Positions 1 to 64,000 of a stretch of 64,000 bases of DNA are shown here, piece by piece. The notes under the pieces are model-generated. The model had not been told where the DNA came from, did not search any database, and was given only the letters and a program-made list of their open reading frames with translations. Positions within the stretch are counted from its first letter, which is position 1; every line of letters starts with the position of its first letter. The DNA is from Cryomorphaceae bacterium (GTDB lineage: Bacteria > Bacteroidota > Bacteroidia > Flavobacteriales > Schleiferiaceae): the NCBI GenBank assembly GCA_017858515.1, contig JAFMBM010000004.1, positions 1-64,000 on the forward strand, written 5' to 3'. A program made the translations under genes and the position numbers.

Positions 1-19
1 TCTAAAATGAGGATACGAT

Positions 20-42
20 GGGCAGCTCGGCTGTCCTTTTTT
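20..42 (+). terminator. Rho-independent terminator of a gene off the left edge
   Basis: A 7-bp stem (gggcagc / gctgtcc, one G-U pair) with a three-base loop is followed directly by six T residues. This is the usual intrinsic terminator form for a plus-strand transcript, and no gene inside the window lies upstream of it, so it probably ends a gene just outside the window. Confidence 0.6.
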
Positions 43-559
43 ATGCCTTATGATTACCAAATGGGATGTTTTAGACTTTTTGGGTTGATTGATGCTGGTG
101 CGATCTAGGAGAACACTTTTATGAAGGATTTACAAAACGAGACACACTCTATTGGATAAACTTACCGAATAGCACCAGTCCCAGGCCAAGGAGGCCATGG
201 ATTTTGAGAGTGCTTCCGGGCAAGGAAAGCTTATCCATTTCAAGAAAACAAGGCGTCTTCTGCAGAACGACCAACAATTATTATATATAGGAGTAGTGAA
301 TTTTGGAATGAGAATAGGAAATGCACAGAAAAGTGAGTAGAAAAAATCACGGATCGCAATTGCCCCGCCGCCAAAGTGCATCAAGCTTGAGTAGGTAATG
401 AGTTGGACAAGTACAAAACCTAAGATTATTTTTTTGAGACCACTTCTTACAGATGTGATTATTTCTTAGATTTAGTGACGCGGCACTGCATAGGAGGTGG
501 AGTGGGTAAAGTGGAAATAACAACAATGGGTTGTTCTCTACACGCCAATATGGGGGGGG

Positions 560-581
560 TAACAACAACTAGTTGTTGTTA
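560..581. repeat. Perfect 22-bp palindrome
   Basis: The sequence is an uninterrupted perfect palindrome centred on actagt (565-576 reads acaactagttgt). A further ttgttac at 587-593 can pair with gtaacaa at 559-565, giving an alternative, larger hairpin. It lies immediately left of the repeat array and may be a recombination scar or binding site; there is no evidence for either. Confidence 0.7.
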
Positions 582-599
582 TACAATTGTTACCAGGTT

Positions 600-1049
600 T
601 GGAAGAAGAATTTTAAGTTTTAGGGAAAACAGAAACCAATCATAGCCATCCCATTCATCCCACGAATCACAGTTCAGACCATGAGGATGCAATCAGAAAC
701 CAAGCCCTGAAAGGGCGCAATACCCTAGCGATGGGTGTAGCCCATCGACTGGAAGAAGAATTTTAAGTTTTCAGGAAAAACAGAAACCAATCCTAGCCAT
801 CCCATTCATCCCACAAATCACAGTTCAGACAAGGAGGAAGCAATCAGCAACCAAGCCCTGAAAGGGCGCAATACCCTTAGCGATGGGTGTAGCCCATCGT
901 CTGGAAGAAGAATTTAAAGTTTTAGGAAAAAAAGAAACCAATCAGAGCCATTTCATTCATCCCACAAATCACAGTTCAGCCAAGGAGGATGCAAACAGCA
1001 ACCTAGCCCTGAAAGGGCGCAATACCCTAGCGATGGGTGTAGCCCATCG
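600..1049. repeat. Three tandem ~150-bp REP-like units, each with two hairpins
   Basis: Units lie at 600-747, 750-899 and 902-1049, separated by 2 bp (ac, tc). Each begins tggaagaagaa, has a moderately conserved middle, and ends with two inverted repeats: gccct-gaa-agggc (704-716, 855-867, 1006-1018) and a perfect 7-bp hairpin cgatggg-tgtag-cccatcg (729-747, 881-899, 1031-1049). Hairpin pairs of this kind are common in Bacteroidota intergenic DNA and resemble REP elements that are mobilised by RAYT (Y1 transposase) enzymes elsewhere; no such transposase is in this window. The last hairpin is 28 bp from the end of the Crp-type gene and could help terminate it. Confidence 0.8.
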
Positions 1050-1076
1050 CATTCGAAACAACCTATTCACTAAGAA

Positions 1077-1718
1077 CTATCGCAGCTTAATCAATTCAAT
1101 ACTATTTCTAGAAAGCTTCAATTTGCCCATTCTTTCCAGCTGTTTAAGAAGACGAGAGATTACCTCGCGACTGGAATTCAGTTGAGAGGCGATTTCGGCA
1201 TGAGAAGTTTTTAGAACGGACGATCCTGTGAGTTCCGATCGATTCTCTAAATACTCAATAAGTCTTTCATCCAACTGATTAAAAGCTACAGATTCTAAAC
1301 TGTGAAGCAAATCGTCGAATCGCCTTTGGAAAGTGCCAATGACCAAATTCTTCCACTCTTCGTATTCTTGAATCCAATCGTTTACATATTGAGGAGGGAT
1401 GCCAATAACCGTAGTTGGTCCTTCCGCTATCGCTTGTATTTCGCTGTAACTTTTACCAAATCCACCGTTCATACTCGAAGCACAACTATCACCCGATGTT
1501 AAATAGTAGAGCAAAATTTCATGTCCTTCTTCATCAGAACGGATGACTCGAATGCTTCCCGACACCACCACAGGCACATGTGAAATAGGCATTCCTTGAT
1601 CCAGAATGATATCGTCGTTCTCAAATTCCAGCAAAATGCCATGCTCAGCTATTTTTTGGATGAGTTCGGGATTGCGAATGAAAGAGAAGGTCTCGCGTAC
1701 TATTTCTTGACTTAACAT
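1077..1718 (-). CDS. Crp/Fnr-family transcriptional regulator
   Basis: The 213-residue protein has the two-part Crp/Fnr layout. An N-terminal cyclic-nucleotide-binding-type beta barrel (about residues 25-115, with ILDQGMPISHVPVVVSGSIR) is followed by a dimer helix and a C-terminal winged helix (about 171-213) whose recognition helix reads SSREVISRLLKQLE, as in HTH_Crp_2 domains. The single Cys in the GDSCASS stretch does not form the N-terminal cysteine cluster of oxygen-sensing FNR, so an iron-sulphur sensor is unlikely from what is visible. The ligand and targets are unknown. It is transcribed away from phoH across a 103-bp gap and ends next to the repeat array. Confidence 0.88.
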   Translation of the reverse strand: MLSQEIVRETFSFIRNPELIQKIAEHGILLEFENDDIILDQGMPISHVPVVVSGSIRVIRSDEEGHEILLYYLTSGDSCASSMNGGFGKSYSEIQAIAEGPTTVIGIPPQYVNDWIQEYEEWKNLVIGTFQRRFDDLLHSLESVAFNQLDERLIEYLENRSELTGSSVLKTSHAEIASQLNSSREVISRLLKQLERMGKLKLSRNSIELIKLR

Positions 1719-1821
1719 ACAGATAATGTGAATAAAAGGTGGATAGAAAGAAGTTTTGAAAAGAATCTCAGATGAAAGTCTTTTCTATATTCCAGCAAAT
1801 CTATTACTTCAAATCAAATTC

Positions 1822-3291
1822 ATGGCATTATCGAAGAAAGGGGCTAAAAAAGATTCTGAATCTATGCCCACTGCAAAGCCGGTGAGTTCACCCAAGAAGA
1901 CTACCGTTCAGACCGCTAAGTCTGAAGACAAGCCTAAAACATCCAGAAACAAAGCGGTGAGTAGAAAGATCTTTGTTTTAGATACTTCTGTGATCATTTT
2001 TGATCACAAGAGCATTCAGAACTTCCAAGAACACGATGTGGTGATTCCCATTACGGTATTAGAAGAGTTGGATGAGTTTAAAAAAGGTAGCGATACAAAG
2101 AATTACGAGGCGAGAGAGTTCATCCGCTTCCTAGACAAGAAAGCAGGACAAAAGAGTTTGCAAGATTGGATTCCTTTGAATGGAAGTACCCGTGGAAAAT
2201 TTAAAGTGGTGATGTCTACCCAAGCCTTAGAGCAGGATGCGGTAAAGGCTTTCGGACTGAGAAAGAACGATCACAATATTCTCAACGCGGCTTTGGCGGT
2301 GCAAGAGCAGGAGCCCAAGCGAAACGTTATTCTGGTTACCAAAGATGTAAACCTTCGACTCAAAGCCAAGGCATTGGGACTGGCCGCAGAAGATTATTTA
2401 ACGGGAAAGATCAAGGACGTAAATGATCTGTTCACTGGAAAAAGCCAGGTAGCCGGATTGCCACCTGAGATCATCGACTCTCTATTTAAAGTGCATAGGG
2501 TAAAGGAAGAGCAAATGGAAAAAGCGCTGCCTGATTTCAAACCCGTTAACAATCATTTCTACATTTTTAAGAGCAATAAGAGCTCGGTATTAAGCTATTA
2601 CAATCCGTTTGAGCGGCAATACGAATTGGTAGAAAAGAGAACCTACTACGGAATTAAACCCAGAAATGCGGAGCAAACCTTCGCCATGCACGCCATAATG
2701 AGTCCGGATATTAAGTTGGTGAGCTTGCAAGGAGTGGCGGGAACAGGGAAAACGCTTTTAGCCTTGGCGGGAAGTTTAGAGCAACGAAGAGATTTCAATC
2801 AAATTTATCTAGCAAGACCCATCGTTCCTTTGAGCAATAAGGATATTGGATTCTTACCGGGCGATATGAAAGCGAAGATCAATCCGTATATGCAGCCGCT
2901 TTGGGATAATTTGAAGCTGATAAAGAATCAATTCAGCGAGCAAGACAAGGAGTATAAGCAAATAGATGAGATGGTAAAGTCGGAGAAAATTCTGGTGACT
3001 CCCTTGGCTTATATCCGTGGAAGAAGTTTGAGCAATGTAATTTTCATTGTAGATGAGGCACAGAATCTAACTCCACATGAGGTAAAGACCATTATTACCC
3101 GAGCCGGTGAAAATGCCAAATTCATTTTTACAGGTGATGTACGACAGATTGATACGCCTTATTTAGATGAGCAATCCAATGGATTGTCTTATTTAATAGA
3201 TAAGCTCAAAGGGAATAAGTTGTTTGCGCATATTGAATTGGAAAAGGGCGAGCGCAGTGAGTTAGCCAATCTTGCAAATGAATTACTTTAA
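1822..3291 (+). CDS. phoH: PIN-PhoH protein (PhoH2-type RNase/ATPase)
   Basis: This 489-residue protein joins a PIN nuclease domain (about residues 50-180, with FVLDTSVIIFD and later acidic residues) to a PhoH ATPase domain. The ATPase has Walker A GVAGTGKT near residue 304, Walker B FIVDEAQN near 411 and a sensor-like FTGDVRQID. Proteins of this architecture act as ATP-dependent, sequence-selective RNA helicase/ribonucleases and in some bacteria are paired with an antitoxin; no small antitoxin gene is seen here. The residues before the PIN domain are Lys/Ser/Thr-rich and probably disordered. The ATG at 1822 was chosen over an in-frame TTG at 1756 because the additional 22 residues look untranslated. 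Confidence 0.9.
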   Translation: MALSKKGAKKDSESMPTAKPVSSPKKTTVQTAKSEDKPKTSRNKAVSRKIFVLDTSVIIFDHKSIQNFQEHDVVIPITVLEELDEFKKGSDTKNYEAREFIRFLDKKAGQKSLQDWIPLNGSTRGKFKVVMSTQALEQDAVKAFGLRKNDHNILNAALAVQEQEPKRNVILVTKDVNLRLKAKALGLAAEDYLTGKIKDVNDLFTGKSQVAGLPPEIIDSLFKVHRVKEEQMEKALPDFKPVNNHFYIFKSNKSSVLSYYNPFERQYELVEKRTYYGIKPRNAEQTFAMHAIMSPDIKLVSLQGVAGTGKTLLALAGSLEQRRDFNQIYLARPIVPLSNKDIGFLPGDMKAKINPYMQPLWDNLKLIKNQFSEQDKEYKQIDEMVKSEKILVTPLAYIRGRSLSNVIFIVDEAQNLTPHEVKTIITRAGENAKFIFTGDVRQIDTPYLDEQSNGLSYLIDKLKGNKLFAHIELEKGERSELANLANELL

Positions 3292-3357
3292 GCCTTTCAA
3301 TTGCATTTCGCATGGAGGAATCCTTCTTAAATGGAGAGCCCACATTCATGCATTAAA

Positions 3358-3390
3358 TTGCTTTTTTTAAGTTGAAATGCCCGAACTTTG
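3358..3390 (+). promoter_or_regulatory. Possible lpdA promoter
   Basis: GAACTTTG (3383-3390) differs by one base from the Bacteroidota -7 consensus TAnnTTTG, and a TTG lies 22 bp upstream (3358-3360). It sits 20 bp before the lpdA start codon. The match is imperfect, so confidence is modest. Confidence 0.4.
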
Positions 3391-3410
3391 CAGCCCCTTA
3401 AACGATTAAA

Positions 3411-4814
3411 ATGCAGCAATACGATTTAGTAATTATAGGTTCAGGTCCTGGTGGATATGTTTGTGCACTTCGCGCAGCTCAATTGGGAATGAAAACCGCC
3501 ATCATTGAGAAAATGGATACGCTCGGAGGAACTTGCTTAAACGTAGGATGCATTCCTTCTAAAGCTCTCCTAGATTCATCTGAACACTTTTACCAAGCAA
3601 AGAAATCTTTCGCAGAACATGGTATTGAGATTTCAGAGCCCAAAGTGAATCTTGCCCAAATGATTGCGCGTAAAGCTTCTGTTGTAAAACAAACTTGCGA
3701 TGGAGTTCAGTACTTAATGGACAAGAATAAAATTGAGGTAATACATGGTTTTGGTTCCTTTATCAGCGATACAAAAGTTGCCGTAACTGCAGCAGATGGA
3801 AGCAAAACCGAACTAGAGGCAAAGAATATTGTAATTGCCACGGGTTCAAAAGCGGGCAATCTTCCCTTTATTCAAATCGATGAAGAGCGCATAATTACTT
3901 CCACAGAAGCCCTTGAATTAAAGGAGGTGCCCAAACATCTTGTAATTATTGGAGGTGGGGTAATCGGATTGGAATTGGGTTCTGTATATGCGCGTTTGGG
4001 TGCGGAAGTGAGTGTGGTAGAATATGCGGATCGCATTATTTCAATGATGGATTCTGCTATGAGTAAGGAGCTTACAAAGTCTTTAAAGAAGATTGGGGTG
4101 AAGTTCTATTTATCTCATGCTGTAAATAAAGTAGAGCGCAAGGGCAATGTAGTTTCCGTTACCGCCAAAGACTCTAAAGGAAATGAGGTAGTGGTAAGTG
4201 GAGATTATTGCTTGGTTTCGGTTGGAAGGATTCCTTTTACAGATAAACTAGGATTGGAGAATGCCGGATTAGAAACAGATGAAAGAGGTAGAATTCCGGT
4301 AAATCATTCTTTGCAGACTGCTAAGGCACACATTTATGCCATTGGCGATGTGGTTAAAGGAGCAATGCTAGCGCACAAAGCGGAAGAAGAAGGTGTTTTA
4401 GTAGCCGAAATTATGGCAGGCCAGAAGCCACATATCGATTACAACCTTATTCCCAATGTGGTTTACACATGGCCCGAAGTGGCAGGAGTAGGGAAGACCG
4501 AAGAAGAGTTGAAAACGGCAGGTGTGAAGTATAAAGTTGGACAGTTTCCCATTCGCGCATTGGGAAGAGCCCGTGCGAGTATGGACATAGAAGGCTTAGT
4601 GAAGATTTTAGCCGATGAGAAAACAGATGAAGTTTTAGGAGTTCATATTATTAGTGCGCGTGCAGCCGATATGATTGCGGAAGCGGTGGTTGCCATGGAG
4701 TTCCGTGCTTCGGCAGAAGATATCGCCCGCATAAGTCATGCACATCCAACCTATATGGAAGCGGTTAAAGAGGCCGCCCTAGATGCTACAGCAAAGAGAC
4801 CATTGCATATCTAA
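3411..4814 (+). CDS. lpdA: Dihydrolipoyl dehydrogenase
   Basis: The enzyme reoxidises dihydrolipoamide in 2-oxo-acid dehydrogenase complexes and the glycine cleavage system, passing electrons through FAD to NAD+. All expected parts are present in 467 residues: the FAD-binding GSGPGGYVCALRAA, the redox disulphide in GGTCLNVGCIPSKALL, a second Rossmann motif GGGVIGLELGSV for NAD, the FAD-contacting YAIGDV, and the C-terminal catalytic His-Glu region HAHPTYMEAVKEAA. None of its partner E1/E2 genes is adjacent; the next gene is a metal transporter 4 bp downstream, so the two may be cotranscribed without being functionally linked. Confidence 0.97.
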   Translation: MQQYDLVIIGSGPGGYVCALRAAQLGMKTAIIEKMDTLGGTCLNVGCIPSKALLDSSEHFYQAKKSFAEHGIEISEPKVNLAQMIARKASVVKQTCDGVQYLMDKNKIEVIHGFGSFISDTKVAVTAADGSKTELEAKNIVIATGSKAGNLPFIQIDEERIITSTEALELKEVPKHLVIIGGGVIGLELGSVYARLGAEVSVVEYADRIISMMDSAMSKELTKSLKKIGVKFYLSHAVNKVERKGNVVSVTAKDSKGNEVVVSGDYCLVSVGRIPFTDKLGLENAGLETDERGRIPVNHSLQTAKAHIYAIGDVVKGAMLAHKAEEEGVLVAEIMAGQKPHIDYNLIPNVVYTWPEVAGVGKTEEELKTAGVKYKVGQFPIRALGRARASMDIEGLVKILADEKTDEVLGVHIISARAADMIAEAVVAMEFRASAEDIARISHAHPTYMEAVKEAALDATAKRPLHI

Positions 4815-4818
4815 TTGA

Positions 4819-5556
4819 ATGAAGTATAAAGAACACGATATCCACAAAAGAGGTGGGCTATTTGGTCGATATGAAGCCTACCTTGGGGAGTTCGTGTACG
4901 GAGGAATTGATGGTTGTGTAACCACATTTGCTGTAGTGGCCGGCGCCATGGGCGCTGGTTTAAACAGTTCAATTATTCTAATTCTTGGCTTTGCCAATTT
5001 GCTGGCCGATGGCTTTGCCATGTCGGTTGGCGCCTATTTGTCGGCGAAATCAGAGAAAGACAATTTCCAAAAACACAAACAGATAGAGTATTGGGAGGTA
5101 GACAACCTTCCCGAAAAAGAAACACAAGAAATTCGAGATATCTATAGAAGCAAAGGCTTTGAAGGGGAACTCTTAGAAGAGGTGGTGTCTGTGATTACTT
5201 CCAACAAAGACCGATGGGTGAACGTGATGATGAAAGAAGAACTTGAAATGATCGAAGAAGATCGTTCTCCTTTTTACATCGGCTTGATTACCTACATTTC
5301 CTTCTTACTCATTGGTATTGTTCCACTTACGAGCTATGTTGTAGATTTTTCAGTAGGAATCTCTGATCCATTTTTAATCTCGGTTATTCTAACGGCCTGT
5401 GGTTTTATTGTAATTGGAGCCATGAAGTCTTTGGTAACCAACACTTCCTATCTGCGAAGTATTGCTGAAACTTTGTTGCTGGGAGCTATTGCAGCCTTGG
5501 TTTCGTATTACGTGGGAGATCTTTTAGAGCATATCGTTCGCTCAAAATCCATCTAA
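4819..5556 (+). CDS. VIT1/CCC1-family metal transporter
   Basis: The 245-residue membrane protein fits the VIT1/CCC1 family of Fe2+/Mn2+ transporters. Helix 1 begins YGGIDGCVTTFAVVAGAMGA and helix 2 has LADGFAMSVGAYLSAKSEKD. A cytosolic, Glu-rich loop (about residues 75-145, including MMKEELEMIEE) matches the metal-binding domain of the family, and three more helices follow. The usual role is removing excess iron or manganese from the cytoplasm. It starts 4 bp after lpdA, so it is probably in the same transcript. The metal cannot be told from sequence. Confidence 0.88.
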   Translation: MKYKEHDIHKRGGLFGRYEAYLGEFVYGGIDGCVTTFAVVAGAMGAGLNSSIILILGFANLLADGFAMSVGAYLSAKSEKDNFQKHKQIEYWEVDNLPEKETQEIRDIYRSKGFEGELLEEVVSVITSNKDRWVNVMMKEELEMIEEDRSPFYIGLITYISFLLIGIVPLTSYVVDFSVGISDPFLISVILTACGFIVIGAMKSLVTNTSYLRSIAETLLLGAIAALVSYYVGDLLEHIVRSKSI

Positions 5557-5655
5557 TCTATTTCGCTCAAATGCCTTGGGTTTGAATGTAACTTTTATTA
5601 CATCCTAAAATAGAATTTCGGGCTACTATTGCTGTATAAATCCAAACCATTTATA

Positions 5656-7257
5656 ATGAAGCGAATAGTACTTGTGTTTTTCATTTTTTCTCTAGTCTTA
5701 CAGCTAGATGCTCAGCCTTATACTCTTTCTTTAAAACCCTTAAGTGTTCCTAATTTAGGCGGATTGCAGTCGTATGCTTTTGGTCAATCCAACGGGAAGT
5801 GGCTCTTGATAGGAGGTCGATTGGATGGTTTGCACAGAAGACAGCCCTGGGCAAGTTTCGATCAAGCGGGTCATAATAACCAACTTTGGGTGGTAGATCC
5901 TGTTGCAGGAATTTCGTACTCAGCTCCACTAACGGCTCTTCCGACATCCGTGCAAGAGCAGCTCTCTTCAACCAATATGGAGTTCTATCAAAGAGGGGGC
6001 ATTTTGTATGTGGTAGGTGGATATGGCTATAGCCCAACGGCTGCAGATCATACTACTTTTCCTTATATGTGTGCCATTGATGTGGATGCGGCCATTCAAG
6101 CTGTCATCCAAGGTGGAAGTCTGCAAGCCCATATTCGTCAAATAAGCGATCCGCTTTTTCAAGTAACGGGCGGACACCTAGATAAAATAGGATCGGATTT
6201 CTATCTATTGGGTGGACAGAAATTCATTGGGAGATACAATCCCATGGGACCTACTCATGGTCCTGGTTTTATTCAAGAATACTCCAACAGTATCCGTGTT
6301 TTCAGCATTCAAGATGATGGCACCAATGTATCGGTTCAATGGAAACAGACCTATACAGATGCAGCTGAATTGCACCGAAGAGATTACAATGCTGAGGCGC
6401 AAATAAAGGCAGATGGAAGCGAAGGAATAACAATGTTTTCAGGTGTATTTCAGCCTACCGTTAATCTGCCATTCTTAAATAATGTAGATGTAGATTCTTT
6501 GGGCTATTATCCCAATGCCAGCTTCCAACAGAAATTCAATCATTACCATTGTCCAGTAATTCCGATGTATTCGAACGAAACCAAAGAAATGCACAATCTA
6601 TTCTTTGGAGGAATTGCCCAATTCTATATGGATGGAGGACAAATAATTCAAGATGATGATGTTCCTTTTGTTCGAAGTATTAGCTTGGTGAAGAGAGATT
6701 CATTGGGCAATATGAGCGAGGTTTTAATGCCTATTCAAATGCCGAACTATCTTGGGGCGAGCGCAGAATTCATTCCGAACGAGGAGTTGAAATCCTTTTC
6801 AAATGGAGTGTTTAAACTCGATAGCTTGTCTTCTGACTCATCCTTGCTAGGCCATATTTTTGGAGGGATAAACAGTAGCGACAAGAATATATTCTTCATA
6901 AATGATGGAACTCAAAGCTCTGCAAGTCAAGTGATATACGAAGTTTGGCTAACTCCAAGCGCATTGGGAATAGGAGAGAGTCAAATTAAAAACAAGGCTA
7001 AAAACATTCGAATTGTTCCCAATCCGAACCATGGCCACTTTGATGTTGAGTTTGGAAAGGCACCAACGAGAGGGATTATTGAGTGGGCAGTGTATACCAA
7101 TGATGGAAAATCAGTTCAATCGGGAGTAGAGGATGTGAATAGTTTAGGCGAAAACCGATTTTCAGTGCGCTTAAAAGAATCACTCGCCAAAGGAGCCTAT
7201 CAATTGAGAGTACAATCAGATGATATAAATGCTACGTCTAGCTTTTTTATAGAATAG
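5656..7257 (+). CDS. Secreted Kelch-like beta-propeller protein with T9SS sorting domain
   Basis: The 533-residue product begins with a signal peptide (MKRIVLVFFIFSLVLQLDAQ) and ends with a type A T9SS sorting domain (about residues 450-533) containing VPNPNHGHFDVEF and GAYQLRV. The body has repeated hydrophobic-Gly-Gly segments (LLIGGRLDG, YVVGGYGY, YLLGGQKF, LFFGGIAQ, HIFGGIN) spaced as in Kelch-type propeller blades. It should be exported by Sec, crossed over the outer membrane by T9SS and released or anchored there; the ligand is unknown. The ATG at 5656 was chosen instead of an in-frame TTG at 5629 because the signal peptide begins there. A terminator lies 16 bp after the stop. Confidence 0.87.
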   Translation: MKRIVLVFFIFSLVLQLDAQPYTLSLKPLSVPNLGGLQSYAFGQSNGKWLLIGGRLDGLHRRQPWASFDQAGHNNQLWVVDPVAGISYSAPLTALPTSVQEQLSSTNMEFYQRGGILYVVGGYGYSPTAADHTTFPYMCAIDVDAAIQAVIQGGSLQAHIRQISDPLFQVTGGHLDKIGSDFYLLGGQKFIGRYNPMGPTHGPGFIQEYSNSIRVFSIQDDGTNVSVQWKQTYTDAAELHRRDYNAEAQIKADGSEGITMFSGVFQPTVNLPFLNNVDVDSLGYYPNASFQQKFNHYHCPVIPMYSNETKEMHNLFFGGIAQFYMDGGQIIQDDDVPFVRSISLVKRDSLGNMSEVLMPIQMPNYLGASAEFIPNEELKSFSNGVFKLDSLSSDSSLLGHIFGGINSSDKNIFFINDGTQSSASQVIYEVWLTPSALGIGESQIKNKAKNIRIVPNPNHGHFDVEFGKAPTRGIIEWAVYTNDGKSVQSGVEDVNSLGENRFSVRLKESLAKGAYQLRVQSDDINATSSFFIE

Positions 7258-7273
7258 AGATAAAGAGAATATA

Positions 7274-7310
7274 AAAAAAGCCCAGTGAAAGGAATTTCAC
7301 TGGGCTTTTT
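7274..7310. terminator. Bidirectional intrinsic terminator
   Basis: A GC-containing stem (agcccagtgaaa / tttcactgggct, loop ggaa) has an A-run on its left and a T-run on its right, so it can end transcripts in both directions. It lies between the converging Kelch-like gene and fadE. Confidence 0.88.
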
Positions 7311-7329
7311 GATTTAAAAAATGCGTGAG

Positions 7330-9117
7330 TTAGAAACAGTATTTATTCTCCGCAATAAGCTTGTCGGCCACTCTTCTGCGAACATCTTTCACATTAATAT
7401 TGTGGCGGATTTTAGTAAAGCGCTTTAAGCCCATTAACATTACAGTTTGCTCATCTCCTTCAGCAAAGGAGTAAATGGCCTCACGACCTGCAGAGGCTAT
7501 TTTTTCAACGGCTTCTAGCCAGAATAAACGCAGCATATCGGTTTGAAGACTGGCGTCTTTACCCATAGCCATGATCTTTTCTGCCCTTAAGATTCCACTT
7601 TCAAGATGGTATATTTCCATAAGCATATCAGCAGCAGCCATTAAGATCTCTTGTTCCTCCTCCACATGCATTCCAAACTTCTCTACGGCTTTACCTGCTA
7701 CCATTAAGAAGGCTTTCTTTAAATTCTTTAAAGAGTCTTTCTCTTCCGCAAACAAAGTGTCGGCATCGGGCAAATCAAAAGAAGGAATTTCCATTAGCTC
7801 TTTCCCCACACTCATGGCAGGACCAATGAGGTTCAATTCGCCTTTCATTGCTTTTTTGAGCATCATTCCAACCGTAAGCATACGGTTGATTTCATTGGTG
7901 CCTTCGTAGATTCGAGCAATGCGCACATCGCGGTAAGCCGATTCCATTTTAGCATCTGCAGAATAGCCCATTCCACCAAAAATTTGAACTCCCTCATCTG
8001 CAATATAACTTGCAGCCTCCGATGCGTGAACCTTTAGAATAGCGCATTCAATGGCATATTCTTCCACACCTTTAAGTTTTGCTTGTTGAGGGCTTAGACC
8101 TTGAGCCTCAAAAGAAGCAATTTGATTTTCAATATCTTGACCAGCACGGTAGGTGGCGGTTTCAGAAATCCAATGTTTCATGGCCATGCGTGCCAACTTC
8201 TGCTTTATGGCTCCAAATTGAGCAATGGGCTGGTTGAATTGATGGCGATTGTTGGCATAGTTGACAGATTCAGTAATAATTCTGCGGTTTGCATCTAAAC
8301 AGGCGGCTGCAAGCTTAATTCGACCCACATTTAGGGCATTCATGGCAATTTTAAATCCACCATTGCGCTCGCCCAATAAGTTCTCAGCAGGTACAACTAC
8401 ATCATTAAAGAATACTTGTCTGGTAGAAGAAGCTTTAATTCCCATTTTATCTTCTTCTTCCCCCATGGAGATACCCGCGGTTCCTTTTTCTACAATGAAA
8501 CCGGTGATATTTTTATCCTCTTCAATGCGTGCAAAAACAATGAATAAATCGGCGTAACCTGCATTGGAGATCCACATTTTCTGACCGGTAATGGAGAAGC
8601 TCTTTCCATCCGAACTAGGAACCGCCTTGGTTTTTCCGCTATTGGCATCGCTACCCGCGCCGGGCTCGGTTAAGCAATAGGCACCAATCCATTCACCAGA
8701 AGCTAATTTGGGAAGGTATTTTAGTTTCTGTTCTTCATTTCCATAAAGCAAAATGGGAAGGATACCAATACCCGTATGAGCACCATAGGCAGTAGATAAA
8801 GAACCTGTTGCGCCTGAAATTCGATCGCACACAAGCATAGAAGTATTGAATCCCATACCCAGACCACCGTATTGTTCGGGAACATAGATTCCCAATAAAC
8901 CCAATTCGCCCGTTTGTTTTAAAAGGGATAGAGTAAAGGCATAGTCTTTCTTTTCGAAACGATGCTTATTTGGCCAAACCTCACGGTCTACAAATTCAGT
9001 AGTGGCTTGTGCCATCATAGTTTGTTCTTCAGAGAATTCTTCTGGGATAAACACTTGATTTGCTTGAGTTTCTTTAATAATAAACTCGCCTCCTTTTACA
9101 TTTGATTCTTGATTCAT
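7330..9117 (-). CDS. fadE: Acyl-CoA dehydrogenase (beta-oxidation, FadE)
   Basis: This FAD enzyme introduces the first double bond into fatty acyl-CoA. The 595-residue chain is longer than medium-chain enzymes (about 380-400) and has an extra C-terminal helical domain like very-long-chain/FadE forms, which suggests long-chain substrates. Family signatures are present: CLTEPGAGSDANSGKT and MWISNAG in the flavin-binding part, FGGMGYSADAKMESAYRD, and IYEGTNEI with the catalytic base Glu near residue 405. It is the last gene of the marR-fadN-fadA-fadE run, 75 bp after fadA. That gap contains a palindrome like the one in the operon promoter, so fadE may have extra control. Confidence 0.95.
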   Translation of the reverse strand: MNQESNVKGGEFIIKETQANQVFIPEEFSEEQTMMAQATTEFVDREVWPNKHRFEKKDYAFTLSLLKQTGELGLLGIYVPEQYGGLGMGFNTSMLVCDRISGATGSLSTAYGAHTGIGILPILLYGNEEQKLKYLPKLASGEWIGAYCLTEPGAGSDANSGKTKAVPSSDGKSFSITGQKMWISNAGYADLFIVFARIEEDKNITGFIVEKGTAGISMGEEEDKMGIKASSTRQVFFNDVVVPAENLLGERNGGFKIAMNALNVGRIKLAAACLDANRRIITESVNYANNRHQFNQPIAQFGAIKQKLARMAMKHWISETATYRAGQDIENQIASFEAQGLSPQQAKLKGVEEYAIECAILKVHASEAASYIADEGVQIFGGMGYSADAKMESAYRDVRIARIYEGTNEINRMLTVGMMLKKAMKGELNLIGPAMSVGKELMEIPSFDLPDADTLFAEEKDSLKNLKKAFLMVAGKAVEKFGMHVEEEQEILMAAADMLMEIYHLESGILRAEKIMAMGKDASLQTDMLRLFWLEAVEKIASAGREAIYSFAEGDEQTVMLMGLKRFTKIRHNINVKDVRRRVADKLIAENKYCF

Positions 9118-9142
9118 TTTGTTTTTATTTATTGATATTCAT

Positions 9143-9154
9143 TATGCGCGCATA
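9143..9154. promoter_or_regulatory. Candidate MarR operator before fadE
   Basis: The 12-bp perfect palindrome tatgcgcgcata, embedded in attatgcgcgcatagtat, lies 25 bp upstream of fadE. It shares the half-site tatgc/gcata with the palindrome in the marR promoter at 13245-13258. Two copies in one fatty-acid operon suggest binding by the co-encoded MarR protein. No -7 element is visible between it and fadE. Confidence 0.5.
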
Positions 9155-9192
9155 GTATTTAGATCGAAGCCCATATAGAATGGGCGTTTCGA

Positions 9193-10368
9193 TTACATCA
9201 TTTCATATATTCCAGCAGCTCCTTGTCCGGTTCCCACACACATGGTCACCATTCCGTATTTGCCTTTACGTCTTTGCATTTCATTAAACAACTGAACACT
9301 GAGCTTTGCACCAGTGCAGCCCAGCGGATGGCCTAATGCAATAGCACCACCATTTACATTCACGATTTCTTGATTGAGATCGAGAGTTCTTAAAACAGCA
9401 AGACTTTGTGAAGCAAAAGCTTCATTTAATTCAATTAGATCAATGTCGCTTTGTTTTAGATTGGCCATTTTCAATGCCTTAGGAATGGCCTTGACTGGAC
9501 CAATTCCCATAATACGAGGTTCTACTCCTGCAGCGGCATAGCTTACTAAACGGGCAATGGGCTGTAGGTTTAGTGACTTCATCATTCTTTCGCTCATCAC
9601 CACAACAAATGCCGCTCCATCACTGGTTTGCGAAGAGTTACCAGCCGTTACACTTCCACCTGCAGCAAAAACGGGACGTAAACGGGCTAGGGCAGAAGGG
9701 GAGGTCTCTTTTCTTGGTCCTTCATCAGTACTAAAACTAAGTGTTTCTTGTACTCTTTTACTCTTGACATTTAAGTGAGTGTATTCTATAGAAAGAGGAA
9801 CTATTTCATTTTTGAATTTTCCCTCTGCAATCGCCGCCAATGCTTTTTGATGCGATCTTAAGGCAAAAGCATCTTGGTCTTCTCTAGATACTTTGTATTT
9901 CTCAGCAACCGCTTCGGCTGTTAAGCCCATATTGTTGTACCAATCAATGTGATCCTTGGTTATGCCATAATTTGGAGTAACCTTCCAACCTCCCATGGGA
10001 ATATAACTCATAGATTCAGTACCTCCCGCGATTATAACATCCGCCATACCCGCACGAATTTTTGCCGTTGCAATGGCAATGGTTTCCAATCCGGAAGAAC
10101 AATAACGGTTCACTGTCATTCCTGGAACATCAACAGTGTTTAATCCCAATAAGGAAATCAGCCTTCCAACGTTCAATCCTTGCTCAGCCTCTGGCATAGC
10201 GTTTCCAACAATGACATCATCAATAGAATTGGTTTCTAGCATCGGCAATTCAGCCATAAGAGCTTGAATTACTTGTGCCGCCATATCATCGGGTCGTAAA
10301 AATCGCAATCCACCTCTAGAGGATTTACCAACTGCACTTCTTTTTGCTGCTACAATGTATGCTTCCAT
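9193..10368 (-). CDS. fadA: Acetyl-CoA C-acyltransferase (3-ketoacyl-CoA thiolase)
   Basis: Thiolase cleaves 3-ketoacyl-CoA with CoA to release acetyl-CoA, the last step of each beta-oxidation round. The 391-residue protein has the nucleophilic Cys in [12 protein letters not shown] (near residue 88), [13 protein letters not shown], the catalytic His in [16 protein letters not shown] and the second catalytic Cys in [12 protein letters not shown] near the C-terminus. The ATG at 10368 starts [15 protein letters not shown] as in homologues; a longer open frame to 10440 runs into fadN and is not used. It lies 2 bp after fadN, so the pair is translationally close and the proteins probably form the FadN-FadA complex. 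Confidence 0.96.
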
Positions 10369-10370
10369 AA

Positions 10371-12776
10371 TTAGTTTCTTAAAGGTTTTCCGGTATTTAA
10401 CATATGATGAATTCTCTCGAGTGTTTTTCTTTCTCCACAAAGACTAAGGAAGGCTTCGCGCTCTAAATCAAGCAGGTATTGCTCACTTACCTCAGTTGCC
10501 TCTGATAAATCGCCTCCACTCATAACATAAGCCAGCTTTTGACTGATTTTTACATCGTGTTCGCTGATGAAACGTCCTTCAAACATGGCATGTGCACCGG
10601 CTCTAAACATACCCAAGGCTTGTTGCCCAAGTACTTTAACCTCCTTGGGTAGCGGTTGGATGTAGCCGTTCTCCGCCAGTAATAGTGCTTTGCGCTTTGC
10701 ATCGGCAATTTGTCTGCGCTTATTCATGCTGATGGCGTCTTTTCCTTCTTCCAAAATGCCCATTTTAAAGGCCTCTTGGGCGGAAGTAGCCACCTTGGCC
10801 ATTCCAATATTGAGGTAATATTCTCGAAGAGCATTGAGTTCGATATCATCCTTAATATAGCGCTTGGCAGCACGAAGGGTCATTTCTTTGCTTCCACCTC
10901 CGCCTGGAATAACTCCTACGCCAAACTCAACTAAGCCGATATAGGTTTCCGCAGCTGCTTGCACTGCATCTGCATGAAGCGTCATTTCGCAGCCACCGCC
11001 CAAAGTCATTCCATGCGGAGCAACTACAACGGGAATTCCAGAATAACGAACCTTCATCATACTGTCTTGGAAGTACTTAATGGCGAAGTTTAGTTCATCC
11101 CAGTCTTGCTCAGAGGCCATCATAAAAATCATGGCAATGTTTGCGCCTACGGAGAAATTAGCACTTTGATTACCAATTACAAGGCCTCTGTAATCATCTT
11201 CGGCTAGCTTAATGGCTCTGTTTAATCCTGCAAGAACTCCACCACCCAGCGTATTCATCTTAGAGTGAATCTCGAAGTTTATAATTCCATCTCCTAAATC
11301 GAGTATGGAAGATTCTCCATTGGTCCAAAGCGTGTTTTTAGATCGTATGGTATTGAGATCGATATAATCAGAGGCTCCAGGTACATTCGAATACGAATTC
11401 GATTTTTGAGAGTAGAAGGCCTTAACACCTTCGGTCTGATTGTAAAAAGATGATTTGCCTGAGGCTATTAATTCATGAACCCATGATGCCACCTCTAAGC
11501 CTTGTTCTTTGGCTAGCTCAACTCCATTTTCGATGCCAATAGAATCCCATATTTCGAAAGGGCCATTCTCCCAACCAAAACCAGCTTTCATTGCATCATC
11601 TATGCGGAAAAGGTCATCACTAATTTCAGGCACACGTTGACTTGAATAAGCGAATAATTGTCCGAGTGAATTCCTGTAAAATGCAGAAGCTGCGTCTTTC
11701 CCACTGATGAGAATAGGAAAACGATCGAGCACTTTATCTACTCCTTTGGTGCGCTCTAGTATTTGGAACTTTGATTTAACCTGAGAGGTGTATTCGCCTG
11801 TTTTTAAGTCTAATGAAAGAATCTCACTGCTTCCGTCTTCTTTCCTCACTTTCTTGTAAAACCCTTCATCGGTTTTACTTCCAAGTCGGTTTTTCGACAT
11901 CATATCTTGTATGAAGTCAGGAAGTTCAAAAGATTCTTTGCGCTCGTCATTCGGACAGGCTTTGGCTAAGCCATTGGCCACATGAACCAAGGTATCCAAT
12001 CCCACTACATCCGAAGTTCTAAAAGTGGCTGATTTAGGTCTTCCTATAAGAGGACCGGTAAGTTTATCTACGTCCTCCACGCTTAAACCATTGGTTTTCA
12101 TGTTGTGGAAGAGAGATAGAATTCCAAACACACCAATTCTGTTTGCAATAAAGGCAGGTGTATCCTTGGCTAACACGGTGGTTTTGCCTAAGAAAAGATC
12201 GCCAAAATGCATTAGGAAATCAATAACTTCTTGGGAAGTATGAGGGGTTGGAATAACTTCCAACAACTGCAAGTATCTAGGGGGATTAAAGAAGTGGGTT
12301 CCGCAGAAGTGTTTTTTAAAGTCGTCGCTTCTTCCATCCAACATTAAGTGAATTGGAATTCCAGAAGTATTAGAGCTAACCAGACTTCCGGCCTTTCTGT
12401 GCGCATCTACCTTTTCAAGTATAATGTGTTTGATATCCAAGCGTTCTACCACCACTTCAATAGTCCAATCAACCTCCGAAAGTTTTTGGATATCATCGTC
12501 GAAGTTCCCTGTTTTTATTCGCTTTGCGAAATCGATATGATAGAGTGGGGCAGGGCTCATTTTCACGGCCTTGCTCAAAGAATCATTTACGATTCGATTG
12601 CGCACCTTCGGGTGGTTTAAATCCAGATTTTGTGCAATTTCAGCCGCTGAAAGTTCCTTTGGCGCAATGTCGAGAAGGAGCACTTCAATTCCAATATTTG
12701 CAAAATGACAGGCTATTTGCGATCCCATAATTCCGGATCCCAATACGGCCACTTTTTTAATGATACGTTTACTCAT
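10371..12776 (-). CDS. fadN: 3-hydroxyacyl-CoA dehydrogenase / enoyl-CoA hydratase fusion
   Basis: The bifunctional enzyme hydrates enoyl-CoA and oxidises the product to 3-ketoacyl-CoA. Domain order is dehydrogenase first (NAD motif GSGIMGSQIACHFA at about residues 12-25, HFFNPPRYLQLLEVIPTP, the C-terminal part GFYKK) and hydratase second (LGGGCEMTLHADA and GLVEFGVGVIPGGGG with the two acidic residues, about 590-640). This is the reverse of E. coli FadB and matches B. subtilis FadN in layout and in gene order fadN-fadA-fadE. At 801 residues its length fits FadN. The start codon overlaps the stop of marR by 4 nt. Confidence 0.95.
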   Translation of the reverse strand: MSKRIIKKVAVLGSGIMGSQIACHFANIGIEVLLLDIAPKELSAAEIAQNLDLNHPKVRNRIVNDSLSKAVKMSPAPLYHIDFAKRIKTGNFDDDIQKLSEVDWTIEVVVERLDIKHIILEKVDAHRKAGSLVSSNTSGIPIHLMLDGRSDDFKKHFCGTHFFNPPRYLQLLEVIPTPHTSQEVIDFLMHFGDLFLGKTTVLAKDTPAFIANRIGVFGILSLFHNMKTNGLSVEDVDKLTGPLIGRPKSATFRTSDVVGLDTLVHVANGLAKACPNDERKESFELPDFIQDMMSKNRLGSKTDEGFYKKVRKEDGSSEILSLDLKTGEYTSQVKSKFQILERTKGVDKVLDRFPILISGKDAASAFYRNSLGQLFAYSSQRVPEISDDLFRIDDAMKAGFGWENGPFEIWDSIGIENGVELAKEQGLEVASWVHELIASGKSSFYNQTEGVKAFYSQKSNSYSNVPGASDYIDLNTIRSKNTLWTNGESSILDLGDGIINFEIHSKMNTLGGGVLAGLNRAIKLAEDDYRGLVIGNQSANFSVGANIAMIFMMASEQDWDELNFAIKYFQDSMMKVRYSGIPVVVAPHGMTLGGGCEMTLHADAVQAAAETYIGLVEFGVGVIPGGGGSKEMTLRAAKRYIKDDIELNALREYYLNIGMAKVATSAQEAFKMGILEEGKDAISMNKRRQIADAKRKALLLAENGYIQPLPKEVKVLGQQALGMFRAGAHAMFEGRFISEHDVKISQKLAYVMSGGDLSEATEVSEQYLLDLEREAFLSLCGERKTLERIHHMLNTGKPLRN

Positions 12777-13210
12777 AATTTGTTTTTGAAATCGGTTTCT
12801 ATAATTCTATTTATTTGACTGGAGACATAAAAAAAAGCCATGAGCTTTTCTTTTGGAATTTGCTCAAAGACTTTTTTGTTGAATTCTACAACGGTAGATC
12901 GAGCGAGGTCGCGCATGCGCTTTCCTTCTTTGGTTAGGTGGATAAAAACCACTCGTTTGTCATCAGAAGATTTTTCACGCCAAATAAGCTCTTTATCTTC
13001 CATGCTTTTGAGCGTTCGGCTCAAACTAGTGGCCTCCATACCCATTCTTGGGCCTAAAGAAGTAGAAGGAGTGCCTTCTGGATCGATATTGAGAAGGATA
13101 TAACCTGTGGCCATTGTACCTCCATAGGTGGAGGCAATTTCATTATACATGCGAGAAACCGACTGCCAAGTCGACTTTAAATGAAAATCTACGGTTTCTT
13201 CTGGTTTCAA
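12773..13210 (-). CDS. MarR-family regulator of the fatty-acid degradation operon
   Basis: The 145-residue protein has a MarR winged helix-turn-helix: SLSRTLKSMEDKELIWREKS followed by the wing DKRVVFIHLTKEGKRM, flanked by helices for dimerisation. It is the first gene of the operon and overlaps fadN by ATGA, so it very likely represses its own operon and is released by an acyl-CoA or fatty acid; that ligand is inferred from context. The palindrome between the -33 and -7 elements of its promoter is the obvious binding site. Length and fold are typical of the family. Confidence 0.92.
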   Translation of the reverse strand: MKPEETVDFHLKSTWQSVSRMYNEIASTYGGTMATGYILLNIDPEGTPSTSLGPRMGMEATSLSRTLKSMEDKELIWREKSSDDKRVVFIHLTKEGKRMRDLARSTVVEFNKKVFEQIPKEKLMAFFYVSSQINRIIETDFKNKL

Positions 13211-13229
13211 TCTGAAGGATTTGTTCCTT

Positions 13230-13261
13230 CAAATATATAAAAAACTATGCGTGCATAGCAA
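13230..13261 (-). promoter_or_regulatory. marR-fadNAE promoter with operator in the spacer
   Basis: Read on the minus strand, a -33 TTG (complement of 13259-13261), a 21-bp spacer and a perfect -7 TATATTTG (13230-13237) precede marR by 19 bp. The spacer contains the palindrome ctatgc-gt-gcatag (13245-13258). A repressor bound there would sit between the two promoter elements. The TTG touches the stop codon of the upstream gene. Confidence 0.75.
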
Positions 13262-13654
13262 TTATAGTTTGGAAATTCCTTCAGAAAGTTTCTCAAGGAG
13301 GTTTTTCAATGGTTTTTCAACCATCATTCGAATCATCATATTGAATTCTCCTTTGAATTTCAATTGAACTTCACTTTTAGAATTCTCCAGTTCAAAAACA
13401 TCGCAAAGCAGACGAAAGTCGATAGGGCCTCCTGCCGCTTGCAGAGCAATTTGATTCTCATGTTCGGGCTCAGCTCTTTTCAAGGAAACTTTTGGCATAG
13501 AACCTAGGCCGAAAGTGAAACTATCCGTATTCGATTCAAAATGATTTACCTCAGAGGGCATTATGGATTTAAAGTTGTTGAAATCGCTCAAAAAGTCATG
13601 AATATCTTTGGCACTCTTCGCAACAGTAACCTTGGGTCCTTCAAATTCGGTCAT
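13262..13654 (-). CDS. SRPBCC (START-like) fold protein of unknown ligand
   Basis: The 130-residue protein has the outline of a small SRPBCC/polyketide-cyclase-like domain. An N-terminal strand (KVTVAKSAKDIHDFLSDF) leads into helices, then antiparallel strands (SFTFGLGSMPKVSLKRAE, IDFRLLCDVFEL, SEVQLKFKGEF) and a long C-terminal amphipathic helix (KPLKNLLEKLSEGISKL). Such domains bind hydrophobic ligands; nothing indicates which. It starts 2 bp after pyrE and is probably cotranscribed with it, a pairing that seems common in Flavobacteriia but suggests no clear function. Confidence 0.7.
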   Translation of the reverse strand: MTEFEGPKVTVAKSAKDIHDFLSDFNNFKSIMPSEVNHFESNTDSFTFGLGSMPKVSLKRAEPEHENQIALQAAGGPIDFRLLCDVFELENSKSEVQLKFKGEFNMMIRMMVEKPLKNLLEKLSEGISKL

Positions 13655-13656
13655 AC

Positions 13657-14307
13657 TTATTTCTTATTCGGTGTCCATTCGCTTGGATTTAATCTCCAGC
13701 TACTTAATAATAGGTGTTCTTTTTCGCTGATAAATCCTGTTTTCAAAGATGCCTCTAACAGGTGATCATAATCGCTTAAAGTGGTCAACTCACATTTAGA
13801 TTCAATGAATTTCTCTGAGCTAACCGAAAATCCGTAGGTGAAAATGGCAATCATGCCCAATACCTCTGTTCCTGCAGCTCGAAGTGCTTCCACAGCTTTT
13901 AAACTACTTCCGCCTGTGCTTATGAGATCTTCAATAACGAGAACTCTTTTTCCTTTTTCTAAAAAGCCTTCAATTTGATTTTGTCTTCCATGCCCTTTGG
14001 GCTCCGGTCTTACATAGACAAAAGGCAATCCTAGCTCGTCTGCAATAAGCACCCCAAGGGCTATGGCCCCCGTAGCTACTCCCGCAATGACCTGAACATT
14101 ATCATATTTCTCCTGGATAATGCGCACCATTTGCTGGCGCAAGTTGGTGCGGATCTCTGGAAAAGAGAGAGTTATGCGATTATCACAATAGATAGGAGAC
14201 TTCCAACCGCTGGCCCATGTAAATGGGTTTTCTGCTTTTAGCTGGATGGCCTTTATTTTCAAAAGGAATTCAGCAGTTTTGTACGCAGACTCTTTGTTAA
14301 ATACCAT
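13657..14307 (-). CDS. pyrE: Orotate phosphoribosyltransferase
   Basis: PyrE joins orotate to PRPP to make OMP in pyrimidine synthesis. The 216-residue protein has FTWASGWKSPIYCDNR near the N-terminus, the flexible-loop region VRPEPKGHGRQNQIEG and the PRPP-binding motif VLVIEDLISTGGSSLKAVEA. The start at 14307 fits the family N-terminus (NKESAYKTAEFLLKIKAIQL). Its ATG overlaps the ATG of the Nudix gene on the other strand by two bases, so there is no intergenic region between the divergent genes and each promoter must lie in the other's coding sequence. Confidence 0.96.
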   Translation of the reverse strand: MVFNKESAYKTAEFLLKIKAIQLKAENPFTWASGWKSPIYCDNRITLSFPEIRTNLRQQMVRIIQEKYDNVQVIAGVATGAIALGVLIADELGLPFVYVRPEPKGHGRQNQIEGFLEKGKRVLVIEDLISTGGSSLKAVEALRAAGTEVLGMIAIFTYGFSVSSEKFIESKCELTTLSDYDHLLEASLKTGFISEKEHLLLSSWRLNPSEWTPNKK

Positions 14308-14920
14308 GGCTCAAAAGTATGAACTTTTCGTCCGTAACCACGGACTGATTATCAGTAAAACAACGAAAGAAAAAATTGAGAAATCAATCGATCTAGACTC
14401 TATTCAGGAATGGATAGATAATTTGCATCTGTTTGATAATCAATATTATGAAAGCTTCTGGCATCTAAAGACTGAAGATCCAGAAGATACCCTTAAAAAG
14501 GTTCTTGGAAAATTCAAGAACATCTATGCTGCGGGTGGAATTGTTCAATCTTCTGATGATGAAATCATTATGATTCATCGCCTTGGAAAATGGGATTTGC
14601 CAAAGGGTAAAATAGAAGCTGGAGAAGCGATAGAAATTGCCGCTCAAAGAGAGATAGAAGAGGAGGTTGGTGTATCAGAATTAGAGACCCTTTCTTCTTT
14701 GGATAACACTTACCACTTTTACTTCTTTAAGAATGAGTGGATTGCTAAAACTACTTATTGGTTTCATTTTCTGTCTAAAGAAAAAATAGGGCTCGTTCCC
14801 CAAATGGAGGAAGACATAGAAAAGGCCGTCTGGATGAAAAAATCTGCTGTTGAAGAGGCTCTACTCAACACCTATCCAACCATACGAAATCTCATATTAT
14901 CTTTCTGGAATGCGAACTGA
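14306..14920 (+). CDS. Nudix hydrolase
   Basis: The 204-residue protein contains a complete Nudix box (G-x5-E-x7-REUxEExGU) beginning GKIEAGE and ending REIEEEVGV, which binds divalent metal and cleaves X-linked nucleoside diphosphates. The N-terminal ~85 residues (KYELFVRNHGLIIS and following) form a separate region seen in Bacteroidota members, of unknown role. Substrate is unknown. The ATG at 14306 was preferred over an upstream in-frame start at 14246 because that would run 60 bases into pyrE. The 3' end overlaps coaD on the opposite strand by 24 bp. Confidence 0.88.
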   Translation: MAQKYELFVRNHGLIISKTTKEKIEKSIDLDSIQEWIDNLHLFDNQYYESFWHLKTEDPEDTLKKVLGKFKNIYAAGGIVQSSDDEIIMIHRLGKWDLPKGKIEAGEAIEIAAQREIEEEVGVSELETLSSLDNTYHFYFFKNEWIAKTTYWFHFLSKEKIGLVPQMEEDIEKAVWMKKSAVEEALLNTYPTIRNLILSFWNAN

Positions 14921-15361
14921 TTGTGGAACGAAATGAGTATAAACTCCGTGATTTCGAATAACATCTCGAACAATACTACTACTGATGTAAGAGAAGGTAG
15001 CGCTGGTTAAGAAAAATACTGTTTCGATTCCAGAATACATTTGTCTATTGGCTTGAGCTACGGCCTTTTCGAATTCGAAATCGGCAGGGTTTCTAAGTCC
15101 TCTTATTAAATAGTGGGCGTTCACGCTTTTGCAAAAATCTACAGTTAGTCCGCTGTAAATGACGGCTGAAACGTTTTTGGTATTCCCAAAAGTAGATTTA
15201 ATCCATTCCAATCGCTGCTCTTTACTGAACATATAGGACTTATTGATATTATCCCCAACAGCCACAATAATTTCATCGAAAAGTGGAGCAGCACGGAGAA
15301 TAACATCTTCATGGCCTTTGGTTATAGGATCAAACGATCCCGGAAAAACGGCAATTTTCAT
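14897..15361 (-). CDS. coaD: Phosphopantetheine adenylyltransferase
   Basis: CoaD transfers AMP from ATP to 4'-phosphopantetheine, the penultimate step of coenzyme A synthesis. The 154-residue protein shows the nucleotidyltransferase motif PGSFDPITKGHEDVI with the catalytic T/HxGH His, YLIRGLRNPADFEFEKAVAQ, and the C-terminal ISSSIVRDV signature. The ATG at 15361 starts MKIAVFPGSFDP as in the family, and its ATGA overlaps the ddl stop, so the two are translationally coupled. A TTG three codons upstream is not needed. Confidence 0.96.
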   Translation of the reverse strand: MKIAVFPGSFDPITKGHEDVILRAAPLFDEIIVAVGDNINKSYMFSKEQRLEWIKSTFGNTKNVSAVIYSGLTVDFCKSVNAHYLIRGLRNPADFEFEKAVAQANRQMYSGIETVFFLTSATFSYISSSIVRDVIRNHGVYTHFVPQSVRIPER

Positions 15362-16338
15362 TTCAAACAAGCTTTAAGGTTTTTGCCAAATAATTCACTC
15401 AAAGCTATTCCTTTCCAGGCGGCTTGCTGCGGAACAATACTATTTGGACTTAAGCCAGGAACTGAATTTACTTCTATCATAAACGGGATTTCATCTTCGG
15501 TTAGAATATAATCTATTCGAGCAATTCCCTTCAATTCAAGTTCGCGATACAGTTGCTTGCTTATCTGTTCTATTTCTGAACTTACTTCTTGAGAAATTCG
15601 TGCGGGAGTAATCTCTTCCGATTCTCCAAAATACTTTGCTTGATAGTCGAAAAAAGCATTTTTTGAGACTATTTCTGTAATTCCTAAGATTTCTGGAAAT
15701 CCGTTGTGGTCGCTTAAACCGCAAGCTAGTTCAATTCCTTTCACTTCTTTTTCAGCAATAACAAGATCATCTTGTTCAAAAGCCAAATGGAGTGCTGCTT
15801 CAATATCGCTTTCATCCACAATTCTCGAAACGCCAAAACTGCTTCCAGACCGATTGGGTTTGATAAAGAAGGGCAGTCCTAAGGTTTGAACAAGAAAATC
15901 ATTTGTTGGAATTTTGTCTTTGCGAATTAGAATGGATTCAGCAATCTGAGCACCTAATTTCTTGCAATAAGCAGAACATTGTAATTTGTTAAAAGTAAAG
16001 GCCGAAGCAAAAAGACCCGCCGACGTATAGGGAATTCCCAATACATCTAGATAACCTTGAATAATTCCATCTTCACCTGGATGGCCATGAATGGCATTAA
16101 AGGCTGCGGAAAAAGTGTGTTTTAGGTTCGTTTCATCCTTCCAACTGAAATCGCCTTTATGAATAGGAAAGCTTCCATTTTCAGTAACAACCTTCCATCC
16201 ATCTCTCAGGATATGAACGGCATAGGCATTAAATTCTTCTTTGTTAAGATGATCTAAGACAGTTTGTCCGCTCAATAAAGAAATTTCAAATTCAGGAGAA
16301 TACCCTCCCATTAGAACGGCTACTTCAATTGGTTTCAA
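15358..16338 (-). CDS. ddl: D-alanine--D-alanine ligase
   Basis: This ATP-grasp enzyme makes the D-Ala-D-Ala dipeptide for peptidoglycan. The 326-residue protein has the N-terminal GGYSPEFEISLLSG, HGHPGEDGIIQGYLDVLGIP, the ATP-binding FFIKPNRSGSSFGVSRI and VIAEKEVKGIELACG, and the metal-binding C-terminal ARIDYILTEDE and FMIEVNSVPGLSPNSIVPQQ. The length is within the usual range. It is the first gene of ddl-coaD and is divergent from the PASTA gene; TATTTTTG on the minus strand at 16355-16362 is a likely -7 element. Confidence 0.96.
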   Translation of the reverse strand: MKPIEVAVLMGGYSPEFEISLLSGQTVLDHLNKEEFNAYAVHILRDGWKVVTENGSFPIHKGDFSWKDETNLKHTFSAAFNAIHGHPGEDGIIQGYLDVLGIPYTSAGLFASAFTFNKLQCSAYCKKLGAQIAESILIRKDKIPTNDFLVQTLGLPFFIKPNRSGSSFGVSRIVDESDIEAALHLAFEQDDLVIAEKEVKGIELACGLSDHNGFPEILGITEIVSKNAFFDYQAKYFGESEEITPARISQEVSSEIEQISKQLYRELELKGIARIDYILTEDEIPFMIEVNSVPGLSPNSIVPQQAAWKGIALSELFGKNLKACLK

Positions 16339-16354
16339 TGATGGAGATTTTGAT

Positions 16355-16362
16355 CAAAAATA
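16355..16362 (-). promoter_or_regulatory. -7 element of the ddl promoter
   Basis: TATTTTTG on the minus strand fits TAnnTTTG and ends 16 bp before the ddl start codon. No TTG at the normal -33 distance was found. Confidence 0.5.
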
Positions 16363-16400
16363 AGCGAATTCAAATTCAAAAATTGCGCAATTGCTATTCC

Positions 16401-16408
16401 TATCTTTG
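16401..16408 (+). promoter_or_regulatory. -7 element of the PASTA-T9SS-rluD operon
   Basis: TATCTTTG is a perfect TAnnTTTG match immediately before candidate start codons at 16409 and 16418. Transcription would start around 16414-16418, which makes 16418 the better start and implies almost no 5' leader. A TTG lies only 15 bp upstream. Confidence 0.55.
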
Positions 16409-16417
16409 ATGCCGTTT

Positions 16418-17242
16418 ATGAAACTATTTCGATTTCTCAAAAGCAAAACATTTTTCGCAAATCTGGGCTTAGCCCTTGTGATAATGATTGTCGGTTATTT
16501 CATGATTAAGATTTTGCTAGGTGCGTTTACAAGGCATAATCAAAGTCAAGAAGTTCCCAATGTAATAGGTCTGCACTTTGAAGATGCAATGGCCGTTTTA
16601 GAAGAAAGCGTGCTCACTCTGGATATTTCTGACAGTTCAGAGTTTAATATTGACTATCCGGGCCAGCACATTTACTCTCAATATCCATTACCTGGATCGA
16701 AGGTGAAAAAAAATAGAGCCATACGTGTAACCATAAACCCAAGCAAAGAGAAGCCAATCGCTCTTCCAAATGTTTTGGAAAAGACAAGAGTGAGGGCCTT
16801 GGCGGAGTTGGAGAGTAGGGGGTTTATCATACAAGACATACAGTACGTGTCTTATATCGGAAAAGATGTGGTAGTGGCTGTACAGCTTAAGGGTAAAGAA
16901 GTAATTCCAGGAACACCTTTGAATAGAGGAACCAAATTGGTGGTCATTCTCGGTGAAGGTTTGGGAGATGAAATATTAAGTGTTCCTTTTTTAGGTGGAT
17001 TGAAGTTTTGGGAAGTTAAAGCCTTGCTAGCCAGTCACTCTCTGAATATAGGAGCCGTTCTTTTTGATGCCGAAGAAGACACAGTGAATGCAGTTGTATT
17101 TAAACAATATCCGCCTTATGGAAATCAACCGGGGGCTAGATCAGGATCAGATGTGGATATTTGGCTAACATTAGACAATAACAAAGTACCTTCTGGGCCG
17201 TTATCGCAATTGGACAGTCTATCTCAAACTCCTCAACAATGA
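16418..17242 (+). CDS. Membrane-anchored protein with three PASTA domains
   Basis: The 274-residue protein has one N-terminal transmembrane helix (about residues 13-36) followed by three PASTA repeats of about 65-70 residues, each opening with a VPN or LPN-like motif (EVPNVIGLHFEDA, IALPNVLEKTRVRA, LSVPFLGGLKFWE). PASTA domains bind peptidoglycan or muropeptides; the absence of kinase or transpeptidase domains leaves a wall-binding anchor of unknown function. It lies beside ddl, in keeping with an envelope role, and overlaps the following T9SS gene by ATGA. Starts at 16409 (ATG) or 16391 (TTG) are possible, but the promoter position favours 16418. Confidence 0.85.
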   Translation: MKLFRFLKSKTFFANLGLALVIMIVGYFMIKILLGAFTRHNQSQEVPNVIGLHFEDAMAVLEESVLTLDISDSSEFNIDYPGQHIYSQYPLPGSKVKKNRAIRVTINPSKEKPIALPNVLEKTRVRALAELESRGFIIQDIQYVSYIGKDVVVAVQLKGKEVIPGTPLNRGTKLVVILGEGLGDEILSVPFLGGLKFWEVKALLASHSLNIGAVLFDAEEDTVNAVVFKQYPPYGNQPGARSGSDVDIWLTLDNNKVPSGPLSQLDSLSQTPQQ

Positions 17243-19056
17243 CCGTAAGGTTGACGTATCGTTTTTTAGTGCTATTTCTTTTTCCTTCTTTATTTGGCTT
17301 GAAAGCTCAGATTAAGGAATCTAGTTCACCCTATCGCAGTCCTATTACTCAGAACCTCAAAGTGCAAGCGGCAGGCGATACCATTGGTCTGCCTTTAAGA
17401 GACGATTTTTCAAGAAAATATGGATGGCCCAGTGCGAGGTATTGGTCGGACAATAAAGTATGGATTAACAATTCTTACGGTGTTGACGTACCTACTAGAG
17501 GAGTGGCCACTTTTGATGGCCTAGACGAGTATGGCTATGCTTATGATATTGCAGACAATAGTTCTGATACCATTGCCGATGTGCTTACCAGTCGTTTTTT
17601 CAACTTTACCGGTGTTCCTTCCAACTTGGCATTGACTTTTAAATACCAGGAGGCAGGAAAAGGAGAAGCACCTGCTTCAGGAGATTTTTTAACCGTTCAA
17701 TTTTGGTCTCCAATAGATTCTAGTTGGACAGAGGTTTGGAGGAAGGGGGCTACGGGTTCTCGAAAGTTCAGAAATGCTTTCCTGAAAGTAGATTCATCTG
17801 CTTTTCTTTTGGATGGATTTCGCTTTCGATTTGCTGCTTACGGTGCGCGTTCAGGTTCATTTGATATTTGGAATGTAGATTATGTAATTCTAGATCAAAA
17901 TAGACTTCCAGCAGACACCTTGTTTACGGATCCTGGGTTCACCCGACCTCATGCACCTTTGTTAAAAGATTTCAACGCTTTACCGTGGTTCCATCTCGAT
18001 GGTCCTCAGAATCCTTTTGTAAATGCAGTAGATCTATACTATCGCAAGAATGGGGATACTCAAAGTGTTAGTATCAACCTTCGTGGATATACTTTACAAA
18101 GAGATGGACAAATACTGGCCACGAAGAACGGAATTCCATGGAATCAGGGTTCTTATAATAGAGAACAAAAAGTTCCCGTACCTATCGACCCTTTCACTAT
18201 CACGACTCCTACAGCTCCCTTTAAACTAAGCATTAGCAGCGTATTAACGGGTTCGAATGATGGTTTTCGATCGAATGACACCTTGAGAGGAGAGCATATT
18301 TTTGATAATTACTACGCTTTCGATGATGGTTCTGCAGAGCGAGTATATGGCATTAGTAATGTAAGCGGCGCCGCTTCGGCCATTCGTTTGTCGCCCTATA
18401 AATCAGATACTATTAAAGGTATTTATGCCTATTTCGGACAAGCACAGGTAAAAAGTTCCAATAATTCGTTTCGAATTGGCATTTGGAGTGATCTAGGGGG
18501 ACAACCTGGAAATGCTATCTACATTTCGGATTCTATATACAGACCTAATTATTACCAAACAGATCAATTCATCGCTTGGACTCTAGATACACCAGGCTTG
18601 TATTTGAATACTTCCTTTTATATCGGACTCATTCAACAAACTGTAAACCCTTTAAATATTGGGTTAGATGTGGAAACAAAGGAAGGGGACACGAATACAT
18701 ACATTTTTTATTCGGATGGAAGCAATTGGTTTCAAAGTCTTTTTCAAGGACGTCTTATGCTTCGGCCTTATTTTAAATATCAGCCAGTTGACTTATCTAT
18801 TCGAAATCCTCTTCTCGCAGAGAAATCTATAAAGCTTTATCCAAATCCCGCACGAAGTTCATTTACTGTAGAATGGCAAGATGAGCAAGATTTCAGTTTA
18901 ACAGTTTACGATATCCTTGGCAATCAAATAGACTATGTTCAAGGCAGCTCAGATGCAATAGATATTCGTTGTGATGGTTGGAAGAGAGGGATATATTTGA
19001 TCAAATGGCAAGGAAAGAAGGGAAAGATTCTTCACAAGAAGATGATAATCGATTGA
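17239..19056 (+). CDS. Large secreted protein with T9SS sorting domain
   Basis: The 605-residue protein has a signal peptide (LTYRFLVLFLFPSLFGLKAQ) and a C-terminal T9SS sorting domain of about 75 residues (IKLYPNPARSSFTVEW ... GIYLIKW). The middle is rich in aromatic and Asp/Ser/Gly residues with jelly-roll-like stretches (LTSRFFNFTGVPSNLALTFKY, SGSFDIWNVDYVILD), consistent with surface adhesion or carbohydrate-binding modules, but no catalytic motif could be recognised. It overlaps the PASTA gene by ATGA and rluD by one base (TGATG), so the three genes are coupled. Confidence 0.8.
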   Translation: MTVRLTYRFLVLFLFPSLFGLKAQIKESSSPYRSPITQNLKVQAAGDTIGLPLRDDFSRKYGWPSARYWSDNKVWINNSYGVDVPTRGVATFDGLDEYGYAYDIADNSSDTIADVLTSRFFNFTGVPSNLALTFKYQEAGKGEAPASGDFLTVQFWSPIDSSWTEVWRKGATGSRKFRNAFLKVDSSAFLLDGFRFRFAAYGARSGSFDIWNVDYVILDQNRLPADTLFTDPGFTRPHAPLLKDFNALPWFHLDGPQNPFVNAVDLYYRKNGDTQSVSINLRGYTLQRDGQILATKNGIPWNQGSYNREQKVPVPIDPFTITTPTAPFKLSISSVLTGSNDGFRSNDTLRGEHIFDNYYAFDDGSAERVYGISNVSGAASAIRLSPYKSDTIKGIYAYFGQAQVKSSNNSFRIGIWSDLGGQPGNAIYISDSIYRPNYYQTDQFIAWTLDTPGLYLNTSFYIGLIQQTVNPLNIGLDVETKEGDTNTYIFYSDGSNWFQSLFQGRLMLRPYFKYQPVDLSIRNPLLAEKSIKLYPNPARSSFTVEWQDEQDFSLTVYDILGNQIDYVQGSSDAIDIRCDGWKRGIYLIKWQGKKGKILHKKMIID

Positions 19057-20099
19057 TGAAAGAAATCGATTTCAATTCGGATAGCAATGATGAGCAGGAC
19101 GAATTATACGAGCATCACCGCTTTGTTGCAGATAAAAATCAAGGTCTGCTTAGAATAGATAAATTTATTTTTAATCTGCTCGCTCAGACCTCTAGAAATA
19201 GAATTCAGCAAGCTGCCAAAGCAGGTTCTATATGGGTAAATGGTAAGTCGGTTAAACCGAATTACCGAGTAAGACCCGATGACGTTGTACAAATCATTTT
19301 AGATCATCCTCCGCGCGAAGTGGAACTCATAGCGGAAGAAATCCCGATTAATGTGGTTTATGAGGATGAATCTTTTTGCATTGTAAATAAAGAAGCGGGT
19401 ATGGTGGTTCATCCTGGCTATGCGAACTACACTGGTACTTTAGTAAATGCAGTTCTTTTTAGAATGAAGAATTTACCCAGTGCAGCCTCTTCAGAAAGAC
19501 CGGGACTGGTACATAGGATTGATAAGGATACCAGCGGTTTACTTGTAATTGCATTGAGTGATTTCGCGATGGTACACATTTCAAAGCAATTTTTTGAGAG
19601 AAGTACAGATCGCTTGTACACAGCCCTTGTATGGGGCGATTTGGCTGAGGACAATGGTACCATCACCGGGAACTTAGGTAGGAGTCTAAAAGACAGGAAA
19701 GTAATGAGTGTTTTTCCAGAGGGAGATTTTGGTAAACATGCAGTTACGCACTACAAAGTTCTGGAGCGATTCGGATATGTTACCCTCGTAGAATGCAAAT
19801 TAGAAACTGGTAGAACCCATCAAATTAGGGCTCATTTTCAGTACATAGGGCATCCACTATTTGGTGACCCAACCTATGGCGGAAATAAAATTTTAAAAGG
19901 AGTGAACACGGCAAAATACAAGCAGTTCATCAATAATAATTTTGAGTTATTACCCAGACAAGCATTGCATGCGCGCACTTTAGGACTTACTCATCCGATA
20001 TCTGGAGAACGTCACATTTTTGAAAGCGATCTTCCAGAAGACATGGTAAAAGTTTTAGAAAGATGGCGAAACTATTCACTGTACCATTCTGTTGATTAA
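19056..20099 (+). CDS. rluD: 23S rRNA pseudouridine synthase, RluD family
   Basis: The 347-residue protein has an N-terminal acidic stretch, an S4 RNA-binding domain (LRIDKFIFNLLAQTSRNRIQ ... VRPDDVV) and an RluA-type catalytic domain with HRIDKDTSGLLVIA containing the catalytic Asp, then LETGRTHQIRAHF and a late HARTLGLTHP. RluD modifies helix 69 of 23S rRNA; whether this is strictly RluD or RluC-like is inferred from family resemblance. The ATG at 19056 overlaps the preceding stop in TGATG. A longer frame from a TTG at 18978 adds 26 Asp/Lys-rich residues and was rejected. Confidence 0.92.
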   Translation: MKEIDFNSDSNDEQDELYEHHRFVADKNQGLLRIDKFIFNLLAQTSRNRIQQAAKAGSIWVNGKSVKPNYRVRPDDVVQIILDHPPREVELIAEEIPINVVYEDESFCIVNKEAGMVVHPGYANYTGTLVNAVLFRMKNLPSAASSERPGLVHRIDKDTSGLLVIALSDFAMVHISKQFFERSTDRLYTALVWGDLAEDNGTITGNLGRSLKDRKVMSVFPEGDFGKHAVTHYKVLERFGYVTLVECKLETGRTHQIRAHFQYIGHPLFGDPTYGGNKILKGVNTAKYKQFINNNFELLPRQALHARTLGLTHPISGERHIFESDLPEDMVKVLERWRNYSLYHSVD

Positions 20100-20106
20100 T
20101 CGTCTA

Positions 20107-20136
20107 TTGGTTTTGGGGTATTGATTCTTATCTTTG
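20107..20136 (+). promoter_or_regulatory. Consensus promoter of the di-haem peroxidase gene
   Basis: TTG (20107-20109), a 19-bp spacer and TATCTTTG (20129-20136) give the best full Bacteroidota promoter match in the window. The start codon is only 6 bases beyond the -7 element, so transcription would begin at or beside the ATG, giving a leaderless or nearly leaderless message. Confidence 0.8.
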
Positions 20137-20142
20137 GGTGAC

Positions 20143-21219
20143 ATGAAAAAAATCTTCGCTTTTTTAGCTTTGATGCTTCTTTTTCAAGCATGTGAAGAGG
20201 ATTTACCTGCTAAGAATCCTACACCGGATTTCAATCCAACTCCTTACGTTTGGGTTACGCCAAATGGATTTTCCCCGCCGAATTTTCCTGCCGATAACCC
20301 TATGACAGTAGAGGGGATTGCGTTGGGGAGAAGGTTGTTTTACGAAACAAGACTCTCAGGGGACAATACCATGAGTTGTTCTTCCTGTCATTTGCCTGAA
20401 TTAGCCTTTTCTGATCCAAATCAGTTTAGTGTTGGTATTGATGGAATTGCAGGTACGTTCAATGCACCGGCGATTATGAATTTGGCTTGGCAAGATTTTC
20501 TGTTTTGGGACGGAAGATCTCCTTCCCTAGAAATTCAAGCTTTACTTCCTGTAACAGATCCAATTGAAATGCATGAAACTTGGCTCAATGCTATTTCCAA
20601 ACTAGAGCTCGACGCCAAGTATCCTTTACTCTTTGAAAAAGCTTTCGGAACTTCAGATGTAACAAAAGAGAGAATTGGCAGGGCGATTGCTCAATTTGAA
20701 CGTAGAATGGTGTCAGCGAATAGTAAATACGATCGCTTTAGGAAAGGGGAGGAGGCCTTTACCGATTTAGAAAGCGAAGGATATGCTATTTTTAACAATG
20801 AGCAAGGAGATTGCTTCCACTGTCATGGAGATGCAACTACTTCAGGAATTTTTGGAGCCTTTGGTTCCATTCAATTTAGCAACAATGGACTCGATTCAAA
20901 TTTGCGAATCAACTCGGGAAGAGAGAGAGTTACGGGAGATCCAATGGATCGGGCTAAGTTTAAAATCCCCAGCCTTCGGAATATCGATTTAACCGCTCCT
21001 TATATGCACGATGGACGATTTTTCACTTTAGAACAGGTTATAGAGCACTATAATCAAGGTGGATATCCATCTGCCACCATTGATCCAAATATGAAAGCTG
21101 CAGGAATTGGGCGCAATTGGTCTTTGAGACAAAAGGAAGCCTTATTGGCTTTCTTGAGAACTTTAACCGACCCAAGTTTTACTCAAGATACTTCTTTGAG
21201 TAATCCCTTCGAAGAATAG
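20143..21219 (+). CDS. Di-haem cytochrome c peroxidase (MauG/CcpA family) lipoprotein
   Basis: The 358-residue protein begins with a lipoprotein signal (lipobox LFQAC, Cys17) and has two c-type haem motifs, CSSCH in the N-terminal domain and CFHCH in the C-terminal domain, as in bacterial di-haem peroxidases. Other features are FNAPAIMNLAWQDFLFWDGR and PSLRNIDLTAPYMHDGRF, the latter with a likely distal Met ligand. It would reduce H2O2 in the periplasm using electrons from small c-type cytochromes; some family members instead modify proteins, as MauG does. The ATG at 20143 is used; a TTG three codons upstream lies inside the -7 element. Confidence 0.92.
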   Translation: MKKIFAFLALMLLFQACEEDLPAKNPTPDFNPTPYVWVTPNGFSPPNFPADNPMTVEGIALGRRLFYETRLSGDNTMSCSSCHLPELAFSDPNQFSVGIDGIAGTFNAPAIMNLAWQDFLFWDGRSPSLEIQALLPVTDPIEMHETWLNAISKLELDAKYPLLFEKAFGTSDVTKERIGRAIAQFERRMVSANSKYDRFRKGEEAFTDLESEGYAIFNNEQGDCFHCHGDATTSGIFGAFGSIQFSNNGLDSNLRINSGRERVTGDPMDRAKFKIPSLRNIDLTAPYMHDGRFFTLEQVIEHYNQGGYPSATIDPNMKAAGIGRNWSLRQKEALLAFLRTLTDPSFTQDTSLSNPFEE

Positions 21220-21272
21220 TTTCTGGCATACGGTTTGTTTGTATGTTAGCAGAATCCTAAAACGAAAACAAC

Positions 21273-21845
21273 ATGAAAGCAAGGACAGTACTTATGGGGG
21301 TTACCGCTGGAATAATTTTGATGGCATCTCCTTCATGTAAAAGCAAAAAGAAACCTGTTGAACCACCTAAAGGAGAGGTAGAAATAGTTCTTCCTTGTAC
21401 AGAGTTCAAGTCAGACAAAAAGTATTTTAGAGCGTATTCCTTTGGGGAAAGTTCAGACCCTAATGTGGCTAAAAAGAAAGCTTTAAGCAATGCCAGAGCG
21501 GAATTAGCTGCTCAGATTTCTACAGTAATTAAAACAGTTGGAGATAATTATGTAAAATCTTCAGAGTTTAATAATGTTGAAGAAGTGTTGGAGCGTTTCG
21601 AAGAGAACTCTAGAACGGTAGTGAACGAAAGAATCAGTGGAGCTAAGGCAGTTTGTGATAAGCTTACCGAGGTTACTTCTACAAAGCGTTACAAATATTA
21701 TGTAGCTCTTGAGCTATCAGGTGACGAATTAGTGGATGATTATTATAAAACATTAAGTAATGATCAGAGTCTGAAAATAGACTACGATTATGAAAAATTC
21801 AAGAAGACTTTTGACGAGGAGATGAAGAAATTGGAAAATCAATAA
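21273..21845 (+). CDS. LPP20-type lipoprotein
   Basis: The 190-residue protein has a lipoprotein signal ending MASPSC-KSKKK (Cys22), then an LPP20-like domain: the strand FRAYSFGESSDPN, a helix ALSNARAELAAQIST and a following strand segment KRYKYYVALELSG. LPP20 proteins include FlgP of Vibrio and Campylobacter, which form outer-membrane-associated rings. No flagellar genes are present here. Two further lipoproteins of related kind converge from the right, so the three may act together. A shared bidirectional terminator follows at once. Confidence 0.78.
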   Translation: MKARTVLMGVTAGIILMASPSCKSKKKPVEPPKGEVEIVLPCTEFKSDKKYFRAYSFGESSDPNVAKKKALSNARAELAAQISTVIKTVGDNYVKSSEFNNVEEVLERFEENSRTVVNERISGAKAVCDKLTEVTSTKRYKYYVALELSGDELVDDYYKTLSNDQSLKIDYDYEKFKKTFDEEMKKLENQ

Positions 21846-21855
21846 ATGAATCTTT

Positions 21856-21892
21856 AAAAAAGGAGGCTGTCTGAAAAGACAGCCTTTTTTTT
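21856..21892. terminator. Bidirectional intrinsic terminator
   Basis: The stem aggctgtct / agacagcct (loop gaaa) is flanked by an A-run and an eight-base T-run. It serves the plus-strand LPP20-type gene and the converging lipoprotein operon. Confidence 0.9.
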
Positions 21893-21903
21893 GTGCTCAA
21901 GAA

Positions 21904-23289
21904 TTATAGACCAAAGGCAATGCGAATAAAGTCTTTGTAGTATCTCCTATCAATTTCAGTTTTAACCTTTGAAAAAGCATCTTCAGATGCCCTTTTATAG
22001 TCAAGCTGTACTCCTTTTACTCTATCTAAATTTACTTGGTGTATAAGCTTACCATTTTTGTCGCTCAATCGAATTCTTCCAGTTAATAAAGCACTATAAA
22101 AAGAATCCATTTGGCCTCCATTCTCAGTATTTGCAAGTATCTCCATCACAAAATCGGCATCTCCTGAACTTTTAACGGCAAATCCGTCCTTTAAAAACGC
22201 ACTTTCCATGGTATTCAAAAGCACTTGTGAATTTCGACTTTCGCCGAATTCTGATTCTTCTGAGATTAAGAGAATGGTTGGTTTTACCAACTTAAGTTGA
22301 AGACTGGCTTCTGCAGGTTTAATTGAGCTGGCCATTAAGCCAATAATAGGATCCTCTGTGCTTCGGTCAATAATTTCAACCATATTGACAGTAGCCGTTA
22401 ACCTTCCACCCTTAGAGTCCATGTTTTGAGGTAATTCAGAAAGACTCACTAATCCATTTTGATCAGAGTATAATGTGGGATCCTTTAAGCGAGCATCACT
22501 CAAATTGAGAAAGACGGGAATATTCGGGAGCAGATTTCCTTCATGCGAACGCATTTGAAATCCAACTAAATTTCGTGGAAGACTAAGTCCGATTTTCCAT
22601 TCTATTTCATCCTTTATAGGTTCAATTCGGACATTTCGAATTGCTGTAGTGAGCTCGGTGTAAAGCGTGTTTCCAAGGAAAATCTCGCTCCCATTGTCGT
22701 CTACCTTTAGTGGCTCATTCCAGAAATCAGAAATAGCTTCAAGTGCTTTCAAGTAAGATTCAATGGCCTCCTGATCTTTTCCATTTAAATAAAATGATTG
22801 GGCTTGTCTTCTAAGTTGAACCGCCAATTCAGTTGCATTTTTCCTCCTTTGTTCTAATTCTCGCTGGTATTTCGACTTTTCTAAAGTGTAATAGACCCAA
22901 TATTGGGTAGGCGTTTCATAAACATCTTGAATTTCATAACCCCTTAGTTGTTTGGCCGTTTTGGTCCTGATATTTGATTGAAATCGCTCTTTATATTCAA
23001 AATTATTTTCCATCTGATTTAAAAGAGAACTTCCCGACACTTCAATGGAAATTTCGCTTGCCAAATCAGTTAAAGCCTGGTTCTTTGCAATTTGAATATG
23101 ATCTGCCCCTGAAGATAGTTTCCGTGCAGAGCCAATACCAACGTAGGTGTTCGGATCAATAGGTCTAGATTTAACCCAATAGGGTCTATCATCGACTGGA
23201 ATAAGCACCTGATTCGCATCTTTTTTCGACTTACAACTAGAAAGTGGAATGGTAACGACTAGAATGGTGAGAAGGAGAAATATGCGCAT
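21904..23289 (-). CDS. Large LPP20-domain lipoprotein
   Basis: The 461-residue protein begins MRIFLLLTILVVTIPLSSC (Cys19), again followed by KSKK. Residues about 40-155 resemble an LPP20 domain (YVGIGSARKLSSGADHIQIA, NQALTDLASEISIEVSGSSL, TQYWVYYTLEKSKY). A TPR-like helical pair (LRRQAQSFYLNGKDQEAIES) and beta-rich C-terminal domains follow, one near LPNIPVFLNLSDARLK resembling an Ig/CNA-type fold. The upstream start at 23331 would remove the lipoprotein signal from the N-terminus, so 23289 is used. It lies 4 bp after the CsgG-like gene, so the two are an operon. Confidence 0.75.
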   Translation of the reverse strand: MRIFLLLTILVVTIPLSSCKSKKDANQVLIPVDDRPYWVKSRPIDPNTYVGIGSARKLSSGADHIQIAKNQALTDLASEISIEVSGSSLLNQMENNFEYKERFQSNIRTKTAKQLRGYEIQDVYETPTQYWVYYTLEKSKYQRELEQRRKNATELAVQLRRQAQSFYLNGKDQEAIESYLKALEAISDFWNEPLKVDDNGSEIFLGNTLYTELTTAIRNVRIEPIKDEIEWKIGLSLPRNLVGFQMRSHEGNLLPNIPVFLNLSDARLKDPTLYSDQNGLVSLSELPQNMDSKGGRLTATVNMVEIIDRSTEDPIIGLMASSIKPAEASLQLKLVKPTILLISEESEFGESRNSQVLLNTMESAFLKDGFAVKSSGDADFVMEILANTENGGQMDSFYSALLTGRIRLSDKNGKLIHQVNLDRVKGVQLDYKRASEDAFSKVKTEIDRRYYKDFIRIAFGL

Positions 23290-23293
23290 AGAA

Positions 23294-24664
23294 CTATTTA
23301 ATTGTATTGATAAGTGCATCTGCAATTTCATTTCCTATTACAGAGTAAACTTCAGAAGCTAATTGACTACTAGACTTGATACTTCTTGGAGCGTTCGCCA
23401 TGCGTTCGATATTCTTTTTAGAAGAGAAGTTTTGATCAACGCGATCATCTGAACTTCTTGATCCCCATGTGCCAGGATATAATTTCCTCACATCTCCTTT
23501 GTAATCAATATATTCAAGATTATCACTACGCTCAACGTTTATGACATCCGCTGCGATTATTTCGCCAGTAGTGGTAGAAATTAAACGATACTGAAAGGTG
23601 CAAGCAGCTGTATTATTCTGCCTAACAATGTTATAGCTTACTCGGTCATATTCATAAATCGTTTTAGTCTGACCAGTTTTGGGATCTTTAACTTTAACGG
23701 CCCTCGAAGTGAATCCTTTCTTTTGTTCTCGATTTAAATTTCCATCCACCAGATTGCCTTGAATGATTTCTCCACTCAATATGACATCCGCACCAAGCAA
23801 CTGTCCAGCTGATGTGCTTTCACTGTTTTCGAAAGTTCCATCCATATTCAGTCGTTGCTCTTGCAAGACAATCTTTGTTTTGCTTCGATCTAAAACTCGC
23901 AAAAAGGGATTATTAGATTCTAGGATGGCGCGGGAGAGAGAAGACGCTATTGCCTCGCTCATTGCTTTATGTGAAGTTCTGTTTTCGATGGCCAACAAGC
24001 CAACGGTATATCTTCCGTTTTCTTGACAAATTTCCTGAAGATTTCGACTGTCTTTGAAATTGCCTTTTGAGTTAATCTGCTCGAATAAATAGTAAGCTTC
24101 GCGATAATCACCAGAATTGTAAGCTTCAATGGCTCTGTTGTATAAAGGTTGTTGAAAGGCTTCGGTACTTAGTTTAAAGGCATCTTTGAAATTAGGACTG
24201 AGCACCTGAACTTCGTCTAGTTTTGATTTAGCCTCTTGATAGTTCTCCTTTCTGAGATCTTCGTTTGCTGAGCTATATAGTTGATTAATATAAATCGATT
24301 TAGACTCCTCATACATTTGGTTGTATGATTCGGGAAGGTCTAAGTTCACTCCAACAAATTGAACACGATCTCTAAATTTTACTGCGTCAAGATAGGTGTA
24401 GACCGCTTTTTTATGGTCGGAAGTTGCCTGGGCTTGAAAGAAATCGGCAAGCTTATCATCTAAAACATTTTGCCCTGTTTTTTTCAATGCAATTTTGGCA
24501 TCAACATTGGTTTTTTTTCTAACCAATGCATCGATATAATACTCAACAGCTTCAGTTTTCATCCCCGCTTCGTCGAGCTTGAAACCCTTTTTTAGCATGG
24601 ATTTACTTCCACTACATGCGGCGATTAATAGAAAAATAATAAAACAGGATAGAAATTTTTTCAT
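23294..24664 (-). CDS. CsgG-like outer-membrane lipoprotein with TPR-like N-terminus
   Basis: The 456-residue lipoprotein (signal MKKFLSCFIIFLLIAAC, Cys17) has TPR-like helical pairs across about residues 20-210 (DEAGMKTEAVEYYIDALVR, YNSGDYREAYYLFEQI). A CsgG-type domain (about 215-450) follows, with YTVGLLAIENRTSHKAMSEA, FLRVLDRSKTKIVLQEQRLN and LLGADVILSGEIIQGN. CsgG forms an outer-membrane export channel for curli; wider family members are periplasmic lipoproteins of unknown role, so channel formation is not established here. It is the promoter-proximal gene of a two-gene operon and is divergent from yaaA. Confidence 0.8.
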   Translation of the reverse strand: MKKFLSCFIIFLLIAACSGSKSMLKKGFKLDEAGMKTEAVEYYIDALVRKKTNVDAKIALKKTGQNVLDDKLADFFQAQATSDHKKAVYTYLDAVKFRDRVQFVGVNLDLPESYNQMYEESKSIYINQLYSSANEDLRKENYQEAKSKLDEVQVLSPNFKDAFKLSTEAFQQPLYNRAIEAYNSGDYREAYYLFEQINSKGNFKDSRNLQEICQENGRYTVGLLAIENRTSHKAMSEAIASSLSRAILESNNPFLRVLDRSKTKIVLQEQRLNMDGTFENSESTSAGQLLGADVILSGEIIQGNLVDGNLNREQKKGFTSRAVKVKDPKTGQTKTIYEYDRVSYNIVRQNNTAACTFQYRLISTTTGEIIAADVINVERSDNLEYIDYKGDVRKLYPGTWGSRSSDDRVDQNFSSKKNIERMANAPRSIKSSSQLASEVYSVIGNEIADALINTIK

Positions 24665-24691
24665 CTGTGCAATCTAGTAAAGTGGTTAAGG

Positions 24692-24699
24692 CAAATATA
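24692..24699 (-). promoter_or_regulatory. -7 element of the CsgG-like operon
   Basis: TATATTTG on the minus strand is an exact TAnnTTTG match 27 bp before the start codon. The nearest upstream TTG is at an unusual spacing (14 or 26 bp). Confidence 0.5.
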
Positions 24700-24761
24700 C
24701 TTTTATGTATTTCCAAAAAGAATGCCAATGCTTAGCTTCGCCCAATAGATTAAATGAATCC

Positions 24762-25529
24762 ATGATTGCTTTATTATCTCCAGCTAAACGTCTTAAAAAT
24801 ACTGAGGAATTGGTTGAAATAGAATGCTCTATTCCTAAATTTTTGCCTCAGGCGCGTGAAATCAATAGCGTTTTACGGAAGAAATCTGTCAACGCTCTGA
24901 TGAAATTACAGGGAATAAGCAAAGAATTAGCATCAAATAATTGGGAGCGAAACCAAATTTGGTCTGGAAGCGAAGAGAATAGAGGTTGGGCAGCGATCTA
25001 TTTATTCGATGGTGAAGTGTACCGTGGATTGGCTGCTGAGCATTGGAATGAGGATAATTTAGTGGCGGCTCAGAAAAGAATTCGAGTTATTTCTGGTTTA
25101 TATGGTCTTTTATCACCTTTAGACAGAGTAGAACCGTATAGATTGGAAATGGGAACGCAGATCCGAATAAAGACAAAATCGAATTTGTATGAATTTTGGC
25201 GAAAGCGGCTAACGGATGAATTAGTGGAAATTTCCAATAATCAACCCATATTGGAGTTATGTTCTACAGAGTATTCAAAGGTTTTTGATAAGAAGAGATT
25301 GGGTATGCAAATGCATCAAGTAGAATTTCTAGAATCCAAGGGAGATTCAAAGCCTAAAGCTATTCAAGTTTATTTGAAACAGGCGAGAGGTATGATGGCG
25401 AGCTTTATCATTAAAAATGAGATAAAAGATTTGAATGATATTAGAGCTTTTGACTGGGAAGGCTATAACTTTGACAACAATCTTTCTTCAGAAAGAAAAA
25501 GTGTTTTTATAAGGTATCAATCCAAATGA
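24762..25529 (+). CDS. yaaA: YaaA/DUF328 peroxide-stress protein
   Basis: The 255-residue protein is a full-length YaaA: N-terminal ALLSPAKRLK, GWAAIYLFDGEVYRGL, the conserved RVISGLYGLLSPLDRVEPYRLEMG (about residues 108-131), and the C-terminal KQARGMMASFII. E. coli YaaA limits free iron during peroxide stress and family members bind DNA with a helix-hairpin-helix-like element. The ATG at 24762 matches the family N-terminus; the in-frame ATG at 24705 adds 19 residues that look untranslated. It overlaps the following barrel gene by 4 nt. Confidence 0.92.
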   Translation: MIALLSPAKRLKNTEELVEIECSIPKFLPQAREINSVLRKKSVNALMKLQGISKELASNNWERNQIWSGSEENRGWAAIYLFDGEVYRGLAAEHWNEDNLVAAQKRIRVISGLYGLLSPLDRVEPYRLEMGTQIRIKTKSNLYEFWRKRLTDELVEISNNQPILELCSTEYSKVFDKKRLGMQMHQVEFLESKGDSKPKAIQVYLKQARGMMASFIIKNEIKDLNDIRAFDWEGYNFDNNLSSERKSVFIRYQSK

Positions 25530-26194
25530 ATTTGAGTTTGAAAAAAATATTTATCTGCGCCGCTTTTTGTGTCGCATTTCCAAGCTTGGCGCAAAGGCAG
25601 TTGAATTATACTGATTTTGGATTTGCAGTTGGAGGGATGATTCATACTGGTGAAGTATCTAATGGTGGTGTAGGAGCGTATATATCTGACGCTCGACCTC
25701 AAGCAAAGCTTAATCTGAAAAGAACTCTAGCTTCTTGGTTTACAGTAGGTATAGAAGCTGGTTACGGCTATTTGTCCGCGAACGATGAAGATCACCTTCA
25801 GACCGATCGGAATTATAGTGTTTCAACACACCTAATCCAAGTGAACCCATTTATTGAATTGAATTTCATGAAATTTGGGAAATACAGAAGAGAACAAACT
25901 TGGACACCCTATCTTAAACTAGGTGGAGGAATTGTTTTTTACAATCCAGAGTTAAATGAAGATGCAGTCTATACAAGCAAAATCGAATTGAGGCCTAATG
26001 CCTATAGCGGATTAAATTTTCTAATTGCCCTAGGTACTAAGATTAGAACAAGTTATCATTCGTATTTAACACTAGAGCCAATCATTCACTTTGCCAATTT
26101 CGACGACATAGAAGGGTGGAGATACTCGCCAAATCTAACGAATAATGACGTTTACGGTGGATTTACAGTTGGTTACAACTATATGATATTTTAG
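25526..26194 (+). CDS. Outer-membrane beta-barrel, possibly PorG/DUF6089-like
   Basis: The 222-residue protein has a signal peptide ending FPSLAQ and alternating amphipathic strands through to a C-terminal GFTVGYNYMIF with terminal Phe, as in outer-membrane barrels. The opening (FGFAVGGMIHTGEVS) and the sequence SWFTVGIEAGYGYLSANDED recall DUF6089, the family of the T9SS subunit PorG, but this was judged by eye and could equally be another small barrel. Its stop overlaps the uvrA stop on the opposite strand (TTAG at 26191-26194). Confidence 0.6.
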   Translation: MNLSLKKIFICAAFCVAFPSLAQRQLNYTDFGFAVGGMIHTGEVSNGGVGAYISDARPQAKLNLKRTLASWFTVGIEAGYGYLSANDEDHLQTDRNYSVSTHLIQVNPFIELNFMKFGKYRREQTWTPYLKLGGGIVFYNPELNEDAVYTSKIELRPNAYSGLNFLIALGTKIRTSYHSYLTLEPIIHFANFDDIEGWRYSPNLTNNDVYGGFTVGYNYMIF

Positions 26195-28989
26195 TCATTA
26201 GCATAGAGGCATTGCCAAGTTGAAGAATTTTCAATCCTCTGTAGTTTGAAATCCGATTGAAGTCCGCTAAAGAGAATATTTCCTCCTAGGTCACCACCAG
26301 CTGGTCCAATATCTACAATCCAATCTGCGGCACGAATTACGTCTGGATGATGTTCAATCACGAGTATACTATGTCCTCTTTCTATTAAAGCATTAAATGA
26401 TTTTAAGAGTTTAGAAACATCGTGAAAATGGAGTCCAGTTGTAGGTTCGTCGAAAATGAAAAGTGTCTGATTTCCAGAATCCTTTCCTTTTAAAAGGAAA
26501 GTCGCCAATTTAATTCTTTGCGCTTCGCCGCCTGATAAAGTGCTTGAACTCTGTCCAAGTTTAACATATCCTAATCCAACCTCTTGAAGACTTTTAAGAG
26601 TGTTTACAATGGAGGTTTTGCTATGTGTTGTAAAAAAGTCAATGGCTTCATCAACCGTTAATTCAAGTATATCGAAGATGTTTTTTCCGTCAAACTTTAC
26701 ATCAAGAATTTCTTCTTTGAACTTTTTGCCTTTGCATTGTTCGCAAACAATATGTACATCGGCCATGAATTGCATTTCGATATTTACATAGCCTTCGCCT
26801 TCACAAGAATCACATCTTCCGCCTGCAACATTGAAAGAAAAGTGTTTTGCTTTTAATCCTCTTGCAGCAGCCAATGCTTGATCTGCAAATAGATTTCGGA
26901 TATCGTCGTAGGCCTTAACATAAGTAACAGGATTGGACCTCGAAGACCTTCCAATAGGATTCTGATCGATCATTTCAATCCGGTTGATTTTCTCGATAGA
27001 ACCAGATAAAGACTTGAATTTTCCTGGTCTTTCCCCTTGCGCCTCAAGTCTTCTTTTTAATGCCGGATATAAGATTTTACGAATGAGTGTACTTTTTCCT
27101 GAACCACTTACCCCTGTAACGGCGGTAAGAACTCCCAATGGAAACTCCACAGAAACATTCTTTAAATTATGCTCTTTGGCACCTTCTAAACGGATGAATG
27201 AATGAGGAATCCTTCCTTTGCTCTGGTCTTCTATATTATAATTACCATTTAAGTAATCAGCAGTGTGACTGTTCTTTGCGCTTAAAATTCCTTCTACTGA
27301 CCCCTGATAAATAAGTTGTCCTCCTCCAAAACCTGCCTCGGGGCCTATGTCTACAATGTAATCGGCTGCTTTCATGATATCTTCATCGTGCTCCACAACA
27401 ATTACTGTATTACCTAAATCTCGAAGGGTTCTTAATACACCGATTAACCTTTGAGTGTCTTTAGGATGAAGGCCAATGCTGGGCTCATCTAGAATGTACA
27501 TACTCCCAACCAAGCTGCTCCCTAATGAATTCGCTAATTGAATTCTTTGAGATTCTCCGCCCGAAAGTGTAGAGGCAGTTCTATTCAAATTGAGATAAGG
27601 CAACCCAACATCAACGAGATAGGTAAGTCGATTATCAATTTCGGTGAGAAGGCGTTTTGCAATTTTCTGCTCCTCCGTCTTGAAATCTAAAGAGCGGATG
27701 AAAACGAGTAAGTCAGAGATTGATAAATCGACTAGTTCGGATAGGCAGCGTTCATTGAGCTTAACATAATTTGATTCCTTTCGTAATCTAGTTCCCTTGC
27801 AATCTGTACATTGTGTTTTTCCGCGATATCGAGCCAGCATTACACGATATTGAATCTTATAGCTCTTCTGTTCGACGTATTGAAAGAATTTTCGAATACC
27901 ATGAATCTTTCCTTTTCCATTCCAAAGGAGATCTTTCTGCTCAGCATTTAACTCATCATAGGGCCTGTGAACAGGAAATCCTAGAGCACTCGCTTGAATG
28001 ATAAAGTCATCCTTCCACTCTTGCATTTTTTCACCTCTCCAAGGCATAATCGCTTCCTCATAGACTGATTTATTTCCATCAGGAACAACAAGATCCTCAT
28101 CTATTCCAATGATAGTTCCAAATCCTTCGCAGGTGGGACATGCTCCATACGGATTGTTAAAGCTGAATAAATGCTGACTTGGAATTTCAAAACTCATTCC
28201 ATCCTCCTCAAAACGATTTGAAAAGTGCTGCTCTTCATTTGTATCCACCCATTGTAGGATACAATTTCCACTTCCTTCATAAAAGGCGGTTTGAATAGAG
28301 TCTGCTAATCTATTTACGTTTTCTTCTGTAGAAGAGTCCGCTACTGCCCGGTCGACTACGAGCTCTAGTTTTGGCGAATTCCCTAATTCTTCTTTTAGCA
28401 ATTCGCTGATAAGGTAGATTTTGCCTTCCCATCTAATTCTGGCAAAACCCTGTGATTGAAGTAATTCAATTACTCGAAGAGGATTCTTATCTAAAACATT
28501 AATTGGAGCTAAAATAAGAAGTTTCCGTTGGTTGTCCTGTAATTGGATATAGTCTAAAACATCTTCTACCAAATGCTTTTTCACCTCTTTTCCAGAAATA
28601 GGCGAGAAGGTTTTACCCAATCTAGCGTAGAGAAGTTTTAGAAAATCATAAATCTCAGTTACAGTACCAACGGTAGATCTAGGATTGCGTGAAACTACTT
28701 TTTGTTCCACAGCAATGGCAGGTGACAGCCCAGAAATGGAATCACATTCAGGCTTATTTAATCTACCTAAAAATTGTCTTGCATAGGCAGAAAGACTTTC
28801 CACATATCTTCTTTGTCCCTCAGCATAGAGGGTATCAAAGGCTAAACTAGACTTGCCAGAGCCACTTAAGCCCGTGATTACTATTAAGTTGTTCTTTGGT
28901 AAATCGACGTCTATTCCTTTAAGGTTATGCATTCGAGCACCCTTAATTGAAATAATATCTGATTCTATAAGCGGTGAAGATTCCTTCAA
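26191..28989 (-). CDS. uvrA: Excinuclease ABC subunit A
   Basis: UvrA recognises bulky DNA lesions and loads UvrB in nucleotide excision repair. The 932-residue protein has two ABC modules with Walker A GLSGSGKSS (near residue 40) and GVSGSGKST, signatures LSGGESQRIQLA and LSGGEAQRIKLA, and Walker B ILDEPSIGLHP and FDEPTTGLHF. Cysteine pairs form the zinc sites (CPTCEGFG, CTDCKG, and CDSCEGEG with CEQCKGKKF). It is divergent from the ECF sigma gene; TAGCTTTG on the minus strand at 29012-29019 is a likely -7 element. Confidence 0.98.
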   Translation of the reverse strand: MKESSPLIESDIISIKGARMHNLKGIDVDLPKNNLIVITGLSGSGKSSLAFDTLYAEGQRRYVESLSAYARQFLGRLNKPECDSISGLSPAIAVEQKVVSRNPRSTVGTVTEIYDFLKLLYARLGKTFSPISGKEVKKHLVEDVLDYIQLQDNQRKLLILAPINVLDKNPLRVIELLQSQGFARIRWEGKIYLISELLKEELGNSPKLELVVDRAVADSSTEENVNRLADSIQTAFYEGSGNCILQWVDTNEEQHFSNRFEEDGMSFEIPSQHLFSFNNPYGACPTCEGFGTIIGIDEDLVVPDGNKSVYEEAIMPWRGEKMQEWKDDFIIQASALGFPVHRPYDELNAEQKDLLWNGKGKIHGIRKFFQYVEQKSYKIQYRVMLARYRGKTQCTDCKGTRLRKESNYVKLNERCLSELVDLSISDLLVFIRSLDFKTEEQKIAKRLLTEIDNRLTYLVDVGLPYLNLNRTASTLSGGESQRIQLANSLGSSLVGSMYILDEPSIGLHPKDTQRLIGVLRTLRDLGNTVIVVEHDEDIMKAADYIVDIGPEAGFGGGQLIYQGSVEGILSAKNSHTADYLNGNYNIEDQSKGRIPHSFIRLEGAKEHNLKNVSVEFPLGVLTAVTGVSGSGKSTLIRKILYPALKRRLEAQGERPGKFKSLSGSIEKINRIEMIDQNPIGRSSRSNPVTYVKAYDDIRNLFADQALAAARGLKAKHFSFNVAGGRCDSCEGEGYVNIEMQFMADVHIVCEQCKGKKFKEEILDVKFDGKNIFDILELTVDEAIDFFTTHSKTSIVNTLKSLQEVGLGYVKLGQSSSTLSGGEAQRIKLATFLLKGKDSGNQTLFIFDEPTTGLHFHDVSKLLKSFNALIERGHSILVIEHHPDVIRAADWIVDIGPAGGDLGGNILFSGLQSDFKLQRIENSSTWQCLYAND

Positions 28990-29011
28990 AATGATTTTTT
29001 TATTAAGTTAA

Positions 29012-29019
29012 CAAAGCTA
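29012..29019 (-). promoter_or_regulatory. -7 element of the uvrA promoter
   Basis: TAGCTTTG on the minus strand fits TAnnTTTG, 22 bp before the uvrA start. No TTG at the normal distance is evident. It faces the sigma-factor promoter across about 40 bp. Confidence 0.45.
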
Positions 29020-29028
29020 AAGAGATAG

Positions 29029-29063
29029 TTTGGGATGATTATTCATAAAGTGTTCTATATTTG
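29029..29063 (+). promoter_or_regulatory. Promoter of the ECF sigma gene
   Basis: TTTG at 29029-29032, a 23-bp spacer and a perfect TATATTTG (29056-29063) lie upstream of the sigma gene. The predicted leader is about 70 nt, long for this window. The promoter looks like a housekeeping type rather than an ECF-specific one. Confidence 0.6.
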
Positions 29064-29138
29064 CATTAATCAAAAACCGAAATTCTATAGGCAAAAATTC
29101 TACTCTGTTTCATTTTTAACATTTAAACAGGCAGAATT

Positions 29139-29723
29139 ATGCAAAAGAATTTGGTTGAGGACCAAGTATTGGTTCAACGATACGTAGGTGGTGAGGAGAA
29201 TGCTTTAGAGCAGCTCATTCATAAACATCAGCAAAAAATTTTCGGATTCATAATTAGCAAGGTAAAAGATGAAGATCTGGCAAATGATCTTTTTCAAGAC
29301 ACCTTTGTGAAAGTGATTAACACCTTGAAATCGGGCAGATATAACGAGGAGGGAAAATTCATTCAATGGGTAATGAGAATTGCTCATAATCTTGTTATTG
29401 ATCATTTCAGACGAAACAAGCGGTTTCCAACGGTTCGGGCTACGAATGACTTTGATATTTTTGATGTGATTGATTCACCTGAAAAGAATATTGAGGAGTC
29501 TACCATTCATAATCAAATACTTCTGGATGCTCAAAAGTTAATTGAGTATTTGCCAGAGGAGCAAAGGGAAGTAATTCAACTCCGTATGAAGGAAGACCTT
29601 AGTTTTAAGGAGATTGCAGATCAAACAAATGTTAGTATCAATACAGCCCTTGGAAGAATGCGCTATGCGCTTATTAATTTAAGAAAGCTCATTGAGAAGC
29701 ATCAAGTAGTATTGAGTGATTAA
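29139..29723 (+). CDS. ECF-type RNA polymerase sigma factor
   Basis: The 194-residue protein has only sigma regions 2 and 4, as in ECF (group 4) factors. Region 2 contains ALEQLIHKHQQKIFGFI, LANDLFQDTFVKV and the DNA-binding WVMRIAHNLVIDHFRR. Region 4 contains LPEEQREVIQLRMKEDLSFK and a helix-turn-helix ending SINTALGRMRYALINLRK. No membrane anti-sigma gene follows; instead a 49-codon ORF is found 57 bp downstream behind a hairpin. Sigma factors of this group in Bacteroidota include unlinked housekeeping-like forms, so the regulon cannot be guessed. Confidence 0.93.
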   Translation: MQKNLVEDQVLVQRYVGGEENALEQLIHKHQQKIFGFIISKVKDEDLANDLFQDTFVKVINTLKSGRYNEEGKFIQWVMRIAHNLVIDHFRRNKRFPTVRATNDFDIFDVIDSPEKNIEESTIHNQILLDAQKLIEYLPEEQREVIQLRMKEDLSFKEIADQTNVSINTALGRMRYALINLRKLIEKHQVVLSD

Positions 29724-29747
29724 ATTTTGAGAAGTCTACAATATGAA

Positions 29748-29784
29748 TCATAGGCAGTCGTTCTAAGACAAAACCTGCCTATGA
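29748..29784 (+). promoter_or_regulatory. Hairpin sequestering the start codon of the small ORF
   Basis: Two perfectly complementary 10-base arms (tcataggcag at 29748-29757 and ctgcctatga at 29775-29784) enclose a 17-base loop. The second arm contains the ATG of the following 49-codon ORF at its end. In RNA this would bury the start codon and most of the ribosome landing site. No T-run follows, so it is not an ordinary terminator. Confidence 0.65.
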
Positions 29785-29930
29785 AAAATTATACAATAGA
29801 CTTGGAGCCAACCATTGAGAAAAAGCAAAGCCCTAGGAATGAAACGGTTTCTTTCCTATTGAATTACAGCAAATCCCTTGAGAGGATAGAAATTAATAAA
29901 AGCCAATCGTTTTTACTGAATAAAAACTAG
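29781..29930 (+). CDS. Small 49-residue protein downstream of the ECF sigma factor
   Basis: The reading frame runs ATG to TAG and encodes a charged small protein with no signal peptide or transmembrane segment. The central part TVSFLLNYSKSLERI would form an amphipathic helix, followed by a short tail ending FLLNKN. Its position behind a sigma gene and in front of recQ on the other strand suggests cotranscription with the sigma factor. I have the impression that similar short proteins with an SKSLE-type segment follow sigma genes in other Bacteroidota, but cannot confirm it. A role in sigma control is a guess. Confidence 0.55.
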   Translation: MKNYTIDLEPTIEKKQSPRNETVSFLLNYSKSLERIEINKSQSFLLNKN

Positions 29931-29940
29931 CTTCTATAAA

Positions 29941-32112
29941 TCAATTTGCTACGTCGCTGAGGAATTTAATACGTATTAGGCGAAGTATTTCTTCTTCATA
30001 ATCCCCATTGAATTCCTCAATGGCGGCAGCAATGTCGTCTGAGTCTGCTTCCATGAAGTAGTCATAAATTTCTTCAACCTCTTCTTCATCTAGAATATCT
30101 TCAATATGATAATTCAGATTGACCTTAGTTCCAGAATGAACAATGTGTTCAATTTCTGTAATTAAGTCGGTCATGGTCATTCCTTTTGAACTAGCTATAT
30201 CTTCAAGACTGAGCTTTCTATCCATGGATTGAATGATATAGACCTTGTTTTTAGATTTATTAACAACAGACTTTACCGATAAACTCGAATCCTTTTCGAT
30301 GTCATTCTCCTCAACATGTTTGGAAATGAGATTTACGAAGGGTGTGCCGTATTTTTTTGCCTTGCCTTCACCCACACCACTTATTTGTTTTAGTTCTTCC
30401 ATAGAAGTGGGGTAGTGTGTGGCCATTTCGGAGAGTGATATCTCTTGGAAAACTACATATGGAGGCACGCCAATTTTTTGTGCTTCTTTTTTTCGCAAAT
30501 CTTTTAATTGCTTAAAAAGTACATCATCCAACACAGCTGTTCCTCCAGCACCTTCGCTGGAGTCTGAAAAATCAAGATCAAAATTATGATCTTCACGAAT
30601 CATAAAAGGAACGGGCTTTTGGAGAAACGCCTCTGATTTTTCATTCATTTTAAGAACACCGTACGTTTCGATGTCCTTCACTAGGTATCCTTGAACAATA
30701 GCTTGCCTCATTACACTGGTCCAGTGCAATTCAGAACCGTGTGTTCCCTTTCCATAAATAGGTAAGGTGTGGGCTCTGTTGGATTTAATTATTGAATTCA
30801 ATTCGCCCCTTAGGATGGAAGTAATGTGCTGTATCTTAAGTCTTTGATTTGTGTCCTTAACGGCTTCCAAAACGAGTCTTAAATCCTTAGATGCATCAAA
30901 AAGACTTCGTGGATTTTTACAATTGTCACACATCTCGTTACAATCTTCAGTAGAAAATTTTTCACCGAAATAATGCAAGAGAAATACTCTTCGACAACAA
31001 CTTGTTTCAACAAAACCTACTGTTTCCTGTATGAGTTGTTTACCTATTTCTTGTTCTGAAACAGGTTTGTTATTCATGAATTTTTCAAGCTTCTCTATAT
31101 CTTTATGAGAGTAGAAGGCTAAGCAAATTCCTTCACCACCATCTCTTCCTGCCCGACCCGTTTCCTGGTAATAACTCTCTAAACTCTTGGGAATGTCATG
31201 ATGAATAACAAAACGCACATCCGGCTTATCTATACCCATTCCGAAAGCAATGGTAGCCACAACGACCTCAACATCCTCCATTAAAAACGCATCCTGATGC
31301 TTTACACGAGTAGCACTATCAAGACCAGCATGATATGAGACTGCATTAATTCCATTCACTTGGAGGGTTTCGGCAATTTCCTCAACTTTTTTTCGGCTGA
31401 GACAATAGATTATACCACTTTTGCCAGCGTGGTTTCTTATGAATTTAATGATTTCATTTTCAATATCTTTCTTTGGTCGCACCTCGTAAAACAGATTGTC
31501 TCTATTGAAAGAGGATACAAACACATTTGCTGATTCCATACCCAGATTCTTCTGGATATCTGATTGTACTTTTGGAGTAGCGGTGGCCGTTAAGGCAATA
31601 ACTGGCCTTCTCACAATGCGATTGATTATGGATCGCAGATTTCTGTATTCAGGCCTGAAATCATGGCCCCATTCAGAAATACAATGCGCCTCGTCTATTG
31701 CGTAAAATGAAATTTTTATTTGTTGAAGCAACTCTATATTCTCATCCTTAGTAAGCGATTCAGGAGCAACATAAAGTAACTTAGTGATACCACTTCTAAG
31801 ATCTGCCTGAACCTGTTGAACGTTCTTCTTGGTTAAAGAAGAATTTAGAACATGCGCGATGCCCACTTCCGAAGAAAAACTCCGGATGGAATCTACCTGA
31901 TTCTTCATTAATGCAATAAGTGGAGAAACTACAATTGCAGTTCCTTCCATCATAAGAGCGGGTAGTTGATAGCACAGTGATTTACCTCCACCTGTAGGCA
32001 TAATCACGAAAGTGTCGTGCCCGTCTAGTAAACTTTGGATTGCGGGTTCTTGATTTCCTTTGAAACCCTTGAAGCCAAAAAACTTCTTTAATTGTTCTGA
32101 TGCTGCTGTCAT
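29941..32112 (-). CDS. recQ: ATP-dependent DNA helicase RecQ
   Basis: The 723-residue helicase has Walker A MPTGGGKSLCYQLP, the DEAHCISEWGHDFRPEY box, ALTATAT, and FGMGIDKPDVRFVIH with QETGRAGRDG motif VI. A zinc-binding RQC region (CCRRVFLLHYFGE, then CNEMCDNC), a winged helix and an HRDC domain (MEELKQISGVGEGKAKKYG) follow. After HRDC there is a ~100-residue acidic extension with a further helix-turn-helix-like part (LSLEDIASSKGMTMTDLI), present in some Bacteroidota RecQ proteins. The ATG at 32112 is used rather than a GTG two codons upstream. It acts in recombination and replication-fork repair. Confidence 0.96.
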   Translation of the reverse strand: MTAASEQLKKFFGFKGFKGNQEPAIQSLLDGHDTFVIMPTGGGKSLCYQLPALMMEGTAIVVSPLIALMKNQVDSIRSFSSEVGIAHVLNSSLTKKNVQQVQADLRSGITKLLYVAPESLTKDENIELLQQIKISFYAIDEAHCISEWGHDFRPEYRNLRSIINRIVRRPVIALTATATPKVQSDIQKNLGMESANVFVSSFNRDNLFYEVRPKKDIENEIIKFIRNHAGKSGIIYCLSRKKVEEIAETLQVNGINAVSYHAGLDSATRVKHQDAFLMEDVEVVVATIAFGMGIDKPDVRFVIHHDIPKSLESYYQETGRAGRDGGEGICLAFYSHKDIEKLEKFMNNKPVSEQEIGKQLIQETVGFVETSCCRRVFLLHYFGEKFSTEDCNEMCDNCKNPRSLFDASKDLRLVLEAVKDTNQRLKIQHITSILRGELNSIIKSNRAHTLPIYGKGTHGSELHWTSVMRQAIVQGYLVKDIETYGVLKMNEKSEAFLQKPVPFMIREDHNFDLDFSDSSEGAGGTAVLDDVLFKQLKDLRKKEAQKIGVPPYVVFQEISLSEMATHYPTSMEELKQISGVGEGKAKKYGTPFVNLISKHVEENDIEKDSSLSVKSVVNKSKNKVYIIQSMDRKLSLEDIASSKGMTMTDLITEIEHIVHSGTKVNLNYHIEDILDEEEVEEIYDYFMEADSDDIAAAIEEFNGDYEEEILRLIRIKFLSDVAN

Positions 32113-32257
32113 TATCACGAATAAGACCTATTGATATAACCTTTGGGCTACAGAGACCTAAAATAAGGTGAAAAAATGATTTATTAATAGAAGTTTATGG
32201 AATTTTACTCCGCTAGTTTCTTAACAATCGTAGATTTACTCAGAATTTCATAAAGAC

Positions 32258-33076
32258 TTGGAAAAAGATAAAGAAACCATGAGCTTTCTAGACCATCTAG
32301 AAGTGCTTCGATGGCATTTAGTTCGCATTACTATTGCTATTCTTATAACTGGGATTGGCGTGTTTATTGCTAAAGATTTTTTTATAGACACCGTATTATT
32401 TGGTCCTAGGCGGCCTGATTTTGAGACTTATAAGTTGTTTTGTAACGTTAGTTTGTCTTTAGGACTGGAAGGAATTTTCTGTTTCACAGAAGCTCCTTTT
32501 GAGCTGCTCAACACCAAAATGGCAGGGCAATTCACTACACACATATTGGTTTCGTTCTTGGGTGGGATTGTAATTAGCTTCCCTTATGCCGTGTTTGAAT
32601 TTTGGAGATTTATATCCCCAGGACTCAGTAAAACCGAAAAAAAGTCAAGTAGGGGTATCGTTTTCTCAGCGAGCATACTCTTTTTTCTTGGTGTGGCCTT
32701 TGGTTATTATCTCATTGCGCCGCTTTCAGTTCAGTTTTTAGGCAGCTACACCATTAGTGACGAAATTGTAAATAGAATTGATTTAACTTCATTCATTAAG
32801 ACCATTACTTCCGTTACCTTGTCAAGTGGTATCCTGTTTGAATTGCCAGTAATTGTGTTTTTTCTTAGTAGGGCGGGTATTTTAACACCCGCATGGATGA
32901 AGGCATACCGCAGGCATGCAATAGTTGTTGTTTTAATACTTTCTGCCATTATTACACCTCCAGACATATTAAGCCAGATCTTAGTGAGTATTCCAGTAAT
33001 ACTTCTCTATGAACTGAGTATTGGTATAAGTCGAAGACAGGAAACAAGAAGACTTAAAAAAGAGATGGCCTTATGA
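32258..33076 (+). CDS. tatC: Sec-independent translocase subunit TatC
   Basis: The 272-residue integral membrane protein has six hydrophobic segments, the conserved N-terminal [12 protein letters not shown] and the family signature [17 protein letters not shown] after the second helix. It is the substrate receptor for twin-arginine export of folded proteins. The TTG at 32258 gives an N-terminus with the same length as E. coli TatC before the conserved HLxxLR motif; an ATG at 32279 would start directly at it and remains possible. No tatA gene is adjacent. The stop overlaps lptB in ATGATGA. Confidence 0.93.
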
Positions 33077-33816
33077 TGACTTTGCGTGCAGAAGGATTAA
33101 TTAAGCGCTATCGAAAAAGAAGCGTCGTAAAGGGTGTGTCTTTTGAAGTGAAACAAGGTGAAATTGTTGGTTTACTAGGGCCGAATGGAGCCGGTAAGAC
33201 TACTTCTTTTTATATGACCGTTGGACTAATAAAACCCAATGAGGGCAGGGTTATGTTGGATGACGTTGAGATTACAAATGATCCTATGTACGTTAGAGCG
33301 AAGAAAGGAATTGGATATCTCGCTCAAGAAGCCTCTGTTTTTAGGAAATTGAGTGTAGAACAAAATATCTTGGCTGTTCTGCAGATGACTTCTTTATCTC
33401 GCGATCAGCAGCAGGAAAAATTGGAATCGCTTTTGAATGAATTTAGTCTTCAGCATATCCGCACAAACAGAGGAGATTTATTGAGTGGAGGGGAGAGAAG
33501 AAGAACGGAAATAGCTAGAGCACTCGCGGTAAGTCCTAAATTTATTCTATTAGATGAACCTTTTGCAGGTGTAGATCCGATTGCAGTTGAAGATATTCAG
33601 CAGATTGTAGCTGGTCTAAAGCAGAAGAATATTGGAATTTTAATAACCGATCATAACGTTCAAGAAACACTGGCTATAACTAATAGAACCTACTTAATGT
33701 TTGAGGGCAGTATTCTTAAGTCGGGCTCAGCCGAAGAGTTGGCAGAAGATGAACAGGTTCGTAAAGTGTATCTCGGAAAGAATTTTGAACTTCGGAAAAA
33801 GAATTTCGAGTTTTAA
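33073..33816 (+). CDS. lptB: LPS export ABC transporter ATPase LptB
   Basis: LptB powers extraction of lipopolysaccharide from the inner membrane. The 247-residue protein has Walker [11 protein letters not shown]-loop [18 protein letters not shown], signature [15 protein letters not shown], Walker [21 protein letters not shown] and the H-loop LITDHNV. The LSGGERRR and FAGVDPIAV sequences are typical of LptB rather than other ABC ATPases. The LptF/G and LptC genes are not nearby. It overlaps tatC at its start and shares a TTAA stop overlap with sua5 on the other strand. Confidence 0.95.
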
Positions 33817-34778
33817 AATCGAGTTGCAGCGGCTCTTTGAAGACGATCATTTATAGCTAAGCCTAAGCCTTCCTCTGGCATACGATGTGCAATTATTCGC
33901 TTACAATTACTTTTTCCTAAGTAACGTAGAGATTCAAAAAGATTAGTGGCTGCTTCATTTAAATCTCCATTTAAGCTCAATTGAATATAAGGATGATTCA
34001 TTTGCTTAGGATGGATTTTGAACAAACTTAAAAAGGCACAATCTTCGTCTGGAAGAAAGTTGTGCCACTCTTGTTCTGAAAATAATTCAATAGGAATCCC
34101 GGGCGAATAATGAGCAGATAACATTCCAGGAGACAATGCTTTAGGTCCGTTAACTTCAATTGCCAAGTTATATCCAAACCAAGTTTCTAAATCCTCTTTG
34201 GTTGTGCTACCAAACCTTCGTATCACAGGTTTGTCTCCTGTGCAATCGAGAATAGTAGATTCTACACCTAATTTGCAGCTTCCTCCATCTAAAATATAAG
34301 GAATACGATCTTTAAGTTGGTCAAATACATGGGTGGAATTTGTAGGGCTAGTCATTCCAAAAAGATTAGCGCTAGGTGCGGCTAAGGGGAAGTCTATTGC
34401 CCTTAGTAATTCTAGAGTTAGAGGATGATTCGGAATTCGAAATGCAAAGCTTCTTAGTCCTGAAGTAGTGATGTCTGGGATCTCATTTGACTTTTCGACG
34501 ATGTAAGTAAGTGGACCTGGACTAAACCTTTCTACTAAATCTTTGAGATAGGGTGGGGTTGTTTTCAGTATGCTTTGAATTCTCTTGAAATTTGGAAAGT
34601 GAAGTATTAATGGATTAAAACTGGGTCGTTTTTTTGCATCATAAATTTTAGCGACAGCTAAAGGATTTAGTCCATTTCCAGCCAAACCGTAGACTGTTTC
34701 CGTTGGAATGGAAACCAATTCGCCTAATTTTAATAGACGGATAGCTTCCGATAGATCCTTTCCAATTTGGGTTTTCAA
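33813..34778 (-). CDS. sua5: L-threonylcarbamoyladenylate synthase, long Sua5 form
   Basis: This enzyme forms threonylcarbamoyl-AMP from threonine, bicarbonate and ATP, the first step of t6A37 tRNA modification. The N-terminal YrdC domain contains [41 protein letters not shown] and [10 protein letters not shown]. About 120 residues follow as the C-terminal Sua5 domain ([15 protein letters not shown] linker). The length, 321 residues, separates it from the short TsaC/YciO paralogue at 48316-48939. It is last in the operon plug-DUF3667-apaG-sua5, with a 4-nt overlap with apaG. Confidence 0.94.
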
Positions 34779-35161
34779 TTCCTCGAAAAATCTGTTGTCA
34801 GTTGAAAAGTAGGTATGTTGGCCGAAAATTTAGTCATGTCATCCAATTTCTGAAACATGTAAATTCCCTTCATTGCACCGACAAAACCAACTATCCCAAC
34901 ACCTGAAGAATACTCAAAACTTTCACCTGGATGAAGAATGGGCTTTAAACCCACAACGCCCTTTCCTTCAACTATATAAGATTGTTTATCGCTATCAAAT
35001 ATCATCCATTTTCTGGATAGTAAACGAATGCTGTAATTGGAGAGGTTAAGAATCTCTATGGTATAACTGAAAAAATGCTGATTCCCAAAAGGCGTTTGCT
35101 GCCTTCCTCTGTAAGAAGGGGTGACTCGAATTTGAATTAAGGGTTGAATTGACCTTTCCAA
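34775..35161 (-). CDS. apaG: ApaG-domain protein
   Basis: The 128-residue protein is a single ApaG domain with beta-sandwich strands (IQIRVTPSYRGRQQ, FFSYTIEILNLSNYSIRLL, KWMIFDSDKQSYIVEGKGVV) and the conserved G-rich segment (LHPGESFEYSSGVGI) characteristic of the family. ApaG was linked to cobalt and magnesium efflux in enterobacteria, but its biochemical role remains uncertain; the same fold occurs in F-box proteins as a protein- or ligand-binding module. It starts 2 bp after DUF3667 and overlaps sua5 by 4 nt. Confidence 0.93.
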   Translation of the reverse strand: MERSIQPLIQIRVTPSYRGRQQTPFGNQHFFSYTIEILNLSNYSIRLLSRKWMIFDSDKQSYIVEGKGVVGLKPILHPGESFEYSSGVGIVGFVGAMKGIYMFQKLDDMTKFSANIPTFQLTTDFSRN

Positions 35162-35163
35162 CT

Positions 35164-36144
35164 TTATAGAGAATAAACGGCTAAACCAATAGATACGATG
35201 GTGAAGATAGCAGACATTAGTATAAATCCAAACGCTGCGCCAAAAAATTTAAATAGTCTTTTAGTAGTCGTTTGTTGATAGAATGATTTAAACCCAAGCC
35301 ATAAATAAAGGGTGTAAATTATCATAATAGGCACTAATATGTCTATTTCCAGAAAGAAAGAGAGGGCCTGAACCAAAGAATACAAGAAGAAAATAAATGC
35401 GTGGTTATAGAGAATGAAGATGACATGATCTACCAAAAGGATATCAGGGGAACGTATGTACAAGAGCTTCATCCAAAGAGCAAAAAATGGAACGAATACG
35501 AGGAAAACAATTAAAAGCTCGTCAAGAATACTTGCAATAAATTGACTGTATGTCATTTTACCTATATTAAAAAAGATCTGATACATCAATCGGTTTTGGA
35601 AAGTGGTTGCCAATCCCATTTTATTCAGTCCTATTTCTGCGGGCTCAGATGAATTTTCAAAGGCATACTGAGCGATATCATCTTCAGAATACGACGGTAG
35701 ATCTACTGTGTCATTTACTGTATTTATGGAATCTTCGTCAAAATTGAATTGAATAAAGTTCTCATTACTTTCTTCTAAATTAAGGTCTGCTCTCGCCTTA
35801 ATGGGCAATGAGTCGGTTGGTTGAATAGCAAGCTGCAAGCGGTTTAAGGCAACGGAAACAAGCAAAAACCATATAAAAAGACGCAAGGGATGTACAATTC
35901 TAGCACGGCGCCCCGCAATAAACTCTTTTGCCAGAAATCCTGGTTTGAAGAGGAGTGGTACCATTGAATTTCTTAGTCGAGAATCGCTACTAAATAATGA
36001 TGCTGCAGCAAAGGCAATCATTGACCCCAGGGTTAAACGTCGAGTGTCATTAATTTGTCCGCAATTTGGACAAAAGTTTTCGCCATGCAGAAGTTTACTA
36101 CAATTCAGACACTTTTTACCTTTAAATGTATTCGATTCCCACAT
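35164..36144 (-). CDS. DUF3667 membrane protein with N-terminal zinc ribbon
   Basis: The 326-residue protein starts with a zinc-ribbon-like pair (CLNCSKLLHGENFCPNCGQ), then an amphipathic part (LTLGSMIAFAAASLFSSDSR), the conserved motif FKPGFLAKEFIAGRRARIVHPLRLFIW and several transmembrane helices in the C-terminal half. This is the layout of DUF3667, common in Bacteroidota with unknown function. The ATG at 36144 overlaps the stop of the plug gene in TGATG; a TTG one codon upstream is also possible. The central acidic loop is probably extracytoplasmic or disordered. Confidence 0.82.
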   Translation of the reverse strand: MWESNTFKGKKCLNCSKLLHGENFCPNCGQINDTRRLTLGSMIAFAAASLFSSDSRLRNSMVPLLFKPGFLAKEFIAGRRARIVHPLRLFIWFLLVSVALNRLQLAIQPTDSLPIKARADLNLEESNENFIQFNFDEDSINTVNDTVDLPSYSEDDIAQYAFENSSEPAEIGLNKMGLATTFQNRLMYQIFFNIGKMTYSQFIASILDELLIVFLVFVPFFALWMKLLYIRSPDILLVDHVIFILYNHAFIFFLYSLVQALSFFLEIDILVPIMIIYTLYLWLGFKSFYQQTTTKRLFKFFGAAFGFILMSAIFTIVSIGLAVYSL

Positions 36145-37448
36145 CAATACAAGTCGCTAGAAGAAAATTGGCTGAACGCAATAACTCTATCGTACCGCAA
36201 GCCTATTTCGCGGTGATAGGCAATAAGCTGATAGGAATTCTCTGTTTCCCAGTGATTTCCCTCTAAATCATCTAAACTAAGCCCTGAATTTGGAGATTCA
36301 GCTAATGAATACATATAATTGTAATAGCCTTGCTTCAGAAGAATTTTTTTTCGATAAACGCCCAAGGAGTAATCATAAGTCATTTTATAGCTTTCAAGAC
36401 ATGTCCAATTCGAGAAAGCACCTGTTACATATGCGTCTTCGTTTCTAAAGGGCTCTTCGATCTTTAGAAAAAAATCCACCCAAACATAGTCCGATTCGGT
36501 CTGATTATCCGTCCCTGTGGTTGTTCGAATGACAAACATTCCATTGATATCATCCCAAGTGGTATACCGGTTAATTGCTCTTGATTGATCGGTTTCTAAA
36601 TAATAGGTAAGATTAGTATCGAGCTCAATTTTTCGGATGTTCATGCTGAGATTCCGATCATCTTTGGTATCAAAAACCCTCCATTCATTTCCACCCGGAA
36701 ATTGATTTTCTAGGTCGAAGTCATAATTCAAGAGGTAGTTTTGAATAAATCTAGGCTTCAGATTATCAATGGAAGAAGCCCAAGATTGATTTTGTAAAAG
36801 ACTCACATGTAGATCCGTAAATGCATTTGGGATTTCATAACCTGAATGATTCAAATTAAAATCAAGCTCTTGATGCGTGTCCATTGTTTCTACTTTAGAT
36901 GGCCTCCGAATTCTTCCTGAAAAGTTGGCAATTTCTTCATAAATAACAAAACGCTTTGTTAATATCGGCTCATCCACTTTGTCTTTATACACTACCAGCA
37001 GATAGTTTCCTGATAAAATTGGTTGAATTTGCGCATTAGGGATTCTCAGGGAATAATGGGTGTAGGGGACATAAGTGTTGAATGAATATGCAAATTCTGT
37101 GATAAAGTAGTCCTGATAGCCTTCGAGATATTGACTTTTCATCAAGTCAGAAGGTGTCCAATCTGCATTACAATGCACAATAGTATAGTTGTAAGTAGTG
37201 CTTTGAGCCTTCAAATCGTCGAAATGGAGCTCCAAGGTCTGTCTACTTTGCAATAGAATTGCAGGAAATGCAAGAATGTCGTTGGAGGGAAAAAGCTGAA
37301 CTGTTTTAATATGGTCTCTATATATCTTGTCTTTAAAATCTATATTAAAGTCTTGATTTCCAATTGCATTTACTGTCAATTGAAGAAAAAAGCCAAAGTA
37401 AATCAGCAGCAAAGAACCAAATGGGATTTGCAAATGTTTGAAGTTCAT
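36144..37448 (-). CDS. Type IX secretion system plug-type protein (DUF5103)
   Basis: The 434-residue protein has a signal peptide (about 25 residues, ending TVNA) and the order of conserved segments of DUF5103: an N-terminal beta domain with HIKTVQLFPSNDILAFP, then LELHFDDLKAQSTTYNYTIVHCNADW and a C-terminal CBM48-like Ig part (AYVTGAFSNWTCLESYKM ... GYYNYMYSLAESP). In the T9SS the plug protein closes the SprA/Sov outer-membrane channel on the periplasmic side. It heads a tight four-gene operon whose other members have no known T9SS role and is divergent from nqrA. Confidence 0.8.
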   Translation of the reverse strand: MNFKHLQIPFGSLLLIYFGFFLQLTVNAIGNQDFNIDFKDKIYRDHIKTVQLFPSNDILAFPAILLQSRQTLELHFDDLKAQSTTYNYTIVHCNADWTPSDLMKSQYLEGYQDYFITEFAYSFNTYVPYTHYSLRIPNAQIQPILSGNYLLVVYKDKVDEPILTKRFVIYEEIANFSGRIRRPSKVETMDTHQELDFNLNHSGYEIPNAFTDLHVSLLQNQSWASSIDNLKPRFIQNYLLNYDFDLENQFPGGNEWRVFDTKDDRNLSMNIRKIELDTNLTYYLETDQSRAINRYTTWDDINGMFVIRTTTGTDNQTESDYVWVDFFLKIEEPFRNEDAYVTGAFSNWTCLESYKMTYDYSLGVYRKKILLKQGYYNYMYSLAESPNSGLSLDDLEGNHWETENSYQLIAYHREIGLRYDRVIAFSQFSSSDLY

Positions 37449-37514
37449 ATTTTCTTTTTTTCTATTCTGTGATAGAATAATGAAGATTTAATCGCAATGC
37501 TATGCACAAATTTC

Positions 37515-37522
37515 TAATTTTG
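37515..37522 (+). promoter_or_regulatory. -7 element of the nqr operon
   Basis: TAATTTTG is an exact TAnnTTTG match 22 bp before nqrA. No TTG lies at the usual distance. A separate inverted repeat (tattct / agaata, 37463-37479) lies between this and the divergent plug gene and could be an operator, though nothing shows which gene it would serve. Confidence 0.5.
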
Positions 37523-37544
37523 CCCGCGAAAATCACCGTACAAT

Positions 37545-38897
37545 ATGTCTAAAGACATCCGGATTAAACGCGGCCTCAATATTAAGCTTAAAGGGGCTGC
37601 CGACAAGATCCTTGCCACTTTTAACCCACCGGGTATTTATGCCATCAAACCAGATGACTTTAAGGGAATCAATCCCAAATTAGTTGTGAAGGAAGGAGAT
37701 GAAGTACTTGCTGGGCAACCCATCATGTTTGATAAAAACATGGATAGCGTAAAATTCTGTTCTCCTGTTAGTGGAGAAATAACGGAAATCGTAAGAGGGG
37801 CCAAAAGAAAGTTACTAGAAATTCGAATTCTTCCTGATCAGGATTTGAAATATGTAAATTTTCAAGCCCATTCGCCATCCGACTTGAGTCGAGAGAAAAT
37901 CGTTGAGACTCTTTTGGAATCGGGTGTATGGCCATTTATTAGGCAAAGACCCTATGGTGTAATAGCGAATCCAAAAGATTCACCCAAGAGTATTCACATT
38001 TCTTGTTTTGACTCAAATCCTTTAGCTCCAGATGTAGATTTCACGCTACATGGACTAGAACAGGAGTTCAATATTGGTTTAGAGGCCTTAAAGAAACTAA
38101 CCTCAGGCAAAATACACTTGAACGTTGATGGATCTACGAATCCGGACAAGGCGTTTACAGGTGCTAAGGGGGTGCAGATCAATAAATTTAGAGGTCCTCA
38201 TCCTGCAGGAAACGTGGGTGTTCAGATTCACCACATTGGGCCGCTTAACAAAGGTGAACTAATTTGGTATTTGTATCCACAAGATGTGGTTTGTATTGGT
38301 CGTCTATTTGCTAATGGAAAGGCTGATTTTACCCGTATTATTGCTTTGGCTGGAAGCGAATTTACTAAGCCAAGATATGTTAGAACCCTTCCTGGTGCTC
38401 AGGTTAAGCCTATGTTAGCCGATAATTTGAAAGACGGGAATGTTCGCATTATCAGTGGAAACGTATTAACGGGTACACGGATAGAAAAGGATGGTTTTCT
38501 AGGCTTTTACGATACTCAGATTACTTCTATAATAGAAGGAGATCAACCTGAATTCTTTGGATGGTTGTTACCTGATCCAAACAAATTTAGCAACTCAAGA
38601 ACATTACTTTCTTGGCTTCAACCCAATAAAGAATATGTTTTAGATACCAATATGCACGGTGAGGAGAGGGCTTTTGTTGTTACTGAAGAGTATGAAAAAG
38701 TATTTCCTTTCGACATTTATCCTGTTCAACTGCTGAAAGCGATGTTAGCAGAGGATATTGAAAGAATGGAGCAACTAGGAATTTATGAGGTAACGGAAGA
38801 AGACTTTGCTTTGTGTGAAGTTGTTTGTACTTCAAAAATCCCATTGCAATCTATTGTAAAGGAGGGATTGGAATTGGTTAGAAAAGAATTGAGCTAG
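37545..38897 (+). CDS. nqrA: Na+-translocating NADH:quinone reductase subunit A
   Basis: NqrA is the cytoplasmic, cofactor-poor subunit of the sodium-pumping NADH dehydrogenase and takes part in ubiquinone/menaquinone binding. The 450-residue protein starts IRIKRGLNIKLKGAADK and has a biotinyl/lipoyl-like hybrid motif (VKEGDEVLAGQPIMFDK, FCSPVSGEITEIVRGAKRK) and the conserved QVKPMLADNLKDGNVRIISGN. The nqrABCDEF genes lie in order with short gaps, so one transcript is likely. Confidence 0.97.
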   Translation: MSKDIRIKRGLNIKLKGAADKILATFNPPGIYAIKPDDFKGINPKLVVKEGDEVLAGQPIMFDKNMDSVKFCSPVSGEITEIVRGAKRKLLEIRILPDQDLKYVNFQAHSPSDLSREKIVETLLESGVWPFIRQRPYGVIANPKDSPKSIHISCFDSNPLAPDVDFTLHGLEQEFNIGLEALKKLTSGKIHLNVDGSTNPDKAFTGAKGVQINKFRGPHPAGNVGVQIHHIGPLNKGELIWYLYPQDVVCIGRLFANGKADFTRIIALAGSEFTKPRYVRTLPGAQVKPMLADNLKDGNVRIISGNVLTGTRIEKDGFLGFYDTQITSIIEGDQPEFFGWLLPDPNKFSNSRTLLSWLQPNKEYVLDTNMHGEERAFVVTEEYEKVFPFDIYPVQLLKAMLAEDIERMEQLGIYEVTEEDFALCEVVCTSKIPLQSIVKEGLELVRKELS

Positions 38898-38911
38898 TAA
38901 ATTATTTATAA

Positions 38912-40108
38912 ATGAAGGCAGCACGTAAGTTATTGGATAGTATCCGTCCTCATTTTGAGAAAGGAGGAAAGCTAGAGAAGTTTTACCCAGCCTATGACGC
39001 GTTTGAAACCTTTGCTTTTGTTCCAGGACACACGACTCATGCAGGGGCTCATATTCGAGATGGCATAGATCTTAAAAGAACAATGGTAACGGTCATTTTT
39101 GCCATGGTTCCAGCGCTACTTTTTGGAATATGGAATGTTGGATTTCAGCACTTTACAGCATTAGGTACCATAGATACAAAAGAGTTTCTAGATTTAATGC
39201 TCTTCGGTTCATGGAAAGTATTGCCCATGGTGGTAGTTTCATATGGAGTGGGTTTAACAGTAGAGTTCATTTTCGGAATTATTAAAAAGCACAGTATCAA
39301 CGAGGGGTATTTGGTTTCTGGAATGTTAATTCCCTTGATCATGCCAGTTGATATTCCTTTGTGGATGGTTGCTGTATCAGTAGTTTTTGCTGTTGTAATT
39401 GGAAAGGAGGTGTTTGGTGGAACTGGAATGAATATTCTTAATCCAGCTTTAACAGCCCGTGCTTTTGCCTTTTTTGCCTATCCCTCATGGATGTCTGGAG
39501 ATAAAGTATGGGTAAATACCGCAGATGGTGCTGTAGTAGATGGATACTCTGGCGCAACCATTTTGGGTAACTTGGCTACAACAGGAACAACAGGTTCAGC
39601 CTATGCAGATTGGAGTGTAGCTGAAATGGTTATAGGTACCATTCCTGGTTCTATTGGTGAGACGTCTAAAATTGCAATTCTAATAGGGGCAGCTATATTA
39701 TTAGTCACTGGAATAGCTAGTTGGAGAATCATGTTGGCATCCGCCGTTGGCGCTTTAACAATGGGATTCATTTTTAACCTGGCTGCGCCACACATGATTA
39801 CTGAAGTTCAGAGAAACTTCATGGCTATTCCCTATTGGCAGCACTTAATTATTGGTAGCTGGATGTTTGCAACTGTATTTATGGCAACAGATCCTGTATC
39901 GGCGGCTCAAACTCCTACAGGTAAGCTTTGGTATGGATTCCTCATAGGCTTCCTTGGAATTATGATTAGAGTTTTTAACCCAGCATATCCTGAGGGAATG
40001 ATGTTGGCTATTTTATTAATGAATGTTTTCGCGCCCACTATTGATCATTATGTAGTTGAGTCGAATGTTAAGAGGAGATTAAAACGAGTAAAAGCTGTAG
40101 CACAATGA
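38912..40108 (+). CDS. nqrB: Na+-NQR subunit B
   Basis: NqrB is a polytopic inner-membrane subunit carrying a covalent FMN and riboflavin and forms much of the sodium channel. The 398-residue protein has about ten hydrophobic helices and the flavinylation sequence DGYSGATILGNLA near residue 216, whose Thr (SGAT) is the FMN attachment site. Further conserved parts are GMNILNPALTARAFAFFAYP and VFMATDPVSAAQTPTGKLWYG. It starts 14 bp after nqrA and overlaps nqrC by 4 nt. Confidence 0.97.
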   Translation: MKAARKLLDSIRPHFEKGGKLEKFYPAYDAFETFAFVPGHTTHAGAHIRDGIDLKRTMVTVIFAMVPALLFGIWNVGFQHFTALGTIDTKEFLDLMLFGSWKVLPMVVVSYGVGLTVEFIFGIIKKHSINEGYLVSGMLIPLIMPVDIPLWMVAVSVVFAVVIGKEVFGGTGMNILNPALTARAFAFFAYPSWMSGDKVWVNTADGAVVDGYSGATILGNLATTGTTGSAYADWSVAEMVIGTIPGSIGETSKIAILIGAAILLVTGIASWRIMLASAVGALTMGFIFNLAAPHMITEVQRNFMAIPYWQHLIIGSWMFATVFMATDPVSAAQTPTGKLWYGFLIGFLGIMIRVFNPAYPEGMMLAILLMNVFAPTIDHYVVESNVKRRLKRVKAVAQ

Positions 40109-40890
40109 AACTAGATGTAAATAGCAATGGCTACACATTCATTTTCGCTGCCGTTCTTGTAATATTAGTTGCTGCAATGCTTTCTATTGCTGCAACTAGT
40201 CTAAAGACGAAGCAGGATATGAATGTTGAAATGGAAAAGAAACAAAACATTCTAATGTCGCTCGGAATGACCGTGACTCGAGATGAGGCAGAGGAACTTT
40301 ATGGTTCTATTATACAGGAGGAAATTGTACTTCTGAACGGAGTTCCTCAGGAAGGTGGAGTAGGTGCTTTCGAAATCGATATGGCTGAAGAATTGAAGAA
40401 GGGAGTTTCCGAAAGAAACTTACCGCTATATGTCGCTAGTTTCGAAGGAACTACATCCTATATTGTTCCTTTAAGAGGAAAAGGCTTGTGGGGCCCGATT
40501 TGGGGCTACGTAGCCTTGGAAGCAGATTTAAGTACAGTTAAAGGCGCCACCTTCGGGCACAAGACCGAAACCCCAGGTTTGGGTGCCGAGATTTCAACGC
40601 CTATTTTTCAAGATCAATTTGCTCAAAAGCGAATTATGGAAGACGGTAAATTTGTTAGTATAGAGGTTCGCAAGGGCGATGCTAATGGAGATCATCAAGT
40701 AAATGGAATTTCTGGAGGCACTATCACTTCGGTTGGAGTGGATGATATGCTTAAAGATTGTTTAAAAGGGTACACCTCTTATTTTGATTTAAAGAAGGGT
40801 GAACAAAAGGCGGTGGAAGAGCCTGTTTTGGAGGAGACTATCCCCCAAGATAGTACCTCCGTAGTAGATGAAAAATTGGCGATTCTTTAA
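40105..40890 (+). CDS. nqrC: Na+-NQR subunit C
   Basis: NqrC has one N-terminal transmembrane helix (about residues 9-31) and a periplasmic FMN domain. The 261-residue protein contains RGKGLWGPIWGYVAL, GHKTETPGLGAEI and the flavinylation region NGISGGTITSVGVDDML near residue 206. The usual proteobacterial motif is SGATxT; here the third position is Gly (SGGT), so ApbE must accept that variant. A C-terminal extension of about 35 acidic residues follows the folded domain. Confidence 0.96.
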   Translation: MKLDVNSNGYTFIFAAVLVILVAAMLSIAATSLKTKQDMNVEMEKKQNILMSLGMTVTRDEAEELYGSIIQEEIVLLNGVPQEGGVGAFEIDMAEELKKGVSERNLPLYVASFEGTTSYIVPLRGKGLWGPIWGYVALEADLSTVKGATFGHKTETPGLGAEISTPIFQDQFAQKRIMEDGKFVSIEVRKGDANGDHQVNGISGGTITSVGVDDMLKDCLKGYTSYFDLKKGEQKAVEEPVLEETIPQDSTSVVDEKLAIL

Positions 40891-40901
40891 TTCTAAGCGA
40901 A

Positions 40902-41591
40902 ATGAGTGAAGTAAAGACAGAAGTAGAAAAGAAGGTGAGTGAGCCTCTTTTCTCAAAAAAGAACAGACAGCTGATGAGCAGTCCGCTAAATGATGATAAT
41001 CCTATTACCGTTCAAGTGTTAGGTATTTGTTCAGCATTGGCGATCACGGTTAAATTAGAGCCAGCTATCGTAATGTCTCTTTCCGTTTTGTTTGTTTTAG
41101 CGGCTGGTAATGTGATCATTTCTCTCATGAGAAATTTAATTCCAAGTAGAATTAGGATTATCGTTCAATTGGTTGTTGTTGCCTCTCTAGTAATTTTAGT
41201 AGACCAAGTGCTTAAGGCCTATGTTTACGATGTGAGTAAACAATTATCCGTGTTTGTAGGTCTTATTATAACTAATTGTATCATCATGGGCCGCTTTGAA
41301 GCATTTGCTTTAGGTAACACTCCTTGGAAATCTTTCTTAGATGGAATAGGAAACGCTCTTGGGTATGGGTGGATATTAATTGCGGTTGCTTTTTTTAGAG
41401 AATTATTAGGCTCTGGGACTTTATTTAACGTGCAGATTATTCCTTTGTCGTGGTATATCAATCCTCAAACAGGTGAAGGTTTTTATGCCAATAATGGAAT
41501 GATGCTTTTGCCTCCAATGGCCCTTATCACTGTTGGTATTATCATCTGGATTCAGCGCTCAAGGAATACTAAACTCATCGAAAACGCTTAA
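40902..41591 (+). CDS. nqrD: Na+-NQR subunit D
   Basis: NqrD and NqrE are homologous six-helix subunits, which together bind a [2Fe-2S] centre through Cys residues at their interface. The 229-residue protein shows [20 protein letters not shown] with the expected Cys, [19 protein letters not shown] with the second, and [19 protein letters not shown]. It has a slightly extended N-terminus ahead of the first helix. It lies between nqrC and nqrE with gaps of 11 and 4 bp. Confidence 0.97.
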
Positions 41592-41595
41592 AGAA

Positions 41596-42216
41596 ATGCA
41601 AGAGCTTCTAAATATATTTGTAAAATCAATATTCGTAGAGAATATGATTTTTGCCTATTTCTTGGGCATGTGTTCCTATTTAGCTGTATCAAAAACAGTA
41701 AAGACGGCAGTAGGTCTTGGTGCTGCAGTTATTTTTGTTTTGGGTGTAACAGTCCCAGTAAACTGGTTGCTTGAGAACTATGTTCTTCAACAGGGTGCCT
41801 TGGCGAAATGGCTCGGACCTACGTTTGCGGAAGTAGATTTGAGTTTTCTATCCTTTATTATGTTCATTGCAGTAATTGCCTCCATCGTACAGTTGGTTGA
41901 AATGGTAGTTGAGAAATTTGCTCCAGCATTGTATTCTGCCTTGGGAATTTTTCTTCCACTAATTGCTGTAAACTGCTCAATTTTGGGAGGTGCTCTTTTT
42001 ATGCAAGAAAGAGCATATGGAACTATTACAGAGGCCACCGTTTATGGACTGGGTTCTGGGATAGGATGGTTTTTAGCTATTGTTGCAATTGCAGCCATTC
42101 GCGAGAAAATCAAGTATTCAAATGTACCAGCCCCGCTTAGAGGTTTAGGTATTACGTTCATTCTGACAGGCTTAATGGGCATCGCGTTCATGAGTTTTAT
42201 GGGTATTAAACTCTAA
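41596..42216 (+). CDS. nqrE: Na+-NQR subunit E
   Basis: The 206-residue integral membrane protein is the partner of NqrD. It has [20 protein letters not shown] and [20 protein letters not shown] with the expected cysteines, and [22 protein letters not shown]. Length agrees with family members near 200 residues. The ATG at 41596 gives the family N-terminus; an earlier in-frame start at 41533 lies inside nqrD and is rejected. Confidence 0.96.
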
Positions 42217-42227
42217 TTATAGTTCAT

Positions 42228-43538
42228 ATGCTATTAGTAGAAACATCTACAATTATTATTACAAGCATAGTTGTATTCTTTGTAGTAATTCTTTTGTTGG
42301 TTGCCTTATTGCTTACTGCAAAGGCGAAATTGGCTCCTTCCGGTCCGGTAACTCTTATTATCAATGGAGAATCGGTTGAAGTAGAATCTGGAACCACTTT
42401 GCTCGGTACTTTGGGAAATCAAAAGATTTTCTTGCCTTCTGCTTGTGGTGGTGGTGGAACTTGCGGAATGTGTAAGTGTCAAGTTATGGAAGGTGGAGGA
42501 GAAATCCTTCCCACTGAAACTGGATTCTTCTCGAGAAAAGAGATTCAAGAAAATTGGAGACTTGGATGTCAGGTGAAGATCAAAAATGATATGACCATAA
42601 AGGTTCCTGAAGAAATTTTTGGTATCAAGAAGTTTGATTGTGAAGTTGTATCCAATTACAATGTCGCAACCTTTATTAAAGAGTTTGTCGTTCGTCTTCC
42701 TGAAGGCGAACATATGGAATTTGAGGCTGGGGGTTACATTCAAATAGATGTACCAAAGATCGAGGTCGACTTTAGTAAAATGAATATCGCCCCAAATCCA
42801 AATGATCCTGCAGGTCCGGACAAATTCAAAGAAGATTGGGATAAGTTCAATCTTTGGAATTTGAGGATGAAAAATGATGAGCCTCAGTTTAGGGCTTATT
42901 CTATGGCCAATCATCCCGCAGAAGGAAATATTATAATGCTCAACATTCGTATTGCTACGCCGCCATGGGATAGAGCAAAAAATGGATGGATGGATGTAAA
43001 TCCAGGCGTTTGTTCATCGTATATTTTTGGAACTGTTCCCGGAGATAAGGTAACTATTTCTGGCCCCTATGGTGAGTTCTTTATAAAGGACACCGGAAAA
43101 GAAATGGTATATGTTGGAGGTGGAGCAGGAATGGCTCCGTTAAGAGCACATATTTTCCACCTATTTCATACACTGAAAACTGGAAGGAAAGTATCGTATT
43201 GGTATGGTGGTAGATCAAAACGTGAATTGTTTTACATAGAACAGTTTAGAATTATTGAGAAGGAATTCCCTAACTTTAGATTCTTCGTTGTTTTATCTGA
43301 ACCTATGCCAGAAGATAATTGGGTAGTTTCGAAAGATATTGACGATAGAAATGGAGACGGATTCCTAGGATTCGTTCATCAGTCATTCATCGATAATTAC
43401 TTGTCTAAACATGATGAGCCAGAGGAAATCGAATTCTATTTCTGTGGTCCACCAATGATGAATGCTGCCGTTCTAAAAATGGTAGATGATTGGGGTATTC
43501 CACCAGAGCAAGTGGCCTTTGATGATTTTGGAGGTTAA
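42228..43538 (+). CDS. nqrF: Na+-NQR subunit F
   Basis: NqrF is the electron entry subunit that oxidises NADH. The 436-residue protein has one N-terminal transmembrane helix, a ferredoxin domain with the [2Fe-2S] ligands in [14 protein letters not shown] and a further Cys after [14 protein letters not shown], an FAD-binding domain with [10 protein letters not shown], and an NADH-binding domain ([25 protein letters not shown], ending AFDDFGG). All expected domains are intact. A strong terminator follows 10 bp after the stop, separating it from apbE. Confidence 0.97.
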
Positions 43539-43547
43539 TATTGATAC

Positions 43548-43576
43548 AAAAGACCATCTTCGGATGGTCTTTTTTT
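43548..43576 (+). terminator. Terminator of the nqr operon
   Basis: Stem aagaccatc / gatggtctt closes an unusually stable ttcg tetraloop and is followed by a T-run. Some transcription may continue into apbE, 17 bp beyond. Confidence 0.9.
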
Positions 43577-43592
43577 ATACTTAAATCTATAG

Positions 43593-44591
43593 ATGATGAA
43601 AGCTTTTCTTTTCTTGATTACCCTGTTTTTGTTGTCTTGCTCTTCTAATGAAGACCTGGTACAAGTTCAAAACTATGGACCTATTCAAGGAACAACGTAT
43701 CAAGTGTCATATGTTGTAAATTCTGGAACAACGTATCAGAGCCAGATAGACAGTATTCTACAGATTGTAGATAGAAATTTAAGCACTTGGCTGCCTCACA
43801 GCGGAATTTCAAAATTAAATGCAGGAGATAGTATTATAAAAGTTCAATACCCTCTATTGGCTAATGTAATTGACAGCTCAAGAAAGTATTATTATCAAAC
43901 GAATTCATATTTTGACATTACCATTGAACCATTAATAGAACTTTGGGGATTTTATCAAAAGTCTAGCGGAATTCCAGATTCAAGTAGAATAGATTCGGTC
44001 TTGAGTTTAGTCGGTTGGCAGCATCTCTATGATGAGAATGGCTATTTATGGCTTGATAAAGGAGCAGGAATAGACGTTAATGGAATAGCGCAGGGTTACT
44101 CTGTCGATTTAATTGCAGAGTTCTTGATGGCGAAGGGGGTGGAAAATTTCATGGTTGAAGTAGGAGGTGAGTTAAGAGCAAAAGGCAAGAACATCGACGA
44201 TAAAATTTGGAGAATAGGGATTGACAAGCCAGTGGAGAATATTGAGGTAGATAGGCTTCAAGAAATTATAAGTCTTGAAAATTCAGCACTTGCAACATCG
44301 GGTAACTATAGAAAATATAAAGTAGACCCTGTGAGTGGAAAGAAATACGGTCACTCGGTAAACCCGAAAACAGGTTTTCCCGAAGAAAGTAGCTTGCTAA
44401 GTGCAACAGTCTTATCTCATTCTGCTACTCGAAGTGATGCTTGGGGAACGGCAATGATGGTAATGGGTATTGAAAAAACAAAACAGCTTTTAAAATCACA
44501 AAAAGGACTCCAAGCCTATTGGATTCTAACAGATAGAAAAGGAGATTGGAAGGTTGAAACTACAGATGAGTTCCAACTATTAATTAATTAA
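43593..44591 (+). CDS. apbE: FAD:protein FMN transferase (ApbE)
   Basis: ApbE attaches FMN from FAD to Thr residues of NqrB and NqrC. The 332-residue lipoprotein (lipobox FLLSC, Cys16 or so) shows the family signatures GTTYQVSYV, DRNLSTWLPHSGISKLNAG, FDITIEPLIELWGF, GIDVNGIAQGYSVDLI, the core ENSALATSGNYRKY, and the late HSATRSDAWGTAMMVMG. Position directly after nqrF makes NqrB and NqrC its likely substrates. The lipoprotein anchor puts it on the periplasmic side where NqrC's FMN site lies. Confidence 0.96.
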   Translation: MMKAFLFLITLFLLSCSSNEDLVQVQNYGPIQGTTYQVSYVVNSGTTYQSQIDSILQIVDRNLSTWLPHSGISKLNAGDSIIKVQYPLLANVIDSSRKYYYQTNSYFDITIEPLIELWGFYQKSSGIPDSSRIDSVLSLVGWQHLYDENGYLWLDKGAGIDVNGIAQGYSVDLIAEFLMAKGVENFMVEVGGELRAKGKNIDDKIWRIGIDKPVENIEVDRLQEIISLENSALATSGNYRKYKVDPVSGKKYGHSVNPKTGFPEESSLLSATVLSHSATRSDAWGTAMMVMGIEKTKQLLKSQKGLQAYWILTDRKGDWKVETTDEFQLLIN

Positions 44592-44791
44592 GCCGATTTA
44601 TCTGCAGGCTTTGCACACTTTTCATTTGGAGTAGCACCACAAAAGCTGCATGACTCGCCTTCTTTATTCAAGAAAGGACTATTGCTTGCACAAGTACCAG
44701 CAAATTCCCCGTTTTTTTTACCCCAAATTTTAACGGCAATTCCAGCAAATCCAATTGCCAGAAGGACTAAGGTGATTATGAATAATTGCAT
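44588..44791 (-). CDS. Small one-helix, four-cysteine membrane protein (NqrM-like candidate)
   Basis: The 67-residue protein has one N-terminal membrane helix (about residues 3-23) and a soluble tail with four cysteines (34, 48, 51, 59) in the order GTCAS, SCSFCG, EKC. NqrM (DUF539) of gammaproteobacterial NQR operons has the same plan, a single helix plus four Cys, and delivers iron to NqrD/E. No sequence identity could be tested. Its place at the end of the nqr-apbE locus, with its stop overlapping the apbE stop, supports the idea; opposite orientation means separate transcription. It is clearly not an ordinary redoxin. Confidence 0.8.
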   Translation of the reverse strand: MQLFIITLVLLAIGFAGIAVKIWGKKNGEFAGTCASNSPFLNKEGESCSFCGATPNEKCAKPADKSA

Positions 44792-44795
44792 GCTG

Positions 44796-44803
44796 CAAAT
44801 ATA
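44796..44803 (-). promoter_or_regulatory. -7 element of the four-Cys protein gene
   Basis: TATATTTG on the minus strand lies only 4 bases before the start codon, so the message would be leaderless or nearly so. No TTG at the usual -33 distance is visible. Confidence 0.5.
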
Positions 44804-44855
44804 GAGAGAAAATAGGGGTAGAAGGAATTGAAAGTAGTTTCCAGATAAAATTAGA

Positions 44856-44894
44856 AAGGTACTGTAGTTCTCTTTTTAATGACTACAGCACCTT
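44856..44894 (-). terminator. Hairpin, probable terminator of the TolB-like gene
   Basis: A 13-bp stem (aaggtactgtagt / actacagcacctt, one G-U) with a 13-base loop follows the TolB-like stop by about 22 bp in the minus direction. The T-run after it is weak, so this may be inefficient. Confidence 0.45.
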
Positions 44895-44916
44895 CTATGA
44901 ATAGAACTAAAGCATT

Positions 44917-46035
44917 TTATTCTACCCAGTCAGCAATGAATAAATTAGTGGCTCTTGTTCCTCCGTTTTGCCTGTTGGAAGCAAAAACCAGCTTTTTACC
45001 GTCAGGCGAAAACATGGGAAATGCATCAAATTGAGGATCGAAGGTAATTTGTTCTAATCCGCTGCCATCAATATTTATCATGTACAAATGAAAAGGGAAA
45101 CCTCGTTCACTTGCATGATTTGAAGAAAAGATGATTTTCTTTCCAGAAGGATGAAAGAATGGAGCCCAATTTGCCTGACCGAGTTTTGTAATCTGTTGCA
45201 TTTCACTTCCATCAGCATTACAAACATAGATCTCCATATTGGTTGGCTTTACCAAGCCCTGAGAAAGAAGATCTTTGTATTCTAGAATTTCTTCTTCAGT
45301 AGTTGGTCTACTCGCTCTAAATACAATTTTACTTCCATCTGGAGAGAAGAAAGCCCCTCCATCATAACCCAACTCACTCGTAATCTGAACTATATTTTTT
45401 CCATCTAAATCACAAGTGTACAATTCTAGGTCGCCACTTCTGGTACTAGTAAAAACCATGCGATCGCCTTTTGGAGATACCGTTGCTTCAGCATCGTAAC
45501 CAGGTGTAAAGGTGAGCTGCTTCAATTGATTGCCCTTTAAATCGGCAGTAAAAATGTCAAACTCTGGATAAATAGGCCAAACATAAGCTCCATCTTGTCT
45601 AGGTTTTGGAACTGGAGGACATTCATCGTGAATCAAATGGGTAGAGGCATAGACAATAGTAGAGTCACCGGGTAAAAAATACGAACAGGTGGTTCTTCCT
45701 TTACCAGTTGAAAGCATTTTAGGTTTAGCCTCTCCCATATTGTCATTCTGCCAATTCGTGAAGAAAATCTGATCGCAGTTTGTGTTCCAATCTGGATTAT
45801 TTGCCTGAAAAACAAGCATATTATTATCAAAACTGAAGTAAGCTTCGGCATTGTCTCCGCCAAAACTTAGTTGTTTAATGTTGGCTAAGTGCTTTTCTTC
45901 TTCGTAACGAAGCGCACTATTGTATTCATTTCCTTTCCAATCTTCTGATTTTGATTCAGTAGCGTTTACATCGCCTTCGTTGATAGGCGAGGAGCAAGCA
46001 TAGGCCAAAATGGCCAATAATGCAATTCTTTTCAA
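44917..46035 (-). CDS. TolB-like PD40 beta-propeller lipoprotein
   Basis: The 372-residue protein has a short lipoprotein signal (LKRIALLAILAYAC, Cys14) and PD40 repeats with the usual FSPDGKKLVFASNR-type blades: VSPKGDRMVFTSTR, FSPDGSKIVFRASR, FHPSGKKIIFSSNH, FSPDGKKLVFASNR. It resembles the propeller of TolB and of WD40-like periplasmic peptidases but has no peptidase domain. The start is TTG: the frame is closed by a stop two codons upstream, and the signal peptide begins exactly there. A good promoter lies just upstream. Confidence 0.85.
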   Translation of the reverse strand: MKRIALLAILAYACSSPINEGDVNATESKSEDWKGNEYNSALRYEEEKHLANIKQLSFGGDNAEAYFSFDNNMLVFQANNPDWNTNCDQIFFTNWQNDNMGEAKPKMLSTGKGRTTCSYFLPGDSTIVYASTHLIHDECPPVPKPRQDGAYVWPIYPEFDIFTADLKGNQLKQLTFTPGYDAEATVSPKGDRMVFTSTRSGDLELYTCDLDGKNIVQITSELGYDGGAFFSPDGSKIVFRASRPTTEEEILEYKDLLSQGLVKPTNMEIYVCNADGSEMQQITKLGQANWAPFFHPSGKKIIFSSNHASERGFPFHLYMINIDGSGLEQITFDPQFDAFPMFSPDGKKLVFASNRQNGGTRATNLFIADWVE

Positions 46036-46055
46036 GGTTCATTTATTTAGTTGCG

Positions 46056-46086
46056 CAAAGATAACCTCCTCAAAATATGGATACAA
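46056..46086 (-). promoter_or_regulatory. Promoter of the TolB-like gene
   Basis: On the minus strand a TTG (complement of 46084-46086), a 20-bp spacer and a perfect TATCTTTG (46056-46063) lie 20 bp before the TTG start codon. Confidence 0.75.
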
Positions 46087-46184
46087 CCGAAGTAGTTAAA
46101 ATCAAAAATTCTTTATCTAAACTCCAGTTTTTCTTGAAGTTTAAGATATCTTCGAACTACCTTCAAATTTCAAAAACGTACCTC

Positions 46185-47513
46185 ATGAAAAATTTAATAC
46201 GATTTGCTTTTGTCTTTCTTTTTTTCTTTGTTGGAAGTGTTTATTCGTCTGCTCAACAAAGAGAACAGAGTTGGAATGCTTATATGACCGCTTTAGAAGA
46301 GTCAGACAAAATATTTGTTTCAGTTGCCGTTAGTGAAAAAGGAAAGTTACTCTATTCTAGGGCGATTGGGATGCGTTCTATAGAGGGAAATTTAAAGTCT
46401 GATGAATCTACAGTATATCACATTGGATCAATTTCTAAATCTTATACGGCTACCATTATTCTTCAAATGGTAGATGAAGGTCGCCTTTCTCTCAACGATA
46501 AGTTGGCAATCTATTTCAGCGAAATTCCAAACTCAGAGAACATCACTATTGAGCAGTTATTAAGGCATCAAAGTGGTTTGGTTAATTTCACTAGTCTTCC
46601 AGAATACACAGATTATATGCTTACTTCCCAATCAAGGGAGCAAATGCTTGAACGCTTTGTCGCCAATGGAATTGAATTCAAGGAGGGAACCCAAACTTCT
46701 TACTCGAATACAAACTACGTATTGCTTTCGTTTATAGCGGAGGATATTGACAAATCTTCGTTTAGCGAAATTGTATCGAATAGAATAGCAAAACCTCTAG
46801 GGCTGAAACGCACCTATATCAATAATCAGATTGATGTTTCAAAAGGGGAGGCGGAGTCTTACGTTAAGATAGGGAAATGGACAAAATCTACTGAAACACA
46901 CTCATCCATTCCCTTAGGTGCTGGAGCAATACAGACCACCCCAACCGAGCTTAATATCTTTTATCAAAATGTGTTTCATTCAAATCTGTTAACAGAAGCG
47001 TCTCTAGCAAGAATGACAGAAATAAAGGAAGGATTTGGCCTAGGTCTTTTCACATTTCCCTTTAACGGAAGAACGGCTTATGGTCATACAGGCGGTATCG
47101 ATGCATTTCAGTCAATGGCAGGGCATTTTCGTGAAGAGCAACTAACTGTGAGCGCAATAACTAATGGTACTGAGATTGAATTAAATGACGTTATGATTGC
47201 TCTATTGAGTATCTATTTTGGACAAGATTATGAAATCCCAACTTTTGAAAAACCTATAGAATTGGATGGAAGTATGGCGGGAATTTACCAAGGAGTATAT
47301 TCTTCCAGTACTTTTCCTTTAAAAATAACGATAGGATTTAAAGATGGTGTGCTTACAGCTCAGGCCACGGGACAGGCAGAATTTCCCTTAGAACAGACTG
47401 AAAAAAATGTGTTTGAATTTAAACTCGCAGGTATCAAAATGACATTTGACACCGAAAAGAGAGAGATGAAATTTGAACAAGGAGGTGGAGTGTTTATCTT
47501 ATTAAAGGAATGA
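46185..47513 (+). CDS. Serine beta-lactamase-like hydrolase with DUF3471-like tail
   Basis: The 442-residue secreted protein (signal peptide ending YSSAQQ) has the class C beta-lactamase / penicillin-binding triad: SxxK in GSISKSYT, YxN in SYSNTNY and HTG in YGHTGGIDA. After about residue 340 a beta-rich C-terminal domain (GIYQGVYSS, PLKITIGFKDG, LEQTEKNVFEF) resembles DUF3471 lipocalin-like modules. Such proteins are usually esterases or peptidases on small D-amino-acid or cell-wall substrates rather than true antibiotic resistance enzymes. The ATG at 46185 places the signal peptide correctly; the upstream in-frame ATG at 46077 adds 36 residues that do not. Confidence 0.88.
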   Translation: MKNLIRFAFVFLFFFVGSVYSSAQQREQSWNAYMTALEESDKIFVSVAVSEKGKLLYSRAIGMRSIEGNLKSDESTVYHIGSISKSYTATIILQMVDEGRLSLNDKLAIYFSEIPNSENITIEQLLRHQSGLVNFTSLPEYTDYMLTSQSREQMLERFVANGIEFKEGTQTSYSNTNYVLLSFIAEDIDKSSFSEIVSNRIAKPLGLKRTYINNQIDVSKGEAESYVKIGKWTKSTETHSSIPLGAGAIQTTPTELNIFYQNVFHSNLLTEASLARMTEIKEGFGLGLFTFPFNGRTAYGHTGGIDAFQSMAGHFREEQLTVSAITNGTEIELNDVMIALLSIYFGQDYEIPTFEKPIELDGSMAGIYQGVYSSSTFPLKITIGFKDGVLTAQATGQAEFPLEQTEKNVFEFKLAGIKMTFDTEKREMKFEQGGGVFILLKE

Positions 47514-47516
47514 AAT

Positions 47517-48311
47517 TCAGACTTTTAGCATTCTATTTTGAATGGTTTTTTTGAATTCTTCAAAAACGGCATTATTGGCGGAAATGAGTGATCCACCGAA
47601 AAGGTAGTTGTCATTTCCTTCAAAGTCGCAAAGAAGTCCTCCAGCTTCTTTAACCAAGAGAGCACCCGCAGAGACATCCCATGCACTTAGGCCATATTCA
47701 AAAAAACCTTCAAATCTTCCACAAGCTACCCATGCCAAATCGGTAGCAGCAGACCCCAATCTTCTTAAGCCTCTTGATCCTTGAAAAAAGTCTGTTAGCA
47801 ATTCCATAAAGGCCTCCATTCTGCCATAATCATAGTAAGGAAATCCAGTTGCGAATAGCCCGCTTGCCATGGAAGAGCAAGAGCTTACTCTAATTCTTTC
47901 ACCATTGCAATAGGCACCACCTCCTTTCCAGGAAGTAAAGCTTTCTGAATACCCAACCTCGTGCACAACGCCAGAAAGTAACTCGTTCTCTTCTAAAAGG
48001 CCTATGCTCACTGCAAAAAGAGGAAGGCCATGTATAAAGTTGGTCGTGCCGTCTAATGGGTCTATGATCCAATAAGCCTTTGAATCTATCGTTTCTGCGG
48101 TGCCTTCTTCTGTGATAAACCCTATTCCTGGTAAAAGCTTAGTTAACCCTTCAACTAGCTTTTCTTCTGCAGTTCGATCTACATAACTAACTAAACTGTT
48201 GAGGCTTTTAATTTCAACAGAAGAAGTTTTAAACTTCTTCTGTTCTGTCTTGATATAAAGTGCGACTTCTTCCGCCAGTTTAGCGACTGCTTGTGTTAGA
48301 GATTTATCCAT
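47517..48311 (-). CDS. suhB: Inositol monophosphatase family protein
   Basis: The 264-residue enzyme has the metal-binding motifs of the inositol monophosphatase superfamily: EEGT near residue 68, WIIDPLDGTTNF near 81-93, and WDVSAGALLVKEAGG near 213. It dephosphorylates inositol phosphates or related sugar phosphates; SuhB also affects rRNA transcription in E. coli, and other family members act on PAP or fructose-1,6-bisphosphate, so the substrate is not fixed. It is the last gene of a three-gene run with the YciO-type and aldolase genes. Confidence 0.92.
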   Translation of the reverse strand: MDKSLTQAVAKLAEEVALYIKTEQKKFKTSSVEIKSLNSLVSYVDRTAEEKLVEGLTKLLPGIGFITEEGTAETIDSKAYWIIDPLDGTTNFIHGLPLFAVSIGLLEENELLSGVVHEVGYSESFTSWKGGGAYCNGERIRVSSCSSMASGLFATGFPYYDYGRMEAFMELLTDFFQGSRGLRRLGSAATDLAWVACGRFEGFFEYGLSAWDVSAGALLVKEAGGLLCDFEGNDNYLFGGSLISANNAVFEEFKKTIQNRMLKV

Positions 48312-48315
48312 GATT

Positions 48316-48939
48316 TTACAGAAGTTCGAGAGAACCCTTTCCTTCTCTTATTATTTCTAAGTTTAATTGAGTTGCATCTACAACCGTACTTGCATGATTG
48401 TCGCCATATCCAGCATCAATAATTAAATCAACTAACTTCCCGTATTTCTCGTCAATTAATTCAGGATTCGTAGTATACTCTATAAGCTCGTCTGGATCGT
48501 GCACAGAACTGGCGATAATAGGTCGCCCTAATTTTTCAACTAACATTCTTGGTATGCTATGGTCAGGGATACGAATACCAATGGTTTTCTTGCCTGAGTT
48601 GAAAAGTTTAGGTATTGCATTATTCGCCTCTAGAATAAAGGTGAAAGGCCCAGGTAAGCACCTCTTTAGAGCTTTAAATGTACTGGTTTCTATGGGTTTA
48701 GTATAATTACTTAGATGACTCAAATCGTTAAAGATGATTGAGAAATCTGCTTCTTTTGGCTTGATATTTTTAATCTTGGCAATTCTTTCAATAGCCTTTT
48801 GTCTCATTAAATCACACCCAAAAGAATAAACTGTATCTGTTGGATATACAATTACACCCCCATCCTGAAGAACACTTAATACTCTAAGCAAAAGCTTTTC
48901 AGATGGGTTGTCAGGATATATCCTTAGGATTTCAGCCAT
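48316..48939 (-). CDS. YrdC-domain protein, short YciO-type
   Basis: The 207-residue protein is a single YrdC domain: [15 protein letters not shown], the substrate-pocket [38 protein letters not shown] and ASTVVDAT. The window already encodes a full-length Sua5 (33813-34778), and the KEADFSII segment in place of the usual KRP-type pocket suggests the YciO branch, whose activity in t6A synthesis is weak or uncertain. It overlaps the aldolase gene by 8 nt and precedes suhB by 4 bp. Confidence 0.88.
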
Positions 48940-49588
48940 TCCCTTTATTGTAATCTTCTAGAAACTTAGCCAAACCGATGTCCGTAAGCGGATGTTTTAG
49001 TAAACCTGTGATCGAAGAGAGAGGCCCTGTCATTACATCTGAACCAGCTTCAGCGCATTCTATAACATGCATTGTGTGGCGTACACTTGCGGCTAAAATT
49101 TCTGTTTTGAAGCCGTAGTTGTCGAAAATTAGGCGTATTTGGTGGATTAAATCCATACCATTTGTGCTAATATCATCTAATCTTCCAATGAAAGGAGAAA
49201 CATAACTAGCACCCGCTTTAGCCGCCAATAGAGCCTGACCTGCAGAAAAAATAAGCGTGCAATTTGTTCGAATTCCTTTATCACTGAAATATCGAATTGC
49301 TTTAACGCCATCTTTTATCATCGGGATTTTCACAACAATTTGAGGATGTAGGGCTGCAAGGGCTTCACCTTCCTTAACCATTCCTTCAAAATCAGTAGAA
49401 ATAACTTCAGCGCTCACATCTCCATCCACGATCTCACAAATGCGAACATAGTGATTGCGAATGTTCTCTGCGCCAGTAATTCCTTCCTTCGCCATCAAAG
49501 AAGGATTGGTTGTAACCCCGTCTAAAACCCCCAATTCTTGGGCTTCTCGAATGTCATTTAAATTTGCTGTGTCTATAAAGAACTTCAT
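48932..49588 (-). CDS. fsa: Fructose-6-phosphate aldolase / short transaldolase
   Basis: The 218-residue protein is a single-domain transaldolase-family (TalC/FSA) enzyme: [33 protein letters not shown], the Schiff-base Lys in [11 protein letters not shown] (about residue 86), [30 protein letters not shown] and [18 protein letters not shown]. It acts on fructose 6-phosphate and dihydroxyacetone or in pentose phosphate metabolism; the two cannot be told apart by length. It heads the fsa-yciO-suhB run, 16 bp after a -7 element at 49603-49610. Confidence 0.93.
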
Positions 49589-49893
49589 TTTTACTTTTTT
49601 TTCAAAAATAGGCAGGAAAGGGGAGAGTATTTTCTGAAAGTTAACAGTACTCCATTTTAATTATTTCGCTTCTTGTTTTGGTAGGTATAAACTGCTTTCT
49701 AATCTCTAGGTAAAATCAGATTGAAGCGATATTAAAGTTTGAAACATTCTTATCAAACTGGCTTGTCAAGTATGTTTTAAATCTAAGAAAAGTGACTGAA
49801 ATTCGTTGGAACGATTTATATCTTGAAGATGTAATGAATAAAAAAAGGCTCCATATGAGGAGCCTTTTTTCTTCTATCAAGCAATGGTTCTAA
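49589..49893. other. 305-bp intergenic region between fsa and sucC
   Basis: Only two recognisable elements are present: the -7 TATTTTTG for fsa at 49603-49610 on the minus strand, and a terminator for sucC at 49841-49870. The remaining AT-rich sequence between them contains no frame longer than a few codons and no obvious RNA structure. Confidence 0.6.
49841..49870. terminator. Terminator of sucC
   Basis: The stem ggctcc / ggagcc with a six-base loop is flanked by an A-run and a T-run and lies 24 bp after the sucC stop in its direction of transcription; it could work in both directions. Confidence 0.88.
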
Positions 49894-51084
49894 TTATAAA
49901 ACCAATTCTTTAACCTTGTCTGCAGCTTCTTGTAACATTATGACAGAGTACACTTTAAGTCCACTTTCATCAATAAGAACTTTAGCTTCAGCGGCGTTTG
50001 TTCCCTGTAGACGCACGATAATAGGAACGGGAATTTCTCCTATGTTTTTATAAGCATCTACAATACCTTGTGCTACTCTATCACAGCGCACAATTCCGCC
50101 AAATATATTCACCAGAATAGCCTTAACGTTTTTGTCTTTCAAAATAATTCGGAAGGCAGTTTCAACACGTTTTGCATCCGCTGTTCCTCCCACATCTAAG
50201 AAGTTAGCCGGATTTCCTCCTGCCATTTTAATAATGTCCATGGTGGCCATAGCTAGACCAGCACCATTAACCATACAGCCTACATTGCCATCTAACTTAA
50301 CAAAGTTTAAACCAGCTTCTCCTGCTTCAACTTCGGTAGTATCTTCCTCTCTAGTATCGCGAAGGGCTGCGTAATCGGGATGACGAAATAAGCCGTTTCC
50401 ATCCAAACTAACTTTCGCATCTACAGCAAGGATTTTATCGTCAGAAGTTTTTAACACCGGATTAATTTCAAACAAGCTTGCGTCAATTCCGTCGTATGCT
50501 TTATACAAAGAAGTGACAAACTTGGTCATTTCTTTAAATGCTTTTCCTGAAAGACCAAGATTGAAAGCGATCTTTCTCGCTTGAAATCCTTGCAGACCTA
50601 CCTTAGGGTCTATTTCTTCAGTGAAAATTAATTCAGGTGTATGCTCAGCAACCGCTTCTATGTCCATTCCACCTTCCGTAGAATACATGATCATGTTTCT
50701 TCCAGCCTGACGGTTGAGAAGTACACTGATATAAAATTCTTTGGTTTCGCTCTCTCCTGGGTAGTAAACATCTTCAGCAATAAGCACTTGGTGTACTTTC
50801 TTTCCTTCCGCAGAAGTTTGTGGAGTAACCAACATCATTCCTAAAATATCATTGGCTCTAGATCGAACTTCTTCGAGATTCTTAGCAAGTTTTACTCCGC
50901 CACCTTTCCCTCTTCCTCCTGCATGAACCTGTGCCTTAACGACATGCCATCCAGAACCAGTTTCTTGTGTAATTCTCTTTGCAGCTTCAACAGCCTCGTC
51001 TGGAGTTGAGGCTACAATTCCTCTTTGCACATTAACTCCGTAAGAAGCTAGAATTTCTTTACCTTGATATTCGTGTAAATTCAT
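49894..51084 (-). CDS. sucC: Succinyl-CoA synthetase beta subunit
   Basis: SucC is the ADP-forming beta subunit of succinyl-CoA ligase in the TCA cycle. The 396-residue protein starts MNLHEYQGKEILASYG and has the ATP-grasp segments KAQVHAGGRGKGGGVKL, ALFEINPVLKTSDDKILA and the succinate/CoA domain motif ILVNIFGGIVRCDRVA. No sucD gene is adjacent, so the alpha subunit must be elsewhere, as in many Bacteroidota. The ATG at 51084 is the family start; a longer frame from 51126 is rejected. TATATTTG on the minus strand at 51112-51119 is its likely -7 element. Confidence 0.97.
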   Translation of the reverse strand: MNLHEYQGKEILASYGVNVQRGIVASTPDEAVEAAKRITQETGSGWHVVKAQVHAGGRGKGGGVKLAKNLEEVRSRANDILGMMLVTPQTSAEGKKVHQVLIAEDVYYPGESETKEFYISVLLNRQAGRNMIMYSTEGGMDIEAVAEHTPELIFTEEIDPKVGLQGFQARKIAFNLGLSGKAFKEMTKFVTSLYKAYDGIDASLFEINPVLKTSDDKILAVDAKVSLDGNGLFRHPDYAALRDTREEDTTEVEAGEAGLNFVKLDGNVGCMVNGAGLAMATMDIIKMAGGNPANFLDVGGTADAKRVETAFRIILKDKNVKAILVNIFGGIVRCDRVAQGIVDAYKNIGEIPVPIIVRLQGTNAAEAKVLIDESGLKVYSVIMLQEAADKVKELVL

Positions 51085-51111
51085 CTTTGGGAAGGATTTT
51101 TTTAAGCAGTG

Positions 51112-51119
51112 CAAATATA
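51112..51119 (-). promoter_or_regulatory. -7 element of the sucC promoter
   Basis: TATATTTG on the minus strand exactly fits TAnnTTTG, 27 bp before sucC. There is no TTG at the normal upstream distance. Confidence 0.5.
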
Positions 51120-51201
51120 GCTTCAAGCATTTTAACCACTGTGAGAAAAAGGAACTTTTACCAAAAAGAATATTTTAGAGAAACTAGAATCCTTCAATTG
51201 G

Positions 51202-51999
51202 TTAACCTTCGGTTTTTCCAAATGCCCAATTCACGAAGTATGGAATAATAATTCCATAGGTTTCTAAGGTGTGTTTTCCTCCTATGACTTCATAATGAAA
51301 GAGATCTTTACCTGTTTCAAATCCTTTCTCCTTCAATTCTTTAACTAAATCGAGCATGTCGTCGACGCTATCTATAATTCCATTCTTATTCCGATCCGAT
51401 GCCTCGTCTAAAGTTCCTGCTTGAAGCCAGATTTTAATATTTGGTTTTTCAGCAGTTTCGCGAACTACGCGATGCATAATTCTATCATTATCAGTATAAT
51501 TGTCCGACAAGTCTTTGCTTCTATACCAAAATGAAGGGCTTGCTGCCATCACTTTTGAAAACTCTTTTGGGTAGTTCCAAGCAATGTCAAATGCTGAAAG
51601 TCCTCCAAGACTGAATCCACCAATAATTCGCTCGGTGAACTTATTAATATTCAATTCTTTACGAATAAACGGTATGCATTCTGATATTAAAAAGCGACTG
51701 TATTTCTTTGCCAACTTCCCTCTACCGTTAAAATCTGGATTTCCTATAATGCCATAGGTATCCATTCTGTAGAAGGCGTGCACTGCTGCAAGGACGAAAT
51801 GTTCGCATACATCGTGTCTCCAAATGTCGTTCACAATCCTTCCCATTTCCATTCCCGCCATGTCTTGACCATCATTCATCAGAAAAAGAGGGTAGGATTT
51901 TCCAGAGTGAAAGTCGGGAGGTAAAAATAGATCTATATAGATTTCAGCATCTAAGTGCTTGGAATACATCTTAACGGTGCGACTTAAAAGTTTTTTCAT
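51202..51999 (-). CDS. Alpha/beta hydrolase of the esterase D family
   Basis: The 265-residue enzyme is an alpha/beta hydrolase of the esterase D / Fes-like type: IYIDLFLPPDFHSGKSYPLF, DGQDMAG oxyanion region, nucleophile Ser in GGFSLGGLSAFD, an acid in QAGTLDEASDRN and a C-terminal His in VIGGKHTLETYG. A Ca-binding-like DRNKNGIIDSVDD loop lies between acid and His. There is no signal peptide. The ATG at 51999 is used; the longer frame from 52236 passes through the neighbouring gene. It is divergent from the similar gene at 52100, suggesting membership in the same pathway. Confidence 0.86.
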   Translation of the reverse strand: MKKLLSRTVKMYSKHLDAEIYIDLFLPPDFHSGKSYPLFLMNDGQDMAGMEMGRIVNDIWRHDVCEHFVLAAVHAFYRMDTYGIIGNPDFNGRGKLAKKYSRFLISECIPFIRKELNINKFTERIIGGFSLGGLSAFDIAWNYPKEFSKVMAASPSFWYRSKDLSDNYTDNDRIMHRVVRETAEKPNIKIWLQAGTLDEASDRNKNGIIDSVDDMLDLVKELKEKGFETGKDLFHYEVIGGKHTLETYGIIIPYFVNWAFGKTEG

Positions 52000-52099
52000 A
52001 CTTACAGACAATATTAGTGTGCTTGATTGGGAAAACCTTAGCAGTTTATTCACATATTTGACATAAGCGTTTAAACTAAGAACACTAAGGGAAATTAAG
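52000..52099. promoter_or_regulatory. Divergent promoter region of the amidoligase cluster
   Basis: This 100-bp gap separates the two hydrolase genes. On the plus strand TTG at 52027-52029 lies 23 bp before CATATTTG (52053-52060, one mismatch to TAnnTTTG). On the minus strand TAATATTG (52009-52016) is a weaker one-mismatch match. Both directions could be controlled together, but no palindromic operator stands out. Confidence 0.4.
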
Positions 52100-52804
52100 A
52101 TGGAAGAGAGTATTGTAAATTGGTATTCGAATGCCTTAGAATTGGATGTGAAAATGTTAGTGTTTGGCTCAAAGGGCCTTCCTATCATACTTTTTCCGAC
52201 TTCCATGGGTAAGCACAACGAGAATAAGGATTTCAAATTAATTGAATCTGCTGCTTGGTATATTGATAATGGATTTGTTCAGATTTATTGTCCAGATGGT
52301 TTTGATGAACTCAGTTGGTACAATAAAAACGTGCCGCCTTCTGTGCGAGTGCACAACCATGTTTGCTATGATCGAATGTTACATGAAGAACTCATTCCAG
52401 AAATCAAGCAGAGAACAGGATTTTCAAAAGTAGCGTTGGCTGGATGTAGTTTTGGAGGCTATCATGCTGCAAATTATGGATTTAGACATCCTGAAAATGT
52501 GAGTCATATCATGACTATGGGTGCCGCTTTTGATATTAGGGATCAGGTGAAAGGGCATTATGATGATGCTGTATATTTTAATAATCCTGTTGATTTTCTT
52601 AAAAACGCCTCGGATCCAGCAATTTGGGATATTAAAATTGTCTTAGGCACAACGGAGGACGATATGTGTAAGGGTTCTACTCTCGAATTGAGCCATATTC
52701 TCAATTCAAAAGGCATTCAGCATTGGATAGACATTAGACCCTATGGAGCGCATGATTGGCCTATTTGGAGAGAAATGTTTCCTCACTATCTTTCAGCACG
52801 ATAA
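52100..52804 (+). CDS. Alpha/beta hydrolase (second esterase of the cluster)
   Basis: The 234-residue protein is a compact alpha/beta hydrolase with the nucleophile elbow GCSFGGYHA, an acid region (LGTTEDDMCKGS) and a catalytic His in YGAHDWPIWRE. The N-terminal LVFGSKGLPIILFPTSMGKH carries the oxyanion loop. It lacks a signal peptide. It resembles esterase families with the PYGAHDWP ending. It heads the plus-strand cluster, 42 bp before the first ATP-grasp gene, so it probably hydrolyses, transfers or proofreads the cluster's product. Confidence 0.85.
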   Translation: MEESIVNWYSNALELDVKMLVFGSKGLPIILFPTSMGKHNENKDFKLIESAAWYIDNGFVQIYCPDGFDELSWYNKNVPPSVRVHNHVCYDRMLHEELIPEIKQRTGFSKVALAGCSFGGYHAANYGFRHPENVSHIMTMGAAFDIRDQVKGHYDDAVYFNNPVDFLKNASDPAIWDIKIVLGTTEDDMCKGSTLELSHILNSKGIQHWIDIRPYGAHDWPIWREMFPHYLSAR

Positions 52805-52846
52805 ATAACAAGGACCGAGTAAATACTGACTAATAAATCTAAGAAT

Positions 52847-53929
52847 ATGAAGAAGATCGGAATACTTCACGGCAAAGAAAGAAGCTTCCCTGAGGCATTT
52901 GTGAGAGAAGTGAATAGCAGAGGAGAAAAGGATATTGTGGCTGAGTCGGTGTATATCGACAAGCTATCGCAGGGAGCAGATACTGGATATGCAGTAATTA
53001 TAGATAGAATCAGCCAAGATGTGCCGTTTTATCGCGCTTATTTGAAGACAGCCGCCATTATGGGAACGGCTGTAGTTAATAATCCATTTTGGTGGAGTGC
53101 AGATGAAAAGTTCTTCAACAATAGTCTGGCTATGAAGTTAGGAGTACCTGTGCCAAAGACCTATTTGTTGCCGAGTTATGAGCGTCCTGATGACACATCT
53201 CCGGAGTCTTTCTCTAATATGGCAATGCCTTTAGATTGGGAAACTATTTATAAAGAGATAGGTTTTCCAGCCTATATGAAGCCTCATGCTGGTGGGGGGT
53301 GGAAGAGTGTTTATAAAGTGAATGATCCCCAAGATTTATTCGATAAACACGCAGAAACGGAGCAGCTGGTTATGATGCTACAGGAAGAAATTATTTTCGA
53401 TGAATACTATAGAGTGTACTGTATTGGAGGTAAGTACGTTAAAATTATGCAGTATGAGCCAAGAAATCCTCATCATCTTCGCTACGTTGTAGACACACCT
53501 CCTTCAAGTCAAGCTATGTTGGATACAATTCGTGATTATACCTTGAGATTGTGTAAAGGTTTAGGATACGATTTTAATACAGTAGAATTTGCAATCCGCG
53601 ATGGAATTCCATATGCTATTGATTTTTGCAATCCAGCTCCTGATGCAGATATTCATTCTGTTGGAAAGGAAAATTTTGAATGGGTAGTAAAAGCGGCGGC
53701 TGACTTTGCAATTGAAAAAGCCAAAGCACATACCTCTGGGAGAGATAACCTTACTTGGGGAAGTTTCGTGAGAGATTCAATCGCTAGTCATAACGAAACA
53801 CCGAAAATAAAAGCAGCTGTGGCAAAGCCGAAAGCAGCCGCTTCTAAGCCTGCAGCCAAAGCTAGTGTAGCTGCTAAATCAGTTACACCAAAGCCTGCGG
53901 CTAAAACAACAAAAAAACCTACAAAGTAG
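52847..53929 (+). CDS. ATP-grasp ligase with a Lys/Ala/Pro-rich tail
   Basis: Residues 1-318 form a complete ATP-grasp enzyme. A central lysine lies in FPAYMKPHAGGGWKSVYKV, the adenine-contacting part in MMLQEEIIFDEYYRVY, and metal-binding acidic and Asn residues in VEFAIRDGIPYAIDFCNPAPD. Such enzymes join a carboxylate to an amine or thiol through an acylphosphate. Residues 319-360 are a low-complexity tail (12 Lys, 13 Ala, 6 Pro, no acidic residues), like the tail of histone H1. Substrates are unknown. It lies between the hydrolase and GCS2-type ligase genes. Confidence 0.87.
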   Translation: MKKIGILHGKERSFPEAFVREVNSRGEKDIVAESVYIDKLSQGADTGYAVIIDRISQDVPFYRAYLKTAAIMGTAVVNNPFWWSADEKFFNNSLAMKLGVPVPKTYLLPSYERPDDTSPESFSNMAMPLDWETIYKEIGFPAYMKPHAGGGWKSVYKVNDPQDLFDKHAETEQLVMMLQEEIIFDEYYRVYCIGGKYVKIMQYEPRNPHHLRYVVDTPPSSQAMLDTIRDYTLRLCKGLGYDFNTVEFAIRDGIPYAIDFCNPAPDADIHSVGKENFEWVVKAAADFAIEKAKAHTSGRDNLTWGSFVRDSIASHNETPKIKAAVAKPKAAASKPAAKASVAAKSVTPKPAAKTTKKPTK

Positions 53930-53953
53930 TAAACCATCCCTTAGCCAGACTAT

Positions 53954-55060
53954 ATGAACCCAAAGATGTTTACCATTGGCATTGAAGAGGAGTACATGGT
54001 TATTGACCCTGTAACGAGAGAACTTCGTTCCCATGAGCAGAAAATTGTTGAAAATGCCTCTTTAATACTAAATCCTGATGCGGTTAAGGCAGAAATGCAT
54101 CAAGCAGTGGTTGAGGGTGGAACTGGAATCTGTGCAAACACGGAGGAAGCCCGAAAGGATTTGTCTCATTTAAGGAAAACGGTTAGCCGGGTTGCAAATG
54201 ATATTGGTTTGAGCATTGGCGCTTCTGGCACCCATCCTTTCAGCAGCTGGACTACCCAACTGATAACAGACAATCCTCGATACCATGAGATTGTAATGGA
54301 AATGCAGGAGGCGGCGCGCTCAAATCTTATCTTTGGACTACATGTTCATGTGGGCATGCCAGACAAGAGAATGGCTATGCATATTGCTAATTCTATGCGC
54401 TATTTTCTCCCTCATGTTTTTGCCTTGTCTACTAATTCGCCTTTTTGGGAGGGAAGGGATACTGGGTTTAGATCATTTAGAATTAAGGTTTTTGATAAAT
54501 TTCCTAGAACTGGTATTCCTGAATTCTTTAGTAGTTGGGAGGAATATGAAAACTATGTGAAATTGTTAGTGAAAACGGGTTGTATAGATAATCCCAAGAA
54601 AATTTGGTGGGATTTAAGGGTGCATCCTTTTTTTGATACTGTTGAGTTTAGAATCTGTGATGTTCCAATGCTTTTAGATGAAACCATTGCCATTGCGGCC
54701 ATTTTCCAAGGTCTTTGCGCTAAGCTATATAAACTTAGAGAGCAAAACATTGAGTTTATGCCATATAAACGCTCGCTTATTGCAGAGAATAAATGGAGGG
54801 CTTCTCGTTATGGCTTAGATGGAAAGTTGATCGATTTCGGAAAGGAAACAGAGGTTCCAACAAGACAATTAATTTACGAATTACTTGATTTTATTGATGA
54901 TACAGTAGATGAACTTGGTTCAAGAGACGATATCAATTACGTTGGTAAAATGATGGAAAGAGGAACCGGCGCAGATCGACAGTTAGAGGTATTTTACAAG
55001 AACAAAGACATGAATGAATTAGTCGACTTTATAACAAAATCAACATTAGAAGGACTTTAA
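53954..55060 (+). CDS. GCS2-type carboxylate-amine ligase (YbdK family)
   Basis: The 368-residue enzyme belongs to the glutamate-cysteine ligase type 2 fold: the N-terminal metal site GIEEEYMVIDP, AEMHQAVVEGGTGICANTEEA, the central FGLHVHVGMPDKRMAM and the C-terminal WDLRVHPFFDTVEFRICDVP. The family activates a carboxylate (often gamma-Glu) with ATP and joins it to an amine. The true glutathione enzyme EgtA/GshA also falls here, but the neighbours differ from those pathways. It starts 24 bp after the first ATP-grasp gene and is followed 1 bp later by the amidotransferase-like gene. Confidence 0.92.
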   Translation: MNPKMFTIGIEEEYMVIDPVTRELRSHEQKIVENASLILNPDAVKAEMHQAVVEGGTGICANTEEARKDLSHLRKTVSRVANDIGLSIGASGTHPFSSWTTQLITDNPRYHEIVMEMQEAARSNLIFGLHVHVGMPDKRMAMHIANSMRYFLPHVFALSTNSPFWEGRDTGFRSFRIKVFDKFPRTGIPEFFSSWEEYENYVKLLVKTGCIDNPKKIWWDLRVHPFFDTVEFRICDVPMLLDETIAIAAIFQGLCAKLYKLREQNIEFMPYKRSLIAENKWRASRYGLDGKLIDFGKETEVPTRQLIYELLDFIDDTVDELGSRDDINYVGKMMERGTGADRQLEVFYKNKDMNELVDFITKSTLEGL

Positions 55061-55061
55061 A

Positions 55062-55889
55062 ATGATAAATCTCAAATTAGCCATTTTAGACATGTATAAA
55101 GGCGCACCCAATCAGGGAATGCGGAATATTCATGAAATAGTGGATGGTTATGCAGATGATCATGGAATTCGTCTGGAAAAGAAGGTATTTGATGTCAGAG
55201 GAAAAAACGAATGCCCTGGTCTGGAATACGATGCCTACATTTCAACAGGAGGTCCAGGTAGTCCTATTGATGCAGAGGGTTGGGAAGAAGAATGGAAGAA
55301 TTTGATGGAGTCAATTATAGATTTTAACTCTAAAAGTGAATCATCCAAGAAATATGTTTTTCTAATTTGTCATTCTTTTCAGTTAATGTGTCACCATTTT
55401 CGGCTTGCACATGTCTCTAAAAGAAGAACAGAATCTTTCGGAATATTTCCTATGCATCCAACCTTTGCAGGAAGAAAAAATAAATATACGGGTCAACTTC
55501 CAGATCCTTTCTATGCGGTTGATTCTCGTTTATATCAGGTAGTTAAGCCCGATAGCAGGGCCTTACATAATATGGGTGCTCGAATTTTAGCGATTGAGAA
55601 AGAAAGGACCTATGTTCCTCTTGAGAGAGCTACTATGGCTATTCAATTTACACCTGAAATTGTAGGCACACAATTTCATCCAGAGGCAGATCCGGATGGA
55701 ATGCTCTATTATATGAGAAATGAAGAGAAAAAGCAGGTAATCATTAATAACTATGGACAAGAAAAGTACGATCGGATGATTACTCGATTGCAAGACCCTG
55801 ATATGATTGCACTTACTCAGAAAAAGATGATTCCAGTGTTTTTAGATGAAGTCCTTCATGTCAATTATAAAGAAGTTTTAACCGCATGA
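55062..55889 (+). CDS. Class I glutamine-amidotransferase-like protein
   Basis: The 275-residue protein has the class I GATase order: a first strand ILDMYKG, the STGGPGSPID turn, the nucleophile Cys in LICHSFQLMCHHF (near residue 103), and the C-terminal GTQFHPEAD with His near 204 and Glu. The elbow lacks the glycines of GxCxGxQ (ICHSFQ), so it may hydrolyse amides or gamma-glutamyl peptides other than glutamine. No ammonia-using synthetase domain is attached. It overlaps the next gene by 4 nt (ATGA). Confidence 0.85.
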   Translation: MINLKLAILDMYKGAPNQGMRNIHEIVDGYADDHGIRLEKKVFDVRGKNECPGLEYDAYISTGGPGSPIDAEGWEEEWKNLMESIIDFNSKSESSKKYVFLICHSFQLMCHHFRLAHVSKRRTESFGIFPMHPTFAGRKNKYTGQLPDPFYAVDSRLYQVVKPDSRALHNMGARILAIEKERTYVPLERATMAIQFTPEIVGTQFHPEADPDGMLYYMRNEEKKQVIINNYGQEKYDRMITRLQDPDMIALTQKKMIPVFLDEVLHVNYKEVLTA

Positions 55890-57076
55890 AACAGGATCTG
55901 AGATCATCTTTTAATAGTCAGTTCTCCGAAGACAAGTATGAGAAACTTGAGGAAAAAATTCAAAAAGAATGCAATAATCAGGTGAGTTTTCGAATAGCAG
56001 AAACACCTTTATTTGTTCCCAAAGAGCTAACTAAAAAACTGATTCAGGCAGGTGAGGAAATTTTAGAAGTGCTTCAAAGGCCTTCATTCTTGGAAGAATC
56101 TGAAAGGGCTATTCCAGAAAATGTTAGAGTAAAGAATGAAACAGAAAAGCCTCATTTTATCTGTTTGGATTTTGGCATTTGTGAAGATGAAAATGGTGAT
56201 TTAGAGCCTCAACTAATAGAGTTACAGGCTTTTGCTAGTATGTTTTGTTGGATGGATCAGTTGAGTGGTTCGTATTCAGAATATTTTTCAATTCCTTCTA
56301 ACTTCAGCCCTTATTTCAGTGGGTTGAATCATTTCACTTATTTGGATCTTCTTAAAAAGACTTTAATAGGAGACTGTCCTGTTGAAAAGGTAATTCTCTT
56401 AGAGATAAAACCTGAAGAACAAAATACAAGGGTTGATTTTTATTTAACCCATAAAAATTTTGGAATTGAAGTGGTTTGTCTTAGCAAACTTAAACAAGAC
56501 GGTAAAAGACTATACTATATAAAAGACGGAAAGAGGCAGGATATTGATAGAATTTATAATCGCCTAATTTTCGACGATCTTCAATCACAATCGGATTTTA
56601 ACTATTCGGTTGATCTCTTCGGAGAATTGGAAGTAGAATGGATTACACATCCTAATTGGTTTTATAGAATTAGCAAGTTTACCATGCCTTTTCTTCGCAA
56701 TAAATTTGTACCCGAAACACGTTTTCTGAATACCATTGAATCTATTCCAAGCGATCTTGAAAATTATGTGTTAAAACCACTATTTAGTTTTTCAGGAACG
56801 GGAGTAGTGATTGATGTAACTAAAGATGAAATCAACAAAGTAAAAGATCCTGAAAATTGGATTTTGCAGAGGAAGGTAAATTATGCCGAGGCGCTAAAGT
56901 CACCGGTAGGAGGGGTGAAGTGCGAAATTCGATTAATGTATTTATGGCCGTCTGACCAAGAAAAACCCACCTTAGCAATGTCTTTGGGTAGATTGAGTAG
57001 AGGAAAAATGATTGGAGTTAAATACAATAAAGATTTAAGCTGGGTGGGTAGCACCTCTTGCTTCTTTGAGCAATAG
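55886..57076 (+). CDS. Second ATP-grasp-like ligase of the cluster
   Basis: The 396-residue protein has no clear close relative by eye, but its C-terminal third has the order of ATP-grasp elements: YVLKPLFSFSGTGVVIDV (ATP lysine and glycine-rich loop), WILQRKV, EIRLMYLW with an Arg, SLGRLSRGKMIGVKYNKD, then WVGSTSCFF. The N-terminal part (about 1-250) contains ICLDFGICEDENGDLEPQ and LQAFASMFCW, reminiscent of glutathionylspermidine-synthetase-like enzymes. It is the last of the tightly packed genes, 32 bp before a membrane protein. A role in joining a second building block is inferred from context. Confidence 0.68.
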   Translation: MKQDLRSSFNSQFSEDKYEKLEEKIQKECNNQVSFRIAETPLFVPKELTKKLIQAGEEILEVLQRPSFLEESERAIPENVRVKNETEKPHFICLDFGICEDENGDLEPQLIELQAFASMFCWMDQLSGSYSEYFSIPSNFSPYFSGLNHFTYLDLLKKTLIGDCPVEKVILLEIKPEEQNTRVDFYLTHKNFGIEVVCLSKLKQDGKRLYYIKDGKRQDIDRIYNRLIFDDLQSQSDFNYSVDLFGELEVEWITHPNWFYRISKFTMPFLRNKFVPETRFLNTIESIPSDLENYVLKPLFSFSGTGVVIDVTKDEINKVKDPENWILQRKVNYAEALKSPVGGVKCEIRLMYLWPSDQEKPTLAMSLGRLSRGKMIGVKYNKDLSWVGSTSCFFEQ

Positions 57077-57108
57077 CAGTTCCTTTCAAACTAATTTAGA
57101 AAACTTAG

Positions 57109-57531
57109 ATGTTAAGACAGATTGCCGCGGTTTTTTTAGGAGTACTATCTGCTGGATTAGTTACAAGTGTGGGCGAGAAACTAAGTCATTTACTTTTTCC
57201 ACCGCCTGCGAGTATAGATTTTAATAATCTAGATCAGATGAAAGCATTCTATCAATCTATTCCTAATGAAAGTTTTATTCTTCTTATTGGCGTTTGGGCT
57301 TTAAGCTCATTTGCAGGAGGCCTAGTTGCTGCCGTTATTTCTGTACAATCAAAAAGAAAAGTTGCAATGATTGTGGGAGGTATTCAATTGCTTTTCGCAG
57401 CGATTAATTTCAGTTATTTACCTCACCCTATGTGGGTTGTAGTTTTATCTTTGAGTTTATACGTACCTATGGCTTTTTTGGGAGCGGCGGTTATTGAAAA
57501 GAAACAATCAGGAATAACAGATTTTAAGTAA
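57109..57531 (+). CDS. Small membrane protein with four predicted helices
   Basis: The 140-residue protein has four hydrophobic segments (about residues 5-24, 55-78, 84-104 and 107-127), a conserved-looking SVGEKLSHLLFPPP after the first helix, and no recognisable catalytic or transport motif. It starts 32 bp after the cluster's last ligase gene and may be cotranscribed, but its distance and lack of motif leave its relation to the pathway open. Its 3' end overlaps the AlkB-type gene by 8 bp on the other strand. Confidence 0.7.
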   Translation: MLRQIAAVFLGVLSAGLVTSVGEKLSHLLFPPPASIDFNNLDQMKAFYQSIPNESFILLIGVWALSSFAGGLVAAVISVQSKRKVAMIVGGIQLLFAAINFSYLPHPMWVVVLSLSLYVPMAFLGAAVIEKKQSGITDFK

Positions 57532-58129
57532 TCGTACGAAAGGTTAGATTAATTCGAGCTTTTTCTATTTTCTTAGTTGGAGGAAGTCTATGCAGCCAGT
57601 TTTTTTGGGTTTCTTCCTTCATAAGCAAGAGGCTGCCAGATTCGAGAAAGAGTTCGATTTTTTCTTGGGTTCTTTTATGTTTAAAGGCAAACTTCCGTTC
57701 GGCGCCTAAACTCAAAGAAGCAATACATCCATTTTCTTTTAATTCCTTTTCTGCATCGCTATGCCAAGCCATTCCTTCATTGCCGTTATGATATAAATTT
57801 AGCAGGCACGAATTAAACTGTTCCCCACTTTCTCTCTCTACTAATGCCTTGATTTTTAGAAGTTCTTCTGTCCAAAATAAGGCTGTTTTTTTTGTGTTTG
57901 AATAGCCATATTCAAAGGCTTGATCTCCATACCATGCTACTTTTCTCTTAGTAACTATCCTTTTGCCGAAAATAATCGCAATGTCATTTTCCCACTTAAT
58001 GGTATTCCTTAACAGGGCGAAAAATTTTTCGGCTTCGTTAAAAGGTAAAATGGGTCCATAATATTGAACACAGCCCTCTTTTGGAAGCCAATTTTTTGAT
58101 GAATCTATCTCGGGTTCAAACAATTTCAT
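57524..58129 (-). CDS. alkB: AlkB-type 2-oxoglutarate/Fe(II) dioxygenase
   Basis: The 201-residue protein has an AlkB-like fold: the Fe ligands HxD in WHSDAEKEL and a distal His in NWLHRLPPT, the 2OG-binding Arg in RINLTFR at the C-terminus, and SLSLGAERKFAFKH strands. AlkB enzymes remove alkyl lesions from DNA or RNA bases or modify proteins; this short form is closest in plan to the ALKBH2/3-like bacterial group. It starts 37 bp after the upstream M3 peptidase stop in its own direction, so both may share a transcript. Confidence 0.9.
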   Translation of the reverse strand: MKLFEPEIDSSKNWLPKEGCVQYYGPILPFNEAEKFFALLRNTIKWENDIAIIFGKRIVTKRKVAWYGDQAFEYGYSNTKKTALFWTEELLKIKALVERESGEQFNSCLLNLYHNGNEGMAWHSDAEKELKENGCIASLSLGAERKFAFKHKRTQEKIELFLESGSLLLMKEETQKNWLHRLPPTKKIEKARINLTFRTIT

Positions 58130-58166
58130 TCTTGAAGCTATTTAGAAAGGCCCGCTTTGAGTCTAA

Positions 58167-60320
58167 CTATTCGTTATCAGTAACAACAGGAAACCCTCTA
58201 TCTCGCATAAGTGCTTCTATTTTAGCAGGCCTTCCCCTAAATAATAAATAGGCTTCTGAAGGATCGATTGAATTTCTTGGTGCGAATAAATACTGGACAA
58301 GTTTATCTGCTAAAGCCTCATCATAAAATCCGCCTGGCGCTTCAGCAAAAGCTTCTGCGGCATCAGCTGTTAAAACATCCGCCCACATATAGCCGTAATA
58401 CGCTGTGGCGTAACCTTCTCCGGAGAAAACATGACTAAATTGTGGAGTCCTATGCCTCATGGGTAGTTCTTTTGGCATTTTCAAATCTTGTAATGTTTTC
58501 TTTTCGAATTCAGAAACGTTCATCTTAGCCGGATCTGCTAAATGCAATTTCATATCCATTAGCGCTGAAGCCAAGTATTCGGTTGTAGAAAAACCTTGAT
58601 TGAAATTTGCGGCTTTTTTAATTTTAGCAATCAATTCAGCCGGTATGGGTTCTCCAGTCTTATTGTGAACCAAGTAATTTTCAATTACCTCATCTGTAGA
58701 CAGCCAACGTTCTAAGAGTTGCGATTGAAATTCTGTATAGTCGCGAACGCCTGAATTTAAAATGGGATATCTAACTTGAGAGGAGAAAAAATGAAGTGCA
58801 TGCCCGAATTCATGAAAAAAAGTAATCGCATCGTCCCAAGAAATCAAAAGAGCTTCCCCTGGTGCTGGTTTAATAAAATTTGAATTGTTTGAGGCCAGAA
58901 CTGTTTTTCCACCTTCAAAACTAGATTGGCTCCGATACATGGTCGCCCAGGCACCCGATCTTTTTCCTTCTCTAGAATAGGGGTCTAAATACCATAGTCC
59001 AATGTGCTTAGATGTTGTTGCATCTATAACTTCCCAAACTTTAACATCAGCATGAAAGACAGGAACAGTGCCTTCAGGGACTGGAATGAACTGGTAATTA
59101 AATAGTTTAAATGCTACAAAATGCATGGCTTCAGTAAGTTTATCCAATTGAAGATATTGTTTTACCTCATCTGAGTTTAAATCATACTTCTCCTTTCTAA
59201 CTTGTTCTGCATAATAACGATAATCCCATGGTTCTATAGTTACTTCGTTGTTCTTTCTGTTAGCGACTTCTTGCATGTCGCTAACCTCTTCATGCACTCG
59301 AGCAATAGCGGCTGGCCAAACGGCTTCCATCAAAGCCATTGCATTTTCAGGTGTTTTGGCCATTCTGTCTTGCAAGCGCCATTGTGCGTAATTTTCAAAT
59401 CCAAGTAATTCAATCTTCCTTCTGCGCTTCTGCAAGATTTCCGTTATTAATTCTTTGTTGTCGAATTGATCATTATTGTCTCCTCTCGAGTAAAACTTAT
59501 TCCAAACTTGTTTACGCAATTCTCTTTCAGTAGAATAGGTCAAAAACGGGTCCATGCTAGACCTTGTATTTGTTATTGCATACTTACCTGGTTCACCTTT
59601 ATCATTGGCCGTGCCTGCTGCTGATTTGATAAAGGCCTCAGGCAATCCACCTAATTGATCTTCATTTAAAAAAGTGATGTAATTTTCCTCATCGTGCAAT
59701 ACATTGTTTGAAAAGCGAGTGTATAAACTAGATAATTCTTTGTTAATTCGAGCATACTCAACCTTGTCGGCTGAATCTAATTCAGCTCCATTCATTGCAA
59801 ACTGAGTGTAAATTAATTCAACAGTTCTTTGTTGGTCTGCTTCTAAAGCTTGTTTTTGTGAAGCATCATAGACAGATTTAATCCTTTCAAACAGTTCTGA
59901 ATTCTGCGTAATTTTAGACTGGAATTCGGATAGCACAGGAGCCATTTCTGCTTCAATCTCACGGAATTCAGGACTAGAAAGATTACTGCTAAAAATACCG
60001 TAGTATTGAAAAACCCTGTCCAAGGCTTTCCCGCTTTTCTCTAAAGCAACAATAGTATTCTCGAAATTTGGTTCCTCCTTAGAATGAGTAATAACTTCAA
60101 TTTCTTCCCATTTCAAATCCATCCCTTGAATCAATGCTTCTTTTAAATCATTTAGATTCATTTCATTAAATGAAGGCACTCCGCCATAGGGACCTGTCCA
60201 TTCTTTCAGTAAAGGATTTTCGTCCATTTTTAACTCTGTTTTGCTTTGGCCACATCCATGTAATAGGATGATAACAAGGAATATAAATCCTGTTTTCAGG
60301 CTGTTTGAACTCATTCTCAT
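58167..60320 (-). CDS. dcp: M3-family zinc metallopeptidase lipoprotein (Dcp-like)
   Basis: The 717-residue protein has a lipoprotein signal (MRMSSNSLKTGFIFLVIILL, then HGC) and a full-length M3 peptidase domain. The zinc motif HEFGH lies near residue 502 with the third ligand Glu in a following TEFQSQLLERW helix, and RHRTPQFSHVFSGEGYATAYYGYMW lies near the C-terminus. Dcp-type enzymes release dipeptides from short peptides in the periplasm. The ATG at 60320 (or 60314) starts the signal; the upstream frame to 60404 adds a hydrophobic stretch that is probably not translated. Confidence 0.92.
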   Translation of the reverse strand: MRMSSNSLKTGFIFLVIILLHGCGQSKTELKMDENPLLKEWTGPYGGVPSFNEMNLNDLKEALIQGMDLKWEEIEVITHSKEEPNFENTIVALEKSGKALDRVFQYYGIFSSNLSSPEFREIEAEMAPVLSEFQSKITQNSELFERIKSVYDASQKQALEADQQRTVELIYTQFAMNGAELDSADKVEYARINKELSSLYTRFSNNVLHDEENYITFLNEDQLGGLPEAFIKSAAGTANDKGEPGKYAITNTRSSMDPFLTYSTERELRKQVWNKFYSRGDNNDQFDNKELITEILQKRRRKIELLGFENYAQWRLQDRMAKTPENAMALMEAVWPAAIARVHEEVSDMQEVANRKNNEVTIEPWDYRYYAEQVRKEKYDLNSDEVKQYLQLDKLTEAMHFVAFKLFNYQFIPVPEGTVPVFHADVKVWEVIDATTSKHIGLWYLDPYSREGKRSGAWATMYRSQSSFEGGKTVLASNNSNFIKPAPGEALLISWDDAITFFHEFGHALHFFSSQVRYPILNSGVRDYTEFQSQLLERWLSTDEVIENYLVHNKTGEPIPAELIAKIKKAANFNQGFSTTEYLASALMDMKLHLADPAKMNVSEFEKKTLQDLKMPKELPMRHRTPQFSHVFSGEGYATAYYGYMWADVLTADAAEAFAEAPGGFYDEALADKLVQYLFAPRNSIDPSEAYLLFRGRPAKIEALMRDRGFPVVTDNE

Positions 60321-60528
60321 AGGACACAATATAAGGTGGATTTTTGCTAATAGCAGGAAGAAATCGATTATTTTTTTGGATAATAATCCCGGCAGTTTTA
60401 CCAACCAGATTCCATGGAAATTTCTATGCTAAAGCCGAGGAGCTCACTTAATTGAGAACGTGGAATCAGTCAAGTTGTTCCTCCAAATTTAAAAGTAGAA
60501 TTCGGTTTTCCTTTTTTACTTTGGCGAG

Positions 60529-61080
60529 ATGAAAAATACTATTTTATACCTCCTTACTGCATCATTAAGCATTGTATATAGTCAAGAACTTTTTTCTCAA
60601 GAAGAGTCTGAAGGTTATAAAGGTGAGCACTTAGTTTCTGTAGTCATCGGACATAGTCATTTAGATGCCGCTATACTTTATGGCGAAAAGCAGTGGCTAG
60701 CAGTTCCTGCTTTTGGATTTGGGTATAGCTATTTTTTTCACCCAAAGTGGGCGGTAGGCATTTAATCTGATTTGATCATTAGCAATTTTGAGGTCGCTAC
60801 TTTTAATAGAGAGGGGAGTGTAGAGGCAGAAATAAGTAGAAATTTTCCTTTAGCCTTAATTCCAGTTGCCGTTTTCAAACCCAATGAATGGTTGTCTTTG
60901 GAGGCAGGTAGTGGGGTTGAACTTGAATCGAACGAAAATCTATTGCTAATAAAATTGGGTGCGGAAGCCGCTTACCCAATAAATGAAAAGTCAGAAATCA
61001 TTCTAGAGATTAGCTATGATTACAAGCCTGGATATTACAATAGTTGGGGTCTCTTCTTGGGAGTTGCAAGAAAGATATAA
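60529..61080 (+). pseudogene. Small outer-membrane barrel gene broken by an in-frame TAA
   Basis: The frame starts MKNTILYLLTASLSIVYSQELFSQ, a signal peptide, and continues with barrel-like alternating strands (HLVSVVIGHSHLDAAILYGE, PAFGFGYSYFFHPKWAVGI) to a TAA at 60763-60765. The same frame then continues without interruption (SDLIISNFEVATFNREGSVE ... YNSWGLFLGVARKI) to a normal stop. Joined, the two parts make one barrel of about 183 residues ending as such proteins do. A single-base nonsense change explains it most simply; a sequencing error cannot be excluded. Either half alone would not form a barrel. Confidence 0.75.
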
Positions 61081-61118
61081 CCCTCAAATAGACCACATTT
61101 ATTGTGTCTATTTGAGGG
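61081..61118. terminator. Long hairpin after the broken barrel gene
   Basis: Two perfectly complementary 13-base arms (ccctcaaatagac / gtctatttgaggg) with a 12-base loop begin directly after the stop codon. It may end the plus-strand gene and the converging PepSY-like gene, but no T-run follows in either direction, so efficient intrinsic termination is uncertain. Confidence 0.5.
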
Positions 61119-61151
61119 CATTTATCCGATTTGTATGATTGGTGTAGGCAA

Positions 61152-61619
61152 TTAATCCGTTACTTCTTGTTCAGAATCATCGTCATCTTCCTCATCCTGG
61201 TTGATTAACATTCCGTTATTGTCTAATAAATACTCATTTCCCTCTATCTCAATTTCGTATTGAACTGTGCCGCTAACCCATTCAATTTTACTCGCTTCTG
61301 TAATCTTTTTTCCAGGCCAAGTAACCGATGAATACTTTAGCACGGCAGGAGGTAAATCGTTAATCTTCAGCTCAGTTTCTGTTGCAAGTAATACACTCGT
61401 TTCAGAAAATAAATTTGTTATTTCAACTCCATTAAGCTTATATTCAGCTTCATAAACACCATTTTTCAATTCCCAGCTCACTCCCTTGGCAGGAATCCCA
61501 GCTACTTTGCTTGCCTCTACAAGCGAAGTGGGAAGGCTACTTGGGTTTAGGTTTTGAGAAAACATAAATCCACTTGAAAAAAGGCAAAGTCCGAGGAATG
61601 TTTCTTTTAAATATTTCAT
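61152..61619 (-). CDS. Secreted PepSY-like protein with acidic tail
   Basis: The 155-residue protein has a signal peptide ending FMFSQ and two PepSY-like half repeats: SWELKNGVYEAEYKLNGVEI with ALKYSS-type strands, and EWVSGTVQYEIEIEGNEYLLDNNG. It resembles the PepSY-like (DUF2874, beta-lactamase-inhibitor-like) secreted proteins common in Bacteroidota. The C-terminus is a run of 12 mostly acidic residues (QDEEDDDDSEQE), possibly for calcium binding or solubility. Function is unknown. It converges on the broken barrel gene across a hairpin. Confidence 0.75.
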   Translation of the reverse strand: MKYLKETFLGLCLFSSGFMFSQNLNPSSLPTSLVEASKVAGIPAKGVSWELKNGVYEAEYKLNGVEITNLFSETSVLLATETELKINDLPPAVLKYSSVTWPGKKITEASKIEWVSGTVQYEIEIEGNEYLLDNNGMLINQDEEDDDDSEQEVTD

Positions 61620-61756
61620 CTTTAAAGTTTTTATAAATGTAGAATTTATTAAGTCATTCTATTTCCTATTTCTTAATCTTGAACGTTTGAGTTTATGAAC
61701 GTTGAATGCGACTTATTTTGTTTTAAAATATCAAATGAGTTGTAGACCTTAGTGCA

Positions 61757-64000
<2,244 letters not shown>

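Follow-up and report, generated by a model that had tools for sequence, protein, structure and literature searches.

Three lipoprotein genes meet at one terminator in a contig of a Cryomorphaceae bacterium (Schleiferiaceae, Flavobacteriales), which raises the question of whether their products act together at the outer membrane and, if so, in what kind of structure. The window analysed here is the whole stretch of 64,000 nt (contig JAFMBM010000004.1, positions 1 to 64,000). On the plus strand, P1 (21273..21845) encodes a 190-aa lipoprotein with a lone LPP20-like (SHS2) domain. The two other genes are on the minus strand: P3 (23294..24664) encodes a 456-aa lipoprotein with a TPR region and a CsgG/LpoB domain, and P2 (21904..23289) encodes a 461-aa lipoprotein composed of an LPP20 domain, a helical hairpin, a macroglobulin-like domain and a TolB-N/CsgG/PelC-like domain. 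The P2 start at 23289, 4 nt past the P3 stop, was chosen by its proximity to the lipobox; the mechanical ORF has 475 aa. By eye, a signal peptide followed by a lipobox-like Cys can be read at the start of all three proteins. The hairpin terminator (21864..21885, no strand assigned) lies between the two convergent units and has a stem of 9 pairs and T runs on both strands, the longer of them on the plus strand; a scan of the region gave 7 terminator-like sites against 3.3 expected. The layout given in an earlier note on this DNA, with three lipoprotein ORFs converging on one hairpin, is thus present as described.

The earlier note had taken independent occurrence of the genes in related genomes as evidence against a common assembly, and such independence was largely absent. 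P2 was found in 42 of 148 relatives, with P3 directly upstream in every case (42/42) and a clear P1 in 40 of the 42. Only 8 of these 40 genomes have P1 next to the pair; in the other 32 it lies apart from P2 and P3. The exceptions are P3 alone in 10/148 relatives (genera g11 and g12), P1 without P2 in 2/148, and one genome (G005) with P2 and P3 in which P1 is represented only by a distant paralogue; all three observations are counted against a complex. The genomes with P3 alone or P1 alone also speak for an account in which the proteins have no joint function and are simply three outer-membrane lipoproteins with related folds and a common lineage history. The distance of P1 from the other two genes in most relatives fits the same account, and the association test takes no account of phylogeny. 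However, the invariant P3-P2 adjacency, the retention of P1 although it is mostly unlinked, the co-directional operons in other orders and the shared gene order in Bacteroides leave this account with little probability.

Elsewhere in Bacteroidota, the co-directional arrangement P3>P2>P1 was found at 15 of 80 P1 loci, and P2>P1 at 45 of the 80. The gap between P3 and P2 is mostly -4 nt (8/14), and that between P2 and P1 ranges from 11 to 161 nt. Thirteen loci with P1 alone were in genomes that had been searched; in 11 of them P3 is located elsewhere, each time with P2 beside it. Among the 43 P1-locus genomes searched, 31 are without a full-length P3, and 29 of these carry P2>P1, which indicates that P3 is not obligatory everywhere. 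Cultured carriers of the module include Salibacter halophilus, Acidiluteibacter ferrifornacis and members of Fulvivirga; Ohtaekwangia koreensis and Reichenbachiella faecimaris have P2>P1 only. P3 matches were obtained in 59 of 218 genomes of the phylum sample (E<=0.001), and besides the window only two of them exceeded 200 bits, both in G100; most of the 59 are therefore partial matches to the TPR region or the CsgG domain. The Bacteroides cluster has the order CsgG/LpoB-like, DUF6175, P2, P1, with a plain LpoB/CsgG-like protein plus DUF6175 as the counterpart of P3. The same gene order is kept in G072, where the P3 slot has diverged or been swapped. The extra module of the CsgG-fold subunit also differs: it is TPR here and a WD40 propeller in G072, and is missing in G144. 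Since independent occurrence was for the most part not borne out and operons exist elsewhere, P1, P2 and P3 constitute one conserved module, which is often an operon.

The LPP20 domain of P2 (residues 36-136; 22882..23184, minus strand) scored 42.6 bits against Pfam LPP20 (PF02169; cut-off 25.9), and the family was matched at E<=0.01 in 38/38 P2 members. Among solved structures, the profile of this domain hit 4kzs ('LPP20 lipofamily protein') at E 3e-5; this entry is presumably HP1454. Lpp20 itself (5ok8) was among the Foldseek rows for P2. P1 reached only 16.0 bits against the same Pfam family, below the cut-off, with LPP20 at E<=0.01 in 2/14 family members. The P1 family profile nevertheless aligns with the P2 profile across the LPP20 region (hhalign probability 95.8; 92.5 against the P2 LPP20 domain alone), and the kinship of P1 to the P2 domain is based on this comparison. 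The claim of two LPP20 lipoproteins therefore holds for P2 by family score and for P1 by profile comparison.

The remaining parts of P2 were assigned from the structure model and fold matches. Residues 218-335 (22285..22638, minus strand) form a macroglobulin-like/Ig-like domain that matches complement C5 and alpha-2-macroglobulin (Z 9-10). The C-terminal TolB-N/CsgG/PelC/FlgT-M-like domain (residues 336-461; 21907..22284, minus strand) resembles CsgG (Z 10.6, rmsd 3.7, 122 aligned), TolB (Z 10.4, rmsd 2.4, 102 aligned) and PelC (Z 10.2, rmsd 3.2, 112 aligned). TolB, which is not known to form a ring, has the TolB-N fold as well, and this is counted against a ring. When P2 47-461 was aligned with FlgT 3w1e 1-265, the N and M parts matched in order over 188 residues with an rmsd of 23.2, which indicates the same domain order in a different arrangement. 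According to PMC12222027, the SHS2 fold is common to FlgP, Lpp20 and FlgT, and ring formation by LPP20 proteins is tied to a segment inserted after the SHS2 helix and before the second strand; in FlgP this insert is a β-hairpin. The corresponding region of the P2 model (residues 80-118) is partly helical, at lower confidence (pLDDT about 66-84); this predicted difference from the β-hairpin of FlgP counts, if only tentatively, against a ring.

P3 agrees with its earlier description as a TPR-CsgG-like lipoprotein. The helical TPR region (residues 19-216; 24017..24610, minus strand) is present in the structure model, and TPR_2 was matched in 13/16 P3 members. The C-terminal CsgG/LpoB/PelC/FlgT-M-like domain (residues 217-456; 23297..24016, minus strand) passed Pfam CsgG (PF03783) with 29.7 bits (cut-off 20.8), a family found at E<=0.01 in 16/16 members, and Pfam LpoB with 31.6 bits (cut-off 22.3). 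The best fold matches of this domain model were PelC (5t10_C; Z 15.2, rmsd 2.0, 125 aligned) and FlgT (Z 15.1, rmsd 2.8, 143 aligned); CsgG followed with Z 12.5, rmsd 8.2 and 170 aligned residues. In the PDB, the matches of the full P3 profile were mainly TPR proteins, without any CsgG-type chain, and the C-domain profile gave LpoB 4q6z (E 0.67) and an unrelated enzyme (1.5), and nothing else. The C-domain profiles of P2 and P3 did not match each other (probability 2.4), so that their likeness is one of fold only.

These matches might also be read as a CsgG-like secretion pore, in which a P3 oligomer would be an outer-membrane export channel with P1 and P2 as accessories. The universal Pfam CsgG match, the CsgG entries that head the Foldseek rows for P3 and the long predicted strands at 311-326 and 333-363 are consistent with such a channel. 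However, in 31/31 homologues both hairpin regions of P3 are more hydrophilic than their E. coli CsgG counterparts (mean GRAVY -1.08 vs -0.25 and -0.89 vs -0.14), although the alternation scores of the two overlap and the difference is not decisive. P3 also differs from the curli channel in its TPR domain, and CsgF was found in 0/32 genomes, with the positive control matched in E. coli. Because of the hydrophilic hairpins and the CsgF result, a CsgG-type pore is unlikely, and the full export-channel reading is given a very low probability.

The LpoB match suggests another function, in which P3, anchored in the outer membrane, would contact a penicillin-binding protein and so regulate peptidoglycan synthesis, with P1 and P2 as modulators. 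The known partner of LpoB is the UB2H-bearing PBP1B. Besides the Pfam score, 4q6z is the only plausible solved structure matched by the P3 C-domain profile, and an LpoB/CsgG-like protein stands in the Bacteroides cluster. On the other hand, P3 scored 22.3 bits against the NCBIfam LpoB equivalog, far below the cut-off of 110.55; PelC and FlgT top the fold list of its C-domain, and P3, unlike LpoB, has TPR repeats and shares an operon with two LPP20 proteins. An activator of the LpoB type is accordingly considered improbable, if slightly less so than a pore.

The flagellar H ring or basal disk of Vibrio and Campylobacter offers closer parallels. The roles of FlgO, FlgP and FlgT in the H ring are described in PMC6504787. 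FlgP is a lone LPP20 lipoprotein like P1, FlgT has an LPP20-like domain followed by a TolB-N/CsgG-like domain in the order seen in P2, and the FlgT-M-like domain recurs in P3. In contrast, P3 has TPR repeats, P2 has a lipobox and an inserted macroglobulin-like domain and is modelled without the β-hairpin ring insert, and the flagellar P-ring protein FlgI was found in 0/32 genomes (positive control matched in 3/14 named genomes). The bacteria carrying the trio seem to be without flagella. The small non-flagellar outer-membrane assembly proposed earlier is thus in line with the conserved module and the FlgI result, whereas its KSKK argument was not upheld.

A second parallel is PelC, of which, according to PMC12141448, twelve lipoprotein copies make up a ring in the periplasm that sits on PelB and encloses the PelB TPR domains. 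PelC is small and single-domain, unlike P3, and no Pel counterpart is known for either P1 or P2. The Helicobacter proteins are also comparable through the LPP20 domain of P2; however, Lpp20, HP1454 and the FapH ring belong to Campylobacterota and are flagellum-linked. PMC11756786 describes FapH as a ring of lipoprotein close to the outer membrane, whose barrier it helps to maintain; FlgP, HP1456 and HP1454 are among its interaction partners. In the literature searched (LPP20 with CsgG, LpoB or Bacteroidetes; few subscription journals covered), no description of the trio and no 'LPHT ring' was found.

Taken together, it is reasonably likely that P1, P2 and P3 are the parts of a single lipoprotein complex at the outer membrane of Bacteroidota that faces the periplasm, a non-flagellar scaffold like FlgO/FlgP/FlgT or PelC that is possibly ring-forming and probably not a membrane-spanning channel. 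The scaffold would lie just below the outer membrane and either surround or underlie another machine. P3 could dock this client through its TPR repeats, next to the CsgG/PelC/FlgT-M-type domain; P2, with LPP20 and a second TolB-N/CsgG-type domain, would be a bridge; and P1, as a single-domain LPP20 subunit, would pair with the related LPP20 domain of P2. The complex, its ring form, client, orientation and purpose are what we infer from the conserved gene order and domain content. The orientation is favoured by the near-absence of the acidic surface-export motif after the lipoprotein Cys (described in PMC5080379): at least two acids at +2 to +6 occurred in 0/45 P2, 0/15 P3 and 2/79 P1. The Cys positions behind these counts come from a crude rule, which errs for some P3.

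A broader and rather doubtful proposal is that the LPP20 and TolB-N/CsgG kit of the H ring also makes up a non-flagellar ring system at the outer membrane across the phylum. Its CsgG-fold subunit would swap the docking module by lineage to fit a client machine of Bacteroidota, for example the gliding apparatus or the type 9 secretion apparatus, and the flagellar H ring would represent a single recruitment of this general outer-membrane scaffold. Among marine and gut bacteria the Bacteroidota are a major group, and their outer membranes are distinctive; a conserved, uncharacterised three-protein outer-membrane module that also occurs in Bacteroides lends itself readily to genetic work. If a ring forms, the lipoprotein kit of the flagellar outer ring would also serve non-flagellated cells, which would help to explain the origin of flagellar outer rings.

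The motif CKSKK is present at the lipid Cys of both P1 and P2 in the window, as the earlier note had pointed out. It is common in P1 (6/16 sequences of relatives; 10/79 in named genomes). P2 does not conserve it (2/23 sequences of relatives with a recognised Cys; 0/45 in named genomes), and KSKK as a tag common to both proteins was therefore rejected. A search of the window's P2 against plasmid records matched only one record. P1 was also considered as GldD; the Pfam GldD_lipo match (E 0.0064, 2/14 members) was below its cut-off and was taken as chance.

Three lipoprotein genes lie together in the window: P1 (21273-21845, + strand, 190 aa), a lone LPP20-like protein; P2 (21904-23289, - strand, 461 aa), a multidomain LPP20 protein; and P3 (23294-24664, - strand, 456 aa), with TPR and CsgG/LpoB parts. 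Only 4 nt separate the end of P3 from the start of P2, and therefore the two genes appear to be co-transcribed. P1 faces this pair across a hairpin of 9 pairs with T runs on both sides (21864-21885), which bears out the convergence at one terminator described in an earlier note; the KSKK common to P1 and P2, also pointed out there, proved to be a coincidence of near relatives. In 17 of 28 P3 loci YaaA adjoins the P3-P2 pair, and MauG, RluD and PASTA genes are frequent neighbours of P1; therefore the window unites two neighbourhoods. The corresponding stretch beside P3 in the window is 24705-26194. A DUF6089 protein usually comes next in the P3 loci with YaaA (17/28), and it could be a membrane partner.

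Among relatives, nearly every genome with P2 also had P1 and P3. A single-sequence search of 60 genomes, including the window's own, found P3 in 29, P2 in 24 and P1 in 26. A profile search (E<=0.001) of 148 genomes, again including the window's own and requested at a completeness of at least 85%, found P1 in 45, P2 in 42 and P3 in 61. Clear matches (P1 >150 bits, 42 genomes; P3 >100 bits, 52 genomes) leave out the P1 hits in genomes G005, G045 and G344, as well as nine weak ones for P3. On this count P2 and P1 occurred together in 40 genomes, P1 without P2 in 2, and neither in 104; P2 without a clear P1 was seen in G005 (paralogue only) and G344 (contig-end piece). P3 was present in 42/42 P2 genomes, directly upstream of P2 on the same strand in every one, and without P2 in 10. 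Fisher tests by genome gave 3e-31 (P1-P2) and 1e-27 (P3-P2), and by genus 2e-11 for P1 and P2 over all E<=0.001 hits (15 both, 0 P2 only, 2 P1 only, 36 neither), all uncorrected for phylogeny. P1 was convergent with P2 within 2.5 kb in 8 of the 40 genomes, 17 kb to 1.27 Mb away on the same contig in 10, and on a different contig in 22. The tight trio is thus one among several arrangements, and P1 is retained even when unlinked. P3 was kept, with P1 and P2 not seen, in genera g11 and g12 (G014, G015, G028, G316, G322, G326, G328, G334, G337, G345). Many P1 genomes also carry a distant P1 paralogue of about 30% identity (locus L184:6679-7248 and second hits); in G005 this paralogue was the sole P1-like gene detected.

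In the rest of the phylum, named genomes were scanned with the P1 family, and 80 loci out of 228 relatives were retained. P2 lay beside P1 in 46 of them (45 co-directional; locus L071 convergent), and P1 was alone in 34. P3 adjoined P2 in 16 of the 46 (15 co-directional), for example in Fulvivirga, Xanthovirga, Acidiluteibacter, a Crocinitomicaceae MAG and Flavobacteriales MAGs. Among pairs with clear starts, the P3-P2 gap was -4 nt in 8/14, and the P2-P1 gap 11-161 nt (n=44). Of the genomes with these 80 loci, 43 were searched for P3, and 12 had a full-length P3 (>150 bits), with P2 beside it in all 12; the 43 included 13 P1-alone loci, and full-length P3 was found for 11 of these. The other 31 genomes comprised 29 with P2>P1, mostly Cyclobacteriaceae and relatives, and 2 with P1 alone. 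In a sample of 218 genomes of the phylum, 18 had P2, eight of them above 200 bits with the window counted.

Several loci showed variants of this order. Locus L154 has P2 in two pieces beside a full-length P3, and in L180 (G350 C102) P3 is broken over several frames with P2 nearly intact, through decay or sequencing error. Genome G072 encodes a WD40+CsgG protein, a P2-like and a P1-like protein in order; at L206:9198-10778 the P3 slot, ahead of diverged P2 and P1, holds a fusion of a WD40 propeller with a CsgG domain. In G144, P2 follows a CsgG-only protein. In Bacteroides finegoldii (NZ_OY725910.1, L219:2789-10014) the order is an LpoB/CsgG-like protein (weak FlgT_C match, E 0.0034), DUF6175, orthologues of P2 (285 bits) and P1 (192 bits), a 335-aa protein judged LPP20-like on visual inspection, and a transglutaminase-like protein (weak match to Pfam, E 0.088). 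The N-terminal part of this last protein is, again on visual inspection, similar to neighbours in L213 and L215. Genomes without full-length P3 (L162-L174, L217:6603-7742) have a lipoprotein-like protein of ~380 aa whose match to P3 is confined to the N-terminal TPR part; a Pfam scan of one such protein gave no family.

P2 exceeded the Pfam LPP20 cut-off, and P3 those for both LpoB and CsgG. P1 fell below the LPP20 cut-off; profile comparison related it to the LPP20 domain of P2. In the P3 model (mean pLDDT 88.1), TPR helices make up one half and are followed by a C-terminal domain. The best VIA-align matches of this domain were PelC (Z 15.2, rmsd 2.0, 125 aligned), FlgT (Z 15.1, 2.8, 143), chain 0 of the LPHT ring entry 8z5n, which we infer to be FlgT (Z 14.6, 2.6, 142), CsgG (Z 12.5, 8.2, 170) and TraT (Z 12.2, 3.9, 137). 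Matches of the 14-3-3 kind, at Z 11, mark the level attained by helical parts. In the P2 model (mean pLDDT 87.0), the LPP20 domain (residues 36-136) is followed by a helical hairpin, then by a macroglobulin-like domain (218-335) and finally by a second domain, of TolB-N/CsgG/PelC type (336-461; CsgG Z 10.6, TolB 10.4, PelC 10.2). FlgT aligned with P2 47-461 and has the same domain order; however, the rmsd of 23.2 indicates that their arrangement differs. The P3 of a Fulvivirga MAG (L105:7183-8532) seems to be without the lipobox Cys, and P3 lipidation may not be universal.

P1-P3 are not assigned here to the flagellar or curli systems. FlgI and CsgF were each found in 0 of 32 hand-chosen genomes (27 of the 42 P2 carriers and 5 non-carriers), with positive controls in named genomes. 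The P3 equivalents of the CsgG membrane hairpins were more hydrophilic than CsgG in both regions in 31/31 homologues (first region, mean GRAVY -1.08, maximum -0.56 vs CsgG -0.25; second, -0.89 and -0.21 vs -0.14); their best alternating score overlaps with CsgG. Single genes carry public names such as 'LPP20 family lipoprotein', and no paper on the P1/P2/P3 module was found in the literature searched. Both the domains and this general type of assembly, outer-membrane lipoproteins with LPP20 and CsgG/TolB-N folds, have precedents; the module is a new form of it in the way its domains are combined, in the macroglobulin-like insert and TPR fusion, and in its non-flagellar setting.

The lipidated N-termini of P1-P3 are without the acidic surface-export motif as described in PMC5080379. 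This suggests that the three proteins are anchored in the outer membrane's inner leaflet, where they would face the periplasm. P1 and P2 would most likely pair via their related LPP20 domains, and P3 contributes a domain of the PelC/FlgT/TraT/CsgG-assembly fold and a TPR docking face. The complex would be a scaffold beneath the outer membrane, with a mode of action as in the FlgO/P/T H ring or in PelC. PMC12222027 ties ring formation to an insert, which was not seen as a hairpin in the predicted P2 structure. The window also encodes a protein that ends in a C-terminal Por tail for secretion (PF18962; 17239-19056), and a type 9 secretion system is therefore probable in this organism. That this system is the machine served by the scaffold is only a guess, made from this nearby cargo gene.

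Follow-up and report, generated by a model that had tools for sequence, protein, structure and literature searches.

What is made by a set of adjacent genes that encode three predicted ATP-dependent ligases, an amidotransferase-like protein and two hydrolases? Such a set lies in the window considered here, a stretch of 64,000 nucleotides from a Cryomorphaceae bacterium (contig JAFMBM010000004.1, positions 1 to 64,000). A preliminary description had proposed that these enzymes would be enough to build and trim a short peptide-like or thiol metabolite, or to attach one to a protein. The six open reading frames were recovered at the same positions and with the same spacing as in that description:

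51202 to 51999, minus strand: estA, an esterase-family (PF00756) alpha/beta hydrolase divergent from the operon (domain call, aligned residues)
52000 to 52099, no strand: divergent intergenic region of 100 bp, presumed to hold the operon promoter(s) (promoter motif scans)
52100 to 52804, plus strand: estB, an alpha/beta hydrolase with a G-C-S-F-G-G nucleophile motif (domain call, aligned residues)
52847 to 53929, plus strand: ATPG1, a RimK/LysX-type ATP-grasp carboxylate-amine ligase ending in a disordered C-terminal tail (family match, fold comparison)
53954 to 55060, plus strand: GCS2, a carboxylate-amine ligase of the PRK13515 family (YbdK-type) (PF04107 and PRK13515 matches)
55062 to 55889, plus strand: GAT, a protein of the class-I glutamine-amidotransferase fold (PF00117, invariant triad)
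55886 to 57076, plus strand: ATPG2, a circularly permuted ATP-grasp of the glutathione/glutathionylspermidine synthetase/YgiC-YjfC structural group (predicted structure)

Gene order and phyletic distribution

The plus-strand genes are closely packed in the order estB, ATPG1, GCS2, GAT, ATPG2, with estA read the opposite way; the gaps are 42 bp for estB/ATPG1 (52804/52847), 24 bp for ATPG1/GCS2 (53929/53954) and 1 bp for GCS2/GAT (55060/55062), and GAT overlaps ATPG2 by 4 bp (-4; 55889/55886). The same order recurs in Pedobacter, Mucilaginibacter, Algoriphagus, Dyadobacter, Polaribacter, Cryomorpha and other Bacteroidota, so the arrangement is not due to chance. Median gaps across relatives are 25 bp for ATPG1-GCS2 (n=44), 38 bp for GCS2-GAT (n=32) and 15 bp for GAT-ATPG2 (n=39), and GCS2 lies within 9 kb at 49 of the 92 loci carrying ATPG2. 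The adjacency is thus conserved in relatives, a point on which the preliminary description had made its proposal depend. The best 80 loci in a scan of genome contigs are all from Bacteroidota, and the module is present in about a third of the sampled members of that phylum; among 72,556 plasmid records there was no match to ATPG1.

Co-occurrence was scored for all four genes on the same set of 296 genomes, where ATPG1 was found in 108, GCS2 in 103, ATPG2 in 92 and GAT in 70. ATPG1 accompanies ATPG2 in 89 of the 92 ATPG2 genomes; 19 genomes have ATPG1 without ATPG2, three have ATPG2 without ATPG1, and 185 have neither (Fisher p 3e-52, a value that, like the other co-occurrence p-values, ignores shared ancestry). 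All three ligases are held by 84 of the 92 ATPG2 genomes, and in many of these the genes are not linked locally. One family includes six to seven genomes with the set and 20 others listed without any of the four genes. As a point against the joint pathway proposed below, four genomes of another group keep ATPG1, GAT and ATPG2 and have no GCS2. A second lineage has another permuted ATP-grasp (CP_ATPgrasp-like) in place of ATPG2, as seen in the 12 ATPG2-lacking loci fetched with an ATPG1 more than 45% identical.

By their folds and their co-occurrence, the three ligases make up a conserved functional unit, together with esterases and an amide hydrolase that is optional. We give a probability of about 0.5 to the proposal that the operon makes and recycles one small amide-linked, peptide-like metabolite, for which a small gamma-glutamyl or isopeptide-type amide is the best reading.

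The three ligases

ATPG1 matches the RimK-family ligase model TIGR00768 (6.8e-09) at 35.5 bits, under the curated family cut-off of 143.4 bits. By structure it is nearest to RimK and LysX/ArgX (Z 20-21 over 253-262 residues), which places it in the RimK/LysX ATP-grasp fold; it is only 14-17% identical to these proteins, and no LysW-like carrier or ribosomal partner is found beside it. The C-terminal tail of ATPG1 (residues about 319-360) is rich in Lys, Ala and Pro and disordered.

The acceptors known for these relatives, which include RpsF and LysW, raise the alternative that the locus tags proteins or peptides: ATPG1 would ligate amino acids onto a protein C-terminus, either on a ribosomal protein or carrier or on its own tail; extension or capping would fall to the other two ligases, and removal of the tag to the hydrolases. 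Long Lys-rich disordered tails on some ATPG1 proteins are consistent with this idea. However, the tail varies among relatives and is absent in many lineages, and it therefore cannot be a general acceptor; the operon yielded no conserved small open reading frame, carrier or precursor, and its intergenic gaps leave no space for one. Small molecules are also the classical substrates of GCS2- and GSHS/GSPS-type enzymes, which counts against tagging, and this explanation seems unlikely.

GCS2 matches PF04107 (4.8e-64) and has solved relatives in 1r8g and 1tt4. It is a full member of the YbdK-family ligases (PRK13515, TIGR02050) by the curated cut-off (NF010039/PRK13515, 522.1 bits versus 371) and differs from them in being tied to two further ligases. 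We know of no established natural substrate for the YbdK family.

ATPG2 is recognised by structure. Its single sequence gave no match in Pfam (E 0.1), NCBIfam or the PDB, and the Pfam GSP_synth family likewise gave no HMM match at E 0.1. The AlphaFold model (pLDDT 93) is a full-length circularly permuted ATP-grasp, with Z 24-26 over 341-368 residues to YjfC, YgiC, Gss and GSH synthetases (hGSS), whereas non-permuted ATP-grasps score Z under 9. By this predicted structure ATPG2 belongs to the glutathione/glutathionylspermidine synthetase/YgiC-YjfC structural group, which bears out the ATP-grasp assignment of the preliminary description. The shared fold alone does not prove activity. A local sequence match to YgiC, with 30% identity across 80 columns (hhalign E 3.6e-05), supports the same placement; at the profile level YgiC is matched weakly (E 0.015).

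The comparison with E. coli YgiC and YjfC (peptide-spermidine ligases) and with Gss brings out both likeness and difference. ATPG2 shares with them the full-length permuted fold (Z 25-26 over 328-347 residues, rmsd 3.1-3.9) and a Lys and Gly-loop region (YVLKPLFSFSGTG / YVVKPIFSREGAN), and motif matching suggests Asp/Glu metal ligands as well; identity is 12-15%, ATPG2 has no amidase domain, and the operon partners differ. Invariant residues of ATPG2 are D95, E112, Q114, K264, K297, E347, R349 and R369. Among the putative Mg ligands of the N-terminal half, matched by motif, D95 and E112 are invariant and the third position is always Gln114, whereas the family pattern is Asp-Glu-Asn. YgiC and Gss keep an Arg that precedes the metal Asp by two positions (R100/D102), but this catalytic Arg is not kept in ATPG2, where the motif-matched position 93 is mostly Ala, Gln or Val and is Cys in the window; the chemistry or the donor may therefore differ. 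Eukaryotic-type glutathione and homoglutathione synthetases and the fungal Cp1B of E-64 biosynthesis have the same permuted fold (Z about 20-24.5), although ATPG2 is shorter and has no glutathione or E-64 pathway context. Cp1B, like ATPG2, escapes Pfam and is recognisable by structure alone (PMC12568646).

This placement alters one statement of the preliminary description, that no known glutathione gene lies beside the cluster. It is misleading, since ATPG2, with its predicted glutathione/glutathionylspermidine-synthetase fold, adjoins GCS2, a ligase of gamma-glutamylcysteine-ligase type. The same adjacency argues for a glutathione-like low-molecular-weight thiol or a polyamine conjugate, in which GCS2 would form a gamma-Glu-Cys type bond, ATPG2 would complete the product and the esterases would act like S-formylglutathione hydrolase; estA resembles that enzyme weakly (E 0.012), YgiC and YjfC are termed peptidylpolyamine synthetases, and the NCBI name of YgiC is 'peptide--spermidine ligase'. 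Against this, YbdK-type enzymes are weak Glu-Cys ligases, the Arg of YgiC and Gss is missing from ATPG2, glutathione synthesis has no counterpart of ATPG1, and the neighbourhoods examined contain no recurring thiol-redox, cysteine or polyamine gene. A product of this kind is distinctly improbable.

The amide enzyme and the hydrolases

GAT matches PF00117 (2.7e-06), and the Cys103, His206 and Glu208 of its class-I amidotransferase triad are invariant in 24 sequences. The intact triad, and the presence of ATPG1 in 69 of the 70 GAT genomes, would suit a protein that feeds ammonia from glutamine to a ligase and so yields a primary amide. Thirty-four genomes, however, keep the ligase set without GAT, and at five loci its slot is filled by an M29-like metallopeptidase, which would not be expected to free glutamine ammonia for a partner; there is little chance that ammonia supply is its role. 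The operon of another lineage also lacks GAT, and the gene is absent in 37 of the 92 ATPG2 genomes. It is optional and outside the obligatory core; its dispensability and replacement, as judged from these sequence comparisons, favour a hydrolase over an ammonia donor. The structural part of the preliminary proposal holds for the three ligase folds and the conserved set, but not for GAT as a constant member.

The hydrolases flank a divergent region. The domain of estA is Esterase PF00756 (2e-21, Pfam), with Ser130 (GFSLGG), Asp/Glu198-199 and His243 near-invariant, and estA is the divergent neighbour at many relatives' loci. The estB product, which we take to be COG4947-like, matches PF00561 (3.6e-07) and PF00756 (1.5e-06), consistent with an alpha/beta hydrolase; Ser117 is present in 33 of 37 aligned sequences and His218 in 34 of 37. 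A sigma-70 scan was at background (20 matches found versus 19.9 expected), and the region between the two genes has neither a sigma-70 nor a sigma-54 motif above that level. The naming of COG2170 in PMC12316311, and a GG-N10-GC match in the window scoring 8 of 12, prompted the idea of sigma-54 control, but the idea was rejected because the relatives' GG-N10-GC scores are not above those of random stretches. Assignment to a known anti-phage defence system was likewise rejected for want of PADLOC support, as the cluster proteins gave no match beyond a weak and probably spurious one of estA to a methyltransferase model.

A candidate small amide-linked metabolite

In the proposed pathway each ligase would use ATP to activate a carboxylate as an acyl phosphate and then join it to an amine. 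A short peptide, acidic or gamma-linked, would arise from ATPG1 and GCS2 and receive its last amine or amino acid from ATPG2, in the manner of glutathione synthetase, glutathionylspermidine synthetase and YgiC. Cutting of the product or its adducts, and with it turnover of the pool, would fall to the hydrolases and to GAT or the M29-type peptidase that replaces it.

An accessory role in cyanophycin (multi-arginyl-poly-aspartate) metabolism is very improbable and was set aside: genes for cphA, cyanophycinase and isoaspartyl-peptidase adjoin the operon at four loci of one genus and lie on another contig of the window's own genome, but across the 296 genomes the ligases have no significant phylum-wide association with cphA (ATPG1, p 0.21; GCS2, p 0.14; ATPG2, p 0.09), GAT alone giving p 0.0015 before any correction for relatedness.

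No publication on this gene cluster turned up in literature searches. The survey of Iyer et al. of 2009 reportedly described ATP-grasp and GCS-type ligases in conserved neighbourhoods with unrelated peptidases; it may have catalogued part of this set and is probably the comparative-genomics work that the preliminary description mentioned. A tentative further reading of the proposed amide-linked metabolite, possible but held with reserve, is a small molecule, not described so far, that serves as cofactor or buffer throughout the Bacteroidota: a gamma-glutamyl-peptide-amine made by three dedicated ligases and served by its own recycling hydrolases, a counterpart of glutathione or glutathionylspermidine with a different chemistry. 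With ATPG2 placed by its model in the glutathione/glutathionylspermidine-synthetase fold, a few candidate substrates would allow a direct test of the question. If the product is glutathione-like or a peptide-polyamine, a major metabolite of a dominant environmental phylum would have gone unrecognised.

Gene content and conserved order

The preliminary description had given six open reading frames at 51202-57076 with their strands and gaps, and these match the window sequence. Searches of Pfam and NCBIfam identified the two alpha/beta hydrolases (estA and estB) as such and assigned a class-I glutamine amidotransferase fold to GAT; the GCS2-type carboxylate-amine ligase matched PRK13515 (NCBIfam) far above the cut-off. 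ATPG1 matched RimK-like ATP-grasp proteins under the family cut-off in the Pfam and NCBIfam search; ATPG2, the last gene, had no match in Pfam, NCBIfam or the PDB, the last queried with a single sequence. The closest relative among the matches listed, a Cryomorphaceae metagenome bin (L122), has an identical gene order and an ATPG1 that is 90% identical. Immediately downstream of the cluster (57109-57531) lies a hydrophobic 140-aa ORF that adjoins it elsewhere in L122 only and is outside the conserved unit.

Co-occurrence in Bacteroidota was examined from two seeds. ATPG2, used as query over 296 genomes of the phylum, is present in 92, almost always as a single copy; within 9 kb on either side of these 92 loci, gene order is near-constant and GCS2 (49), ATPG1 (48), GAT (41) and estB (37) recur. 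The best 80 ATPG1-seeded loci among the matches listed, all from Bacteroidota, contain GCS2 (78), GAT (64), estB (63), estA (62) and ATPG2 (62). Median gaps across relatives are 25, 38 and 15 bp (ATPG1-GCS2, GCS2-GAT and GAT-ATPG2), and the window's flanking genes (sucC-like, transaldolase, alkB-like and M3 peptidase) are not kept beside the cluster in the relatives' loci.

Folds of the two ATP-grasp proteins

The AlphaFold2 model of ATPG2, built with 54 relatives as input (mean pLDDT 93.4, pTM 0.92), has the ATP-grasp fold proposed for this protein, in its permuted form. Its structural neighbours (Foldseek, VIA-align) are putative GSP synthetases, YjfC, YgiC, Gss, trypanothione synthetase and eukaryotic GSH synthetases, with most scores at Z 20-26 across the greater part of the chain, versus Z <9 for non-permuted ATP-grasps; a weak sequence match to YgiC agrees with this placement. 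Published work (PMC12568646) describes YgiC and YjfC as peptidylpolyamine synthetases and the fungal relative, Cp1B, as a pseudodipeptide ligase. Invariant residues of ATPG2 include D95, E112, Q114, K264, K297, E347, R349 and R369, of which D95/E112/Q114 would correspond, as matched by motif, to the Asp-Glu-Asn metal ligands of the GSH/GSP synthetase group; the Arg before this Asp is kept in YgiC and Gss but is not conserved in ATPG2.

The ATPG1 model is confident across most of residues 1-300, with RimK and LysX/ArgX as nearest folds (Z 20-21). Residues ~319-360 are predicted to be disordered and are Lys/Ala/Pro-rich; the tail ranges from 0 to ~120 residues in relatives.

Window 53800-53929, plus strand: ATPG1 tail, Lys/Ala/Pro-rich, histone-like, disordered; likewise in relatives' loci L048, L064, L083 and L092

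Co-inheritance and variable partners

Across the same 296 genomes, where shared ancestry inflates co-occurrence p-values, ATPG1 is found in 108, GCS2 in 103, ATPG2 in 92 and GAT in 70. All four occur together in 50 genomes, the three ligases without GAT in 34, and none in 176; partial sets are ATPG1+GAT (8), ATPG1+GCS2+GAT (7) and ATPG1+GAT+ATPG2 (4). Of the 84 three-ligase genomes, many have ATPG2 at a distance from ATPG1 and GCS2, so the ligase association is more than a frozen operon. The set is patchy in one family (f3), in which the 20 listed genomes without ATPG2 also lack ATPG1, GCS2 and GAT. Four genomes of another family (L064, L083, G037 and G178 of f6) have ATPG1, GAT and ATPG2, with GCS2 unmatched genome-wide.

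All 12 fetched loci that lack ATPG2 and have an ATPG1 >45% identical contain a protein of ~470-480 aa adjoining ATPG1, usually with GAT and an additional esterase alongside. Since this protein resembles CP_ATPgrasp_2 (sub-threshold, E 8e-07), one permuted ligase seems to stand in for another.

L233-L243, genomes without ATPG2: estB, ATPG1, CP_ATPgrasp-like ligase, GAT, 318-aa esterase

A third ATP-grasp and an isoaspartyl peptidase are appended in two loci of this second architecture.

GAT has a complete Cys-His-Glu triad in 24 sequences yet is dispensable. Its slot is occupied by an M29-like peptidase in L057, L062, L067, L094 and L095, and in lineage f17 ATPG1, GCS2 and ATPG2 are contiguous, the GAT gene lying elsewhere in the genome. 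This replacement, and the absence from the f17 operon, argue for a predicted hydrolytic role. In L056, L058, L071 and L074 the estB-like protein lacks the catalytic Ser and may be degenerate or repurposed. Several loci have an M17 aminopeptidase and a third ATP-grasp close by. An Amidohydro_3 family protein adjoins ATPG2, upstream in many cases, in genomes with dispersed ligases (L103-L121); in a few more (L042, L049, L195, L199 and L216) it lies within the cluster or close to it.

The host itself probably makes cyanophycin, judging from its gene content.

L210:7701-12250, contig C51 of the window's own genome: isoaspartyl peptidase, cyanophycinase and cyanophycin synthetase, contiguous

In one genus (L077, L085, L086 and L089) such a set directly adjoins the amidoligase operon.

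Proposed pathway

Every kind of enzyme in the cluster is already known; the literature searched yielded no report of their combination, of ATPG2 as a permuted ligase or of the phylum-wide co-inheritance. Part of this may have been listed earlier, by Iyer et al. in 2009. Three consecutive acyl-phosphate ligations would build a short peptide-like amide, with ATPG2 performing the final ligation by analogy with GSH/GSP synthetases, and GAT and the hydrolases would trim the product or its adducts. The repeated association of ligases with unrelated hydrolases fits a compound that is both synthesised and degraded.
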